From positions 1 through 51,873 of the forward strand of contig SVPU01000011.1 in the NCBI GenBank assembly GCA_015065685.1: a stretch of 51,873 bases of DNA, written 5' to 3'. Made by a program: the position numbers and the translations under genes. This DNA is from Oscillospiraceae bacterium. Its GTDB lineage: Bacteria; Bacillota; Clostridia; Oscillospirales; Acutalibacteraceae. Positions within the stretch are counted from its first letter, which is position 1. Every line of letters begins with the position of its first letter. The notes beneath the pieces are model-generated. The model did no database searches. It was not told where the DNA came from and worked only from the letters and a program-made list of their open reading frames with translations. Shown here piece by piece: positions 1 to 51,873 of the stretch.

Positions 1-147
1 ACACGACGGGTACACAAAAAAGTTTTTCACGCAAAAATCAGAGTGAGATATATGAGATAGACTACCATAAATGATGTATTTAGTACCACTTACCACCAGT
101 GAGAAGATACTCAAAACGGAGTGGGAGTAATATTTATTGTCTTATAT

Positions 148-192
148 GTGTCCGAAAACCCTTGCAAACAAAGAGCTTTCGGGCACTTTTTT
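148..192 (+). terminator. Hairpin plus T-run in the leader of the GtrA-like gene
   Basis: A 10-bp stem (GTGTCCGAAA pairing with TTTCGGGCAC, one G-U) with a 19-nt loop is followed by six T residues. It lies only about 20 nt before the ribosome binding site of the GtrA-like gene, so it may be an attenuator and not just the end of an upstream transcript. The 147 nt before it contain short complementary words but nothing I can match to a known riboswitch class. Confidence 0.6.
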
Positions 193-211
193 CAAGAAAG
201 GAAAAAGGGAA

Positions 212-622
212 ATGAAAGAAAAGAAACAATTATGGCAAGCCGTTAAATTCACTTTGTTTTCGGTTTCTGCAGGGATTATTCAAATCGGTTCATTTGCATT
301 GCTTGAGATATTTATCAAAGACTATTGGGTGCCGTATCTGATTTCCCTTGTGCTTTCAATTGTTTGGAACTTCACTCTCAACCGCAGATACACTTTTAAA
401 TCTGCCGCCAATGTACCCATTGCAATGGCAAAAGTGTTTGGCTTTTATCTTGTTTTCACACCACTTTCTACATACCTTGGCAATCTAGCGGAAAAATCAG
501 GTGTTAACGACTTTATGATTTTAGCCGTAACCATGCTTGCAAACTTTGTTTTGGAGTTCCTTTTTTGCAAGTTTGTTGTGTATCGCGGTAAAGAAAATAC
601 GCTGAATTCCAAGGCAAAATAA
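212..622 (+). CDS. GtrA-like membrane protein
   Basis: A 136-residue protein with four predicted membrane segments and the motif WNFTLNRRYTFK between segments two and three, characteristic of the GtrA/DPMS-associated flippase-like family. Family members are thought to help move polyprenyl-linked sugars across the membrane for cell-surface polysaccharide modification. I chose the ATG at 212, which follows a purine-rich GAAAGGAAAAAGGGA stretch; the frame extends upstream to a TTG, but that would include the leader hairpin. No glycosyltransferase is adjacent in the window, so the substrate is unknown. It stands alone between the leader hairpin and its own terminator. Confidence 0.85.
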   Translation: MKEKKQLWQAVKFTLFSVSAGIIQIGSFALLEIFIKDYWVPYLISLVLSIVWNFTLNRRYTFKSAANVPIAMAKVFGFYLVFTPLSTYLGNLAEKSGVNDFMILAVTMLANFVLEFLFCKFVVYRGKENTLNSKAK

Positions 623-640
623 AAAACCATAAAAAGTTTC

Positions 641-678
641 AAGATTTGGAGTGATTTCACTTCAAATCTTTTTTTATT
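641..678 (+). terminator. Terminator after the GtrA-like gene
   Basis: A 14-bp stem (AAGATTTGGAGTGA with TCACTTCAAATCTT, one G-U) ends in a long T-run. It separates the GtrA-like gene from the secreted-protein cassette. Confidence 0.9.
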
Positions 679-694
679 TTTTTGTAAAATTTGG

Positions 695-723
695 TTGCTT
701 TATGTAGTAAACTCTGCTATTAT
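695..723 (+). promoter_or_regulatory. Promoter of the endonuclease-domain secreted protein
   Basis: TTGCTT, 17 nt, TATTAT, about 50 nt ahead of the ATG at 774. This is a good match to a vegetative sigma-A promoter. Confidence 0.7.
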
Positions 724-773
724 ATAAATAAGTATGCACGACATACAAGAATTTTGAAAAGAGGTATTGTTTT

Positions 774-3700
774 ATGAAGAGAATCTTAAAACATGGCATG
801 GCTTTGCTATTGGCAGTTGTCCTTTGCGTTAGCCTTATGCCAACTGCCCACTTTGCTGCAGATGCCGCTACTGTTGATTATGTTTACAGTGGCGATTATA
901 TCTACAACTGGGGCACCCGCGGTGAAACCGCAACCTTCCTTTCCCCGAATGCAGAGGCATTCTATACAGGCAATAACAAATATGATGATTTGTCTGCTTT
1001 AGCAGGCGGCACAGGCGTTTCTGATGCACCAAGCAGTGCACTTTATTCATCACTTCAGGCTTTGATGGTGAATGCACACGATTATCAGACAAGCTATAAC
1101 GCCACAAAAGACCTTTATCAGTATACCGACTGTCAGAACAGTGGTAAAATCACCAAAGCTATATCATCGTTCTACTCCGGCGTTGCTATCGGTCCTGCTT
1201 GGGGCACTGCTCCTTCTTGGAACCGCGAGCACACCTGGCCCAACAGTAAGGGCTTAGGCGGTATGGATGAAAATGATATTATGATGCTTCGTCCTACTGC
1301 TTCCAGTGAAAACACTTCTCGCGGTAACAAGGCTTACGGTGAGAGCACCGGTTACTATAACCCCAACAGCGCATCTAACGGTGCTTACGACCTTCGCGGC
1401 GACGTTAGCCGTATCTTCCTTTATGTTTATGTTCGTTGGGGCAATGTAAACGGTAACGGCCAATACTCCACTTGGGGCACCAACGGTGTTATGGAAAGCC
1501 TTGACATATTGCTCGAATGGATGGAAGCTGACCCGGTTGATACTTGGGAATTAGGCCGTAACGACTCTGTTCAGGCTATCACAGGCACACGTAATGTTTT
1601 CGTTGACTATCCTGAGCTTGCATTCACACTCTTCGGTGCAGAAATTCCCGAAGATATGGCAACTCCTTCAGGCGAAGCTGCAAATTCCGGTTGTGAGCAT
1701 AACTATGTGGCAGGAACACCCGTAGCTGCTACTTGTACTGCCGATGGCTACACACCTTACACCTGCAGCATTTGCGAAAAGGTTCTTAAGGATGATTTCA
1801 CATCCAAAATCGACCACAACTATGTTGAAGGCACTTGTGATGCTTGTGGCGCTGTTGAGCCCCGCTTGCCCGTAACAGGTGAAACCGTTGCTATCTATGC
1901 TCCTGCTTATGATATGGCATTGTCTGCAGATAAGGTTTCCGCAACATCCTACTATAACAAGGGCGTGGATGTATCCGGCGGCTTTAATGATTTAACTCTG
2001 GCTGAAAAATGGGTTGTTACCGTTAACGAAGACGGCAGCTATTCATTCGTTTCAGGAACAGGCAAAAAACTGGCTTTAGCAGATAGCTACAGTTCTTTGA
2101 ACGATGAAGGCGCTAATGATGATTGGACTGTTACTGCTAAGTCAGGCGCTGACAATATCTATTATGTAAAGAACACTGTTCGCGGCAGCTATCTCGAGTG
2201 GTATGCTTCTATGAACAATTGGAGCACATACGCTACTTCAAGCTTATCTGACTTGTTTGAGCTTAGTTTCCACATCTTTAAGGATTGCGACCACGAATAT
2301 TCATCTGTAGTGTTTGATGCTACTTGTACAGATGATGGTTACACAACCTATACCTGCAAGCATTGCGGTATAAGCTATGATGATAATGTGATCACAGCTG
2401 AAGGCCATAAATATGATGAAGACGGTTTCTGCACTGTTTGTGATGAGGAAAAACCCGAAGAAGTTAAATACACAATTCACTTCCTCGTTCCCGAAGATGT
2501 AGAGGCTGTTGATTCAATTGTTTGCGGTGAAGATGGCACACTTCTTCCCGAAGCAGAAGCTCCCACAGGCTATACATTCCTTGGTTGGTCTAAGGCTGTG
2601 GTTGATAATGAGACCAAAGAGCCTACCTTCTTGAATTCGGGCGATGATTTCGTTCCCACTGCTGACACTGTTCTTTATGCTCTTTATTCTTATGTTGAAA
2701 TGAGCGAAGGTGGCGCTACAACCTCTGGCACTGCAAACATCAGCTTTGCAAGCACTGATAACCGTACTGTATTCACCACATCACAGCAGGTTTGGGTACA
2801 AAACGGAATTACAATTACAAATGATAAGGGTTCTTCTACCAGCAATGTTGCTAACTATTCTAACCCCGCTCGTTTCTATAAGAATTCTAAGCTTACCGTA
2901 GCACACCCCGGCATGACAAAGATTGTATTCAATTGTAACACTGCCAATTATGCTACCGCTTTAAAGAACTCGATAGGAGCTGCTGCTACTGCTAGCTCAA
3001 AGGTTGTTACTGTTGTACTCAGCGCTCCTACTGACAGTTATGTAATTGCAAAGCTTTCCGGCGGACAGGTTCGTATAGATAGTATTGATGTTGAATATGA
3101 AACAACCGGTGGCGGCGCAGCTGAGATTACATATTACACCACAGTTATCGGCGATGCTTGCGCACACGAATCCGCAGAATTTGTTAACGGTAAGGCTGCA
3201 ACCTGTACCGATGGTGGTAACGAGCCTGACCTCTACTGCCCCGATTGTGATGTAACCCTCGTAACAGGCGCTCCCATTGCTGCTAAAGGACACGCTTTAG
3301 CAGTTGACAAGGCCGCAGAAGCAACCTGTACTGTAGCAGGTTGGACCGAGGGTAGCCACTGTAAGCGTTGCGGCGAGGTTTTGGTTGCTCAGATAGAAAT
3401 TCAACCTCTTGGCCACGAAGACAAGGACCGCGACAATTTCTGCGACCGTTGCGATACCAACATTAAGTTAGATGATGGCGACCTCGTAACCTCAAAGGGT
3501 ACACTCACAGGTACACCTAAAATGGGTTATAACATCCCGATTTCATTTGATGAAGTTCCTGCAAATACGGCAATGTACGGTGCTTTAGTATGGCGCGAGG
3601 GCGCAGATGAAGCAACCGCTACAGATGTTGAGTTCGCTGACGGCAACAAAGTAATCGGTATTTCTAATATCGCTATTTACGGAATCAAAAATGTATTTAA

Positions 3701-4388
3701 CATTAAACCTTATATTATAGATGATGAAGGCTATGTGGCTTACGGCGAAGTAGTTACTGCTTCTTACCTTGAGTGGTTGCTTATGTATAAGGATAACACC
3801 GATACCGATAAAGCGGCTGCAGTAGCACAAATCAACAAGATTCTCGATATCTACTATGCCGCTACAGGTGAAGCAGCATATGAAGGTCAAGCTAAACCTC
3901 AGTTAGCAGACGCTGCTGAAGGCACATATGCAGCTAAAACACCTCTTAGCATTGTAGGCGATTCCGAAATTTCTGTTAAGGCTGACAAGCCCGTTCAGGG
4001 AAGTATTGTTAACGGCAAGCTCAGAATAAACCTTGACTACGGCACAAAGACCGGCGACTACGGCGTGCTCGTATATAAAGCAGGAAATGAGTTTAATCCT
4101 CTCGATGTTTCTACCGCAGATGCTAACATAGTGTTTGAAGAAGGTGCAATTCTTTCTGTTGATATCAGCGGAATCGCAGTTGCTAACTATGGCAAGCAAT
4201 ACACCTTTATTCCTTATGTTGTAGACGGCGAAAACCTCGAATTTGGTAACACCATTAAGGTTTCTTACGCTGACTTTATGGCTTATGCTTTAAACAGCAC
4301 TAACGCAAATGCAAAACAGGTGGCAAACGCTTCTTGCGAGCTTTACAAGGCTATCACCGGTGCAGACCTTTGCGAAATTGCTGAATAA
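774..4388 (+). CDS. Large secreted endonuclease I-family protein with Cys-rich repeats and duplicated C-terminal module
   Basis: A 1204-residue protein with a Sec signal peptide (Lys/Arg start, hydrophobic core, cleavage likely near residue 30). Residues about 70-295 are an endonuclease I (EndA/Vvn, His-Me finger) domain: NREHTWPNSKG near 149 holds the catalytic His, followed by a GDVSRIFLYVYVRW segment and RNVFVDYPELA. Several Cys-x2-Cys blocks follow (around 310-370, 500-560, 790-900) that look like small metal-binding or disulfide repeats. A Listeria-Bacteroides-type beta repeat (GYTFLGW) lies near 600. The last 290 or so residues form two related beta-rich halves (YGALVWR in one, YGVLVYK in the other) and match the C-terminus of the protein at 4939. 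Likely an extracellular or surface nuclease; the C-terminal module has no function I recognise. It is followed 33 nt later by a micropeptide gene. Confidence 0.85.
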   Translation: MKRILKHGMALLLAVVLCVSLMPTAHFAADAATVDYVYSGDYIYNWGTRGETATFLSPNAEAFYTGNNKYDDLSALAGGTGVSDAPSSALYSSLQALMVNAHDYQTSYNATKDLYQYTDCQNSGKITKAISSFYSGVAIGPAWGTAPSWNREHTWPNSKGLGGMDENDIMMLRPTASSENTSRGNKAYGESTGYYNPNSASNGAYDLRGDVSRIFLYVYVRWGNVNGNGQYSTWGTNGVMESLDILLEWMEADPVDTWELGRNDSVQAITGTRNVFVDYPELAFTLFGAEIPEDMATPSGEAANSGCEHNYVAGTPVAATCTADGYTPYTCSICEKVLKDDFTSKIDHNYVEGTCDACGAVEPRLPVTGETVAIYAPAYDMALSADKVSATSYYNKGVDVSGGFNDLTLAEKWVVTVNEDGSYSFVSGTGKKLALADSYSSLNDEGANDDWTVTAKSGADNIYYVKNTVRGSYLEWYASMNNWSTYATSSLSDLFELSFHIFKDCDHEYSSVVFDATCTDDGYTTYTCKHCGISYDDNVITAEGHKYDEDGFCTVCDEEKPEEVKYTIHFLVPEDVEAVDSIVCGEDGTLLPEAEAPTGYTFLGWSKAVVDNETKEPTFLNSGDDFVPTADTVLYALYSYVEMSEGGATTSGTANISFASTDNRTVFTTSQQVWVQNGITITNDKGSSTSNVANYSNPARFYKNSKLTVAHPGMTKIVFNCNTANYATALKNSIGAAATASSKVVTVVLSAPTDSYVIAKLSGGQVRIDSIDVEYETTGGGAAEITYYTTVIGDACAHESAEFVNGKAATCTDGGNEPDLYCPDCDVTLVTGAPIAAKGHALAVDKAAEATCTVAGWTEGSHCKRCGEVLVAQIEIQPLGHEDKDRDNFCDRCDTNIKLDDGDLVTSKGTLTGTPKMGYNIPISFDEVPANTAMYGALVWREGADEATATDVEFADGNKVIGISNIAIYGIKNVFNIKPYIIDDEGYVAYGEVVTASYLEWLLMYKDNTDTDKAAAVAQINKILDIYYAATGEAAYEGQAKPQLADAAEGTYAAKTPLSIVGDSEISVKADKPVQGSIVNGKLRINLDYGTKTGDYGVLVYKAGNEFNPLDVSTADANIVFEEGAILSVDISGIAVANYGKQYTFIPYVVDGENLEFGNTIKVSYADFMAYALNSTNANAKQVANASCELYKAITGADLCEIAE

Positions 4389-4421
4389 TTTATCAGATAA
4401 CTTTTAAAGGAGAAAATTGCT

Positions 4422-4538
4422 ATGAAATTTGAATTACCAAAAATTGCAATAGTTAATTTCGAAACATCTGATAATATAGCCGATCTTATGGAAGATGAAA
4501 CTATTGAACCGGGAACCTTTGATTCAACTGTCTTTTAA
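4422..4538 (+). CDS. Micropeptide 1 (38 residues) of the secreted-protein cassette
   Basis: A 38-residue frame, starting MKFELP and ending FDSTVF, preceded by a strong AAAGGAG site and followed by a terminator. It has no Cys, no signal peptide and no membrane segment; the middle is acidic (SDNIADLMEDETIEPG). The peptide after the second secreted protein (6675) has 30 of 38 residues the same, with a nearly equal gap to the upstream stop, so coding is well supported. The layout of a short MKxExP start, a hydrophobic stretch and a D-x-I segment resembles the many unannotated short proteins of gut clostridia. Function unknown; possibilities are a modified-peptide precursor, a signal, or a partner of the secreted protein. 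Confidence 0.8.
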   Translation: MKFELPKIAIVNFETSDNIADLMEDETIEPGTFDSTVF

Positions 4539-4572
4539 TCCGAAGAGGTTCTAACACATATTAAAAATTTTA

Positions 4573-4610
4573 AAAGGCTTGGAGTGGAAACACTCTGAGC
4601 CTTTTTTCTT
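4573..4610 (+). terminator. Terminator after micropeptide 1
   Basis: AAAAGGCTTGGAGTG, a GAAA loop, and CACTCTGAGCCTTTTTT: a near-perfect 13-bp stem with a T-run, closing the first cassette. Confidence 0.9.
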
Positions 4611-4938
4611 TTTGTGAAAAATTCAAAAGCAAACCTTGAAAACCAATAATATAATTAAAGGTGGGCTAAAAACCGTTTTTTAACCATTTATTTTTATAAA
4701 CAGAGCCACTTGGTATAAAAACACAACCCATTTGCTATAGAATAAGCTTTGTTTTTTATCGTATAATTAACTCGTGGTGATATCAGTTTCAAAATTCGTT
4801 ATTTTAGTATCGAAAAAGACTTTACCAAGAGAAATTGCTAAATATTTTAGTTTTGGTAATTAAAATAGGTGGGAATCAAAAACACTTACCCGCTTATTTA
4901 ATTTTATATAATAAATTTAAATAAAGGAGTTATGTTCT
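4611..4938 (+). promoter_or_regulatory. Intergenic region ahead of the second cassette, with a TATAAT box
   Basis: These 328 AT-rich nt hold no gene. A TATAAT box at 4907-4912 is a likely -10 element, but its spaced -35 position (ACTTAC) is poor, suggesting an activator or weak basal expression. The word AGGTGGG occurs twice (near 4661 and 4867), each followed by an A-rich run, which could be part of a repeated regulatory element. An AAAGGAG ribosome binding site precedes the ATG at 4939. Confidence 0.45.
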
Positions 4939-6642
4939 ATGTTTAAGAAAAGATTTTTAGCACTCGCACTTACATTAGCACTCGTAATTACATCCTTTGG
5001 CACATTGGGAATCTTCAGTGTTCCTGCTGCAGCTGCAGAAAACGGCGATTATGCTATCGCATTTAATGATGTTGACCAACTTTATCCTGACGGTTGGAAA
5101 GCATACTTCTCTTCTAATCCACAGGGCGGCGTTCCTTTTACCGAAGTAAAAGAGGATGACCTTGGTACATATTATGAGGATTGGAAGAGTGGAGCAGGCG
5201 GCTATTGTATAACCCGTTCACAAAAACCCAACTTATACAACAGCTCAAACAACTGGAATAAATCAACTGTTTTCACCAATATGGGCGCACTCACCTATAC
5301 TCCACAAAAGTATAAGTATTTTGATTTGACTATTGAATACAAATATTCCAGTTCAGGAACTCCGTGGCCGCACGTTGTATTCAATCAGCAAAACACCACT
5401 CCCGAAATGTTCTATAGAACCGATAACGTTACCAATCCCACATATGGCGAAGACCCGATATCAGTATCTCCTAACTTTGGAGGTGCAATAAGAGTTTGGG
5501 GTAAAAAAGTTAGCGGTACAAAGACTATTTCTAAAAATATGGATTCTGACAGCTCACCTCAGTGGCACAAGATGCGTGTTACTGTGAAATCCGGCAGTCT
5601 TTATGCTGCGGTTTATGATAAAGATGGAAATCTCGCATTAGAGTACACATTGCCTCTCGATGCAAGCTATAAGGGTGGTTATATCACTCTTATGCAGAAC
5701 GGTGTTACTCACTTTAGAAATATCTCAATAAAAGAACTTGATTTCACCTCTAAGGGTGAATTAACGGGTTCGCCCAATATGCTATACAACATTGGCGTTA
5801 AATTTAACCATACTCCTGCAAATGCGCAGACCTACGGTGCATTAGTATGGCGCAAGGACGCAGATGAAACAACAGCTACAAATGTTGTTTTTGAAGGCGG
5901 TAATTATGCAGTTGGCATTTCTGATATCTCTATCTACGGAATTAAAAACGAATTCAATGTTAAGCCCTACGTGATTGATAATAAATCAAACACATACTAT
6001 GGCGATGTATTCACCGCCTCTTACCTTGAATGGTTACTTATGCACAAGGATAACACCGATGCCGACAAAGCTGAAGCAGTAGCACAGATCAACAAGATTC
6101 TTGATATCTACTACAAGGCTACAGGCGAAGCTGCTTACGAAGGTCAGGTTGCTCCTGAGTTTGAAGCACTCGAAGGTACCTTTGCGGCTGTTACACCTAT
6201 GAGTGTTGAAGGTGATTCAGAAATCACAGTTAAGGCAGCTAAACCTGTTCAGGGCAGTATCGTTAACGGCAAGCTCAGAGTAAACTTTGATTACGGTACA
6301 AAGACAGGTACCTTCGGCGTATTGGTTTACAAATCAGGTAACGCTTATAACCCTGCAGATGTTTCAAATGCCGATGCTGACATCGTATTCGCAAACGGTG
6401 GAATTTTGTCTGTTGATATCAGCGGTACTTCCCTTGTGAATTACGCTGAGCAGTACACCTTCATTCCTTATGTTGCAAATGGTGAAGATGTTGAATACGG
6501 TAACGTAATCAAGGTTTCATATGCTGACTTTATGGCTTATGCGCTCAACAGTAATAATGCAGTTGCAAAACAAGTGGCTACCGCTTCATGTGAGCTTTAC
6601 GCTTCTTTATTAGATGCACAACTTTGCAAAGCTGCTCAATAA
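4939..6642 (+). CDS. Secreted beta-sandwich protein sharing the duplicated C-terminal module
   Basis: A 567-residue protein with a clear signal peptide (MFKKRF start, hydrophobic core, AAAAE cleavage region near residue 34). Residues about 40-255 look like a concanavalin/LamG-type beta sandwich (Trp-rich strands, WHKMRVTVKSG, GGYITLMQNG), usually a carbohydrate-binding or glycosidase-associated fold. Residues about 268-567 match the C-terminus of the 1204-residue neighbour, including the words EWLLM, INKILDIYY, GSIVNGKLR and SYADFMAYALNS. The two proteins thus have different N-terminal effector domains on the same tail. No cell-wall anchor motif is visible, so the tail may itself do the anchoring or recognition. 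A micropeptide gene starts 32 nt after the stop. Confidence 0.8.
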   Translation: MFKKRFLALALTLALVITSFGTLGIFSVPAAAAENGDYAIAFNDVDQLYPDGWKAYFSSNPQGGVPFTEVKEDDLGTYYEDWKSGAGGYCITRSQKPNLYNSSNNWNKSTVFTNMGALTYTPQKYKYFDLTIEYKYSSSGTPWPHVVFNQQNTTPEMFYRTDNVTNPTYGEDPISVSPNFGGAIRVWGKKVSGTKTISKNMDSDSSPQWHKMRVTVKSGSLYAAVYDKDGNLALEYTLPLDASYKGGYITLMQNGVTHFRNISIKELDFTSKGELTGSPNMLYNIGVKFNHTPANAQTYGALVWRKDADETTATNVVFEGGNYAVGISDISIYGIKNEFNVKPYVIDNKSNTYYGDVFTASYLEWLLMHKDNTDADKAEAVAQINKILDIYYKATGEAAYEGQVAPEFEALEGTFAAVTPMSVEGDSEITVKAAKPVQGSIVNGKLRVNFDYGTKTGTFGVLVYKSGNAYNPADVSNADADIVFANGGILSVDISGTSLVNYAEQYTFIPYVANGEDVEYGNVIKVSYADFMAYALNSNNAVAKQVATASCELYASLLDAQLCKAAQ

Positions 6643-6674
6643 TTAATCTAATTAGAATTTAAGGAGAAAATATT

Positions 6675-6791
6675 ATGAAATTTGAATTACCTTTAATTAA
6701 AATAGTTAATTTTGAATTGTCTGATAATATAGCAGCTCTTAAGGAAGATATAACTATCGAACCGGGAATCTTTGATTCAACTATTTTCTAA
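6675..6791 (+). CDS. Micropeptide 2 (38 residues) of the secreted-protein cassette
   Basis: The second copy of the 38-residue peptide, beginning MKFELP and ending FDSTIF, with an AAGGAG ribosome binding site and a terminator just after. It differs from copy 1 at residues 7, 9, 15, 21, 23, 26, 32 and 37 only. Invariant blocks are IVNFE, SDNIA, ED, TIEPG and FDST. Several nucleotide differences between the copies are silent, as expected for a translated and selected peptide. It has no export signal. Cotranscription with the secreted protein upstream is likely because no terminator lies between them. Confidence 0.8.
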   Translation: MKFELPLIKIVNFELSDNIAALKEDITIEPGIFDSTIF

Positions 6792-6802
6792 TTAAAAACT
6801 GC

Positions 6803-6839
6803 AAAAAGACTTGAAGGGATTTCCCTTCAAGTCTTTTTT
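6803..6839 (+). terminator. Terminator after micropeptide 2
   Basis: AAAAAGACTTGAAGGG, loop ATTT, CCCTTCAAGTCTTTTTT: a perfect stem of 13 bp or more with a T-run, closing the second cassette. Confidence 0.92.
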
Positions 6840-6956
6840 ATTTCCCAAAAAAATCCTTCACAGCTTTGGTGATGGCAGATATAAGAATTTCGGATTTATA
6901 AGTTATTTTCGTTGTAATTTTAAAGGTTTTGGGCTATATTAATAAAGGTGATTTTT

Positions 6957-7748
6957 ATGCTTATAGATTTTCATACACATTGCTTTCCCGAAAAAATTGC
7001 AGCGGCGGCTATAGAAAAACTTTCTTTTGTTTCGGGCGGGCTGGAATATCACACCGATGGCACCGTTTCGGGTCTTAAAAATTTAATGGAAAAAGAAAAC
7101 GTTGATATTTCGGTTGTTTTAAATATTGCCACAAACGCAAAGCAACAAAAAAACGTTAACGATTTTGCCGCAAAAATAAACCAAAACGAAAATCTTGTTG
7201 CGTTTGGCTCGGTTTTTCCTTTCAGCGAGGATGTTTTCGATGAACTCGAAAGAATTAAAGAGCTAGGGCTCAAGGGCGTTAAGCTCCACCCGGATTACCA
7301 AGGGTTTAATGCCGATGATAAGCGCCTTTTCCCGATTTATAAAAAGATTTCATCTCTTGGGCTTATCACAGTTTTCCACGCGGGCTTTGATTATGGCTTT
7401 CCCCCACCCTATGGCGCAACCCCCGAAAAAATGGCGGTGGCTTTAAAGCATTTTGAGACCCCCGTTATTGCGGCGCATTGGGGCGGAATTAACTGCTGCG
7501 AGGGTGTGTTAGAGCATTTGTGCGGCAGAAATATTTTCTTTGACACTTCGTTCGGTTATTCAATGCTGCCAAAATATTATGCCGAAAAAATAATCGAAAA
7601 GCACGGCACAGACAAAATTCTTTTCGGTACTGACACCCCGTGGCACACAGCAGGAATGGAAAAACGCTTACTTGGCACTTTAGGGCTATTGGAAGAGGAT
7701 ATGGCAAAAATAACACACCTTAACGCAAAAAAACTCTTGGGGATTTAA
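6957..7748 (+). CDS. Amidohydrolase-family metal-dependent hydrolase (TIM barrel)
   Basis: A 263-residue protein starting MLIDFHTHCFPE. The HTH metal-binding motif near the N-terminus, a GVKLHPDYQGF strand, the later FHAGFDYG and AAHWGG His motifs, and the C-terminal FGTDTPWH Asp motif are those of the amidohydrolase-2 family (decarboxylases and lactonases). It probably binds one divalent metal in the cytoplasm and acts on a small carboxylate or lactone; the substrate cannot be read from the sequence. The ATG at 6957 follows AAAGGTG; an in-frame GTG at 6948 overlaps that site and is less likely. It sits alone, convergent with a sugar isomerase gene. Confidence 0.85.
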   Translation: MLIDFHTHCFPEKIAAAAIEKLSFVSGGLEYHTDGTVSGLKNLMEKENVDISVVLNIATNAKQQKNVNDFAAKINQNENLVAFGSVFPFSEDVFDELERIKELGLKGVKLHPDYQGFNADDKRLFPIYKKISSLGLITVFHAGFDYGFPPPYGATPEKMAVALKHFETPVIAAHWGGINCCEGVLEHLCGRNIFFDTSFGYSMLPKYYAEKIIEKHGTDKILFGTDTPWHTAGMEKRLLGTLGLLEEDMAKITHLNAKKLLGI

Positions 7749-7763
7749 AAATCTTTTTAAATA

Positions 7764-7796
7764 GAAGAAGCACAGCAAACCGCTGTGCTTCTTTTT
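7764..7796. terminator. Bidirectional terminator between converging genes
   Basis: GAAGCACAGC, a short loop, GCTGTGCTTC with A-runs on the left and T-runs on the right. It can end transcripts of both the amidohydrolase and the isomerase gene. Confidence 0.9.
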
Positions 7797-7802
7797 CATT
7801 CT

Positions 7803-8576
7803 TTATTTAAATCCGCAAGATTTAAGGTATTTATAACTGCGTGTTATACAATCAAAAGGATCTTCGCCGTGGCATTCATCCTGCTCAACGAGCATATACT
7901 CAACACCGCCGTTCTCGGCAGCTTCAAACACGCGGTCGAAATTAATGTTACCTTCACCAACCACCGCAATGTTATCTTCAAAATCTTTGAAATTCTCATT
8001 GAAAGTGTAATCTTTAAGGTGAATAACAGGAATTCGGCCCGCAAATTTTTTAATCCATTCAGCAGGATTGGCTCCTGCTGCCTGAATCCAGAATGTATCA
8101 AGAATAAATCCGAGCTCATCCGGTGCAAAATCCTCTGCCATGTGCTCTAAAACATTTTTTCCATCAAATCTCAAAAATTCTTTTGCATGGTTGTGATACA
8201 TAAAATATTTTCCATTCGCCTTAATGGCCTTAATTATATCTTTATATTCATTATAAAAATCCTTATAAGAAGGGCCCTCAACACTTGTAGAAAAATTATG
8301 AAATCCAAGACCTATACAATCACAGCCAAAAATATCGTGATCCTTGCAAACCTTTGCAATATCGCCTTTAAGCTGTGCAGGCGAAGTGTGTGTTAAAACG
8401 CATTTAAGACCGTTTTTCTTCAGATTCTCCGCAAGCCATTCGGGTTCATAATCACAAACACAGCTGATTTGAACGTTTTTATAACCGATATCAGCCACCT
8501 TTTTAAGTGTTTCGGCAAAATCGTTAAGATTTTTGCATTGGTCGCGAAGTGTGTAAAACTGAATTCCTATTTCCAT
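7803..8576 (-). CDS. Sugar phosphate isomerase/epimerase-like TIM-barrel protein
   Basis: A 257-residue protein of the xylose isomerase-like/AP endonuclease 2 superfamily: MEIGIQFYTLRDQ at the start, MYHNHAKEF mid-protein, LGFILDTFW, and IHLKDY with VGEGNINFDRV, where metal ligands (His, Glu, Asp) are expected. Members isomerise or epimerise sugars, inosose or hydroxypyruvate. The start at 8576 is preceded by GAAAGGA at good spacing; an upstream extension reads through repeat-derived sequence. It probably belongs with the carbohydrate genes upstream on the same strand (8648-10968). Confidence 0.8.
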   Translation of the reverse strand: MEIGIQFYTLRDQCKNLNDFAETLKKVADIGYKNVQISCVCDYEPEWLAENLKKNGLKCVLTHTSPAQLKGDIAKVCKDHDIFGCDCIGLGFHNFSTSVEGPSYKDFYNEYKDIIKAIKANGKYFMYHNHAKEFLRFDGKNVLEHMAEDFAPDELGFILDTFWIQAAGANPAEWIKKFAGRIPVIHLKDYTFNENFKDFEDNIAVVGEGNINFDRVFEAAENGGVEYMLVEQDECHGEDPFDCITRSYKYLKSCGFK

Positions 8577-8590
8577 AAGTTTTTTCCTTT

Positions 8591-8630
8591 CAATCATTGC
8601 AATGGTATAGGTTAGCCAAAGCATTATAAA
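8591..8630. repeat. Vestige of the 200-bp hairpin element
   Basis: The stretch CAATCATTGCAATGGTATAG is also found at 37673-37693 inside the 200-bp element, and is continued here by GTTAGCC, close to the GTTAGGC seen at that element's end. It looks like an end-to-end junction of two element ends left between the isomerase and zinc-ribbon genes. Confidence 0.6.
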
Positions 8631-8647
8631 AAGAGTAAATACGGTTT

Positions 8648-8869
8648 TTAATACCTTTGTTCCTCCAAAGTTAACCGTGTGGTTTTTAATTTATATCTAT
8701 CACGAAACTCGGCGTATTTACTGAGTAATTCCTCCTCGGTACCCACAAATCCGCATTTAACACAGTGATATTTGCCATCCTCATACAAGTCAACAGGAAC
8801 ATCTATATAGGTATTAAAACACAACGGACATTTGTATATCACTCCTGTGTTTTGCTTAATCGCAGCCAT
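8648..8869 (-). CDS. Small zinc-ribbon protein
   Basis: A 73-residue protein with two CxxC pairs (YKCPLCFN near 14 and YHCVKCGF near 36), typical of a single zinc ribbon, followed by a charged helix rich in Glu, Lys and Arg. A very strong AAGGAGG site precedes the ATG. The first 31 nt overlap the end of the upstream 577-residue gene, so the two are probably translationally coupled. No family beyond zinc ribbon can be assigned; an RNA/DNA-binding or regulatory role is possible. Confidence 0.7.
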   Translation of the reverse strand: MAAIKQNTGVIYKCPLCFNTYIDVPVDLYEDGKYHCVKCGFVGTEEELLSKYAEFRDRYKLKTTRLTLEEQRY

Positions 8870-10572
8870 GTTTCAACCTCCTTAGTGTTTTTGCTTATAT
8901 TATAATTTACCTTTAAAGTGAAGAACGGGCTAAATAGGTTGCCTTCCCTCACGCTTAATTCTTCGGCGTTGGTTTTAGGTATCAACGCAACCCTTGTGGT
9001 AATTTCGGGTATTTCTGCCCATACGGTTTTTGCGCCCTGCTTTTTAAATTCGATATTACGATAGGTATAATCCATCACCTTTTCGCCATCGCAATAGAGC
9101 GTTACATCCTTCATATCTTCGGCATATTCGGTAAAGCCATAGGTTGCTTTAACATATTCCTGAATCTTAAAATCGGCATCATCACTCGTTTCAAGAATCC
9201 GACGCGTTATGCGAATATCTCCGCCGTTTTCAAAATCATAAACCGTTTGTAATTTTGCCGTGAAGCCATCAGAAAACTCAACCACAACAGGCTTTAATAC
9301 AAGCTGACAATTATTATCTGTACGGCTTATAGACTCTACAGATGTGTTATAAGCACACATATCGAGACTTTCATTCCCGTGTGTCATAATCAGCGTGGTG
9401 CGGGCACCATCAACCGAATGTGTTTTATATCCCGTACGGTATTGCGACTGTATGACATATGGATATGTATTATAATGATATCTGCCGTTCTTGGCATCGG
9501 GGCCGGTAACCGCAGCATACTCGCCCGCGTATGCACGTAAATCACCGATAGAGCCACCTTGGAAGGTATCAATAAGAACTCGGTAGCTCGGGTCAAACAC
9601 CCAATAGTATTGCTTACCTGAGCCCATAAGTATATCCTTCGCAAAACCTACAGTTGCTTTGCCAATCGGCACTTTGTTTTTATATTCCGATGCAAATTCG
9701 CTAAAGGTAACAACCTCTACCTCGCCTTTATCGCGGAGCTCTGCGATATACTCCAAGGTCTCAATGTATAGCTTTTGTGTAATCTCATCGGGATCAATAA
9801 TATTGAAATTGCGGCTCAACCAACCGGGAGACACATGCATTTGATAGTATGACATACCGTCATTAAAATCCTTTTGCATACGGTATTGGTCGCATAAATT
9901 AAAATCGTAATCGTGGCTAAAGCCTTCGTTTGCAAGACCGCGCTGTGCGTTTGCGGGATGACTTGCAAAAAAATCGTTGCGGTTTTCATACCCCAAAACC
10001 AAATCGCGACTAAGATGCGGAACCGCTACCACGCCTGCCCAATCATTTTCGTTTCTTGCGGGTCTGATTGAATGTGTTTTAGAAGGATACCACGGTCCCC
10101 AAGACATACCCTCAGAAAATAGATACCACGAATTATTGCAGCCGTGGAATACCTTTACACCCTCTTCAAAGCAACCGGCAACACAAGCCTCTACCTCGGG
10201 GCAATATTCCTTTACAACTTCAATGAGGTCTGCATCCATAACATAGTTACCCACCGATTTTGGAGCATAACCAAACGCTTCAATAAATGCATCAATCGAA
10301 TTTTTAACCACACGCTTTTTATCTTCTTTACGAATTAGCCATACCTGACCTCCGCCCGCCTTACCGTCAGAGGTGAGCCATACCGCAATCTCATCGCCGT
10401 ATGTATCGCGGTCATGCTTGCACTTTTCAATCATTTGCGGGTCTTTTAAAAAATCTAACCCTAAGAATATGGTTGATTTAAAGCCAAAATCGTGGCCGGC
10501 TTTTCTCTGCAGTTCATACATCCGCTCCTTAACCTCGCCTCTGTGCGGACGCAAAAACAAATTAAAATACAT
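8839..10572 (-). CDS. Polysaccharide deacetylase-like/glycosidase-like large protein of unknown specificity
   Basis: A 577-residue protein with no signal peptide. The N-terminal half (RPHRGEV, FKSTIFLGLDFL, DEIAVWLT) has the look of a TIM-like barrel related to polysaccharide deacetylases, and the C-terminal half is beta-rich, like carbohydrate-active enzyme accessory domains. Motifs such as SEGMSWGPWYPSKTHS and HVSPGWLSRN suggest a conserved active-site face. AAAGG lies 8 nt before the ATG. Downstream are a zinc ribbon and a sugar isomerase; upstream is a broken CE15 esterase, so plant polysaccharide processing is a reasonable inference. Exact activity is unknown. Confidence 0.55.
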   Translation of the reverse strand: MYFNLFLRPHRGEVKERMYELQRKAGHDFGFKSTIFLGLDFLKDPQMIEKCKHDRDTYGDEIAVWLTSDGKAGGGQVWLIRKEDKKRVVKNSIDAFIEAFGYAPKSVGNYVMDADLIEVVKEYCPEVEACVAGCFEEGVKVFHGCNNSWYLFSEGMSWGPWYPSKTHSIRPARNENDWAGVVAVPHLSRDLVLGYENRNDFFASHPANAQRGLANEGFSHDYDFNLCDQYRMQKDFNDGMSYYQMHVSPGWLSRNFNIIDPDEITQKLYIETLEYIAELRDKGEVEVVTFSEFASEYKNKVPIGKATVGFAKDILMGSGKQYYWVFDPSYRVLIDTFQGGSIGDLRAYAGEYAAVTGPDAKNGRYHYNTYPYVIQSQYRTGYKTHSVDGARTTLIMTHGNESLDMCAYNTSVESISRTDNNCQLVLKPVVVEFSDGFTAKLQTVYDFENGGDIRITRRILETSDDADFKIQEYVKATYGFTEYAEDMKDVTLYCDGEKVMDYTYRNIEFKKQGAKTVWAEIPEITTRVALIPKTNAEELSVREGNLFSPFFTLKVNYNISKNTKEVETWLRLSKTQE

Positions 10573-10602
10573 GATAATTACCTTTCTTTTCTGCCTATTA
10601 TT

Positions 10603-10968
10603 TTATATAAAATTATGTTTTTTATGTACTCGCATAAATTCCATAAAATTATTCCATGCGTGTCGCGATAAAAAATGATGAGTTGGCGTCATAAAAATAC
10701 CGACATTGCCATCAAGCAACATTTCTTTTGGAGAGATATAGTGGTCACTTCCTATTAGTCCGTCAATGCCTAACCTTTCCCATGCTTCTGAAGCTGCCAT
10801 ATAGCAAAGCTGTGTCGATTTCTGGTCTGCCCAAAAGTCCAACTCTGCTAAATTTGCACATACATTACGGGGCGCGATGGCAGCAACTATATAGTGTTGG
10901 TCAAATTCTGTGCCGAAGCCCTGCTGCGCGTATTTTAAATAATTTTTGCAAAACCAATAAGGCAACAT
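10603..10968 (-). pseudogene. 3' fragment of a CE15 glucuronoyl esterase-like gene
   Basis: The 121 residues resemble only the C-terminal third of CE15 glucuronoyl methylesterases: YWFCKNYLKY, FDQHYIVAAIAPRNV, a conserved WADQKS segment, and a C-terminal THHFLSRHAWNNFMEFMR containing the expected catalytic His. The nucleophile-Ser domain is absent. The frame opens with an ATG directly at the boundary of a hairpin array (10967-11034), with no convincing ribosome binding site, so the 5' two thirds appear to have been deleted and replaced by the repeat and the tRNA-Leu gene. A functional protein is unlikely. Confidence 0.7.
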
Positions 10969-11034
10969 ATCGAGCCATCAGGCATATCGAGTTACAACGG
11001 AATATATCGAAAATCTCGCAGAGATTTATATCGA
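10967..11034. repeat. Hairpin array with ATATCGA spacer word
   Basis: The word ATATCGA occurs four times (10967, 10984, 11004, 11028), separated by different short palindromes, such as GCC-ATCA-GGC and AAATCTC-GCA-GAGATTT. This is the same build as the arrays at 49.6, 50.6 and 51.7 kb, with a different spacer word. It forms the breakpoint of the truncated CE15 gene. Confidence 0.7.
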
Positions 11035-11036
11035 TG

Positions 11037-11075
11037 AAAAAGCGACAGAAACCTTGTCGATTTCTGTCGCTTTTT
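11037..11075. terminator. Terminator downstream of tRNA-Leu
   Basis: AAAAAGCGACAGAAA paired with TTTCTGTCGCTTTTT around a 9-nt loop. It lies 1-2 nt from the tRNA 3' end on the minus strand and is symmetrical enough to act both ways. Confidence 0.88.
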
Positions 11076-11076
11076 C

Positions 11077-11160
11077 TGGTGCGAGTGACGGGACTTGAAC
11101 CCGTACGTCGTTGACACACGCCCCTCAAACGTGCCTGTCTGCCTATTCCAGCACACTCGC
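11077..11160 (-). tRNA. tRNA-Leu (anticodon GAG)
   Basis: The minus strand gives a full cloverleaf: acceptor GCGAGTG with CACTCGC, anticodon stem CACGT/GCGTG around the loop TTGAGGG (anticodon GAG), a short variable arm, T arm ACGGG-TTCAAGT-CCCGT, and an encoded 3' ACCA. Length 84 nt fits a class II leucine tRNA. A perfect promoter lies upstream and a terminator follows immediately. Confidence 0.93.
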
Positions 11161-11191
11161 ATACACATATATTAAATTATCGCGCCTAAGT

Positions 11192-11220
11192 ATTATATCA
11201 AAACAACTCATTAATGTCAA
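11192..11220 (-). promoter_or_regulatory. Consensus promoter of tRNA-Leu
   Basis: On the minus strand: TTGACA, 17 nt, TATAAT, about 30 nt before the tRNA 5' end. A perfect sigma-A promoter, as expected for a stable RNA gene. Confidence 0.9.
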
Positions 11221-11247
11221 TAATAAATTTTAAAAAATTAAAGTTTT

Positions 11248-11277
11248 AAAGCAGAGGTCAAAGAACCTCTGCTTTTA
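11248..11277. terminator. Terminator after the lipoprotein gene
   Basis: AAAGCAGAGGT, 6-nt loop, ACCTCTGCTTTT, adjoining the stop codon of the minus-strand lipoprotein; the A-run on the left gives the T-run on the minus strand. Confidence 0.85.
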
Positions 11278-11282
11278 CTTGT

Positions 11283-12092
11283 TTATCCAACACGTTTAAA
11301 GGTTTTTTCGCCGTCAGTATCGGTGATTTTTAAAGTGTTGTCATCAATAAAGGAATAGGGTGTTTCCATAAAGCCTGCACCTGCGCTCGCTTCAACCAAG
11401 AGTGTGTCTGAAACAAATTTATAATTGCCAACCGCATTAAAGCCTTGGTCGAACAGCTGAAGAACCTGTTCAATATATTCATTAAGCGTCATTCCTAACT
11501 GTGCCTCGAGTTCTTGCTGTGTTACATTGTTTTCGAGCATAGATTGTTGGAAAGCCTGCTCAAGAACGGGTTTCAAAATACTTTTAAACGATGCAGAGTC
11601 CATACTTTGAATTACTGTACCTGTGCTCGTGAATTCCATCGAGGTTTTAATCTCGCGTACATCACCTATATCATAACCCATTTCCTCAAATACAGGTCCG
11701 AAATCAAACATGCATTCCCACTTGCCCACAATCAACTCCTGCGGGGTCTTTTTTACAGGCTCAGGTTGAGGCTCGGGGTCAGGCTGTGTTACCTGTGGCT
11801 TGGATTCGGGCGGTGTAACACTTGATGGTGTTGACTCGGTTTTTGCGGGTTTATTTGTGCTTGGTGTGGGTGTGCTCTCGGTTATAACGGGAGCTTCTTC
11901 TGTTTTGGTTTCCGTTTCAGTTTCCTCTGAGGTTACGGTCTCGGTACTCGAAACATCGGTTTCGCTGCTTGTGATATCGCTTTCCACTGATGAACTGTCG
12001 CTCGGGTTTTCATTACAAGCCGCAAGACTTGTTACAAAAAGAGCCAACGCAAAAATCATTACCAAGCATTTTAAAATCTTACTGTTTTTCAT
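11283..12092 (-). CDS. Lipoprotein with Ser/Thr-rich linker and C-terminal lipocalin-like domain
   Basis: A 269-residue exported lipoprotein. The N-terminus has Lys residues, a hydrophobic core and a lipobox ending LAAC near residue 26. Residues about 30-110 are low-complexity Ser/Thr/Glu/Pro, probably a flexible wall-spanning linker. The C-terminal domain begins ELIVGKWE, typical of the small beta-barrel domain found in many clostridial lipoproteins (DUF5640-like), and ends with FIDDNTLKITDTDG. Three ATGs lie within 10 nt; AAGGA is best spaced for the one at 12092. It is probably a surface-bound ligand-binding protein; ligand unknown. Confidence 0.75.
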   Translation of the reverse strand: MKNSKILKCLVMIFALALFVTSLAACNENPSDSSSVESDITSSETDVSSTETVTSEETETETKTEEAPVITESTPTPSTNKPAKTESTPSSVTPPESKPQVTQPDPEPQPEPVKKTPQELIVGKWECMFDFGPVFEEMGYDIGDVREIKTSMEFTSTGTVIQSMDSASFKSILKPVLEQAFQQSMLENNVTQQELEAQLGMTLNEYIEQVLQLFDQGFNAVGNYKFVSDTLLVEASAGAGFMETPYSFIDDNTLKITDTDGEKTFKRVG

Positions 12093-12119
12093 TTTCATCA
12101 TTCCTTATATAATATTTTT

Positions 12120-13478
12120 TTAGTTTTTAAGGCTTTGCATAGGCGCAGGAATTCTACCCGCACGGTCGATAAACTTTTTGGGGCTCTTTTGAAGGTTTAC
12201 CTTCATTATCGGTCCCGAGCCCAAAAGACCGCCAAATTCGAGCATTTCGCCTGCCTTTTTACCGATTGCAGGGATTACTCTTACGGCGGTGGTTTTGGAA
12301 TTCACCATTCCGATTGCCGCTTCATCGGCAATAATTGCTGAAATAACCTCGGCGGGAGTCTCACCGGGGATTGCTATCATATCAAGTCCAACCGAGCAAA
12401 CGGCAGTCATGGCCTCTAGCTTTGAAAGCTCAAGGTCGCCCGATTTCACGGCATCTATCATACCCGCATCCTCTGAAACGGGGATAAACGCACCCGAAAG
12501 TCCGCCCACATAGGATGATGCCATAACTCCGCCCTTTTTAACCGCATCGTTAAGCATTGCAAGTGCGGCGGTGGTGCCGTGTGTGCCACAGGTTTCAAGT
12601 CCCATTTCTTCAAGAATATGCGCCACCGAGTCGCCTATAGCGGGGGTTGGTGCTAAGGATAGGTCCACAATTCCAAACGGAACACCAAGTCGCTTAGAAG
12701 CCTCTGTACCCACAAGCTGACCCATTCTTGTTATTTTAAAGGCTGTGCGCTTTATAATTTCTGCCAACTGTCCGAGGTCGCCGTTGGGACATTTCTTAAG
12801 CGCCGCCTGAACAACACCCGGTCCCGAAACACCAACATGGATTACACAGTCAGGCTCGCCAACTCCGTGGAAAGCACCCGCCATAAACGGATTATCCTCA
12901 ACTGCGTTGCAGAAAACAACAAGCTTTGCACAACCAATACAGTCGCGGTCGGCAGTGATTTCGGCAGTTTCGCGAACAATTTGACCCATTAGTTTTACGG
13001 CATCCATATTAAGACCTGCTTTGGTTGAGCCGATATTAACAGATGAACAAATATTGCTTGTAACCGAAAGGGCCTCGGGAATAGAACGAATAAGCGCTTC
13101 GTCCCCTGCTGAAAAGCCTTTATGAACAAGGGCGGAATATCCGCCGATAAAGTTAACACCCGTTGCCTCGGCAGCACGCTGTAAGGCTTTTGCAAACATA
13201 ACAGGGTTTCCCCCCGAAGCCGCAGCCACCATTGCGATTGGCGTTACCGAAATTCGTTTATTTATAATAGGTATACCGTATTCTCTCTCAATATCCTCGC
13301 CAACCTTAACAAGATTGCCTGCAAGGCGGGTGATTTTATTATAAATCTTTTCACAAGCTTTTTCGGCATCAGAATCGGCACAATCAAGAAGAGAAATACC
13401 CATAGTTATTGTTCGGATGTCCAGATTTTCTTCTGAAATCATATTTATGGTTTCAACTATATCGTTAAGATTTAACAT
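12120..13478 (-). CDS. UPF0210 (PFL/DUF711) family protein
   Basis: A 452-residue cytoplasmic protein starting [17 protein letters not shown], followed by [15 protein letters not shown], the family's hallmark. Gly-rich blocks such as [21 protein letters not shown] and [12 protein letters not shown] are conserved in this fold, which resembles the glycyl-radical enzyme barrel without the radical Gly. Biochemical function is not established. The start at 13478 follows AAGGTGAAG. It follows the ACT-domain gene after a 10-nt gap, the standard arrangement of this pair in Firmicutes, so the ACT protein is probably its regulatory partner. Confidence 0.9.
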
Positions 13479-13488
13479 TTGCTTCACC

Positions 13489-13758
13489 TTAAATTCTGTG
13501 CATTGAATTAAAAACATCTTCGCGCATAACGCGGATATCAAGCGCTTTTTCTGTTCCAAGGCGCTTCATTTTTTCTGAAAAGGAAGCAAGTGCCCCTTCA
13601 TCATCCTTTAATTCTGTGAGCATAACCATTACAAACATATCCTGAAGCACCGATTGTGTGATATCCACAATATTCGCATTGCATTCAGCGCAAACCGCAC
13701 TCACTTCTGAAATGATGCCAACCGCATCCTTACCGATAACCGAAACTATCGTTTTCAT
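13489..13758 (-). CDS. ACT-domain protein (UPF0237)
   Basis: An 89-residue protein comprising a single ACT fold: [24 protein letters not shown] at the N-terminus and [19 protein letters not shown] as the second strand. ACT domains bind amino acids or similar small ligands and regulate partner proteins. The ATG at 13758 follows CAAGGAG. It is the first gene of the two-gene operon with UPF0210 downstream. Confidence 0.9.
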
Positions 13759-13789
13759 TTTTCCACACTCCTTGAGGTTTGTTAACATT

Positions 13790-13818
13790 ATTCTATCACA
13801 CAAATATTGAAACCGCAA
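13790..13818 (-). promoter_or_regulatory. Promoter of the ACT/UPF0210 operon
   Basis: Minus strand: TTGCGG, 17 nt, TAGAAT, about 30 nt before the ATG at 13758. Confidence 0.65.
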
Positions 13819-13938
13819 TAATATTATATATTTTAAAGAAAAATTAGTCAGTTTAAACAAAATATTTTTCTCTAACCGTATTTAGTGGTAAAAATCACTT
13901 ATTTTGTGCTATTGATATAAAATTAACACAATATATTG

Positions 13939-13967
13939 TTGACAAACGTCGATTTATGCAGTAGAAT
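13939..13967 (+). promoter_or_regulatory. Promoter of pflB-pflA
   Basis: TTGACA, 17 nt, TAGAAT, 46 nt before the ATG. Upstream are two candidate regulator sites: the inverted repeat AGTG-GTAAAAAT-CACT near 13881, and TTGTG and CACAA words 18 nt apart near 13904-13931 that resemble half-sites of redox-type (Rex-like) regulators. The promoter is clear; the operator reading is tentative. Confidence 0.75.
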
Positions 13968-14013
13968 AATCTTGCTCGCCTTTTTGGGGGCAATTACCTT
14001 TAAGGAGAAGAAA

Positions 14014-16245
14014 ATGGAACACAAGAATTGGAACGGCTTTATCGGCGGACAATGGCAAAACGAAATCAATGTTCGCGATTTTATACAGAAAAACTATAGT
14101 TCTTTCGAGGGCGACCACACCTTTTTAGCGTCTGCGACTGCTCGCACAAATGCACTTATGAAAAAGGTGAATGGTCTTTTTGCGCTTGAAAGACAATATG
14201 GCGGCGTTCTTGATGTTGATACAGCAACCGTTTCTTCTCTCACAAGCTATTCACCCGGTTACATTGATAAAAAGAATGAAATTATCGTCGGTCTTCAAAC
14301 AAACCGTCCGCTAAAGCGCGGCGTTAATCCCTTTGGCGGCATTAGAATGGCACGTCAGGCATGTGAAGCTTACGGATATAAGCTAAGCACTAAAATTGAA
14401 GAAGAATTCCGTTTCAGAACAACCCATAATGACGGTGTTTTCAGAGCATATACCGAAGAAATGCGTTTGGCTCGCAGATGCCATGTTATAACAGGTCTTC
14501 CCGATGCTTACGGCAGAGGAAGAATTATCGGCGATTACCGCCGAATTGCGCTTTACGGTATTGACCGACTTATTGAAGAGAAGAAAAAGGATAAAGCAAA
14601 CCTTGAAAACGGCAATTTCAACACAGAACAAATCCGTTTGGGTGAAGAACTCTTCCGCCAGATAAAATTCCTTGGTTTAATGAAGGAAATGGCTGAAATG
14701 TACGGTTTTGATATAAGCCAGCCCGCAAGTAACGCAAGGGAGGCTATTCAGTGGACCTATTTCGGTTATCTTGCCGCTATTAAAGAGCAAAATGGTGCGG
14801 CAATGTCGCTTGGAAGAGTGAGCACCTTCTTTGATATTTATATTGAGCGTGATATTAAGGCGGGAATTCTTGATGAAACCTCTGCCCAAGAGCTTATTGA
14901 TGATTTTGTTATAAAACTTCGAATGGCACGCCATTTAAGAACTCCCGAATATAACGAGCTATTCGGCGGCGACCCTATGTGGATAACCGAAGCGGTTGGC
15001 GGTATGGGTGAGGACGGAAGAACCTTGGTTACAAAGAGCAGCTTCCGTATTCTCAACACGCTTTACACTTTGGGCTCTTCTCCTGAGCCAAATTTAACGG
15101 TGCTTTGGTCTGACCGCTTGCCCGAGGGCTTTAAGAAATACTGTGCAAAGGTTTCTTGTGATACAGACTCAATTCAATATGAAAATGATGATATTATGCG
15201 CCCCATTTATGGCGACGACTATGCAATTGCTTGCTGTGTTTCGGCAATGAAGGTTGGCAAGCAGATGCAATTCTTCGGTGCGCGTTGCAACTTTGCAAAG
15301 CTTTTACTTATCGCTCTTAATGGTGGTTATGATACAACGAGCGGCATTAATATAGGCCCTCAGATGCCCGTTTGGAAGAGCGACAAGCTCGATTATGACG
15401 GAGTTATGAGAAGGCTTGATGATTATATCGAGTGGATGGCAAAGCTTTATGTGAACACTATGAATGTTATCCACTATATGCACGATAAATATGCCTATGA
15501 AAAATCTCAGATGGCGCTTCACGATACCGCGGTCGAGCGCTTTATGGCATTCGGAATTGCAGGTCTTTCGGTCGTAGCCGATTCTTTAAGCGCCATCAAG
15601 CACGCTAAGGTTACTGCGATTAAGGATGAAAACGGCTATATAGTTGATTTCAAAACCGAAGGCGATTTTCCGAAATTCGGCAACGATGATGACCGTGTTG
15701 ATATGATAGCTAAGGAAATAACCCATAGAATGATAACCGAGCTCAGAAAAACGCCCACCTACCGTGATGCAATTCACACACTTTCGGTGCTGACTATCAC
15801 TTCAAACGTTATGTATGGCAAGAACACGGGTGCCACACCTGATGGCAGAGGCGCAGGAGATGCATTTGCCCCCGGTGCTAACCCCATGCACAACCGCGAG
15901 GAAAACGGTGCCTTAGCATCGCTTAATTCGGTTGCAAAATTAAGCTATGATGACTGCCGCGACGGTATTTCGAACACATTCTCTATAACTCCGGATGCAC
16001 TCGGCAAAACCGATGAAGACCGAATAAACAACCTCGTTAGCATTTTAGATGGTTACTTTGCAAAAAAGGCGCACCACATAAATATTAATGTGCTTAATCG
16101 CGAGACACTTGTCGCCGCTTATGAAAACCCCGAAGCTTATCCCAATCTCACAATTCGTGTTTCGGGTTATGCGGTTAATTTCCACAAGCTTTCGCGTGAG
16201 CAACAACGCGAGGTTATAAGCAGAACCTTCCACGAGGCGATGTGA
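14014..16245 (+). CDS. pflB: Pyruvate formate-lyase (formate C-acetyltransferase)
   Basis: A 743-residue glycyl radical enzyme that cleaves pyruvate with CoA to acetyl-CoA and formate under anaerobic conditions. The adjacent catalytic cysteines are C407-C408 in [11 protein letters not shown], and the radical Gly is G718 in the C-terminal RVSGYAVNF motif. Length matches the family (about 740-760). The ATG at 14014 follows AAGGAGAAGAAA. The activase gene starts directly after its stop, forming the expected operon. This is the main fermentative pyruvate route seen in the window. Confidence 0.97.
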
Positions 16246-16246
16246 T

Positions 16247-16963
16247 ATGGCAGAAATTTTAGGAAAAATCAATTCCATCCAAACGCTCGGCACTGTTGAC
16301 GGTCCGGGCGTTAGGTTTGTGGTCTTTTTGCAAGGCTGTAACTTGAGATGTGGCTGTTGCCATAACCCTGATACTTGGGAAATGGGCGCGAGTGAAGAAT
16401 ATTCCGCCTTAGAAATTGCACAAAGGGCCGAAAGATATAAAGAATATTTCGGAAACGAGGGCGGAATTACCGTTTCAGGTGGGGAGCCTCTCTTGCAGGC
16501 AGAGTTTGTTAAAGAGCTGTTTGTGCTTTGCCACGAGAAAGGAATTAACACCTGTCTTGATACCTCAGGCAGTATACTGAACGAAAATGTGAAGGAACTG
16601 CTCACCCACACCGACCATGTGCTTTTGGACATTAAATACACAAACGAGAATGACTATAAGGCTTATGTTGGTTGTTCATTCAAAAGAGTGCTTGAATTTT
16701 TAGAGTTTTTAAACCAAAACAACATCCCCACCACATTAAGACAGGTGATTATACCCTCTTTGAATGACAGTGAGGAAAATATTTCACTTTTGAATGAGAT
16801 TATTAAAAAACATGCTTGTGTTGAAAGGGCCGAGCTTTTGCCCTTTAAAAAGCTTTGCACCGTGAAATATGATAAATTAGGTCTCGATTTTAAATTTAAA
16901 GATTTACCCGAGCCCGAAAGAAAGCAAATTGATAACCTTTCAGCAATGCTTATAAAAAGATGA
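16247..16963 (+). CDS. pflA: Pyruvate formate-lyase activating enzyme
   Basis: A 238-residue radical-SAM protein that installs the glycyl radical on PflB. The 4Fe-4S motif CxxxCxxC is C31, C35 and C38 in GCNLRCGCCHNP; an extra Cys (C37) lies inside it, which is less usual. VSGGEPLLQ binds SAM, and DTSG and DIK segments follow. It starts 1 nt after the pflB stop codon, so translation is almost certainly coupled. A strong terminator follows. Confidence 0.96.
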   Translation: MAEILGKINSIQTLGTVDGPGVRFVVFLQGCNLRCGCCHNPDTWEMGASEEYSALEIAQRAERYKEYFGNEGGITVSGGEPLLQAEFVKELFVLCHEKGINTCLDTSGSILNENVKELLTHTDHVLLDIKYTNENDYKAYVGCSFKRVLEFLEFLNQNNIPTTLRQVIIPSLNDSEENISLLNEIIKKHACVERAELLPFKKLCTVKYDKLGLDFKFKDLPEPERKQIDNLSAMLIKR

Positions 16964-17014
16964 ATTGCTTTAAATAAAACACTTGTTAAAGTGCGCAATT
17001 TTAAGAATAGTAGG

Positions 17015-17052
17015 AAGACAGATTTATCCAAGTGATAAGTCTGTCTTTTTTA
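17015..17052 (+). terminator. Terminator after pflA
   Basis: AGACAGATTTATC, short loop, GATAAGTCTGTCT and a T-run: a 13-bp stem with one G-U pair. It separates pfl from the restriction-modification operon. Confidence 0.92.
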
Positions 17053-17072
17053 TTGATTTTCGAAATTTCGTA

Positions 17073-17101
17073 TTGCTTTTATTCCAATCTTGGAATATAA
17101 T
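17073..17101 (+). promoter_or_regulatory. Promoter of the R-M operon with a palindrome in the spacer
   Basis: TTGCTT, 17 nt, TATAAT. The spacer holds the palindrome ATTCCAA-TC-TTGGAAT (17081-17096), which ends on the first base of the -10 box. A protein bound here would block the promoter. The first gene encodes an N-terminal HTH, so self-repression is a direct possibility. Confidence 0.8.
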
Positions 17102-17124
17102 CATACATATAAGAGGTGATTCAA

Positions 17125-18198
17125 ATGTTAGCATATATGACTGCCAGCGAAGCCGCTGAAAAATGGAATATATCTCATAGAAGGGTTTTAACTTTATGCA
17201 AAGAAAAACGCATAACAAATGTTGCAACTCTTGGTAATATGTGGATTATACCTATTGATGCCAAAAAACCGGAAGACGCTCGTAGCCGTAGATATATTGA
17301 CAGCGAAGAAAAAGTGGTTAAACCATTTTTAAAATGGGCTGGCGGCAAAGGTCAGCTTCTTAAAGAAATCGAGCATTATTATCCTTTCGCTAAAGGTCAT
17401 ATCACAAAATATGCAGAGCCATTTGTTGGCGGCGGTGCGGTTTTATTTGATATTCTTAGCAAATACGATTTAAAAGAGGTTTACATCAGTGATATTAACG
17501 CCGAGCTTATCAACACTTACCATATTATTCGGGATGATGTTGATGGATTGATAAAAATGCTTTGCATAATGCAAAGCCAATTTATTCCGTTGGATACTGA
17601 TAGCCGAAAGATTTACTATAACGAAAAGCGTGAGCGTTTCAATGATTTAAAGGTTAACGGAAACGAAAGTATAAATATTGAAAAAGCTGCTTTAATGATT
17701 TTCTTAAACAAAACTTGCTTTAATGGTTTGTTTAGAGTAAATAAAAAAGGACTCTTCAATGTTCCTATGGGAGCATATAAGAATCCAATGATTTGCGATG
17801 AAAAGAATCTTCATGCGGTGTCGGAAAAATTGCAGAATGTTACTATTGTTTGCGGCGATTATAGAGAGTCGGCCGACTTTATTGATGAAAATACTTTTGT
17901 ATATTTTGATCCGCCCTACAGACCTATTACCGATACTGCGAGCTTTACCGCATATACCGAAAACCTGTTTAATGATGAAGAACAAATTGAGCTTGCTCGT
18001 TTCGTAGATGATATGCACAAGAAAGGTGCTAAGGTTGTAATTAGCAATTCCGACCCTAAGAACTCAAATACGGAAGATGACTTCTTTGACAACATTTACT
18101 CGGCTCATAAAATCAAACGAGTAGAAGCAACGCGAATGATTAATTGTCAAGCGCAAGCAAGAGGAAAAATAACGGAACTTTTAATATCGAATTTTTAA
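17125..18198 (+). CDS. HTH-fused Dam-type adenine-N6 DNA methyltransferase
   Basis: A 357-residue protein. Residues 1-60 form an excisionase/MerR-like HTH (MTASEAAEKWNISHRRVLTLC, then MWIIPIDAKKP). Residues about 68-357 are a D12-class (Dam/DpnM family) methyltransferase: PFLKWAGGKGQLL binds SAM, EPFVGGGAV follows, LNKTCFNGLFRVN is a D12 signature, and DPPY at 262-265 is the catalytic motif. It should methylate adenine in a short recognition sequence (GATC is common for this family but cannot be proven here). The ATG at 17125 follows GAGGTG. It is the first gene of the R-M operon; the HTH fusion suggests a dual modifier and regulator. Confidence 0.9.
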   Translation: MLAYMTASEAAEKWNISHRRVLTLCKEKRITNVATLGNMWIIPIDAKKPEDARSRRYIDSEEKVVKPFLKWAGGKGQLLKEIEHYYPFAKGHITKYAEPFVGGGAVLFDILSKYDLKEVYISDINAELINTYHIIRDDVDGLIKMLCIMQSQFIPLDTDSRKIYYNEKRERFNDLKVNGNESINIEKAALMIFLNKTCFNGLFRVNKKGLFNVPMGAYKNPMICDEKNLHAVSEKLQNVTIVCGDYRESADFIDENTFVYFDPPYRPITDTASFTAYTENLFNDEEQIELARFVDDMHKKGAKVVISNSDPKNSNTEDDFFDNIYSAHKIKRVEATRMINCQAQARGKITELLISNF

Positions 18199-18213
18199 GG
18201 AGTGTTGATATTT

Positions 18214-18744
18214 ATGATAAAGAATGGAAAAGGTGGAGGTAACACAAAGACCGGCCTTGTTTTCGAAGGTAAAACCGATTTGTCTACATTTCTTTCTATA
18301 CAAAAAGGTTACGCAGTTATCAAAGACAAAGTTTATTATAAAAACGAATTAGTTGCTAGGATATTTAAAAAACATGATTTCTATAAGATATTTTTAAAGG
18401 AACTTGAAATAGATTGGACTAAAATCATTTCAAAACAACTTTTACCAGATGACAGTATTTTCGTAATAATCAGAAATACTTTATATATTATCGAATGCAA
18501 ATTTCAACAGGTGGCCGGATCGGTTGATGAAAAACTGCAAACTTGTGATTTCAAAAAGAAACAGTATCAAAAATTGTTATCTAAAGCAAATATAGACGTT
18601 GAATATATGTATTTATTGAGCGATTGGTTTAGGGATTCTCGGTATAAAGATGTTTTAGACTATATACACAGTGTACGATGTCACTATTATTTTGAATATA
18701 TACCATTATATAAATTCGGTTTGCCCGTTCCGAACGAGGATTAA
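18214..18744 (+). CDS. PD-(D/E)xK-type type II restriction endonuclease
   Basis: A 176-residue protein between two methyltransferase genes. The motif LLPDDSIFVIIRN followed by YIIECKFQQ (E94 and K96) fits a PD-(D/E)xK nuclease core; SVDEKLQTCDFKK after it is shared, from memory, with other type II endonucleases. It is expected to cut DNA at the site protected by the flanking methylases. AAGGAG lies 11 nt before the ATG at 18214; an earlier in-frame GTG overlaps that site. The specificity cannot be read from sequence. Confidence 0.78.
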   Translation: MIKNGKGGGNTKTGLVFEGKTDLSTFLSIQKGYAVIKDKVYYKNELVARIFKKHDFYKIFLKELEIDWTKIISKQLLPDDSIFVIIRNTLYIIECKFQQVAGSVDEKLQTCDFKKKQYQKLLSKANIDVEYMYLLSDWFRDSRYKDVLDYIHSVRCHYYFEYIPLYKFGLPVPNED

Positions 18745-18745
18745 T

Positions 18746-19495
18746 ATGAAAAATAAGAAAATCACCAAATGGGAGCCCGATAATTTTGAGTTACAAATGA
18801 CAACTCATTGGTCTTTCCAAAAGCGTGGAGATTGGGCTACCCACGATGCTAAATGGCGTGGTAATTGGTCGCCGTATATTCCTCGCAATATTTTACTGCG
18901 TTATTCAAAAGAAAACGATTTAGTCCTTGACCAATTTGCAGGTGGAGGAACAACGCTTGTAGAAGCCAAGTTACTTAATCGCGATATTATCGGTGTGGAC
19001 ATTAACGATGTTGCTCTTACCCGTTGCAAAGAAAAAATTGATTTCGAACACGAAGGCGCAAATGGTAAGGTGTATCTTCATAAGGGTGATGCGAGAAATC
19101 TTCACTTTATCCCTGATAACAGTATTGATTTGATATGTACTCATCCACCGTATGCGAATATCATTCAATATAGCGAGGATATACCCGAAGATTTATCTTT
19201 ACTAAAAGCAAAAGATTTTCTTGAGGAAATGAAAAAGGTGGCAGCAGAGAGCTATCGCGTTCTGAAAAAAGACAAGTTCTGCGCTGTTCTTATGGGTGAT
19301 ACTCGTCAAAAAGGCCATATGATACCAATGTCCTTTGAAGTTATGCGAATTTTTGAGGATGCTGGATTTAAGTTGAAAGAATTAATTATTAAAGAACAAC
19401 ACAATTGCAAGGCAACAGGTTATTGGAAAACAAATAGTGTGAAATATAATTTTCTGTTAATTGCACACGAATATTTGTTTGTTTTTAAAAAATAA
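18746..19495 (+). CDS. Second DNA methyltransferase (beta-like order, HPPY motif)
   Basis: A 249-residue protein with the SAM-binding DQFAGGGTTLVEA near residue 56, GVDINDVAL, and the catalytic-type motif THPPYANIIQYS (HPPY at 133-136, in place of D/S/N-PPY). The HPPY form occurs in a subset of amino-methyltransferases of R-M systems. It starts 1 nt after the endonuclease stop with GAGGA just upstream, so the pair is coupled. Two methylases of different class around one nuclease suggest an asymmetric or strand-specific recognition site, or a DpnA-like role on single-stranded DNA. Confidence 0.85.
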   Translation: MKNKKITKWEPDNFELQMTTHWSFQKRGDWATHDAKWRGNWSPYIPRNILLRYSKENDLVLDQFAGGGTTLVEAKLLNRDIIGVDINDVALTRCKEKIDFEHEGANGKVYLHKGDARNLHFIPDNSIDLICTHPPYANIIQYSEDIPEDLSLLKAKDFLEEMKKVAAESYRVLKKDKFCAVLMGDTRQKGHMIPMSFEVMRIFEDAGFKLKELIIKEQHNCKATGYWKTNSVKYNFLLIAHEYLFVFKK

Positions 19496-19539
19496 TGTCT
19501 CAAATCGTAACTATTCATTTTTTATAACTCATTATAATT

Positions 19540-19574
19540 AACCCCGTAATTACTTAATTGTAATTACGGGGTTT
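19540..19574. terminator. Bidirectional terminator between R-M operon and aspS
   Basis: AACCCCGTAATTAC, 6-nt loop, GTAATTACGGGGTT: a perfect 14-bp stem between converging genes. Confidence 0.9.
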
Positions 19575-19583
19575 CTGTTTAAT

Positions 19584-21353
19584 TTATAATTTAATTCCAA
19601 GGTCTTTAAGTTGAATTTCATCAACCTCTGCAGGTGCGCCCGACATAAGTTCGCTTGAGTTTGAAACCTTGGGGAATGCGATAACATCACGAAGACTGTC
19701 GCATCCGCACATAAGCATAACGAGTCGGTCAAGACCGATACCCATTCCGCCGTGTGGCGGTGCGCCGTATTTGAAAGCATCTGTTAAGAAGCCGAATTTT
19801 TCGTGGGCTTCCTCATCACTAAGACCCAAAGCCTTAAACATTTTGCCTTGAAGTTCGGGGTCGGTAATTCTTATCGAACCGCTTGAGAGTTCCACCCCGT
19901 TAAGCACCAAGTCATAAGCCTTTGCGAAAACCTTTTCGGGCGCAGTATCAAGATACTGCACACATTCATCCAAAGGTGAAGTGAATGGGTGGTGCATTGC
20001 ATCCCAATTTCCTGTTTCCTCGTTATATTCGAAGAATGGAAACTCGGTTATCCAAAGAAAATTAAACTTATCGGGGATAATATCGAGCTTTTTAGCAACT
20101 GTGAGTCTGAGTGCTCCAAGCACCGAGAGTGCTGTGTTCTTGCGGTCTGCAACTATGAGCACAACGTCTCCCTTCTCGGCGCCTACGCGCTCGTAAATAG
20201 CTGACATTTCCTCCTCGCTCATAAACTTTGCAAAAGAGCAAGTGGGAACATCCTCACTCCAACGGATAAATGCAAGACCCTTAGCGCCAATACCCTTAGC
20301 CTCTTCGGTGAGCTTATCAATTTCCTTGCGGGTGTAAACAGAAGCCGCATTCTTAGCATTAATTGCTCTTACTGTTCCGCCGTTTTTAACTGTATCAGCA
20401 AAAACACCGAAACCGCAGTTTTCAACAATATCCGACAAATCGGTTATTTTCATATCGAATCTTGTGTCGGGCTTGTCAGAGCCATAATTATTCATAGCAT
20501 CTGTAAAGGTCATTCTCGGTAGCGGTGTGGGAATATCCACATTGAGAATTTCTTTAAACAAGCGCTTAACAAAGCCCTCTGCCACGCTATAAACATCCTC
20601 GGGCTCAACGAATGACATCTCAAGGTCAATCTGTGTAAACTCAGGCTGGCGGTCGGCTCTTAAGTCCTCATCACGATAGCAGCGCGCAATCTGCATATAA
20701 CGGTCAAAGCCCGAAAGCATAAGCAGCTGCTTATAAAGCTGGGGCGACTGCGGAAGCGCAAAAAAGCTTCCCTTCTTTATTCTTGAGGGCACAAGATAAT
20801 CTCGCGCACCCTCGGGTGTGGATTTGATAAGCGTTGGGGTTTCAATTTCAATAAATCCGTTTTCATCAAAATAATCACGGGTTACCTTAACTATTTTATG
20901 GCGAAGAAGAATATTGTTTTGTATATCGGGGCGGCGAAGGTCAAGATATCTGTAACGAAGTCTTAATTCCTCGTTCGCATTTGAATCATTTAAAATTTCA
21001 AAAGGCGGTGTTTCTGAAGCACCGAGAATTTTAAGGTCTGTTACCTCAATTTCAATCTCGCCTGTTGGAATTTCTGAATTTATTGAAGAACGCACACGCA
21101 CCTTGCCGCTCGCCATAGCAACAAACTCACTGCGGAGTGCACTTGCCTTCTCAAAAACCGATTTTTCGGTTGCATCGTCAAACGCCAACTGAACAATACC
21201 TGTTCTATCGCGCAAATCAACAAAGATAAGACCGCCCAAATCGCGCTGTCTTTGCACCCAACCGCAAACAGTAACGGTTTTGCCCTCATCTTTTCTTGTG
21301 AGCGTTCCGCAATAGTCTGTGCGTTTTACGCCGTTCATTTTATCAAGAGTCAT
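19584..21353 (-). CDS. aspS: Aspartyl-tRNA synthetase
   Basis: A 589-residue class II synthetase charging tRNA-Asp. It has the N-terminal OB fold (VTVCGWVQRQRDLGGLIFVDLRDRTG), motif 2 (ARCYRDEDLRADRQPEFTQID), a GAD insertion in the middle, and motif 3 (GGMGIGLDRLVML) near the C-terminus. The ATG at 21353 follows AGAGG. It lies 17 nt after hisS, the conserved Firmicutes order hisS-aspS, and ends the long minus-strand run at a bidirectional terminator. Confidence 0.97.
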   Translation of the reverse strand: MTLDKMNGVKRTDYCGTLTRKDEGKTVTVCGWVQRQRDLGGLIFVDLRDRTGIVQLAFDDATEKSVFEKASALRSEFVAMASGKVRVRSSINSEIPTGEIEIEVTDLKILGASETPPFEILNDSNANEELRLRYRYLDLRRPDIQNNILLRHKIVKVTRDYFDENGFIEIETPTLIKSTPEGARDYLVPSRIKKGSFFALPQSPQLYKQLLMLSGFDRYMQIARCYRDEDLRADRQPEFTQIDLEMSFVEPEDVYSVAEGFVKRLFKEILNVDIPTPLPRMTFTDAMNNYGSDKPDTRFDMKITDLSDIVENCGFGVFADTVKNGGTVRAINAKNAASVYTRKEIDKLTEEAKGIGAKGLAFIRWSEDVPTCSFAKFMSEEEMSAIYERVGAEKGDVVLIVADRKNTALSVLGALRLTVAKKLDIIPDKFNFLWITEFPFFEYNEETGNWDAMHHPFTSPLDECVQYLDTAPEKVFAKAYDLVLNGVELSSGSIRITDPELQGKMFKALGLSDEEAHEKFGFLTDAFKYGAPPHGGMGIGLDRLVMLMCGCDSLRDVIAFPKVSNSSELMSGAPAEVDEIQLKDLGIKL

Positions 21354-21370
21354 AATATAGAAAACCTCTT

Positions 21371-22672
21371 TTACATAATTTCTGCAATAGATTTGAAAAT
21401 TTGTTCTCTTATAGCTTCGCCAAGCTCATCAAGCAATTCATCCACCTTGATTTCTCTCTCGGTGCCCTCTGCCATATCCTTAAGCCTTGCCTTGCCGGTT
21501 TCGATCTCATTGTCGCCCAGCACAACCGTGAATTTTGCGCCGATTTTATCGGCATATTTCATCTGTGCTTTAATTCCGCGGGCACAAATATCGGTCTGCA
21601 CCTTATAGCCCTCACGTCTTAGAAGAGCGCAAAGCTCGGTTGCTTTAAGCAATGCCTTTTCACCCATAGGCACAATATAAAGGTCGGTTTTAGGGGCTTC
21701 GGGAAGCTCGGCACCCTGATTCTTTAAAACAAGCATCAGTCGCTCAATTCCCATTCCAAAGCCTAAGGAAGCCACTGTCGGTCCGCCCATTTGCGAAACA
21801 AGGCCATCATATCTGCCACCGCCGCAAACGGTTGACTGCGCACCGATATCGCCCGATACAAACTCAAAAACCGTTCTTGTGTAATAATCAAGTCCTCTTA
21901 CAATGTGCGGATTAACCGTAAATTCAATATTCTGTGCTTTAAGATAGCCCTTAACCTTTTCAAAATGCTCACGGCAATCATCGCAAAGATAGTCTAACAC
22001 AACGGGTGCTTTTGCCGCAATCTCAGAGCAAATCGGCGATTTGCAATCGAGAATTCGCATAGGGTTGCGGTCTAGTCTCTCGTTACAGGTGCCGCAAAGC
22101 TTGTCTGTGTTTTGGCTAAAATATTCTTTTAATGCCTTGTGATATTCTTTTCGGCACTCGAGGCAACCGATTGAGTTGATTTCGAGTGCGATTTTCTTAA
22201 CACCGATACTGTCGAGCAGCTGGCGAGCAAGTGCTATAACCTCTGCATCGGCATTAGGCTCTGCCGCGCCTATACACTCAACACCGAATTGATGGAATTC
22301 TCTGAGTCTGCCCGCTTGTGGCTTTTCATAGCGGTAACAACCGCCGATATAACAAACCTTAACGGGCAACGCTCCGTTAACAAGACCTTTTTCAATTGCG
22401 CTTCTTATAACGCCTGCTGTAAGTTCGGGGCGAAGTGTAATTGAGCGTCCGCCCTTATCATCAAAGGTATACATCTCTTTTTGAACAACATCGGTAGTAT
22501 CTCCAACGCTGCGCAAAAAAACCTCGGTGTGCTCAAAAACGGGCACGCGGATTTCTTTAAAACCGTAAAGCGAGGCGGTTTCAAGCATTTTTTGCTCAAC
22601 AAACTGCCATTCGTGGCTTTCCGAGGGTAAAATATCGTTCGTGCCTTTTATTGCACGGTTAATTTCTGCCAT
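21371..22672 (-). CDS. hisS: Histidyl-tRNA synthetase
   Basis: A 433-residue class II synthetase charging tRNA-His. It starts INRAIKGTNDILP, the conserved KGTxD element; motif 2 is CYIGGCYRYEKPQAGRLREFHQFG, with the HisRS-specific LDYYTRTVFEF and GGGRYDGL and motif 3 SLGFGMGIERL. A Cys-rich stretch near 185-235 (LCGTCNERL, CKSPIC, CDDCREHF) is seen in a clostridial subset and may bind zinc. GGAG precedes the ATG. It is cotranscribed with aspS. Confidence 0.97.
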   Translation of the reverse strand: MAEINRAIKGTNDILPSESHEWQFVEQKMLETASLYGFKEIRVPVFEHTEVFLRSVGDTTDVVQKEMYTFDDKGGRSITLRPELTAGVIRSAIEKGLVNGALPVKVCYIGGCYRYEKPQAGRLREFHQFGVECIGAAEPNADAEVIALARQLLDSIGVKKIALEINSIGCLECRKEYHKALKEYFSQNTDKLCGTCNERLDRNPMRILDCKSPICSEIAAKAPVVLDYLCDDCREHFEKVKGYLKAQNIEFTVNPHIVRGLDYYTRTVFEFVSGDIGAQSTVCGGGRYDGLVSQMGGPTVASLGFGMGIERLMLVLKNQGAELPEAPKTDLYIVPMGEKALLKATELCALLRREGYKVQTDICARGIKAQMKYADKIGAKFTVVLGDNEIETGKARLKDMAEGTEREIKVDELLDELGEAIREQIFKSIAEIM

Positions 22673-22692
22673 AATATAAAATCTCCAAAAAT

Positions 22693-23097
22693 TTATTTGC
22701 CTGCCTTTAATATTTCACGCCACTCAAGGTCGCCGCGTTCAAGACCGTGGATTAGCACCTCAGCAGTGGCAATATTGGTTGCAACAGGAATATTATGAAC
22801 ATCGCAAAGACGAAGCAGCACATTCTCATCGGGGGTGTTTTCGGTAGGTGTCAAGGGGTCGCGGAAATAGAGCAAAAGGTCAATTTCATCACAGCCGATT
22901 CTTGAAGCTATCTGCTGAGAGCCACCCTGCGGTCCTCCTAAAAACTTAACTATTTCAAGACCTGTAGCCTCGGAAACAGTCTTTCCCGTAGCACCGGTTG
23001 AAACTATTGTGTGGCGGGATAAAATTCCGCAATATGCGATACAAAACTGTACCATAAGTTCTTTCTTTGCATCATCTGCGATTAAGGCTATTGTCAT
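22693..23097 (-). CDS. mgsA: Methylglyoxal synthase
   Basis: A 134-residue cytoplasmic enzyme that converts dihydroxyacetone phosphate to methylglyoxal, bypassing lower glycolysis when phosphate is short. Visible family elements are IALIADDAKK, a VSTGATGKT phosphate-binding loop, FLGGPQGGSQQIA, and LLYFRDPLTP holding the catalytic Asp. The ATG at 23097 follows AAAGGAA. It sits between minD and hisS, a pairing with minD/mre seen in several clostridia. Confidence 0.95.
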   Translation of the reverse strand: MTIALIADDAKKELMVQFCIAYCGILSRHTIVSTGATGKTVSEATGLEIVKFLGGPQGGSQQIASRIGCDEIDLLLYFRDPLTPTENTPDENVLLRLCDVHNIPVATNIATAEVLIHGLERGDLEWREILKAGK

Positions 23098-23110
23098 AAT
23101 AATATTCCTT

Positions 23111-23836
23111 TCATATTTTTTTAAGCTGTGGCAGTAAAAGCTTCTGCCCATCAAGCCTTGCGGCAATTCGTGTGAAAGCAGCAAGGGCTTTGTTTCTTTT
23201 TTTAAGCTTGTGCCTTAGAGAAAAAATTTTCAGTTCCTCATTTTCGGGCACAATACCGATTAATCTGATTGCGGAAGAATCGATTATATCATCGATATTA
23301 TTATAAACATATTTACCCTTTTGCTTGTAGATAAATCTGTTTATAATCAGTCTGCTATTTATTCCCGCTTCATCTAAAGCGATAGAAATTGCAGCCGCAT
23401 CACGAACTGAAACAGGGTCGGGCACGGCAACCGTTAGAAACACAGTATCCTTCGGGAGAGCCGAATAAAGCCCCACATTGATTCCCGCAGGAAAATCAAA
23501 TATCACCACATCGAATTTTTCCTTAACCTCTAAAGCAAAATTCGAAAAGGCAAAGGCATCAATCATTCCCATCCTTGCGGGTGCGGGAATAAGATATAAA
23601 TTATCGTTGTATTGATAAGTGGCATCTTCAATTTGTCTGCCCATCAGCAAATCAGATAAATCAAAAACTGCAGATTTATCTATTCCGAGCATAAGGTCAA
23701 GACAACGAAGTCCCTCATCCATATCAACAAGCAAAACTCTTTTGCCCAGTTTGCCGAAGCTAAGGCCGAGTCCCACCGAAACGGTGGATTTTCCAACTCC
23801 GCCTTTTCCCGAGGTTACACTTATAACCTTTCCCAT
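23111..23836 (-). CDS. minD: MinD/ParA-family ATPase
   Basis: A 241-residue P-loop ATPase with deviant Walker A KGGVGKST, switch I VDMDEGLRCLD, and Walker B VVIFDFPAGI. These fit the MinD group of septum-site determinants, though neither minC nor minE is nearby and the C-terminus lacks an obvious long amphipathic membrane helix, so a MinD-like protein with another positioning role is possible. The ATG at 23836 follows GGGAG; a GTG precedes it directly. Location after mreBCD-mrdA supports a role in envelope growth or division. Confidence 0.85.
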   Translation of the reverse strand: MGKVISVTSGKGGVGKSTVSVGLGLSFGKLGKRVLLVDMDEGLRCLDLMLGIDKSAVFDLSDLLMGRQIEDATYQYNDNLYLIPAPARMGMIDAFAFSNFALEVKEKFDVVIFDFPAGINVGLYSALPKDTVFLTVAVPDPVSVRDAAAISIALDEAGINSRLIINRFIYKQKGKYVYNNIDDIIDSSAIRLIGIVPENEELKIFSLRHKLKKRNKALAAFTRIAARLDGQKLLLPQLKKI

Positions 23837-23943
23837 CACATTTCTCCCAAATCTTTTCGATTTCCTATAATTCTATCATAACCGCCATTTTTTGTCAATT
23901 TAAAACGGCCGTTTTTTTGCACTGTTAAAGCTTAAAGTTTTAG

Positions 23944-25920
23944 TTAATCCAACACCACAAAGGGTGGGTCTTCGGTAGGTGAATTGCTCTCCGTGAAGAA
24001 ATACGCATTGAGTATATCTCTTACAACGCTACCCGCAGAATAACCCGAATTACCGTGCTCTAACACAACTGAAATTGCAATTTCGGGTTTATCAAAGGGA
24101 GCAAAAGCAACGAAAACGCTGTGGTCCACCTTACCCTGCACCTGAGAGGTACCTGTTTTACCGCCAACCTTTATCGGATAATTACCCAAAGCGGCTCTAC
24201 CGGTACCGTCCTCAGTAACCGAGAGCATACCCTCTTTAACTGCCGCAAGATTAGCCTCGTTTATAGAAATGGTATTTACCACTTGGGCATCGAAGCTTTC
24301 ATAAACCTCAGCCATATCATAAGACACAACCTGACTTATAAGACTTGCCTTATAATGTGTGCCGCCGTTTGCAAGGGTTGCGGTGTAATTTGCTAATTGA
24401 AGCGGTGTAAAGGCGTTCATTTGTCCGATAGAAATCTGCAAGGTATCACCGCCGAAGCCGTTTGACTCGGGCTCTAAAATAATACCCTTTGCATCATCCA
24501 CCTCAACACCTGTTCTAACGCCCAAACCAAACTGCTTGAAATAATCCGTGAGCGACATAGCCCCCACTCTTCTGCCGAGTTCAAAGAAGAAATAGTTGCA
24601 ACTCTTGGCAAGTGCATTTTTAAGTCCCATATGTCCGTGGTAATGCATACAGTCGGGCTTATAGTCGGCAAAATAGCTATATTCTCTGACACATTTTATG
24701 GTTTCGCCCTTATTGTAAAGCCCCTTTTCCAAAGCCGCAATGGCTACTATCGGCTTAATTGTTGAGCCTATAGGGTAAACACCCTGAAAAGCGCGGTTTG
24801 TAAGCGGTCTTGCGGGGTTGCTTGCCAGCTGGTTGTAATTTTCATTCATTGTTGCCGAATCATAGGTCGGGTAATTCGCGGCGCAGATAACCTCGCCTGA
24901 ATCGATTCTCACTGCAACTGCGGTGCCGCCTGTTACAGCACTACCTTGAGACTTAAGGCTCTTAACAATATTTTCGAGCGAATCCTGAGCACTTCTTTGC
25001 ATAACCTTATCAAGTGTGAGCATAATGGTTTTTCCCGCAATTGGCTCTTTTGTAACCTCTTTGGAAATAATGTTGCCCTTATTATCTAATCTATAGGTCA
25101 GCTCGCCATCTGTGCCCCTGAGGTAATCCTCGCCCCATTTTTCTATTCCGCTCTTGCCAACCTTATCGTTATAAGAATAGCCCTTTTTCTTATATTCTTC
25201 CCAGTCCTCTTTAAAAATAGGACCAACGCTGCCTATAAGGTTTACGGCTAAAGATGTATCAGTGTATTCTCTAAAAGGCACAACCTCAACCGTAACACCG
25301 TTCAGTCTAAACGAATATTCCGAGATTTTTCTCATCAGCTCGGTGGGAATATCCTCAGCGAAGGTAAAGGGATAGGAAACCGAGAAATCGGCAATGGTCA
25401 TACTGTAACGCACGCCCATAATCCTGCGTTGCTCATCCTTAGTGTATTTTTCCAGTTCATATTTGCTCACCATTTCTGCAAAGCAGTTTTCGGCTGTTGC
25501 ATAGTGGGCTAGCTCCAGCGTTTCAACAAGTCTTGCCGTATCGCCACCATCCACAAACCCGAATGGTGCCGAAAGCGACATTGGCAGCTCATCGTTCCAT
25601 TTAACACTCTCGCTCTCTAAGAGGTTTACAAGTGTTAAAATTATATCGTTGAAATTATCCCCGATATAAGCCTTGTTGAACACAATATTATAACCGTCGC
25701 GGTTGATGGCAATTCTTCTGCCGTAGCAATCAAGAATTTCACCGCGCGGTGCTTTTAAAACGGTGGTCAACACAGAGGTTGCACCGTCGTTTTTATCTGT
25801 ATAATCCGAGGCATTTTTTATTTGAATTGAATATGCCCTAACGCTAAACAGCACTATCGCGATAACAAGTATTACCGATAAAACCGTTAGCTTGGTTTGA
25901 CTTTTCTTTTGAAAAGGCAA
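23944..25920 (-). CDS. mrdA: Penicillin-binding protein 2 (elongation transpeptidase)
   Basis: A 658-residue class B PBP that crosslinks peptidoglycan during elongation. One N-terminal membrane anchor (about 10-30), a dimerisation domain beginning APRGEILDCYGRR, then the transpeptidase domain with SxxK as STIKP (about 385), SxN as SCN (about 440) and KTGT (about 585). The start is TTG at 25920, eight bases after a strong GGAGG; no ATG fits the frame at that end. It lies 18 nt after mreD in the mre operon, where it would work with MreBCD in the rod complex. Confidence 0.93.
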   Translation of the reverse strand: MPFQKKSQTKLTVLSVILVIAIVLFSVRAYSIQIKNASDYTDKNDGATSVLTTVLKAPRGEILDCYGRRIAINRDGYNIVFNKAYIGDNFNDIILTLVNLLESESVKWNDELPMSLSAPFGFVDGGDTARLVETLELAHYATAENCFAEMVSKYELEKYTKDEQRRIMGVRYSMTIADFSVSYPFTFAEDIPTELMRKISEYSFRLNGVTVEVVPFREYTDTSLAVNLIGSVGPIFKEDWEEYKKKGYSYNDKVGKSGIEKWGEDYLRGTDGELTYRLDNKGNIISKEVTKEPIAGKTIMLTLDKVMQRSAQDSLENIVKSLKSQGSAVTGGTAVAVRIDSGEVICAANYPTYDSATMNENYNQLASNPARPLTNRAFQGVYPIGSTIKPIVAIAALEKGLYNKGETIKCVREYSYFADYKPDCMHYHGHMGLKNALAKSCNYFFFELGRRVGAMSLTDYFKQFGLGVRTGVEVDDAKGIILEPESNGFGGDTLQISIGQMNAFTPLQLANYTATLANGGTHYKASLISQVVSYDMAEVYESFDAQVVNTISINEANLAAVKEGMLSVTEDGTGRAALGNYPIKVGGKTGTSQVQGKVDHSVFVAFAPFDKPEIAISVVLEHGNSGYSAGSVVRDILNAYFFTESNSPTEDPPFVVLD

Positions 25921-25938
25921 TGGTTCTTCCTCCGTTTT

Positions 25939-26439
25939 TTAATCGTTTATCTTTTTGTAAATAAAATAAAATGGAATCACAAATACTGCGCTGTAAACAG
26001 CCGATGGGAAAGCATATCTGAAGAGATATCCAAAGCTATCCTCGAAGGTCTTATTAAAGGTGTGGAAAACTGCCCAAAGCGCCAAAAAATAAATCGCCGA
26101 AATTATTATTGAAAGCACTATGCTCGATTTTAAATTTTTGTTAAAAAGGTTGTTTGCAATAAGATATGCCAACACCGATAAAACCATCAGAGCAATAGTG
26201 TTAAAGCAGTAGCTTCCATAGCTCACGCTATCCAAAAACGCACCGCAAAGCATACCCATCGCCGCTGCCGGCAAGGCGGTTGAAAAAACTGCGAAGGCAG
26301 TAAGCAAGGGAAGAAACAACAGCGGGGTTGCGGTTTTTATGCTAATATCGGCAATCTGAGCGGTTTCAAAAAGAATAACCGCAGAAAACAACACTATGTT
26401 GGTGATAATAAAAATCCACCTTTTCTTTTTAGACAGCAT
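25939..26439 (-). CDS. mreD: Rod-shape protein MreD
   Basis: A 166-residue integral membrane protein with five or six hydrophobic segments and the family's GAFLDSVSYGSYCFNTIAL region. It is a component of the elongasome linking MreC to PBP2 and RodA. It starts 2 nt after the mreC stop and is followed by mrdA. Confidence 0.9.
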   Translation of the reverse strand: MLSKKKRWIFIITNIVLFSAVILFETAQIADISIKTATPLLFLPLLTAFAVFSTALPAAAMGMLCGAFLDSVSYGSYCFNTIALMVLSVLAYLIANNLFNKNLKSSIVLSIIISAIYFLALWAVFHTFNKTFEDSFGYLFRYAFPSAVYSAVFVIPFYFIYKKIND

Positions 26440-26441
26440 AA

Positions 26442-27302
26442 CTATTCAACCTCAACCGAAATAAATTCGCCCTGTCCGTTAAATTCGGTTATAACCATAA
26501 CCTCTCTCAAGTTTTCGAAATCACAGAAGGGTTTTATAGCCGCAAAAATAGAATTGTTATATTCATCGTTGCCGATAGACTGTATCGTTCCAACCAGAAT
26601 TCCGTTAGGGAAAATTCCCTCGCCCGAGGTTATAACATAATCGCCAACCGCCACATTGCAGGACCTCGCAAGGTTGTAAAAACGGGTTTGTCCCTTTTCG
26701 GCAAGCTTGAGCGAGCCCGAAATTATTCCCGAATCGTTAGTTCTGTTATCAAGTGCACCGAGTGTTATATCTGGGCTTAAAATAGTTGCAACCTTGGCGG
26801 TTTTATAGCCCACCTCTGCAACATATCCAACAAGACCTGCATCGGTTATAACGGGGTCGCTTGCGGAAACGCCGTCAAGCAGACCCTTGTTAATAACAAA
26901 GCTACCATAAGGGTCATTTTTATCGCGCGAAATAAGTGTTGCGGGGCAAAACTCAAAATCGGGATTAGCATCCTTTATTCCGAGATAGTTTTTATAAAAC
27001 TCATTCTGTGCGGTAACCTCTTCATAATCACTGAGCTTTTCGCGTAATTCGTTTATTTCGGTTTCAAGCTCGGCATTTTTTATCATTATATTGTTTCCCT
27101 CGGTATAAGCCGAAACAAAATCGGAAAAGCCGTTCGAAATTTTAGTGAATGCAGTTCTAAAGGGCGCAGCAATTGTTCCTAGCAAATCTGCTTGTGGAGA
27201 AATTCTGCCGCCGATAAAAAAGCATATTATTGATAACACTATCAAAACCAAAACAGTTGATAAAATAATCTTAAACTGCTTACTGCGAAAGAAAAATCGC
27301 AT
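26442..27302 (-). CDS. mreC: Rod-shape protein MreC
   Basis: A 286-residue bitopic protein: short cytoplasmic N-terminus (FFFRSKQFK), one membrane helix (about 11-32), a coiled coil rich in Glu/Asn/Leu (about 70-100), then beta domains with DPYGSFVINKGLLDGV and VTSGEGIFPNGILVG, the MreC hallmarks. It scaffolds PBP2 outside the membrane. Confidence 0.95.
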   Translation of the reverse strand: MRFFFRSKQFKIILSTVLVLIVLSIICFFIGGRISPQADLLGTIAAPFRTAFTKISNGFSDFVSAYTEGNNIMIKNAELETEINELREKLSDYEEVTAQNEFYKNYLGIKDANPDFEFCPATLISRDKNDPYGSFVINKGLLDGVSASDPVITDAGLVGYVAEVGYKTAKVATILSPDITLGALDNRTNDSGIISGSLKLAEKGQTRFYNLARSCNVAVGDYVITSGEGIFPNGILVGTIQSIGNDEYNNSIFAAIKPFCDFENLREVMVITEFNGQGEFISVEVE

Positions 27303-27333
27303 CGTTATCCTCCGTACTATGTACCATTAAATT

Positions 27334-28353
27334 TTATCTGAATCTCTTTCCTCTGCGGAAAACATAGTTTTCAAATCCGCTGTTATCCTCAAGTCTTTTT
27401 GCGGTACCCAAAACCACGCAATCAAGCGGATTTGCCGCAACTGTTACGGGCATTCCCGTTTCTTCGGCAACAAGCTCTGCAAAGCCGCGAAGCAATGCGC
27501 CGCCGCCCGTGAGGGTTATGCCTCTGTCCATAATATCTGCCGCAAGCTCAGGCGGTGTTTTTTCCAAAGTGGAACGAATGGCATCAATAATCTGCGAAAT
27601 GGGGTCCGACATTGCAGAACGAACCTCTTCAGCGGTTATTATAACATTCTTAGGCAAGCCATCTATCTGGTTTCTACCCTTAATCTCTATGCTGGCTTCA
27701 TTCTCATAAGGCTTTGCCGAGCCTATTTCAATCTTTATTTGCTCTGCCGTGCGCTCACCGATAAGAAGATTGTGCTTTCTTCTCACAAAGTTAATAATGG
27801 CTTCATCAAGGTCATCGCCCGCAATTCTAACCGATTGCGCAGTAACAATATCACCAAGTGAAATAACCGCAACCTCACTTGTACCGCCGCCGATATCAAC
27901 CACCATATTGCCCGCCGCGTCAGACACGGGTAACCCCGCACCAACTGCAGCAGCCATAGGCTCTTCAACCAAATCAATGTCGGTAGCGCCCGCCTGCTTT
28001 GCGGCATCATAAACCGCGCGGCTTTCAACCTCGGTAACACCCGACGGGATACAAACCACCATTCTAACTCTCGAGAAAAGCGAGCCCTTGAGGGCTTGTC
28101 TTATAAAACGCTTAAGCATTGCCGCAGTAACGTCGAAGTCTGCAATAACGCCCTCTTTAAGAGGTCTTACAGCAACAATTGAGCCAGGTGTTCTGCCAAT
28201 CATTTCCTTGGCCTCTCTACCAACCGCTCTAACCGCATCGTTTCTTATATCATAAGCCACAACCGATGGCTCTCTCATTATAATTCCTTTGCCCTTTAAG
28301 CACACAACTGTATTTGCGGTGCCAAGGTCAACTCCGATATCTCTCGTGAACAT
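27334..28353 (-). CDS. mreB: Rod-shape determining actin MreB
   Basis: A 339-residue bacterial actin. Phosphate loops are [19 protein letters not shown] at the start and [16 protein letters not shown] mid-protein; [13 protein letters not shown] and [13 protein letters not shown] are conserved. It polymerises on the inner membrane face and guides wall synthesis. AAGGAG precedes the ATG. Next in order are mreC, mreD and mrdA, so the organism is probably rod-shaped or ovoid. Confidence 0.96.
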
Positions 28354-28373
28354 ATTATTCTCCTTCCATTCCG

Positions 28374-29267
28374 TTATGGAACTATCAAATCAACCGCATT
28401 GTGAATGTTTTCTATCTCAATTTTAGAGGTGCCCTCTGCAAACTCGCCGTCGAGCGTCCAGGCAACACCGTCTGCGCCCTCAACCGTGATTTTGCTCGTG
28501 TGGAAAAACTCCATACCCTCGCGGTCGAGTTCTTTTCGCAAAATACCATCAACCAAGGGCTGAAGCTTAAGAATGTTATCGGGGTTTTTAATAAGCAGAA
28601 CCTCGAAAAGCCCATCATTAAGCTTTACCACCGTTTCATCAAACTTAACAATTCCCCCAACCGACATTGAATTGGAAATTGCACCAAAAAGGAAATCCCC
28701 CTCAATCACGCGGTCATCTGCGGTGAATTTTAAGTGTATCGGTTTTATGTTTCCAAGACTTTTAACACCCTCAAAAACATAAGCCGCCTGACCTAAAATA
28801 TTTTTTATATCCTGAGGTGCTGAATATGAAGCCGAGGTAAACGCACCGAAAGAGGCAGTATATGAAAAATATTTATCCCCAAACCTACCCACATCAAGCG
28901 TAAGCTCGCGGCCTGACACAATGTCCTTTGCGGCATCGGGAATGTTTCTTGCAATGCCCAGCCCCGAAGACCACTCGTTAAGCGTGCCCGAGGGTATATA
29001 TCCCAAACGGTAACGCTTGCCCGATTTCATAAGACCTGTTATTACCTCGTTTAATGTTCCGTCTCCTCCGCAAACAACGATTAAATCATATTCGTTGTCT
29101 CCAAGCGATTCAACCTTAACCGTTGCATCACCGCGTTGCTTAGTGGGATAAACCGTAACCTCGTAATTCGCGGCCGATAATATTTCAACAACCTTTAAGA
29201 GCTGTGTTTTCATTTTTGCTCGGCCTGAGCGTGGGTTGACAATAAGTAGCAATTTTTTCTCACACAT
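28374..29267 (-). CDS. Diacylglycerol kinase-family lipid kinase
   Basis: A 297-residue protein of the DagK/YegS family. [12 protein letters not shown] is the N-terminal motif and [16 protein letters not shown] the nucleotide-binding loop; [12 protein letters not shown] follows. These enzymes phosphorylate diacylglycerol or related lipids to recycle them into phospholipid synthesis. It lies between tsaD and mreB, 20 nt ahead of mreB, in the same transcript direction. The exact lipid substrate is not determined. Confidence 0.9.
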
Positions 29268-29299
29268 AACTTTTCTCCTTAGATTAAAATTTTGTTTGC

Positions 29300-30307
29300 C
29301 TATCTGTAATCAATAGGTAGTGTGGCTGTTGCGTTAAGGTCTGACCCCGAAATGTTGCCATCGCGGTATTCATAAATCGCTTGTGCTCCAACCATTGCCG
29401 CATTGTCTCCGCAATATTTAAGTGGAGGATAATATAGCTTAAATCCTCTTTTTTCGCATTCCTCATGCATTCTTCTTCTAAGCTCGCTGTTTGCCGAAAC
29501 ACCGCCCGCAACAGCGATTTTTTTATAGCCAAATTCCTCTGCCGCACGGAAGGTGTTTGCAATTAACATATCGCACACCCGCTCGCGCACGGTTGCGCAA
29601 AGCACCGGAACATCTATTTCTATTCCCTTTTGAGAAGCATTGTGAATCTGATTTATCACTGCGGTTTTAAGCCCCGAAAAGCTAAAATCATATTCCGAGC
29701 CGCTAAGCTTTGGAAAAGGCAACGGATATTTAGAAAAATCTGATACGGTTGCTATTTTATCGAGCGTTACACCGCCGGGGTATTCAAGCCCCATGCACCT
29801 TGCCGTTTTATCAAAGCATTCACCTGCGGCATCATCTCTTGTGCCGCCTAAGATTTTGAATTTTGTGTAATCGGTAACCTCGGCGATAACCGTGTTTCCG
29901 CCCGAAACTAACAAACATAAAAACGGTGGCTCTAAATCCTTGTGGGCTATGTAATTCGCCGCTATATGACTTCTTAAATGATGCACGGGAATAAGCGGCA
30001 CTCCGAGAGATAGCGCCAAACCCTTTGCAAAGTTAACACCAACAAGCAGCGCTCCGATAAGCCCCGGCGCAAAGGTTACTGCAACCGCCTCTATATCGGA
30101 ATACTCTATACCCGCTTGCTTTAAAGCCTCATCACACACAGCAGAAATTGCCTCGGTGTGTCGGCGGGACGCAATCTCGGGCACAACTCCACCGTAAATG
30201 CGGTGCTCTGCTATTTGAGTTGATATTATATTTGAAAGAACTTCCCTCTCTTCAACCACTGCAACAGAGGTTTCATCGCAAGAGGATTCAATAGCTAATA
30301 TCTTCAT
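29300..30307 (-). CDS. tsaD: tRNA threonylcarbamoyladenosine synthase subunit TsaD
   Basis: A 335-residue Kae1/TsaD protein that helps transfer threonylcarbamoyl to A37 of ANN-decoding tRNAs. Motifs: LAIESSCDETSVAVV, the metal-binding HHLRSH, FLCLLVSGGNT, and VAGGVSANSELRRR. The start is best at the ATG at 30307, ten bases after AAAAAGG; an in-frame TTG at 30316 is possible. It overlaps the end of the phosphatase/RimI fusion gene, so the two are coupled. TsaB and TsaE are not in this window. Confidence 0.96.
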   Translation of the reverse strand: MKILAIESSCDETSVAVVEEREVLSNIISTQIAEHRIYGGVVPEIASRRHTEAISAVCDEALKQAGIEYSDIEAVAVTFAPGLIGALLVGVNFAKGLALSLGVPLIPVHHLRSHIAANYIAHKDLEPPFLCLLVSGGNTVIAEVTDYTKFKILGGTRDDAAGECFDKTARCMGLEYPGGVTLDKIATVSDFSKYPLPFPKLSGSEYDFSFSGLKTAVINQIHNASQKGIEIDVPVLCATVRERVCDMLIANTFRAAEEFGYKKIAVAGGVSANSELRRRMHEECEKRGFKLYYPPLKYCGDNAAMVGAQAIYEYRDGNISGSDLNATATLPIDYR

Positions 30308-31154
30308 TATTTTCAAACCTTTTTGTCATTATAAATGCATCTTCTTTTGGGTTGTTATAAAACCGCTTTCTCTTGCCCTCAATTTTAAAGCCAAATTTTT
30401 GATAAAGCGCGATTGCCGCCTCGTTAGATTCCCTAACCTCCAACGAAATAAATGAGAGCTTCTCATCTCTCGACAGACCAAACAGCCGTTTAATCAGCGC
30501 TTTACCAACGCCTTTTCTTCTGTGCTCGGGGAAAACTGCGATATTAGTGATATACCCTTCATCTAAAATGCAGCTGATTCCCACATAGCCTAAAACCGAG
30601 CCGTTTTCTATCGCCACAAAAAATCTTGTGCCCGCCAAAAACGATTCGAGAATCGCGTTTTCACTCCAAGGCTCAGAAAAGCAGATTTTTTCAAGTTTTG
30701 CAACCTCTTTTATATGTTCTCTTTCCATTGCAACCACTTGAAACTCACTAAAAAAGCCTTGTGCAATCAACTCGTCTATTTCGGCAACAATTTGGCTAAG
30801 ACATTCATCATAAACCTCTTGACCTTGCCCAAACGGGTCGGCTATCCCATCGCCCAAAACGGTGATTTTTTCATCTTTTGCATACATTCTGAGCACCGTT
30901 TTGTGAGAGAGGGAAAGACAAATAATTTTATCTGCCCAAACAATATCGCCAAGGTCTAACTGCTCAGAATAAAGCCCCGAAATATCGATGCCTATTTTCC
31001 GCATAGCCTCTACCGATTTTTCACTCACGGCCGAGCCATCTGCCGAGATGCCCTTGCTTTTAACATTCACATTTTCAAGTGTTTTAGAATCGAGGTAAGC
31101 CTCTGCCATAGGACTGCGGCAGGTGTTACCCGTGCAAACAAAAAGTATATTCAT
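30288..31154 (-). CDS. Fusion of a low-molecular-weight protein phosphatase and a RimI-type N-acetyltransferase
   Basis: A 288-residue two-domain protein. Residues 1 to about 138 are an LMW phosphatase: nucleophile C7 and R13 in the VCTGNTCRSP loop, and the general-acid Asp in ADPFGQG. Residues about 140-280 are a GNAT domain of RimI type: FSEPWSENAILESF, GYITNIAVFPEHRRKGVGKALI (acetyl-CoA loop), and VRESNEAAIALYQKFGF. RimI acetylates ribosomal protein N-termini and is a usual neighbour of tsaD; LMW phosphatases of the YwlE type remove phosphate from protein Arg or Tyr. Start overlaps the polA stop (TAATG) and the end overlaps tsaD. No frameshift or internal start is visible at the junction. 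Confidence 0.88.
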   Translation of the reverse strand: MNILFVCTGNTCRSPMAEAYLDSKTLENVNVKSKGISADGSAVSEKSVEAMRKIGIDISGLYSEQLDLGDIVWADKIICLSLSHKTVLRMYAKDEKITVLGDGIADPFGQGQEVYDECLSQIVAEIDELIAQGFFSEFQVVAMEREHIKEVAKLEKICFSEPWSENAILESFLAGTRFFVAIENGSVLGYVGISCILDEGYITNIAVFPEHRRKGVGKALIKRLFGLSRDEKLSFISLEVRESNEAAIALYQKFGFKIEGKRKRFYNNPKEDAFIMTKRFENNEDISY

Positions 31155-33679
31155 TATCCCTTTGCCTCTAACCAGGTTTTTCCGTAGCTTGCTTCTGCTA
31201 TAAGTTCAACGCTCAAGTTTGCCGCGTTTTGCATTTCGGTGGATAATAACTCGCAAACCTTATCTGCATCTTTTTCTTCACACTCAACTATCAGTTCATC
31301 GTGCACCTGAAGAATAAGCTTTGCGGTGGGCACCTCGTTTGCAAGGCGCTCGTAAACCCTTATCATTGCAAGCTTGATTATATCTGCCGCCGTGCCTTGA
31401 ATGGGCGCGTTTCGGGCTACCCTCTCGCCGAACGCTCTTAACATTCCGTTTGAATTGTTAAGTTCGGGCAGATATCTTCTTCTGCCAAAAAGAGTAGACA
31501 CAAAACCATCAAGTTTAGCATTTGCGATTGTTTCTTCCATATATTTCGCAACTGAGGAATATGATGTGAGATAATTCTTTATATAACTGTCCGCCTCGGC
31601 CCTTGTTACGCCGATATCCTTTGAAAGCGAGAAAGCTCCGATACCATAAACAATACCGAAATTAACCGCCTTTGCTCTGCTTCGCATAACAGGTGTTACC
31701 ATATCTATCGGCATATTAAACACCTGCGCCGCGGTGGCGGTGTGGATATCCTCGCCCGACTTAAAGGCGCTTATCATATTTTCATCCCTTGCTATGCTCG
31801 CCAAAACTCTCAGTTCAATCTGTGAATAGTCGGCATCGCACAAAACCTTGCCCTTTTCGGCAATAAAGAATTCGCGAAGTCTTTTTCCCTCGTTTGTTCT
31901 AACGGGAATATTCTGCAAATTAGGCTCAAGTGAGCTTATTCTTCCCGTTCTTGTTTCGGCTTGATTAAAGGTGGTGTGAATTCTGCCATCACTTGCTATG
32001 CAGCTCTGCAAACCATCAGCATAGGTGGATTTGAGCTTTGCTAAATGCCTATATTCCAAAAGCATAGCAACCGCGGGGTGCTTATCCTTCAAATCCTCCA
32101 AAACCTCGGCATTTGTGCTATAACCGCTCTTGGTTTTTTTCTTTGCAGGAAGCCCTAATTTTTCAAAAAGTGCAACCCCTAATTGTTTTGGGGAATTAAG
32201 GTTAAACTCATATCCCACAAGTGAGAAAATTTCCTTTTCAATAAACGAAATTCGCTCGCCCAATTCATTTGAAAGGCTTATAAGCCCCCCTTTATCAACC
32301 AAAAAGCCCTCCTTTTCCATACTTCCCAAAACCTTGGCAAGTGGTATTTCGATTTTTTGGAAGAGTTCTAACTGATTTGTTTTCTCAAGTTCTTTTAAAA
32401 GATTATCACAGGCAGTTTTAAAACCGCACGCTGCTTTTAAAAACTCATCACATTCACCGCAGATTTCTGTGGCGGCGCCATATTCACTAATTAGTCTATC
32501 CTTTTCATAAGAAGAGGATGATGGATTGCATATATACCCCGCAAGCATTGCATCGAAGGTTATGTTTTTTATTGCGTTGTTCTGCTTGAAAAGGTTTTTA
32601 TAATCGAAAACGCGCTTTTTAATACCTTCATTTTCCAAAACTTCGGCGAGTGCCTTTTCCGATATTTCGCAAACTCCATCTTCCCAAACAAGTGCATTCT
32701 CGCCGCCGTTTGAATAAACCGTAACCTCTTTAACGCCGCTCGGTAGCACAGTGAAAACCGTGATTTTTTCGGCTTCTTCATCACCAAAAAGCTCCATTTG
32801 TGCATTTTGAGGTTGCAAATTCATTTTTTCCATAAGCTTGAAAAACTCAAGCCTTGTCATAAGGCGGGCAAGCTCATCTTTTCTTTGGGGCTTGGTTTTG
32901 TAAGCGCCTATATCCCTCTCAATCGGAACTGCTCTGTAAATTGTTCCAAGCTCACGGCTTAAAAAGGCGCTTTTCTTTCCAACCGACAGCTTAGCTTTAA
33001 CGCCATCCTTAATTTCAAGCGCTTCAAGGTTTTCATAAATATAATCAATGCTATGATATTTTGTTATAAGGTCGGTAGCAGTCTTTTCTCCAACGCCCGC
33101 AACACCTGGGATATTGTCCGAAGAGTCGCCCATAAGCGCTTTTAGTTCAATCATTTCATCGGGGGTGAGTCCGTATTTTTCAAAGAGCGCTTCTTTTGTA
33201 TAATTTATAATCTCGGGGTGGCCCATCTTTGTTGCCGCCAAAAGCACGCGGGTTTTATCTGAAATCAACTGCAGTGAGTCTCTGTCGCCCGTGGAAATAA
33301 CGCACTCATTACCGCTTTCTTCACAAGCGCTTGCCAGAGTGCCTAAAATATCATCCGCCTCATAGCCCGCACATTCGATACAAGTGTATCCCGCAAGGCT
33401 TAGCCATTCCTTTAAGATAGGCATCTGACCGCGAAGCTCCTCGGGCATACCCTTTCTGCCCGCCTTATATTCGGCATACTTCTCGTGGCGGAAGGTTGGC
33501 GCTTTCAAATCGAATGCCACCGCAACGCCATCGGGCTGTTCTGCTTCGCAAAGCTTGTGCAAAATATTGATAAAACCGTAAACCGCGTTTGTATATTGCC
33601 CATCCTTAGTGGTGAGCATTTTTATACCGTAAAAAGCACGATTTATAATACTGTTTCCATCAATCGCTAAAAGCTTCAC
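31154..33679 (-). CDS. polA: DNA polymerase I
   Basis: An 841-residue family A polymerase. The 5'-nuclease domain (LLAIDGNSIINRAFYGI; ALMGDSSDNIPGVAGVGEKTA) is intact. The middle domain lacks the FDxET-type exonuclease motifs, so proofreading is probably absent, as in several Firmicutes enzymes. Polymerase motifs are CDADYSQIELRVLA (A), RAKAVNFGIVYGIGAFSL (B) and LQVHDELIVECE (C). It acts in lagging-strand maturation and repair. It begins the minus-strand run and overlaps the downstream fusion gene by 1 nt. Confidence 0.96.
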   Translation of the reverse strand: MKLLAIDGNSIINRAFYGIKMLTTKDGQYTNAVYGFINILHKLCEAEQPDGVAVAFDLKAPTFRHEKYAEYKAGRKGMPEELRGQMPILKEWLSLAGYTCIECAGYEADDILGTLASACEESGNECVISTGDRDSLQLISDKTRVLLAATKMGHPEIINYTKEALFEKYGLTPDEMIELKALMGDSSDNIPGVAGVGEKTATDLITKYHSIDYIYENLEALEIKDGVKAKLSVGKKSAFLSRELGTIYRAVPIERDIGAYKTKPQRKDELARLMTRLEFFKLMEKMNLQPQNAQMELFGDEEAEKITVFTVLPSGVKEVTVYSNGGENALVWEDGVCEISEKALAEVLENEGIKKRVFDYKNLFKQNNAIKNITFDAMLAGYICNPSSSSYEKDRLISEYGAATEICGECDEFLKAACGFKTACDNLLKELEKTNQLELFQKIEIPLAKVLGSMEKEGFLVDKGGLISLSNELGERISFIEKEIFSLVGYEFNLNSPKQLGVALFEKLGLPAKKKTKSGYSTNAEVLEDLKDKHPAVAMLLEYRHLAKLKSTYADGLQSCIASDGRIHTTFNQAETRTGRISSLEPNLQNIPVRTNEGKRLREFFIAEKGKVLCDADYSQIELRVLASIARDENMISAFKSGEDIHTATAAQVFNMPIDMVTPVMRSRAKAVNFGIVYGIGAFSLSKDIGVTRAEADSYIKNYLTSYSSVAKYMEETIANAKLDGFVSTLFGRRRYLPELNNSNGMLRAFGERVARNAPIQGTAADIIKLAMIRVYERLANEVPTAKLILQVHDELIVECEEKDADKVCELLSTEMQNAANLSVELIAEASYGKTWLEAKG

Positions 33680-33782
33680 AAGTTCAACCCCTTTTGTACA
33701 TATTTAATCTATTTTATTATATCATATTATATATTATATGTCATCTATTTTTTTGAGTTTTTTCAATTTAGCATATTTGGTA

Positions 33783-33811
33783 TTGACAACCGCTGACACA
33801 GCGGATATAAT
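33783..33811 (+). promoter_or_regulatory. Consensus promoter of the alpha-galactosidase with an operator filling the spacer
   Basis: TTGACA, 17 nt, TATAAT, both boxes perfect. The spacer contains the perfect palindrome CCGCTG-ACA-CAGCGG (33790-33804). A repressor bound there would cover the promoter, giving sugar-controlled expression from a very strong promoter. Confidence 0.88.
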
Positions 33812-33837
33812 GTGCTCAAAACCGAAAGGGTGATGTT

Positions 33838-35907
33838 GTGGAAAAAATAGAAATCTTTGAAAACGGCATACATTTGCAATTCGCAATATGCGAAGATGAG
33901 AGTGTGCAGCTTGTTAATTTTTCTTGCACAAAGAAAGAAATTCCCGATGATTTTAGTGATGATAGTTGCGCTTATTCGCCTTGTGAAGTGCATATCACAG
34001 GTGCAGAATTTTATAACTCAAGGCACATAAAGCACAGATGCCCCACCATTCCGAAATACCATTCTCATTCCGATAAAAAAAATGAATCAGGTAGACTTTT
34101 CACCCTTGTTTTGCGAACTGAAAAATTGGAAATTAAACAGTTTTATCAGTTTTACAACGGAATTAAAACCATATCCGCCTGGTGCGAGGTGGAAAACATA
34201 AGCAATGAAGATGTTGGTCTTGAATATGTTTCCTCATTTTGTTTAATGCCGGGCGAAAATTTTGAGCCTTCTAACTTCGAAGTATTTATCCCAAACAACT
34301 CTTGGTGCGAAGAACTTAATTGGCAAAAATTCACCTTAGAAAAGTTGGGACTCGGCAATAAAAAATTAAGTGGCACACATAAAAAATTCTCGGTTTCCAA
34401 CACGGGAAATTATTCCACAAAAAGCCATTTACCGATGGGCGTTTTATATAATAAAAACGAGGATACCTCTCTGCTTTGGCAGATTGAGTCATCTTGTTCT
34501 TGGACTTGGGAACTTTCATACGTATTTAAAAATCTTTTCCTTCGCGTTTCAGGACCGAGCGAACTTGAAAATTTTTGGTGGAAAAATTTAAAACCAAACC
34601 AAAAATTCACGTCGGTTAAAGCCGCCGTTTCTGTGACAAACGGTGGATTTGACGAGGTTATCAGAAGCATTACCGAATACCGAAGACGAATTGTTGACAA
34701 CGGCAGAATTGATGCGAATTTATCGGTTGTTTTCAACGATTATATGGAATGTCTTTGGGCTAATCCCACCCTCGAAAACGAACTCCCGTTAATCGAAAAA
34801 GCCGCCGAGGCGGGTGCCGAGGTTTACTGTATGGATGCGGGTTGGTATTCCACGGGGGATTGGCTTTCACGCAGAAGCATCATCGGCGAATGGCAGGTGT
34901 GCGAAGAAAAATTCGGCGGAAGATTTAAAGAAATCTTCGATAAGATAAAAGAAAAGGGTATGATTCCGGGAATTTGGATTGAACCTCAAATTATGGGCAC
35001 TAAGTGCCCTTTAGTATCAGAATTTGAGGATTGTTTTTTTAAACGCCACGGCAAAGCGATTAACACGCGTGGTGTATATCAGCTTGATTTTAGATGCAAA
35101 AAGGTTACCGACCACTTAACAAAAGCGGTTGTTAATCTAATTGAAAAATATGGCATTAAATTTTTCAAATTTGATTATAATATCGACACAACCTTGGGCA
35201 CCGAAAGCGATGCTGACAGTTTCGGTGACGGACTGCTTGAGCACTCAAAAGCATATCTTAAATGGGTCGATTCACTTTATGAGCTCTATCCTGATTTAAT
35301 AATTGAAAACTGTGCTTCAGGTGCTATGACAATGGATTATTCCACCTTGCAGCATTTCTCAATACAATCGATTTCCGATGCCGCTTTTTACGATGAATTT
35401 GCTCATATGAACGCAATGGCACCCACAGCTCTTATCCCCGAACAAACAGGTATTTGGGTAGTTACTCACCCCAACCGCTCGGTCAACCAAAATGCCTTTG
35501 CAGCGGTTAACGGAATGCTCAACCGAATGTATTTAAGCGGTAGAATTGATAAGGTTGATGATGAGTCTTTCGCCAATCTTAAAGAGGCGGTTAAGTGTTA
35601 CAAAGAGCTACGGCAGGATATTCACGGCTCACTTCCCTTTTTTACAGATGAGCTTAGCCACTACAAAGATGAATGGGTATCAGCAATGCGCCTTAGCGGC
35701 GATAAAAAGACTCTTTATGTTACAGCAGGTAGGCTTGAGAGTGAAACGGAAGAAATTAAAATCGACCTATCCCAAGTGCCGAAAGACAAGAAAAATGCCG
35801 AGATTATATTCCCCAAAAATGTGGGCAATATAAGCCTTTGCGGTGATTCGCTTTCAGTTGCACTCCCAAAGCATTCCGCAATTCTTATTAAAATTGAAAT
35901 GGCATAA
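33838..35907 (+). CDS. GH36-family alpha-galactosidase
   Basis: A 689-residue cytoplasmic glycosidase with no signal peptide. An N-terminal beta-supersandwich leads into a TIM barrel: FNDYMECLWANPT, AEVYCMDAGWY, the nucleophile Asp near residue 445 in FFKFDYN, NCASGAMTMDYSTLQHFS, and the acid/base Asp near 513 in SISDAAFYD. GH36 enzymes release alpha-galactose from raffinose-type sugars; N-acetylgalactosaminidase is a possible alternative within the family. The start is GTG at 33838, eight bases after AAAGGG. It has its own promoter with operator; no transporter or regulator gene is adjacent. Confidence 0.88.
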   Translation: MEKIEIFENGIHLQFAICEDESVQLVNFSCTKKEIPDDFSDDSCAYSPCEVHITGAEFYNSRHIKHRCPTIPKYHSHSDKKNESGRLFTLVLRTEKLEIKQFYQFYNGIKTISAWCEVENISNEDVGLEYVSSFCLMPGENFEPSNFEVFIPNNSWCEELNWQKFTLEKLGLGNKKLSGTHKKFSVSNTGNYSTKSHLPMGVLYNKNEDTSLLWQIESSCSWTWELSYVFKNLFLRVSGPSELENFWWKNLKPNQKFTSVKAAVSVTNGGFDEVIRSITEYRRRIVDNGRIDANLSVVFNDYMECLWANPTLENELPLIEKAAEAGAEVYCMDAGWYSTGDWLSRRSIIGEWQVCEEKFGGRFKEIFDKIKEKGMIPGIWIEPQIMGTKCPLVSEFEDCFFKRHGKAINTRGVYQLDFRCKKVTDHLTKAVVNLIEKYGIKFFKFDYNIDTTLGTESDADSFGDGLLEHSKAYLKWVDSLYELYPDLIIENCASGAMTMDYSTLQHFSIQSISDAAFYDEFAHMNAMAPTALIPEQTGIWVVTHPNRSVNQNAFAAVNGMLNRMYLSGRIDKVDDESFANLKEAVKCYKELRQDIHGSLPFFTDELSHYKDEWVSAMRLSGDKKTLYVTAGRLESETEEIKIDLSQVPKDKKNAEIIFPKNVGNISLCGDSLSVALPKHSAILIKIEMA

Positions 35908-35908
35908 C

Positions 35909-36219
35909 AAAAACGCTCTTGAGAAACGCCCACGCCCCGTAGGGAAGTATTTGTTTCTCGAACAAAATTCCCCGTATTGTTGACAAAAGCCTCGAAAGGC
36001 GACAGCCTTTCTGCGTTTTGTGTCTTAAATACAGGAAATTTATAGTTCTTACGAAACTGCGAAGCACCTTAAAATGAAAATTTTTAGTACAAGAAAAGGC
36101 GAAACCCACCAATAACGCTGTCGCGTATTGGTGGGTTTTAACACATTATTGTGCAAAAATTTCACATTTTTAAGGAAATACTGCCCTGCGGGGCGTGGGC
36201 GAAACTCAAGAGCGTTTTT
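35909..36219. mobile_element. 311-bp miniature element with 36-bp terminal inverted repeats
   Basis: The left end (35909-35944) and right end (36184-36219) are inverted repeats, 32 of 36 bases the same: both begin AAAAACGCTCTTGAG and continue CGCCCACGCCCCG. Inside are GAAAGGC-GACA-GCCTTTC and a 12-bp stem hairpin (AACCCACCAATA with TATTGGTGGGTT). There is no ORF of note. It fills the whole gap between the GH36 stop codon and the ClC stop codon. It may be a non-autonomous transposon that now also serves as a terminator for both genes. Confidence 0.72.
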
Positions 36220-37440
36220 CTATTCAAATTCATAAGGAAGGTTGAATCTTTTTTTGTTGTGTTTTTGTGCTGAATAAAGGCTTATCTTACCCGAAATAAA
36301 AAAGGATATTACCGCCGCCATTATAACAAAGCCTGCGCCCTTGCCTGAAAACAACTCAAGCGATAACACAATCGAAGCAAAAAGGCAGTTTGTTGCACCG
36401 CAAAACATAGCCGTGAGCCCCACCAGACCACCAAGTGCTGTTGGTATTCCAAGCAATGATGCGGCAAACGCTCCAAAGGTGGCACCTATGAAAAGTGTGG
36501 GTATAATCTCGCCGCCCTTAAAGCCCGCCGAGACCGCTATAGCCGTGAATACAAATTTAATTAAAAAAGCTGCTTTTTGTGTTTCCTCTCCCGCGAAAAC
36601 GGCTTCAATAACGCTTGTTCCTGCACCGCTGTAATCCTTTGTTCCAACCGCCAAAGTTAGCAAAACTATTACAATCGCCCCTGCTGCGATTTTCACAATT
36701 TCCCACTTAAAAAGCCTTTGGAAAAAGCTTTTTCCAAATTTCAAAACATAACAAAAGGCTATGCTTAAGGCTGCGGCAGCAATAACAATCAGCACCGTTT
36801 TTGCCACCGAAAGAGCATTTGTTTTCCCAAGCTCTTCTATTTTAAACCTTTCAGGTCTCGTGCCGAGAAAAACCGAGGTGAAATAAGCACAAATTGAGGT
36901 TAAAAGGGTGGGTACAATAGCCTTAATATAAATTTTGCCGACCACCGCCACCTCAAGCGCAAAGAAAACCGCCGCAAAGGGTGTGCCGAAAACCGCCGAG
37001 AAAACACCTGCCATTCCGCAATATGTTAAAATTCTGATTTCTTCTTTTTCTAACTTGAAAATTTTGCTTAAAAATGCCGCCAGTGAACCACCTATTTGTA
37101 CCGCTGCACCCTCTCTGCCAACAGAAGCGCCAAAAAGATGCGAAAACAAGGCTGCTGTGAAAATTGAAGGCGCCAATTTTGGCGAAACCTCTCCTTCGCC
37201 GCGCATCGCTTTTAATACATTGTTTGTTCCTTGACCATTTGTTTTAAACAGCCTATAAACCAAAACCGAAAGAACACCGCCAAGCGGCAAAAAATATATA
37301 AGACAGTCAAATCTTATGCGAAGCTCTGTTACGGCCTCAACTCCAAGGCTAAACCAAGCACCTATAATGCCCGAGCAAATGCCCGCCACAGCACACAGCA
37401 CAAGCCACTTTAAACAATTCTTTATAGTATTTCCTATCAT
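36220..37440 (-). CDS. ClC-family chloride channel/transporter
   Basis: A 406-residue polytopic membrane protein with 10 or more hydrophobic segments. ClC selectivity-filter elements are visible: GASVGREGAAVQIGG (GREGP-type, with Ala for Pro), GMAGVFSAVFGTPFAAVFFALE, and GFKGGEIIPTLFIGATFG. It would exchange or conduct chloride, fluoride or another anion. Its last codon abuts the 311-bp inverted-repeat element. Confidence 0.9.
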   Translation of the reverse strand: MIGNTIKNCLKWLVLCAVAGICSGIIGAWFSLGVEAVTELRIRFDCLIYFLPLGGVLSVLVYRLFKTNGQGTNNVLKAMRGEGEVSPKLAPSIFTAALFSHLFGASVGREGAAVQIGGSLAAFLSKIFKLEKEEIRILTYCGMAGVFSAVFGTPFAAVFFALEVAVVGKIYIKAIVPTLLTSICAYFTSVFLGTRPERFKIEELGKTNALSVAKTVLIVIAAAALSIAFCYVLKFGKSFFQRLFKWEIVKIAAGAIVIVLLTLAVGTKDYSGAGTSVIEAVFAGEETQKAAFLIKFVFTAIAVSAGFKGGEIIPTLFIGATFGAFAASLLGIPTALGGLVGLTAMFCGATNCLFASIVLSLELFSGKGAGFVIMAAVISFFISGKISLYSAQKHNKKRFNLPYEFE

Positions 37441-37446
37441 TTAAAC

Positions 37447-38237
37447 CTAAATCTCTTCGCTTTCTTTTGAGAAAACGGTCATTCCAACGCCGTAATCTCT
37501 CACTAAAATATCCTTTGGGAAGCGAGAAAACTTTATTGTTACAAATAAATCACCCGCGGCACCCGAAATGTTTATAATGATTGTAGTTTGCCGAAACGCC
37601 AAAAAGCGCTTCGGCAAGCCACTTAGAAAGTGGCTTTAAGCAAAATTAAATTCTAATATTTAATTTTGCACAACAATCATTGCAATGGTATAGGACAAAT
37701 TTTTCCTGAAAATTTGTCGCAAAATCAAGGATTTTGTGGCGAAACAATCTTGTTTCGCCTAACCTACACCATTATAATTTGAATAAAATAAACTATCCAA
37801 AACCATTCCAAGTCAACCACAAAAAGCAAAACAGAAAGAACAATGCCCCACAAAACCACGGGCGCCAGAGCAATAAAAATATAAGCCTTTTTATCGTAAT
37901 AATCATCACTTCCTGCAAAAGCATAAAGCCCTGTAAAGCCATATTTAACCTTTTTTGTTCCGCAAATTTTCATTGCAATTCCGTGAACTAGCTCGTGCAA
38001 GACCATATAAACCGCCATCAAACCGAAAAGTGCCGCCAATCTCGCAAAATATGCCAAATCACCATCGCCAAAATCAAAGGCGATATAAATCGGCACTATA
38101 AAAGCCATAGGAACTATCATCGCAACGGCAATAACAACCGCCAATAAATTCACTTTGACCGACATTTTTTTGTTTTTCTGAAGGTCAATCGAATATATTT
38201 CCCTATAGCCTTCGGGCAAAACATTAACCGCTTTCAT
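37447..38237 (-). pseudogene. DUF3267 putative metalloprotease gene split by a 200-bp element
   Basis: The 5' part (38237-37773) encodes residues 1-155: three membrane segments and the HELVHG zinc motif near residue 82. It then runs into repeat sequence and stops (ATG GTG TAG). The missing 3' part lies beyond the element: reading the minus strand from about 37575 gives NISGAAGDLFVTIKF then RDYGVGMTVFS, ending at TAG 37447-37449. Joined at the ATA codon, the frame is uninterrupted and gives a 196-residue protein, the usual size and C-terminal motif of DUF3267. The gene is therefore insertion-split; the N-terminal fragment could still be made. Confidence 0.88.
37575..37774. mobile_element. 200-bp hairpin element, copy 1 (inserted in the DUF3267 gene)
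   Basis: The element begins TAATGATTGTAG and ends CCTACACCATTA, with degenerate terminal inverted repeats (about 16 of 23) and TA at the insertion point. It is packed with hairpins: GCCGAAACG/CGCTTCGGC, CCACTT-AGA-AAGTGG, GCAAAATTAAAT/ATTTAATTTTGC, GACAAATTTT/AAAATTTGTC, AAAATC-AAG-GATTTT and GAAACAA-TC-TTGTTTC. No ORF. The TA target and the lack of coding suggest a MITE mobilised by a Tc1/IS630-type transposase. Confidence 0.85.
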
Positions 38238-38258
38238 ATTTTTTCTCCCTTTTCGTTA

Positions 38259-38460
38259 TAATGACGGTGTAGGTAAGGCGAAACAATCTTGTTTCGCCAC
38301 AAAATCTTTGATTTTGCGACAAATTTTCAGAAAAAATTTGTCCTATACCATTACAATGAGTGTTGTGCAAAATTAAATATTAGAATTTAATTTTGCCAAA
38401 GCCACTTAGAAAGTGGCTTGTCGAAGCGCTTTTTAGCGTTTCGACAAACTACAATCATTA
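38259..38460. mobile_element. 200-bp hairpin element, copy 2 (inverted relative to copy 1)
   Basis: The reverse complement of copy 1 with few differences over about 200 bp. Relative to copy 1, two hairpin loops are inverted (AGA to TCT, TC to GA) and a C-G stem pair has become T-A. A further partial unit (TAATGGTATGGGTTAGGCG, 38461-38490) abuts its right end. This end supplies the stop codon and tail of the 38433-38912 gene. Confidence 0.85.
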
Positions 38461-38912
38461 TAATGGTATGGGTTAGGCGAAATAATCTTATAAAAAATTT
38501 GAGTTATTGTTGTTGAAACTATAATTCCAAGCGCTAAAGCAGACGCTAATTCCAAAGTGTAAATTCCCTTTTGCAAAAAAGACTCCATATTCCCGCTAAA
38601 TGCATTTGCCATTGTGTAATAAAGTGAGCCGCCGGGGATTAGGGGGATAAGTGCTGTGGTTATAAAGGTTGTGGTGGGTGTTTTTATCACTCGCGCCATT
38701 ATTTCGGCATATATTGAAACCGCAAACGATACCAAAAAGTAATTTATCACTTCGTTTTCAATGAAATTACCTAAAACCACATATAAAAACCACGAAAGCA
38801 AGCCGCCTAAAGCCGCCAAGGCAAGTCTTCTTCCTCGAATATTAAAGAGCACCGCAAAGCCAATCGTGCCGCCAAAGCCCGCCAAAATTTGAATTATTTC
38901 AGTTTTTGTCAT
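38433..38912 (-). CDS. ThrE-type threonine/serine exporter, small subunit (DUF3815)
   Basis: A 159-residue membrane protein with four or five segments and the PLIPGGSLYYTM motif of the ThrE_2 family. Together with the next gene it makes the split form of the ThrE amino-acid exporter. It overlaps the upstream gene by 4 nt (ATGA). The last 18 or so residues (KIISPNPYHYNDCSLSKR) are encoded by the inverted 200-bp element and its abutting unit, so the natural C-terminus has been replaced; the membrane core looks intact. Confidence 0.85.
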   Translation of the reverse strand: MTKTEIIQILAGFGGTIGFAVLFNIRGRRLALAALGGLLSWFLYVVLGNFIENEVINYFLVSFAVSIYAEIMARVIKTPTTTFITTALIPLIPGGSLYYTMANAFSGNMESFLQKGIYTLELASALALGIIVSTTITQIFYKIISPNPYHYNDCSLSKR

Positions 38913-39661
38913 AGAGCAAACCCTCCCAACACGGCAACCAGAAAATAGCCCGCCGCTATAGCAAGAGCAATAAGCACTGCTTCGATGGAACGCAAAAGAC
39001 CTGCGATGCTGTCGCCCGTAAATAAATCGCGTATCGCATTTGTAAGACCAATGCCGGGGATGAGGGTCATTATGTTGCCTATAATAATTTTATCAACCTT
39101 TTCTATAACACCGATTTTAACCGCCAAAAACGCCAAGAGGGTGGTTACCGCCGCAGAAAAGAATTTGCGGAAAATTTTGTTGCCTATAACCCTGTCGGAA
39201 AGGCTGATGCTGATTCTAACTATGGCGCCAACCAAAAGCGAAACCACGGTTTCTATAACACTTCCGCCAAAAAACAGGGTGAATGCGCCCGCTATGAGAG
39301 CATAACAAATCACCTCAGCCCAAACAGGAAACCTTTTGCAATTTATCGCTTCGTTGAGCATCTCTTTTATTTCCTCTTCGGTGAGCTTTGTTTGGCAAAT
39401 TTTTCTTGATAATTCGTTTAATTTATGAATTTTTTCAAAATTTGTGGTTGTGTTAATTATTCTTCGGGTTTCGGTGTATTTTTCACCGTCTGTCGTGTGA
39501 ACTGTAACCACCATACTGCTGGTTATAATAAAAACATCTACTCTCTCTGCGCCAAACGCATAACATATTCGGCTCACGCTTTCTTCAACTCTATGAACTT
39601 CTGCGCCCGAAATCAGCATCTGTTCGCCGATATCCATCGCATATTTAAACAATCCTATCAC
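38909..39661 (-). CDS. ThrE-type threonine/serine exporter, large subunit (DUF1212)
   Basis: A 250-residue protein. The cytoplasmic N-terminal half has the family signature (LISGAEVHRVEESVSRIC, then SMVVTVHT); the C-terminal half has about five membrane segments including LIPGIGLTNAIRDLFTGD. It exports threonine or serine, or a related solute, in complex with the small subunit encoded directly downstream. Confidence 0.88.
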   Translation of the reverse strand: MIGLFKYAMDIGEQMLISGAEVHRVEESVSRICYAFGAERVDVFIITSSMVVTVHTTDGEKYTETRRIINTTTNFEKIHKLNELSRKICQTKLTEEEIKEMLNEAINCKRFPVWAEVICYALIAGAFTLFFGGSVIETVVSLLVGAIVRISISLSDRVIGNKIFRKFFSAAVTTLLAFLAVKIGVIEKVDKIIIGNIMTLIPGIGLTNAIRDLFTGDSIAGLLRSIEAVLIALAIAAGYFLVAVLGGFAL

Positions 39662-39687
39662 TTTTATACCCCTTTTTAAGCGAGTTC

Positions 39688-39981
39688 TTATGCTTCAAAA
39701 TCAAGACACAGTCTGACCTCGGTAAAAGGCCTTACAAAAGTATTTGCAACAGCCACATGCTCGGGGTGTTTTGAATAGCCCTTTAGCGCATCTTCACTTT
39801 CGAAAACCGAATAAAGCATAACATCGGCATTTGAGGATTCCAAACCCTTGTTTTGAACTTTTATTTCAACAAGACCCGGGATTTTACCGATAAGCCCCTC
39901 AAGACCTGTTTTAATGCCGTTTTTCACCTCGGCATTGTTATGTTCTTCCTTTAATTTCCATAAAATTATGTGTTTAACCAT
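39688..39981 (-). CDS. Dabb-family stress-responsive alpha/beta-barrel protein
   Basis: A 97-residue protein with MVKHIILWKLKEE at the start and HPEHVAVANTFVRPF near the end, the Dabb signature. Members form dimeric ferredoxin-like barrels; bacterial roles are poorly known. It lies 26 nt upstream of the ThrE genes on the same strand, so may be cotranscribed. Confidence 0.85.
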   Translation of the reverse strand: MVKHIILWKLKEEHNNAEVKNGIKTGLEGLIGKIPGLVEIKVQNKGLESSNADVMLYSVFESEDALKGYSKHPEHVAVANTFVRPFTEVRLCLDFEA

Positions 39982-40010
39982 TTTTATATTCCCTTTTGTT
40001 TTTATATAAA

Positions 40011-41174
40011 TTAACGCGTACCCGTGCCGTTACAAGCCTTGCATTTTCTGTTGCCGTGGCAGGTAGGACAAAGCGAATCTATTGTCTCTCCGTTGCCGTT
40101 ATACCTCTTAATAGTACCATAACCGTTACATCTTGTACAGTCCTTTTTGCCATCGCAAGTAAGACACTTTAGTTTTGCAAAATCGGGCGTTTCATAATCC
40201 ACTGCGGTTGAACTGCCTTTAGATGAACTGCCCGAATTTTCAGGTACAGAAGAAGCGCGGTCGCCAAAGTCTTTAACCTCTAAATCTTCGCTGTAATAAA
40301 TACTGATGCCCGTATATTCATCGCGCCCGTTTTTCTGAATCCAGATAAACACATCGGCAGAAAAATCAACATAACCGTCATCGTAATAATCATCCTGCGC
40401 GGGTGCAATGGATTCTTTTCCCGCGTAATCTAAGAAATACATATCATTTTTTAAATATAAAATAGTATCAGTCTTAAAATCAGTCTGGCTAAAATTATAT
40501 GAATTTATAAGAAGGTCAACATATTCGTGCGCGGCAGACCAACCCGCATCGGTTTCGGTTCTGAAATAAAGGTGCCAACCCGAAACTTCTGCCTTTTCAT
40601 TGTCCTGAGGCTCAATTTCCCCTAAAAACGCCGAAAAATCAGGCAAAGTCGGTCCGCTTATCACAGCGGGCATATCAATGGCGCTCTCGTTTTCTTGGGA
40701 ATCATTGTCCCTTTTTTCGCTCTTTTCCCGTTCTTCAAACTTTTCTTTTGAAACAAATTTAAAATTCGAATGACAGTGGAAGTCAAAAACATAATTTTTA
40801 TTATCACTGTCTTCCCCGTAATAATCATTTCGGTAATCATAAATTTTTAAAACAGGGCGGTTATCACCAAGCCAAAAACCGTTGTATTTTAAGACATATT
40901 CTCTCTCTTGTGAATATGAATTCTCCGTTGTTCTGAGTTCTATATTTTTTTGAGTTTCTTTGATTTTAGTTATATACTCTTCGATAAGTTCGGTAGGGTC
41001 TTCTTCCGATTCAAACATCAGATTAACATCATACCCACCCGTGTCCTTTCTGCCGTTGCCAAAAAACTCCATAGGGTCGGGTACCTTTGCCACTGTCCGC
41101 TCGCTAATCGCAAAAAAACTTACAACACCGAGAGTGATAATGAGCCCAAGCGCTATTATGATTTTCTTTTTCAT
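40011..41174 (-). CDS. Membrane-anchored protein with C-terminal DnaJ-like zinc finger
   Basis: A 387-residue protein with an N-terminal membrane helix or signal anchor (about 4-22), a large acidic extracytoplasmic region (FHIFRTETDAGW-like aromatic strands, about 25-330), and a C-terminal Cys-rich tail of four CxxC-type repeats (CLTCDGKKDCTRCNGYG and CPTCHGNRKCKACNGTG) as in the DnaJ zinc domain. No J domain is present. The tail probably binds two zinc ions; the role is unknown. It is last in a three-gene cluster and shares a 29-bp leader with the first gene. Confidence 0.6.
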   Translation of the reverse strand: MKKKIIIALGLIITLGVVSFFAISERTVAKVPDPMEFFGNGRKDTGGYDVNLMFESEEDPTELIEEYITKIKETQKNIELRTTENSYSQEREYVLKYNGFWLGDNRPVLKIYDYRNDYYGEDSDNKNYVFDFHCHSNFKFVSKEKFEEREKSEKRDNDSQENESAIDMPAVISGPTLPDFSAFLGEIEPQDNEKAEVSGWHLYFRTETDAGWSAAHEYVDLLINSYNFSQTDFKTDTILYLKNDMYFLDYAGKESIAPAQDDYYDDGYVDFSADVFIWIQKNGRDEYTGISIYYSEDLEVKDFGDRASSVPENSGSSSKGSSTAVDYETPDFAKLKCLTCDGKKDCTRCNGYGTIKRYNGNGETIDSLCPTCHGNRKCKACNGTGTR

Positions 41175-41200
41175 ATTCCCACCGCCTCAAGTTTTAATAA
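41172..41200 (-). repeat. Shared 29-bp start-site leader, copy 1
   Basis: The 29 bp covering the start codon and ribosome binding site here are identical to 42218-42246. On the minus strand they read TTGAGGCGGTGGGAATATG at the start. They cover the SD and probably control translation, or mark a past duplication. Confidence 0.8.
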
Positions 41201-41216
41201 ATATTAATATTTACAC

Positions 41217-41654
41217 TCATTCTTTTTTAAGACAAGACAAAACGCTGCCGATAATCAGCAAAACACAACCTATAACAACTAAAATTCCGCCATTTGTTAT
41301 AAAATTCATAATAACAGTTAAGTATGTATCTAAAAGTCCCACTTTGCTTATTGTAAGATATTGCGGAACGCTGATTATAAAAACGGAGTACAAAATATCT
41401 AAAATGTAACCTGCGTTTATTATTATACAAATAATAGGAAGTGCCTTACCCGATTTATTCTTCAGGTTTCGCACAAACAAAACAATAGGAATAGCCGTTA
41501 ATAAAATGCTTGTCACAATAATAAGAGTATTCTGGATAGGCTTTGGGTTTGGGTTTTCGATAATACTATACACAAAGAAAATTATATTTCTAATTATAAT
41601 GACAAGATTTAAAACAATGCCGATGAGTAAACAAATATTTTTTGCATTTTTCAT
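41217..41654 (-). CDS. Small four-helix membrane protein
   Basis: A 145-residue hydrophobic protein with four predicted membrane helices (about 5-28, 38-60, 70-92 and 112-140) and no recognisable domain. It lies between the YcxB-like and zinc-finger-tail genes with short gaps (20 and 42 nt), so is probably in the same transcript. Confidence 0.6.
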   Translation of the reverse strand: MKNAKNICLLIGIVLNLVIIIRNIIFFVYSIIENPNPKPIQNTLIIVTSILLTAIPIVLFVRNLKNKSGKALPIICIIINAGYILDILYSVFIISVPQYLTISKVGLLDTYLTVIMNFITNGGILVVIGCVLLIIGSVLSCLKKE

Positions 41655-41674
41655 ATATTTCCCACATCCTTTAT

Positions 41675-42220
41675 CTAATAAACATCAATATTGGAGCATT
41701 TTGTCTTAATAAATTCAATAAAATCATCATACTGTTGTTTTGATTCAAAACAAGATAAAGGTATAATATAAGCCAAAACGTTATTAACATGAATATAAAT
41801 CATTTTGTTATCAACAATGCTTATTCTCTCTATCGCAAAATATTTTTGTTCAGATTTGTTTTCGGGGGTTGTTTCAATAAAACTTTCCTCATAAAACTCT
41901 ATAACTGATTCGGGCGAATATCCCATTTTTCCATTTTTCTTCATTGCTCTTATACCACTTTTAAAAGCCCAGGTGAACACCTTAATCAACAGTATTTGAG
42001 CAAGAGCAAAAAGAATGGTTTGTGGGATTAATCCCAAGGCCGTGCTTAAATTAAACCCACCGCCGTAAAAACTCATTAAAACAATTATTGCAAAGCAGAC
42101 AGCGATAACACATCTCATATTTCTGATTTGCTTTTTGCCATATGGCGACCTTGTCATCGAAAATATATTATAATCTATATAATCTTGTTCGGTTGTTTTC
42201 ACAACAAATTTAAATTTCAT
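41675..42220 (-). CDS. YcxB-like membrane protein
   Basis: A 181-residue protein: a short N-terminal strand region (FVVKTTEQDYIDYNIF), two membrane helices (about 37-55 and 62-85), then a C-terminal beta domain (YFAIERISIVDNKMIYIHVNNVLAYIIPLSCFES) typical of the YcxB-like family. Function is unknown. It is the first gene of a three-gene cluster, with the conserved 29-bp leader at its start. Confidence 0.75.
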   Translation of the reverse strand: MKFKFVVKTTEQDYIDYNIFSMTRSPYGKKQIRNMRCVIAVCFAIIVLMSFYGGGFNLSTALGLIPQTILFALAQILLIKVFTWAFKSGIRAMKKNGKMGYSPESVIEFYEESFIETTPENKSEQKYFAIERISIVDNKMIYIHVNNVLAYIIPLSCFESKQQYDDFIEFIKTKCSNIDVY

Positions 42221-42246
42221 ATTCCCACCGCCTCAAGTTTTAATAA
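42218..42246 (-). repeat. Shared 29-bp start-site leader, copy 2
   Basis: Identical to 41172-41200 and placed the same way over the start codon of the YcxB-like gene. Upstream, both copies also share an AATATT word. Confidence 0.8.
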
Positions 42247-42324
42247 CCGTCAATATTTTCACATTAATGCAAATTATAATATTAATATAACATTTCCAAT
42301 AAAGATTTTCAAGTTATATATAAA

Positions 42325-42355
42325 GCAAAAACACACCCGAAAGGTGTGTTTTTGC
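42325..42355. terminator. Terminator after the small membrane gene at 42381
   Basis: GCAAAAACACACC, CGAA loop, GGTGTGTTTTTGC: a strong, near-symmetrical 13-bp stem. It isolates the 75-residue gene from the YcxB-like cluster. Confidence 0.88.
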
Positions 42356-42380
42356 AGAGAGGTTTTTATTTAAAATGAGG

Positions 42381-42608
42381 TTAATATTTCACAAACGGAA
42401 GAAGAGAGAGCCACAATCTTCTCTTGCGGCGTTTCCAATATTTTCTTTCATTGCCGCTTGTCCTTTTTATTTCGGTGTTGAGATATTTCAATTCTCTGGC
42501 AAAAATATTTAAAAATATTGCTATCCAGATTAATATCAAAAACAAGAAAAAAATCACTGTTATACCAATGGTTAAATAAAGTACTACCTCTGTTTCATTT
42601 TCAGGCAT
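42381..42608 (-). CDS. Small single-helix membrane protein under XRE control
   Basis: A 75-residue protein: a short acidic N-terminus, one long hydrophobic helix (about 10-36), and a strongly basic C-terminal segment (NERKYWKRRKRRLWLS). This inside-positive layout resembles small membrane stress proteins and some type I or phage toxins. A perfect sigma-A promoter with an internal operator drives it, divergent from an XRE repressor. Function unknown. Confidence 0.65.
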   Translation of the reverse strand: MPENETEVVLYLTIGITVIFFLFLILIWIAIFLNIFARELKYLNTEIKRTSGNERKYWKRRKRRLWLSLLPFVKY

Positions 42609-42696
42609 TAAAGTCTCACCTATTTCTGTGCCGTGGGGGGGTTACGCGTTCTAATACAACCGAATACCGCAAATAAAAACGATACTCGGCAGAACC

Positions 42697-42725
42697 ATTA
42701 TATGACATTCCGTCATATTTGTCAA
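42697..42725 (-). promoter_or_regulatory. Perfect promoter of the small membrane gene, with operator 1 in the spacer
   Basis: Minus strand: TTGACA, 17 nt, TATAAT. The spacer contains operator ATGAC-N5-GTCAT (42702-42716). Transcription would be very strong unless repressed. Confidence 0.9.
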
Positions 42726-42746
42726 TAATAAATTATGACATAATGT
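42719..42746 (+). promoter_or_regulatory. Promoter of the XRE gene
   Basis: TTGTCA, 16 nt, TAATGT. Operator 2 overlaps the -10 box, consistent with autorepression. The -35 overlaps the divergent promoter's -35. Confidence 0.6.
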
Positions 42747-42749
42747 CAT
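42735..42749. promoter_or_regulatory. Operator 2, ATGAC-N5-GTCAT
   Basis: ATGACATAATGTCAT, the same half-sites as operator 1 (ATGACATTCCGTCAT at 42702-42716). The centres are 33 bp apart, about three helical turns, so two dimers could bind one face of the DNA. Confidence 0.85.
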
Positions 42750-42762
42750 TAGAGGTGAGATT

Positions 42763-42975
42763 GTGAAGAATAATTTAAAAGTCTTGAGAAAGAGCAAAGG
42801 CTACACACAAATTGCAGTGCAAATGAAAACAGGAATAGAACAAGCGCTTTTATCAAAATTTGAAAACGGCGAAAGAGTTCCCCCTACAGAAACACTCATT
42901 CGTCTCGCCGATTTTTACAATGTCAGTATCGATTATATCTTATGCAGAACAGAAAACCCAAATATACAAAAATAA
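42763..42975 (+). CDS. XRE-family transcriptional repressor
   Basis: A 70-residue protein that is almost entirely a Cro/CI-type HTH: NLKVLRKSKGYTQIAVQMKTGIEQALLSKFENGER, then IRLADFYNVSIDYILCRT. The start is GTG at 42763, seven bases after GAGGTG. It probably binds the two ATGAC-N5-GTCAT sites just upstream and represses both itself and the divergent membrane gene. Compact single-domain repressors like this are common in phage and toxin-antitoxin modules. Confidence 0.9.
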   Translation: MKNNLKVLRKSKGYTQIAVQMKTGIEQALLSKFENGERVPPTETLIRLADFYNVSIDYILCRTENPNIQK

Positions 42976-43004
42976 GCCGTGAAATTCACGGCTTATTTTT
43001 ATTT
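42971..43004 (+). terminator. Terminator after the XRE gene
   Basis: ATAAGCCGTGAA, ATTCACGGCTTAT and T-rich sequence, overlapping the stop codon. Confidence 0.85.
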
Positions 43005-43023
43005 CTGGTAATTAATTCAAAAC

Positions 43024-43069
43024 CTTATTTGCGAGCAACACCGCTTTTCCTTGCGGCTTCTGCCACCGC
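43024..43069. repeat. Direct repeat A: copy of the malic enzyme 3' end
   Basis: 46 bp, 45 identical to 43904-43949. On the minus strand it encodes the last residues AVAEAARKSGVARK and stop of the malic enzyme. It lies 880 bp away from the true gene end, on the far side of the SGNH-like gene. Confidence 0.9.
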
Positions 43070-43150
43070 CTGTATATATTAAGTGCAATATATTAGCAAT
43101 TTCTTGCTATGCCGCTTTGATAAAGGTTTGGATTATTGTCTCTTCCTTAC

Positions 43151-43876
43151 CTATAATTCATTTACAACATTTACAATTTTCTTTAAAAGCTCGGGATTAA
43201 AATCCTCAAATTCCGTAACATTAATTTTGTTGCCGATTATTGTGCGCAGCCATGTTGCAGCCGCTGCATATCTTCCGTAATCCAAGGATAAATGACAACC
43301 GTCACGGCAAAGGGATAAACCACCGTTTTTATAATCAAATTCGGCAACTGTTTCACGCAAAGTTTGAATCACTTCGCCCGTTGGTATTAATTCAGCGCGA
43401 ATTGATTGTGCCGCCATCTCACTTGTCTGTTTAATTCTGCGGTACATTTCGGCTTGGTCATTGTTATAAATTACAAAAGCGCTGTGATCGGAATCGATTT
43501 CATAAGCCCATGTTTGATGAAAATACAGTTTTGCATCGGGCTGTTTTTTTCTGATAAGACTTGCCAGCAACGACAAATACGGCTCATAGGTTTCTAACAT
43601 ACCGCTTTTATGACTCGCCTGCTGAAGCGTAATTATATCCCACTTTTGTAAATTTAATGCTTCTTCAATGCTAACAACTCGTGTTCCTGTGTTTCCGTTA
43701 AGCTCTAAACTATAACATGCGTTATTTTGTTCAGCATTTTTCCAGTGCGATTCCAAATCACACCCACCAACGTAAAGGTTTGCGGTTTCAATTTCAACAC
43801 CGCCCGCCTTTGCCAATTTTTGTAGCCATTTGTGTGAATCCTGTGAAAAACTATTGCCAATAGATAAGATTTTCAT
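43151..43876 (-). CDS. SGNH-like hydrolase (DUF4886-type)
   Basis: A 241-residue cytoplasmic protein with block I MKILSIGNSFSQDSHKWL (nucleophile Ser in GNSFS), LQQASHKSG, YFHQTWAYE, and a C-terminal CRDGCHLSLDYGRYAAA that holds the catalytic Asp and His (DGxHLS). Such proteins are esterase-like hydrolases of the SGNH fold, often acting on acylated sugars. The start is taken at the MKILSIG methionine (43876) with AGGG upstream. The gene sits between two direct copies of the malic enzyme 3' end, which suggests it arrived by insertion or duplication. Confidence 0.82.
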   Translation of the reverse strand: MKILSIGNSFSQDSHKWLQKLAKAGGVEIETANLYVGGCDLESHWKNAEQNNACYSLELNGNTGTRVVSIEEALNLQKWDIITLQQASHKSGMLETYEPYLSLLASLIRKKQPDAKLYFHQTWAYEIDSDHSAFVIYNNDQAEMYRRIKQTSEMAAQSIRAELIPTGEVIQTLRETVAEFDYKNGGLSLCRDGCHLSLDYGRYAAAATWLRTIIGNKINVTEFEDFNPELLKKIVNVVNEL

Positions 43877-43903
43877 TTTACACGCCCTTGCCAATTCTCA
43901 AAA

Positions 43904-43949
43904 CTTATTTGCGTGCAACACCGCTTTTCCTTGCGGCTTCTGCCACCGC
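43904..43949. repeat. Direct repeat B: authentic malic enzyme 3' end
   Basis: The coding copy of the 46-bp repeat, inside the last codons of the malic enzyme gene. See direct repeat A at 43024-43069. Confidence 0.9.
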
Positions 43950-45077
43950 TTTAGCCACCGCTGTTGCTATGCGCTTATCAAAAGCCTTGGGGAGTATGTA
44001 TTCCTCGGTTAACTCTTCATCTGATACAAGACTTGCTATTGCATAGGATGCCGCCATTTTCATATCATCATTAATATCGCTGGCTCTCACATCAAGCGCG
44101 CCGCGGAAAATACCAGGGAATGCAAGCACATTGTTTATCTGATTCGGGAAATCCGATCTGCCTGTGCCCACGATATAAGCACCGCCCGCCTTTGCTTCAT
44201 CAGGCATAATTTCGGGAACTGGATTTGCCATTGGGAACACAATGGATTTTTCAGCCATTGTGCTAACCATTTCGGCAGTAAGCATTTTAGGTGCCGATAC
44301 GCCGATAAACACGTCTGCCCCTTTTATAACTTCACAAAGCAAGCCGGTTTCACCGTTTGGATTAGTAATTTCCGCCAAAGCCTTGTGAGCATCGGAAAGA
44401 CCGTCCATACCCTTTGCGATTGCGCCGAATTTATCGCACATAATAAGGTTTTTAAGGCCAAGCTTTAGCAAGTGCTCACCAATAGCGGTGCCTGCCGCAC
44501 CCGCGCCGTTAATAACGCACTTGATTTGGCTTATATCCTTTTTAGCCAATTTGAGAGCATTAAGCATTGCTGCTGCAACCACTATTGCGGTACCGTGCTG
44601 GTCATCGTGGAAAATGGGGATATCGCAGCGCTCTTTAAGCTTGCGCTCAATCTCAAAACAACGGGGTGCCGAAATGTCCTCAAGGTTTATGCCTCCAAAC
44701 GAGCCCGAAATGTTATAAATAGTATCAACAATTTCATCCACATCGTTGGAGCGAATGCAAATCGGGAAAGCATCAACCCCTGCAAACTCTTTAAAGAGCA
44801 CACATTTGCCCTCCATAACAGGCATTCCCGCTTCGGGACCTATGTTGCCAAGACCCAAAACCGCCGAGCCGTCGGTAATAACACCAATTAAATTCCAACG
44901 GCGTGTGAGCTCGAAGGATTTTTCATAATCCTTTTGAATTTCAAGGCACGGCTGCGCAACACCGGGGGTATACGCCACCGATAAATCATCGCTGTTTTCC
45001 ACCCTTGTGCGTGATACAACCTCAATTTTACCCTGCCATTCGTAATGCTTATTTAATGCTTTTTCCTTAATATCCAC
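43905..45077 (-). CDS. Malic enzyme (oxidative decarboxylating malate dehydrogenase)
   Basis: A 390-residue enzyme converting malate to pyruvate and CO2 with NAD(P). Conserved parts: VAYTPGVAQPC, LTRRWNLIGVITDGSAVLGLGNIGPEAG, IFHDDQHGTAIV and the nucleotide-binding VINGAGAAGTAIG. The start is GTG at 45077, eight bases after AAGGAG; upstream in-frame codons lie inside the preceding gene. It follows the Ldh2 gene after 13 nt, so malate or a related hydroxyacid is likely handled by both. Its last 46 bp are duplicated 880 bp downstream. Confidence 0.93.
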   Translation of the reverse strand: MDIKEKALNKHYEWQGKIEVVSRTRVENSDDLSVAYTPGVAQPCLEIQKDYEKSFELTRRWNLIGVITDGSAVLGLGNIGPEAGMPVMEGKCVLFKEFAGVDAFPICIRSNDVDEIVDTIYNISGSFGGINLEDISAPRCFEIERKLKERCDIPIFHDDQHGTAIVVAAAMLNALKLAKKDISQIKCVINGAGAAGTAIGEHLLKLGLKNLIMCDKFGAIAKGMDGLSDAHKALAEITNPNGETGLLCEVIKGADVFIGVSAPKMLTAEMVSTMAEKSIVFPMANPVPEIMPDEAKAGGAYIVGTGRSDFPNQINNVLAFPGIFRGALDVRASDINDDMKMAASYAIASLVSDEELTEEYILPKAFDKRIATAVAKAVAEAARKSGVARK

Positions 45078-45090
45078 TGTGATTTTCTCC

Positions 45091-46209
45091 TTATTTATAA
45101 GAACTTTGCTTTGCAAGTGAAAAGTCTACCTCGCCGAGATATTCCACACTGTCAAGACCCAAATAGTCGCATAAATCCTTCATTTCTGCAACAGTGTTAA
45201 TATTAACATCTATGCCGTTTTCCATGCGGTCGGCATATGCCAAGATTTCCTTTTCACCGTGAGTGTAAATGCGCTCGGCACCCTCTGCTTTAGGCGCATC
45301 GCGAAGTTCCTGCAAGAATACGGAGAAACGCTCTTTCAAAGCCTTGGCATCGCCAAAAACCTTGGGGTCGATAGCCATAAAGCCGTGGCAAGTACCACCC
45401 TTACCGTTTATATGGGTGTGGTTTGAGGTGAGTCCGCCCGAGAAAATCGAACAGAAAATTTCACAAAGCATACCGTAACCGTAACCCTTGTGGCCGCCTA
45501 ATTGTTCAGTATCTCCGCCAAGAGGCACTATTCCGCCGCCGTTTTTGCCAACAATATTTTTGAGCACACGGTCAGCATCACTGCAGGGCTTACCGTTTTC
45601 ATCCAAAGCCCAACCCTCAGGCAAGGGTTTTGAAAGTTTGTTGTAAATTTCGAGTTTTCCTCTTGTTACAACTGTGGTTGAAGAATCAAAGAAGAAAGGA
45701 TATGGTTCTGCGGGCATTGAAATAGCAATCGGGTTAGAGCCGAGCATTGCCTTGCGCGCATATGTAGGCACCATAATAGCCTCGGAATTGGTCATAGCAA
45801 AGCCTATAAGACCTTGGTCGCAAGCCATTTTTGCATAATAACCCGCGATACCGAAATGGTTTGAATTTTTAACACTTACCACTGCCATTCCGCTCTTTTT
45901 AGCCTTTTCTATCGCAAGATTCATAGCATCAATAGAAATCAACTGACCCATACCGTCATGTCCGTCAATCACAGCCGAAACGGGTGTCTCGAAAATAACC
46001 TCCGGCTTAGCATCAACATGAATAAGGCCCTTTTCAATACCCTTGTGGTAACGCACAAGTCGCTGCATTCCGTGTGATTCAATTCCGTAAACATCTGACA
46101 AAAGCAAAACATCGGTGATTTTTTCCGCCTCATCGCTTGTGAACCCAAATTTAAGGAAAGCATCACAACAAAATCTTTTTAACTGGTCATAAGTGTATCT
46201 TATATACAT
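45091..46209 (-). CDS. Ldh2-family malate/lactate/ureidoglycolate-type dehydrogenase
   Basis: A 372-residue NAD(P)-dependent dehydrogenase of the Ldh2/DpkA fold: LLLSDVYGIESHGMQRL, VKNSNHFGIAGYYA, AMLGSNPIAISMP, and GGHKGYGYGMLCEIFCS. It oxidises 2-hydroxyacids or reduces 2-oxoacids; pairing with malic enzyme favours malate. It leads the two-gene operon and has a clear promoter. Confidence 0.88.
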   Translation of the reverse strand: MYIRYTYDQLKRFCCDAFLKFGFTSDEAEKITDVLLLSDVYGIESHGMQRLVRYHKGIEKGLIHVDAKPEVIFETPVSAVIDGHDGMGQLISIDAMNLAIEKAKKSGMAVVSVKNSNHFGIAGYYAKMACDQGLIGFAMTNSEAIMVPTYARKAMLGSNPIAISMPAEPYPFFFDSSTTVVTRGKLEIYNKLSKPLPEGWALDENGKPCSDADRVLKNIVGKNGGGIVPLGGDTEQLGGHKGYGYGMLCEIFCSIFSGGLTSNHTHINGKGGTCHGFMAIDPKVFGDAKALKERFSVFLQELRDAPKAEGAERIYTHGEKEILAYADRMENGIDVNINTVAEMKDLCDYLGLDSVEYLGEVDFSLAKQSSYK

Positions 46210-46249
46210 TTTACCCGCCCCTTTTTAACAAAAGTGTTTTACAAATTAC

Positions 46250-46278
46250 ACTATACCATATTTTCTAAAATAAAGCAA
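46250..46278 (-). promoter_or_regulatory. Promoter of the Ldh2-malic enzyme operon
   Basis: Minus strand: TTGCTT, 17 nt, TATAGT, about 40 nt before the ATG at 46209. Confidence 0.72.
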
Positions 46279-46315
46279 TAAAACAATGCCTTTAAAACAC
46301 ATTTTTCACTTTTCG

Positions 46316-46352
46316 CAAAAAATAACGGCAGAGAGAAGTTAATCTCCCTGCC
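46316..46352 (-). terminator. Terminator of the feo operon
   Basis: Minus strand: CGGCAGGGAG, 8-nt loop, CTCTCTGCCG with one wobble, then a run of T after TTA. It follows the Cys-rich peptide gene. Confidence 0.82.
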
Positions 46353-46378
46353 GATGTTTAACTTTTTTGATTTCAGAA

Positions 46379-46546
46379 TTATTTGTTGTCCGACTTTGCA
46401 GAACAACCGCCGTCACATTTACTGCTGCACCGTTTAGCATAAGGACAGCCGATACACGTCTCGCCCTTTCTTTTTGCGCGGATAAGATACCATATAATAC
46501 CCGTCGCAATTATAAGCAAAATCAAAATAACAATAACATTTTCCAT
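46379..46546 (-). CDS. FeoB-associated Cys-rich membrane protein
   Basis: A 55-residue protein: one N-terminal membrane helix (MENVIVILILLIIATGIIWY), a basic segment RAKRK, and a Cys-rich tail (CIGCPYAKRCSSKCDGGC) with five cysteines. This is the standard layout of the FeoB-associated peptide that follows feoB in many clostridia, thought to assist ferrous iron uptake by binding iron. It starts 24 nt after the feoB stop and ends the operon. Confidence 0.92.
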   Translation of the reverse strand: MENVIVILILLIIATGIIWYLIRAKRKGETCIGCPYAKRCSSKCDGGCSAKSDNK

Positions 46547-46570
46547 AATCAAAATCCTAACTGAGATATA

Positions 46571-48583
46571 TTATTTTGCAGTTTTCAGAGCATACTCGGC
46601 TTTCATTTTTTTATTTGTGTTCACAATAATACTGATTACAACTGCAATCATAACCGCAACAGCAATAGCGCCGCCGATAGCCGCGCCAATATTAAGCGTG
46701 CCGCCGACAATGAGCGTTCCAATAGTGTAAACAAGGTATGATACCGTGTAACCAACCGCAAGTTGAAGGCCAATACCGCCCCAAAGCCATTTTGCGCTCT
46801 TCATTTCGGAATTCATTGCACCGATAGCTGCAAAGCAAGGAGGAGTATAAAGGTTAAACATCAGATATGCAAGAGCTGCAACCTTAGTGATTGCCATAAT
46901 GCCTGCCACCTCTGCGCCTGCGCCCTCCATCATAGTGAGTTCTTCAGTATCAATGAGATTTTCAAGTCCCACAAAGCAAACTGCCAATGTGCCGACAACG
47001 TTTTCCTTGGCAATGAAGCCGGTAACTGCTGCTGCAGCCAACTGCCAGGAAAGAACACCAATGATAGGTACAAGCAGATAAGCAAAGGGAGTTGCGATAG
47101 AGGCAAGAATGGAAGAATCGGCGTTTTCGGCTACTGCAAAACTCCAAGTAAATGTCTGCATTAACTGAACTGCCATATTGCAAAGCAAGATAATTGTGGC
47201 CGCTTTTACGATATATGCCCAACCACGACTGCACATAGATTTGAAGGCAAGCCAAAGAGAAGGGGCCTTATATTCGGGAAGTTCAATAATAAAGAAGGAT
47301 TTTCGAGCACGGTAACCTGTAATAGCATTGATAAGCAGTGCACCGAGGAAAATAAGCGCAATACCCGCAAAATACATCAACGCACTAACCCATCCTGCAT
47401 TGTCGAAGAAAGCACCTGCAAACAGTGCGATAACGGGAATCTTGGCACCGCAAGGCATAAAGGGAGCAAGCATTGCAGTGGCTCTGCGCTCACGCTCATT
47501 ACGAATGGTGCGGCTTGCCATAATACCGGGAACGGCACAACCTACCGTGATAACAAACGGAATGACCGATTTACCCGAAAGGCCAACTCTTTTGAAAATA
47601 GGGTCAAACACAACTGCCGCACGGGACATATATCCGCAATCCTCCAAAAGAGCAATGAGGAAATACATTACCATAACAAGAGGAAGGAAACCCACAACTG
47701 CTGCAACACCGCCAATAATACCGTCAACTACAATGGCTTGCAAAAGAGGGTGTGCATTTGCTAAGAGTTCTCCGATATAACCTTGGAACGATTCTACTGC
47801 ACCTGCCAATATACCTTCAAGCCACTTGCCAAGTCCAAGCGGACCTTCTGCCTGAGAAATATGAAATACAAGGAACATCACTGCAGCAAAAATCGGGATT
47901 CCGAGCCATTTGTTTGTGAGAACATCATCAATCTTATCGCCGAAATTCTTATCTTTAGTAAGAACTTTGCGGATTTCAACATCTTTAACAATACTGTTTA
48001 CAAATTCAAAACGCTTGCGGTCTGCAGATTCTACCTGTACTTTATCTGTAAGGTCAATATCTTCCTGTATGTAAGGAGCGGTTTGCTCTTTGCCTATCTG
48101 CGCCTTTGCAGATTCAATCAGCGTTTTTAATCCGTTTGCCGAAGTGGAAACGGTCTTCACAACGGGACAACCCAGTTTTTCCGAGAGAGCATCCGCATCA
48201 ATTTTATTGCCTTTTTTTCCTGTTATATCACTCTTGTTAAGCGCCACCACAACAGGAATTCCAAGTTCCAAAAGTTGAGTAGTAAAGAAAAGGCTACGGC
48301 TCAGGTTGTCAGCATCCACGATGTTGATGATAACATCGGGATTTTCATTCTTCACGTAAGAACTTGTAATGCTTTCCTCGCTCGTAAACGGCGACATAGA
48401 ATATGCGCCGGGAAGGTCTACGGCTATAATTTGTTCTCCGCCTGCGTACACCTTCTTGATTGGGTGTTCTTTTTTGTCAACCGTAACACCTGCCCAGTTG
48501 CCGACCTTTTCATTAGAACCGGTCAAAGCATTATACATTGTGGTCTTACCTGAGTTTGGGTTGCCTGTCAAAGCAATTCTCAT
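46571..48583 (-). CDS. feoB: Ferrous iron transporter FeoB
   Basis: A 670-residue inner-membrane protein. An N-terminal GTPase domain (GNPNSGKTT for G1, DLPGAYS for G3, NKSD for G4) is followed by about ten membrane segments with the two gate motifs (CGYMSRAAVVFD and GCAVPGIMASRT). It imports ferrous iron. The ATG at 48583 is nine bases from AGGAGG; the ATG at 48592 overlaps the SD. A DtxR-type palindrome lies between feoA and feoB. Confidence 0.96.
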   Translation of the reverse strand: MRIALTGNPNSGKTTMYNALTGSNEKVGNWAGVTVDKKEHPIKKVYAGGEQIIAVDLPGAYSMSPFTSEESITSSYVKNENPDVIINIVDADNLSRSLFFTTQLLELGIPVVVALNKSDITGKKGNKIDADALSEKLGCPVVKTVSTSANGLKTLIESAKAQIGKEQTAPYIQEDIDLTDKVQVESADRKRFEFVNSIVKDVEIRKVLTKDKNFGDKIDDVLTNKWLGIPIFAAVMFLVFHISQAEGPLGLGKWLEGILAGAVESFQGYIGELLANAHPLLQAIVVDGIIGGVAAVVGFLPLVMVMYFLIALLEDCGYMSRAAVVFDPIFKRVGLSGKSVIPFVITVGCAVPGIMASRTIRNERERRATAMLAPFMPCGAKIPVIALFAGAFFDNAGWVSALMYFAGIALIFLGALLINAITGYRARKSFFIIELPEYKAPSLWLAFKSMCSRGWAYIVKAATIILLCNMAVQLMQTFTWSFAVAENADSSILASIATPFAYLLVPIIGVLSWQLAAAAVTGFIAKENVVGTLAVCFVGLENLIDTEELTMMEGAGAEVAGIMAITKVAALAYLMFNLYTPPCFAAIGAMNSEMKSAKWLWGGIGLQLAVGYTVSYLVYTIGTLIVGGTLNIGAAIGGAIAVAVMIAVVISIIVNTNKKMKAEYALKTAK

Positions 48584-48645
48584 GGGTCTCATCCTCCTGA
48601 TTCTTAACTTTATATAAATCCTTTCGGATAAAGTTATAAATTCAA

Positions 48646-48661
48646 GTTAGCCACCGCTAAC
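48646..48661. promoter_or_regulatory. DtxR-type iron box between feoA and feoB
   Basis: GTTAGC-CACC-GCTAAC, matching the TTAG-N6-CTAA pattern of DtxR/IdeR/MntR-family repressors. It suggests a second control point for feoB. Confidence 0.75.
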
Positions 48662-48699
48662 CGATGGGCCAAAAAAATAAGCCGCAACTTATTCTTTTA

Positions 48700-48912
48700 T
48701 CATATGATAATGGCTTCTGCCAATTGATTATCAATGTTGTAACGACCGTCTTTAATGGAAACGGTGCAGCCGCCCTTGCGGTGTGCAATTATGGTGATAG
48801 CTTCGCCACTATAACAGCCAAGAGAGAACAGAAATGCATTCAGTTCTTCATCGTCAGTATTAATTTGCTGAATAATGTATTCTTTTCCTTCTTCTGCTTC
48901 TCTTAAATTCAT
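48700..48912 (-). CDS. feoA: Ferrous iron transport accessory protein FeoA
   Basis: A 70-residue SH3-like protein (MNLREAEEGKEYIIQQI, LGCYSGEAITIIAH, GRYNIDNQLAEAI) that works with FeoB. The ATG at 48912 follows GGTGG. It leads the operon. Confidence 0.92.
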   Translation of the reverse strand: MNLREAEEGKEYIIQQINTDDEELNAFLFSLGCYSGEAITIIAHRKGGCTVSIKDGRYNIDNQLAEAIII

Positions 48913-48935
48913 ATTTATTACCACCGTATCACAAG

Positions 48936-48955
48936 CGGTTAGTTGTTGCTAACCG
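48936..48955. promoter_or_regulatory. DtxR-type iron box in the feoA leader
   Basis: CGGTTAG-TTGTTG-CTAACCG, extended by two matched bases on each side. It lies downstream of the feoA promoter, so a repressor would act as a roadblock. Confidence 0.75.
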
Positions 48956-48971
48956 TTAATCCTAAAATACA

Positions 48972-48987
48972 GTTAGCCACTGCTAAC
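48972..48987. promoter_or_regulatory. DtxR-type iron box at the feoA transcription start
   Basis: GTTAGC-CACT-GCTAAC, directly after the -10 box of the feoA promoter, so bound repressor would block initiation. Confidence 0.8.
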
Positions 48988-48995
48988 CTCAGTAT

Positions 48996-49024
48996 AGTAT
49001 AATCTCTTTTTAGCATTTTGTCAA
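48996..49024 (-). promoter_or_regulatory. Promoter of feoAB
   Basis: Minus strand: TTGACA, 17 nt, TATACT. Followed at once by two iron boxes. Confidence 0.88.
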
Positions 49025-49139
49025 GCCATTTTTTAGAAAAATTCTCCTTTTTTGCACATTTTTTTACTTTTTGGTTTTTAACATTTTTCTTGCAAAAACG
49101 TATATTGATATCGGTGATAATATGCAATGCAAAAGCACG

Positions 49140-49169
49140 GTCCCTCCTCCTTTATGCAAGGAGGGGGAC
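49140..49169. repeat. C/G-rich hairpin
   Basis: GTCCCTCCTCCTT and AAGGAGGGGGAC around TATGC. It stands out from the AT-rich surroundings and resembles intergenic repeats frequent in clostridial genomes. It may also act as a terminator for the gene at 49211 on the minus strand, but no T-run follows. Confidence 0.55.
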
Positions 49170-49210
49170 GGGGCGCCTTGGCTGAGCCGCCCGAACTTAT
49201 TACAGTTTCA

Positions 49211-49585
49211 CTATTGTTGTTTACTCTCGTTTTTCACAAACAGAGACACAATTTGTATAACAAAAACAAGTGTGAAATAAATATTCCATATTGTTAAATT
49301 TGCAACACCCGTACCGCATCCGACAAATATCCAAAGAGGAACTGTTACAACAATAAAAGTGAATTTTAAGGTGTTAAATAGTTTTCGGTTTTCTGTAAAA
49401 GCCATTATTCCGTCAGGCAAATAAATTACTATTACAATTAAAGCAATTAACAGCGAATAAATCCAAAATTTGAAAGCTTGTCCCATACCGTGACCTGCAT
49501 ACTCATAGTCACCCAACGAAAGAATAGCAAAAACATAATAAATTATGTGAAAAATTAAACCCATTACCGTCAAAATCTTGTTCAT
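49211..49585 (-). CDS. Four-helix membrane protein of unknown function
   Basis: A 124-residue hydrophobic protein with helices at about 4-24, 40-62, 75-90 and 98-118, and no motif I recognise. A promoter with the repeat-type layout (49606-49634) lies directly upstream. Confidence 0.6.
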   Translation of the reverse strand: MNKILTVMGLIFHIIYYVFAILSLGDYEYAGHGMGQAFKFWIYSLLIALIVIVIYLPDGIMAFTENRKLFNTLKFTFIVVTVPLWIFVGCGTGVANLTIWNIYFTLVFVIQIVSLFVKNESKQQ

Positions 49586-49605
49586 TCAATCACCGTCTTA
49601 GGTGT

Positions 49606-49634
49606 GTTATAGCATAAAATCGGTAATAAATCAA
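49606..49634 (-). promoter_or_regulatory. Repeat-borne promoter A
   Basis: Minus strand: TTGATT, 17 nt, TATAAC, with the spacer ending ATTTTATGC. Nearly the same as promoters B (50561) and C (51690). Confidence 0.75.
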
Positions 49635-49788
49635 TGCGGAGGATTTTTTATAATTCGTGGCGAAGCCACACCGAAATTATTCATTATTCATTAGCGAAGC
49701 GACTTACATTTTCATTATTCATTTGAAAATCCGTTCATTTATTTAATGAATAATGAACGATGAAAAATGAATAGTGAATAATACAAAC
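49630..49788. repeat. Degenerate hairpin array A
   Basis: It contains GTGGC-GAA-GCCAC, a second GCGAAGC word, and repeats of TTATTCATTATTCATT-type sequence in both orientations. It begins with the same AATCAATGCGGAG words as array C, but most units have decayed. Confidence 0.6.
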
Positions 49789-49822
49789 AAAAATCCCGCC
49801 CACTTTCGTGAACGGGATTTTT
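49789..49822. terminator. Terminator after the glutamine amidotransferase gene
   Basis: AAAAATCCCG and CGGGATTTTT around a 14-nt loop, with A- and T-runs; active on the minus strand. Confidence 0.75.
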
Positions 49823-49873
49823 GGGAGTTTCGAACTTAATGACACGAATGAAAGGGCTCTGAAAACCGAAGGG

Positions 49874-50539
49874 TTAACTATGCTTATTTTTACACATACG
49901 AATAAAGTGCTCAAAAATTGCTGCACCGTCAACAGTATCTTCCCTATGTTTAGAAAAGCACATCCTCTCAGGATGCCACTGTACTCCAAAAACAGGAAGT
50001 CTTTCATGTTCAAGGCCTTCTACCACTGTATTGTCGGCCGACATCATAGTAACCTGTAAGCCATTACCAAGCTCCCTTATCGCTTGATGATGAAAGCTAT
50101 TAACAACGAAATTGGCTCCATATAAGCCCTCCGCTATACTGCCCTTTGTGGCGCTGACACGGTGTATAAGGTCAAAATCGGAAAAAGATGAATGTTCATT
50201 AGCATTATCTATATGCTGATAAAGCGTGCCAGCAAAAAAGATATTAATAAGTTGACAGCCACGGCAAATACCCAGTATCGGCTTACCGGCATCAACAAAA
50301 GCTTTCAGCAACGCAAATTCAACATCATCTCTTGCACGATCAATATCGACCGATCCGTCAATTTCTTCTCCATAGTATTTAGGGTCGATATCATTACCAC
50401 CGCATAAAATAAGTCCATCATAATCGGTATCTATTTTCGGTAAATAATAAGCATCGGCTATTCCACCAACACCGTTTACAGCATCAATATAAAACTGTAA
50501 TTTCTTGTTGCCTGACAATAAAATTCTTGGCATTTGCAT
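49874..50539 (-). CDS. Class I glutamine amidotransferase-like peptidase (C26, gamma-glutamyl-GABA hydrolase type)
   Basis: A 221-residue protein: LILCGGNDIDPKYYGEE (the C26 signature), nucleophile C92 in GICRGCQLINI, and the His-Glu pair in VQWHPERM. Relatives (PuuD, C26) hydrolyse gamma-glutamyl amides. The ATG at 50539 is eight bases after AGGTGG; upstream GTGs overlap that site. Promoter B within the neighbouring repeat drives it. Confidence 0.9.
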   Translation of the reverse strand: MQMPRILLSGNKKLQFYIDAVNGVGGIADAYYLPKIDTDYDGLILCGGNDIDPKYYGEEIDGSVDIDRARDDVEFALLKAFVDAGKPILGICRGCQLINIFFAGTLYQHIDNANEHSSFSDFDLIHRVSATKGSIAEGLYGANFVVNSFHHQAIRELGNGLQVTMMSADNTVVEGLEHERLPVFGVQWHPERMCFSKHREDTVDGAAIFEHFIRMCKNKHS

Positions 50540-50560
50540 ATCTATCACCACCTAATTGTT

Positions 50561-50589
50561 AGTATAGCATAAAAGCAGCAATAAATCAA
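50561..50589 (-). promoter_or_regulatory. Repeat-borne promoter B
   Basis: Minus strand: TTGATT, 17 nt, TATACT; spacer ends TTTTATGC. It shares its first bases with the edge of hairpin array B. Confidence 0.82.
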
Positions 50590-50812
50590 TGCGAAGCATT
50601 GTATGTATTCCGTCGAAAGACGGAATGTAATCATTTTCGTAAGAAAATGTATGTAATCACGGCAACGCCGTGGATGTAATCCACCGTAGGTGGTATGTAA
50701 TCAATCCGAAGGAAGAAACATACAAAGCTTACGCTTTGATAACATACAGTTCGCAAAGCGAACTGACTACATACGCCTATCGACGATTACATCAAAGTCC
50801 TTCGGATTGGAT
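50586..50812. repeat. Hairpin array B with TGTAATC spacer word
   Basis: Successive hairpins CAATGC-GAA-GCATTG, ATTCCGTC-GAAA-GACGGAAT, ATTTTC-GTAA-GAAAAT, ACGGC-AAC-GCCGT and CCACC-GTA-GGTGG are separated by TGTAATC-type words. In the right half both the word (GATTACAT) and the loops (TTAC, TTC) appear in reverse complement, so the whole array is a fold-back. Confidence 0.85.
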
Positions 50813-50848
50813 AAAAAATAAGACAGTCCAAAGACTGTCTTATTTTTT
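50813..50848. terminator. Bidirectional terminator after array B
   Basis: AAAAAATAAGACAGTC, CAAA loop, GACTGTCTTATTTTTT: a perfect 16-bp stem. It ends the minus-strand deacetylase-like gene at 50900. Confidence 0.93.
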
Positions 50849-50899
50849 GGGACCGACACTCAAAATGGAACCGGTCTAAAAACCTGATTTTCTTTTTAT

Positions 50900-51670
50900 T
50901 TATATCAAATCTTCAAAATGACTGCTCTTGTATCCGCAGTATTTTAAAAAAGAAAAAGTTGCTGTAAGTTTTTCCTCAAAATCGGGTTGATAATTCTTGT
51001 AATCGGCATAAAAATATTGCTCATGTATCATAACACGTATACCATTTTGGTCAATCAGTTTTTCCAATTTTGCCAAAATATCTTGTTTTGAGAAACAATT
51101 TAACACAATATCTATTGAAGCAAAACTTATTGCTCCGCTTTCGACTATTTCTCCTTCACGAATTCGAACAGCCTCATTCTCCACCAAACCATAAGATGTT
51201 CGTGGTTTTTCCTTGTCACCAAAAAGACCCAAAAGACCTAAAACATTATTTTCGGCAAGTGCTTTTAAGCCCTCTGCTGTTGTGAGACAATAATGAATTG
51301 TTGTTGTTTTTGCTAAAGCGGAAGGTGAAGCAAAACGTATAATTTGTTCATTTACCTTTTTGCAATCTTGATACACTTCATCATATTCTGAAAATTCATA
51401 AGGTTTTATATTTTCAAAATCGGAGTGAAAGGACAGTTTCAACCAATCCGCATTTTCCTCCCATTCGGAATAATAAGCCGAGCTCATTTTTGAAAGGTCA
51501 AAATCCTCCGTGCGGTAGAATAAATTTAACTGTACTTTCAAATCAAATTCTTCGTGCAGACGCTTATACATAGCAAGATACGGATGTTCAAAAATACTGT
51601 TATAAGCGTTTTCGATTATTTCTTTTAAAAACCGAATATTGTCATCCACTGTAAAACAGAACGTTTTCAT
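50900..51670 (-). CDS. Polysaccharide deacetylase-like protein of unknown specificity
   Basis: A 256-residue protein starting MKTFCFTVDDNIRFLKEI. The VDDN strand, LKLSFHSDFEN, IHYCLTTAEGLKAL and a C-terminal IHEQYF give the pattern of a NodB-like (polysaccharide deacetylase) barrel, with Asp and His residues at plausible metal positions. No signal peptide. The ATG at 51670 follows GGGGGG. Promoter C drives it. The substrate is unknown. Confidence 0.6.
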   Translation of the reverse strand: MKTFCFTVDDNIRFLKEIIENAYNSIFEHPYLAMYKRLHEEFDLKVQLNLFYRTEDFDLSKMSSAYYSEWEENADWLKLSFHSDFENIKPYEFSEYDEVYQDCKKVNEQIIRFASPSALAKTTTIHYCLTTAEGLKALAENNVLGLLGLFGDKEKPRTSYGLVENEAVRIREGEIVESGAISFASIDIVLNCFSKQDILAKLEKLIDQNGIRVMIHEQYFYADYKNYQPDFEEKLTATFSFLKYCGYKSSHFEDLI

Positions 51671-51689
51671 ATCATCCCCCCCTATTTGT

Positions 51690-51718
51690 AGTATAGCATA
51701 AAAGCGAAGATAAATCAA
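51690..51718 (-). promoter_or_regulatory. Repeat-borne promoter C
   Basis: Minus strand: TTGATT, 17 nt, TATACT; spacer ends TTTTATGC. Same layout as A and B. Confidence 0.82.
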
Positions 51719-51873
51719 TGCGGAGCATTGTATATCATCAATTCCGCAAGGAATTGCATATCATCAAAACGAAGTTTTGTATATCATCATTGCGAAAGTA
51801 TTTTTGATACACACCTAAAGGTGTGATGAGATACAAAGGCGGTGCGCCGCCTTTGATGATATTCACGCTGACG
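51715..51873. repeat. Hairpin array C with TATATCATCA spacer word (runs off the window)
   Basis: Hairpins CAATGC-GGA-GCATTG, AATTCC-GCAA-GGAATT, AAAAC-GAA-GTTTT, CACACC-TAAA-GGTGTG and AAAGGCGG/CCGCCTTT are separated by (G/A)TATCATCA words. The last word is reversed (TGATGATAT). The array continues beyond the window. Confidence 0.82.

Follow-up and report, generated by a model that had tools for sequence, protein, structure and literature searches.

The closest described counterparts of the system analysed here are the Linear Polyphosphorylated Peptides (LPP; LppA/K/B/S/D/N), a group of RiPPs (Popov et al. 2026, PMC13381572). LPP precursors, which were sought within 5 kb of the enzymes, are cleaved after T-1, with core Ser3 as the residue phosphorylated by a kinase that accepts neither Thr nor Tyr, and the catalytic residues of LppS are S29, H68 and D93 (PMC13381572). 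The biological role of LPP is stated as unknown, and the terms 'secreted protein' and 'surface' are absent from the main text of that paper by term search (PMC13381572). The locus reported here is probably best explained by LPP-like RiPP precursors, modified by trans-acting enzymes of contig C7 and yielding an exported peptide that would work with a partner secreted protein; the precursors are termed LPP-like because their leader motif differs from that of LPP. The pairing with secreted proteins provides a testable clue to the role of LPP-type peptides and, if the peptide acts on its protein, would represent a new way for these bacteria to handle surface and secreted proteins. A preliminary description of this DNA knew of no described family with the pairing, a view now outdated by the closeness of the enzyme set and the precursor logic to the LPP RiPPs (PMC13381572).

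The window is the whole stretch of 51,873 nucleotides that was analysed. Two adjacent units at 774-6839 have the same build, as first described, comprising a signal peptide, an N-terminal domain, a tail, a peptide and a terminator:

774..4388, + strand: secreted-type protein 1, 1204 aa, with a signal peptide (by eye), an endonuclease I domain, middle segments and the tail (from ORF and Pfam)
3486..4385, + strand: tail of protein 1, 300 aa, two repeats
4422..4538, + strand: putative LPP-like precursor peptide 1, 38 aa (predicted leader 1-20, core 21-38)
4572..4605, + strand: terminator-like hairpin 3' of peptide 1
4939..6642, + strand: secreted-type protein 2, 567 aa, with a signal peptide (by eye), a weak 3-keto-disaccharide-hydrolase-like domain and the tail
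5743..6639, + strand: tail of protein 2, 299 aa
6675..6791, + strand: putative LPP-like precursor peptide 2, 38 aa (predicted leader 1-20, core 21-38)
6803..6838, + strand (listed on the - strand, symmetric): terminator-like hairpin 3' of peptide 2

The shared tail, anticipated at about 290 residues, was found to be 300 and 299 aa long with 70% identity between the two copies, and the 38-residue peptides, which share 79% identity, are encoded 33 nt (unit 1) and 32 nt (unit 2) behind the tail genes and followed by a terminator-like hairpin, as the preliminary description had it. AAGGAG stands upstream of the start codon in both peptide ORFs. A hairpin scan gave nine sites (shuffle mean 5.2), with the longest stems, of 15 and 16 pairs, at 4572-4605 and 6803-6838, and the same terminator scan found no hairpin between the tail gene and the peptide gene in either unit. 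Residues 101-281 of protein 1 constitute the endonuclease I domain proposed earlier as one effector (PF04231, E 3.7e-19); the 'beta sandwich' proposed for the other is plausible only, the N-terminal domain of protein 2 giving a weak match to 3keto-disac_hyd (22.6 bits, cut-off 26.8).

Eight peptides of the MKFE type were identified in this genome, seven of them directly behind tail genes and one without a tail gene; of the 11 tail genes, seven have a peptide behind them and four lack it. These counts bear out the earlier picture of a modular system in which the N-termini differ while tail and peptide are conserved and belong together. In the peptide genes, dN is lower than dS (0.15 / 0.38 for the window pair and 0.05 / 0.46 for the C7a/C23 pair) and, given also the eight copies in the genome, the pairing in the window exceeds chance. 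A profile built from 27 peptides of other genomes placed all nine own peptides at the top of 3004 small ORFs from 13 own-genome stretches (E 8.6e-5 and 3.1e-3 for the window peptides, 0.045 for the worst own peptide and 1.6 for the next ORF). Ser occurs four residues from the C-terminus in 8/8 peptides of this genome. When this genome was searched for further ends of the form DST[IV]F, five of the peptides came up along with one match without a matching ORF, which lies in what is presumably RNase P RNA; the leader-motif strings found no match in the literature searched.

The proteins preceding same-type peptides include a leucine-rich-repeat (LRR) protein, a CBM protein, proteins without an assigned domain and the endonuclease. 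Immunity was among the roles suggested at first, and the endonuclease in one window partner would suit a peptide that confers immunity to, or serves as antitoxin against, a toxic N-terminal domain. Such a role is nevertheless extremely improbable and was disfavoured, the partners being too varied and apparently secreted and the C-termini of the peptides varying little with the effector type.

The candidate enzymes are encoded on contig C7, in an operon flanked by two further tail and peptide units:

contig C7, 42071-42775: HprK-like kinase
contig C7, 42839-43048: PqqD-type RRE match
contig C7, 43050-43508: SipW-like peptidase

On contig C5, a Y-type peptide precedes a row of kinase, RRE, lipoprotein, peptidase and NTP_transf_5 (3.8e-35). 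The C7 and C5 kinases match ScmC and HprK_rel_A below the cut-offs, with ScmC as the closest named relative for the C7 kinase (E 1.4e-7; 31.1 bits, cut-off 125), and the P-loop G-K-S-T-H and the second Asp of the DD are invariant in 14/14 kinases. The RREs match PF05402 with 47.9 bits (C7) and 61.7 bits (C5) (cut-off 23.4), and the RREs of the three loci whose leaders carry FxxP and [NA][IV]A group in one clade (100/97). The C7 peptidase matches sigpep_I_arch (2.5e-6) and SipW (7.2e-5), both under cut-off; Ser32, His71 and Asp87, and Asp42 too, are present in 45/45 peptidases. No NTP transferase was found in the examined C7 stretch, and no MsbA-like exporter ORF in the examined C7 and C5 stretches. 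In L139, a sheep-colon MAG locus, a tail homologue (E 3.3e-21), peptide, kinase, RRE and peptidase lie in a row, as in one operon. Among 79 kinase loci, PqqD lies near the kinase in 52, a peptidase in 41, an exporter in 24 and an NTP transferase in 17; 16 of the 21 peptide-like matches (E<1) are on the same strand as the kinase and no more than 1 kb upstream of it, a peptide being found within 1 kb upstream in only 14 of the 79.

A survey of 150 family genomes gave RRE and kinase matches in all 44 peptide-bearing genomes: PqqD occurs in 44/44 of these vs 47/106 without a peptide (p 1.0e-12; p 1.7e-14 with restriction to the 125 best PqqD matches) and the kinase in 44/44 vs 32/106 (p 1.4e-17), with strong kinase matches alone in 41/44 vs 20/106. 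Of the 116 peptides in these genomes, 83 have their nearest RRE match over 10 kb away or on a different contig, although contig breaks may conceal enzyme neighbours of some peptides; a search within 5 kb of the enzymes would miss most precursors found here. The peptide might instead be an unmodified small cytosolic protein, for example a helper in secretion or folding of the preceding gene's product, with a chance resemblance to leaders. No modification was observed, the window peptides have no signal peptide, and no kinase-RRE-peptidase operon shares a contig with the window cassettes; however, the co-occurrence with kinase and RRE in every peptide-bearing genome, the placement of the peptide before the kinase, the L139 gene row and the single RRE clade for three loci with alike leaders make this decidedly improbable.

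Of 74 family peptides, 41 have a gene for a secreted or 5'-truncated protein (250+ aa) no more than 100 nt upstream, vs 64 of 551 control genes (p 1.9e-16; this and the foregoing p values overstate, since paralogues within one genome are not independent), under a signal-peptide rule lax enough to admit 64 of the 136 ORFs of 250+ aa in this genome. The remaining 33 of the 74 have no such partner, five of them with <300 nt of upstream sequence, and the C22 peptide of this genome is preceded by a 49-aa gene. These exceptions fit a pairing that is merely regulatory, with an LPP-like precursor co-made on one mRNA and a mature peptide that acts elsewhere, as a signal or an antimicrobial, without ever contacting the protein; so do the tails, which differ between lineages and show no common docking domain, the window tail being unrelated by profile comparison to the G078/G065-type tails (E 0.064, probability 0.9%). 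Against this, it is very long secreted proteins in particular that precede the peptides (600+ aa for 33/74 vs 11/551 control genes), and the tail-peptide combination recurs within each of three genomes whose tails differ: a peptide follows seven tails in this genome, 5/6 assessable tails of the G078 family and 5/7 of the G065 family, several G065 tails matching each other weakly. A regulatory pairing alone is considered rather unlikely.

The tail itself consists of two repeats (hhalign E 2.8e-12), which the preliminary description had missed, and it need not be C-terminal, a further segment following it in both C7 proteins. The window tail profile found no match at E<=1e-6 in the other 149 of the 150 family genomes, in which related peptides stand behind secreted proteins with tails not measurably related; the tail as a universal partner domain was hence rejected. 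The tail is lineage-specific, and the wider rule is a secreted protein plus a peptide. A wider contig-collection scan for tail relatives found none and was insensitive, since the L139 homologue, found later, comes from the same collection. The full-tail structure model was unusable (pLDDT 53), and a half-tail model (62.6, pTM 0.61) gave weak structural matches only, mostly fibronectin-III-like (best E 0.011); the half-tail may be read as a beta sandwich plus a helical hairpin, no more.

Near-identical C-termini are shared by a peptide and a secreted protein at L115 (GWSDWWTPEF/Y) and by a peptide and a lipoprotein at L159 (VPGGEW), with a borderline likeness at L292 (IELPII). In the first of two test sets, which have L115 in common, L115 scored 79 and L159 58 (null maximum 30), and in the second (60 pairs) L115 again scored 79 and L292 33 (null maximum 34); the remaining loci of both sets showed no such mimicry. 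These endings suggest that peptide and protein may bear the same recognition tag, the L292 case being borderline. A tentative extension, possible but doubtful, is that the RiPP pathway equips secreted proteins instead of yielding a free natural product: each large protein would have its own precursor, a few shared enzymes would phosphorylate and trim these, and the mature peptide would bind or be joined to the protein, or to a same-ended surface lipoprotein, as an anchor, cap or switch.

Under the favoured reading of LPP-like precursors modified in trans, the first 20 residues, MKFE[LM]P....NIA, would form the leader, whose F-x-x-P stretch the PqqD-type RRE would bind; the SipW-like signal peptidase would cleave after Ala20, and the HprK-like kinase would phosphorylate a Ser, most likely the one four residues before the C-terminal end of the acidic core (17-19 aa). 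The enzymes would be supplied in trans from the C7 operon, and the mature exported peptide would act together with its secreted protein outside the cell, which may be why each precursor gene directly follows the gene for one secreted protein. In the likeliest form, the peptide would bind the tail region of the protein and assist in its retention, display or switching at the cell surface. Maturation is thus the closest of the roles first suggested, but with the peptide as the matured partner.

Known C-terminal sorting systems include LPXTG/sortase, dockerin and PEP-CTERM. The cassettes resemble them in placing a common tail on unrelated secreted modules and differ in that the nine of 11 tail proteins scanned gave no Pfam match to such signals. 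With paeninodin-type phosphorylated lasso peptides (described in part in PMC13381572) they share the RRE, HprK-like kinase and NTP_transf_5 families and an aromatic-x-x-P leader; a lasso peptide was ruled out, the B2 protein (PF13471, Transglut_core3) having no match in this genome at E<=0.001, and the cores show by eye no constant ring acceptor. The SynChlorMet cassette (ScmC/ScmD) and the NCBIfam HprK-related kinase A are alike in that ScmC is the nearest named kinase and has a PqqD partner, but all matches here are far under the curated cut-offs.

The likeness to LPP is closer. The C7 enzymes correspond to its core set of HprK-like kinase, discrete PqqD-type RRE and SipW-like Ser/His/Asp peptidase, with S32/H71/D87 comparable to S29/H68/D93 of LppS; NTP_transf_5 recurs in the C5 row, and the precursors are short with an aromatic-x-x-P start. 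T/A at P+14 (49/69 family peptides) and Ser at P+15..18 (64/69), both counted in a profile-picked and hence biased set, resemble the LPP cut after T-1 and core Ser3. The aromatic-xx-P and the T/A of the LPP leader, YxxPxVLxHQxIxFETxxS / Px9Fx[T/A], are kept, whereas wording and spacing differ: here Phe follows after six residues with [IV]A at P+13/14, and the window peptides show FxxP and Px6F, with A at P+14, and lack both the Tyr of YxxP and a Ser right after the expected cut. Unlike LPP, which belong to Bacilli and lie near capsule loci, the present system occurs in a genome that, judged by the relatives of its kinase, is probably clostridial, with no exporter found beside the enzymes; and, unlike LPP, most precursors here are encoded away from the enzymes, many of them behind a secreted protein.

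The pairing of a secreted protein with a short peptide encoded just behind it is real and general. In the window it is represented by two units arranged head to tail:

774-4388: ORF of secreted-type protein 1, followed by a 33 nt gap
4422-4538: peptide 1
4572-4605: hairpin
4939-6642: ORF of secreted-type protein 2, followed by a 32 nt gap
6675-6791: peptide 2
6803-6838: hairpin

The build given in the preliminary description (protein, shared tail, 33 or 32 nt, peptide, hairpin) was borne out, with 70% identity between the tails, the segments of about 300 residues common to both proteins, and 79% between the 38-residue peptides. Of the N-terminal domains it named, endonuclease I is present in protein 1; protein 2, described as a beta sandwich, has a sub-threshold match to 3keto-disac_hyd and nothing else. 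Neither peptide matches Pfam or NCBIfam. Elsewhere, the window encodes a pyruvate-formate-lyase-like glycyl radical enzyme (13936-16245; PF02901, PF01228) with a 238-residue ORF directly behind it, and a 577-residue protein (8839-10572, - strand) with no Pfam match at 1e-4.

The source genome (1.48 Mb, 24 contigs) has tail matches in 17 places, which we read as 11 genes, one each on contigs C1, C2, C12, C23 and C24 and two each on C3 (the window), C7 and C10, a count that leaves out a fragment lying at the C23 edge. A peptide lies behind seven of the 11 (C1, both of C3, both of C7, C23 and C24); none lies behind those of C10 and C2, and peptide searches of this genome gave none at C12. In a domain scan covering all but C24 and one C7 gene (C7b), the peptide-bearing partners include an endonuclease (C3), a BspA-type LRR protein (C1) and a CBM_4_9 protein (C23), and the tail proteins lacking a peptide include a GLUG protein (C12) and a solute-binding protein (C2). 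In the latter (G000:C2:41579-43783; SBP_bac_8), which has no peptide gene, the tail is placed towards the N-terminus and directly follows the signal peptide. The eight MKFE-type peptides, with a window-like start, share MKFE.P, F13 and I19-A20, and Ser is exactly four residues from the C-terminus in 8/8. The sole copy not behind a tail gene (G000:C22:33032-33142) is preceded by a 49-residue gene for a single-helix product; beyond it, on the opposite strand, is a gene judged by eye to be sigma-factor-like.

As the start of the peptide is leader-like, PqqD-type leader-binding domains (RRE; PF05402) were looked for, and four matches were found in this genome. One, on C7, sits between two tail and peptide units, preceded by an HprK-like kinase gene and followed by a signal-peptidase-like gene. 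A row on C5 opens with a 758-residue protein whose start resembles a signal peptide; a peptide MKTYQKP... comes next, and then kinase, RRE, lipoprotein, peptidase and NTP_transf_5. The lasso transglutaminase-like peptidase B2 has no match in this genome.

A 30-peptide profile (three rows from the source genome; E<=0.01) identified 116 peptide places in 44 of 150 family genomes, the source genome included. PqqD matches are present in 44/44 of these (91/150 overall), as are kinase matches at E<=1e-10 (44/44, three of them weak; 76/150 overall). Of the 116 peptides, 33 lie <=10 kb from a PqqD match and 83 do not. Of the 107 places in genomes other than the source genome, 74, mainly the best-ranked, were examined for a partner, defined as a protein of >=250 residues with a signal-peptide-like start or open 5' end, <=100 nt before the peptide. 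Such a partner precedes 41/74 peptides versus 64/551 control genes, drawn from source-genome stretches and PqqD neighbourhoods; at >=600 residues the figures are 33/74 and 11/551. Partners are found for 30/52 peptides away from PqqD and 11/22 near it, and 32/33 complete partner genes pass a lax signal-peptide rule.

Tails of other families occur in other lineages. Genome G078 has eight, two running off a contig end, and in five of the remaining six a peptide follows at 12-13 nt; in G065 a peptide lies, by coordinates, behind five of seven, although five of those seven tails match the query at 1e-6 to 3e-4 only. Neither set has measurable kinship with the window tail. G059, the one same-genus genome in the sample, has no window-type tail; it encodes a 507-residue protein whose start is signal-peptide-like, closely followed by a peptide, divergent from RRE and peptidase.

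A kinase alignment search of genome_contigs gave at least 587 loci, of which 80 were retained, and peptide profiles (the second-round profile taking in first-round matches) were run on all their small ORFs regardless of place. The kinase is complete in 79 loci, which hold 21 peptide matches at E<1; 16 of these, in 14 loci, share the strand of the kinase and lie upstream of it by <=1 kb, and 65/79 loci showed no peptide in that position. Nineteen loci, nearly all picked for a found peptide, were mapped, and a long same-strand ORF closely precedes the peptide in 16 of the 18 that hold one. These loci (L) overlap in part with the family genomes (G), L164 and L113, for example, occurring under both handles. 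Encoded consecutively in L139, from a sheep-colon MAG, are a tail of the window type (E 3.3e-21), the peptide FSMP...NIAS and the kinase, RRE and peptidase. In L141 the kinase comes after two MKFEFP peptides, and the RREs of C7, L139 and L141 form a single clade (100/97). Phe replaces Tyr in the leader also in L143, L164, L182 and L188. The kinase loci L194 and L216 are from MAGs labelled planctomycete, which may reflect transfer or binning error. In L173 (4592-5929) two adjacent secreted-type proteins share a C-terminal ending, DEGWSGIY/DDGWTGIY. Endings are also shared, or nearly so, between protein and peptide: GWSDWWTPEY in the secreted protein that precedes the peptide of L115 (7186-8402, - strand) and GWSDWWTPEF in that peptide, VPGGEW in a lipoprotein and peptide of L159 (5678-7140) and, as a borderline case, IELPII in L292. 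A role of the peptide with its partner protein is proposed from their genetic pairing, from tail and peptide having been amplified together repeatedly, and from mimicry of C-terminal endings in two loci.

The closest known system is that of the Linear Polyphosphorylated Peptides (LPP), a name for which PMC13381572 was the only source among the matches listed in the LPP/paeninodin literature. Its main text describes a set of precursor, HprK-like kinase, RRE, SipW-like peptidase, MsbA-like exporter and NTP transferase in Bacilli, often near capsule loci, with Ser3 of the core polyphosphorylated, the leader cut after T-1 and the biological role given as unknown; the precursor search was confined to 5 kb around the cluster, and 'clostridi', 'surface' and 'secreted protein' do not occur in that main text. 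By the LPP model, the leader would be bound by the RRE, Ser phosphorylated by the kinase and the leader removed by the peptidase. Counting residues past the Pro of the leader aromatic-x-x-P stretch (P+n), the family peptides have T/A at P+14 in 49/69 and Ser at P+15 to 18 in 64/69, positions that fit this model. The window group has Ala20 at P+14, yet its Ser is near the C-terminal end, from which we infer that a residue other than the LPP target would be phosphorylated. The peptide class was not filed as an LPP member because the leader motif of the window peptides, tested against the LPP motif, differs. The preliminary description knew of no described family; this holds for the pairing, which appears new, no paper about it being found by title or abstract start in a search covering few subscription journals, and not for the peptide class, which is judged a variant of the just-described LPP family of RiPPs.
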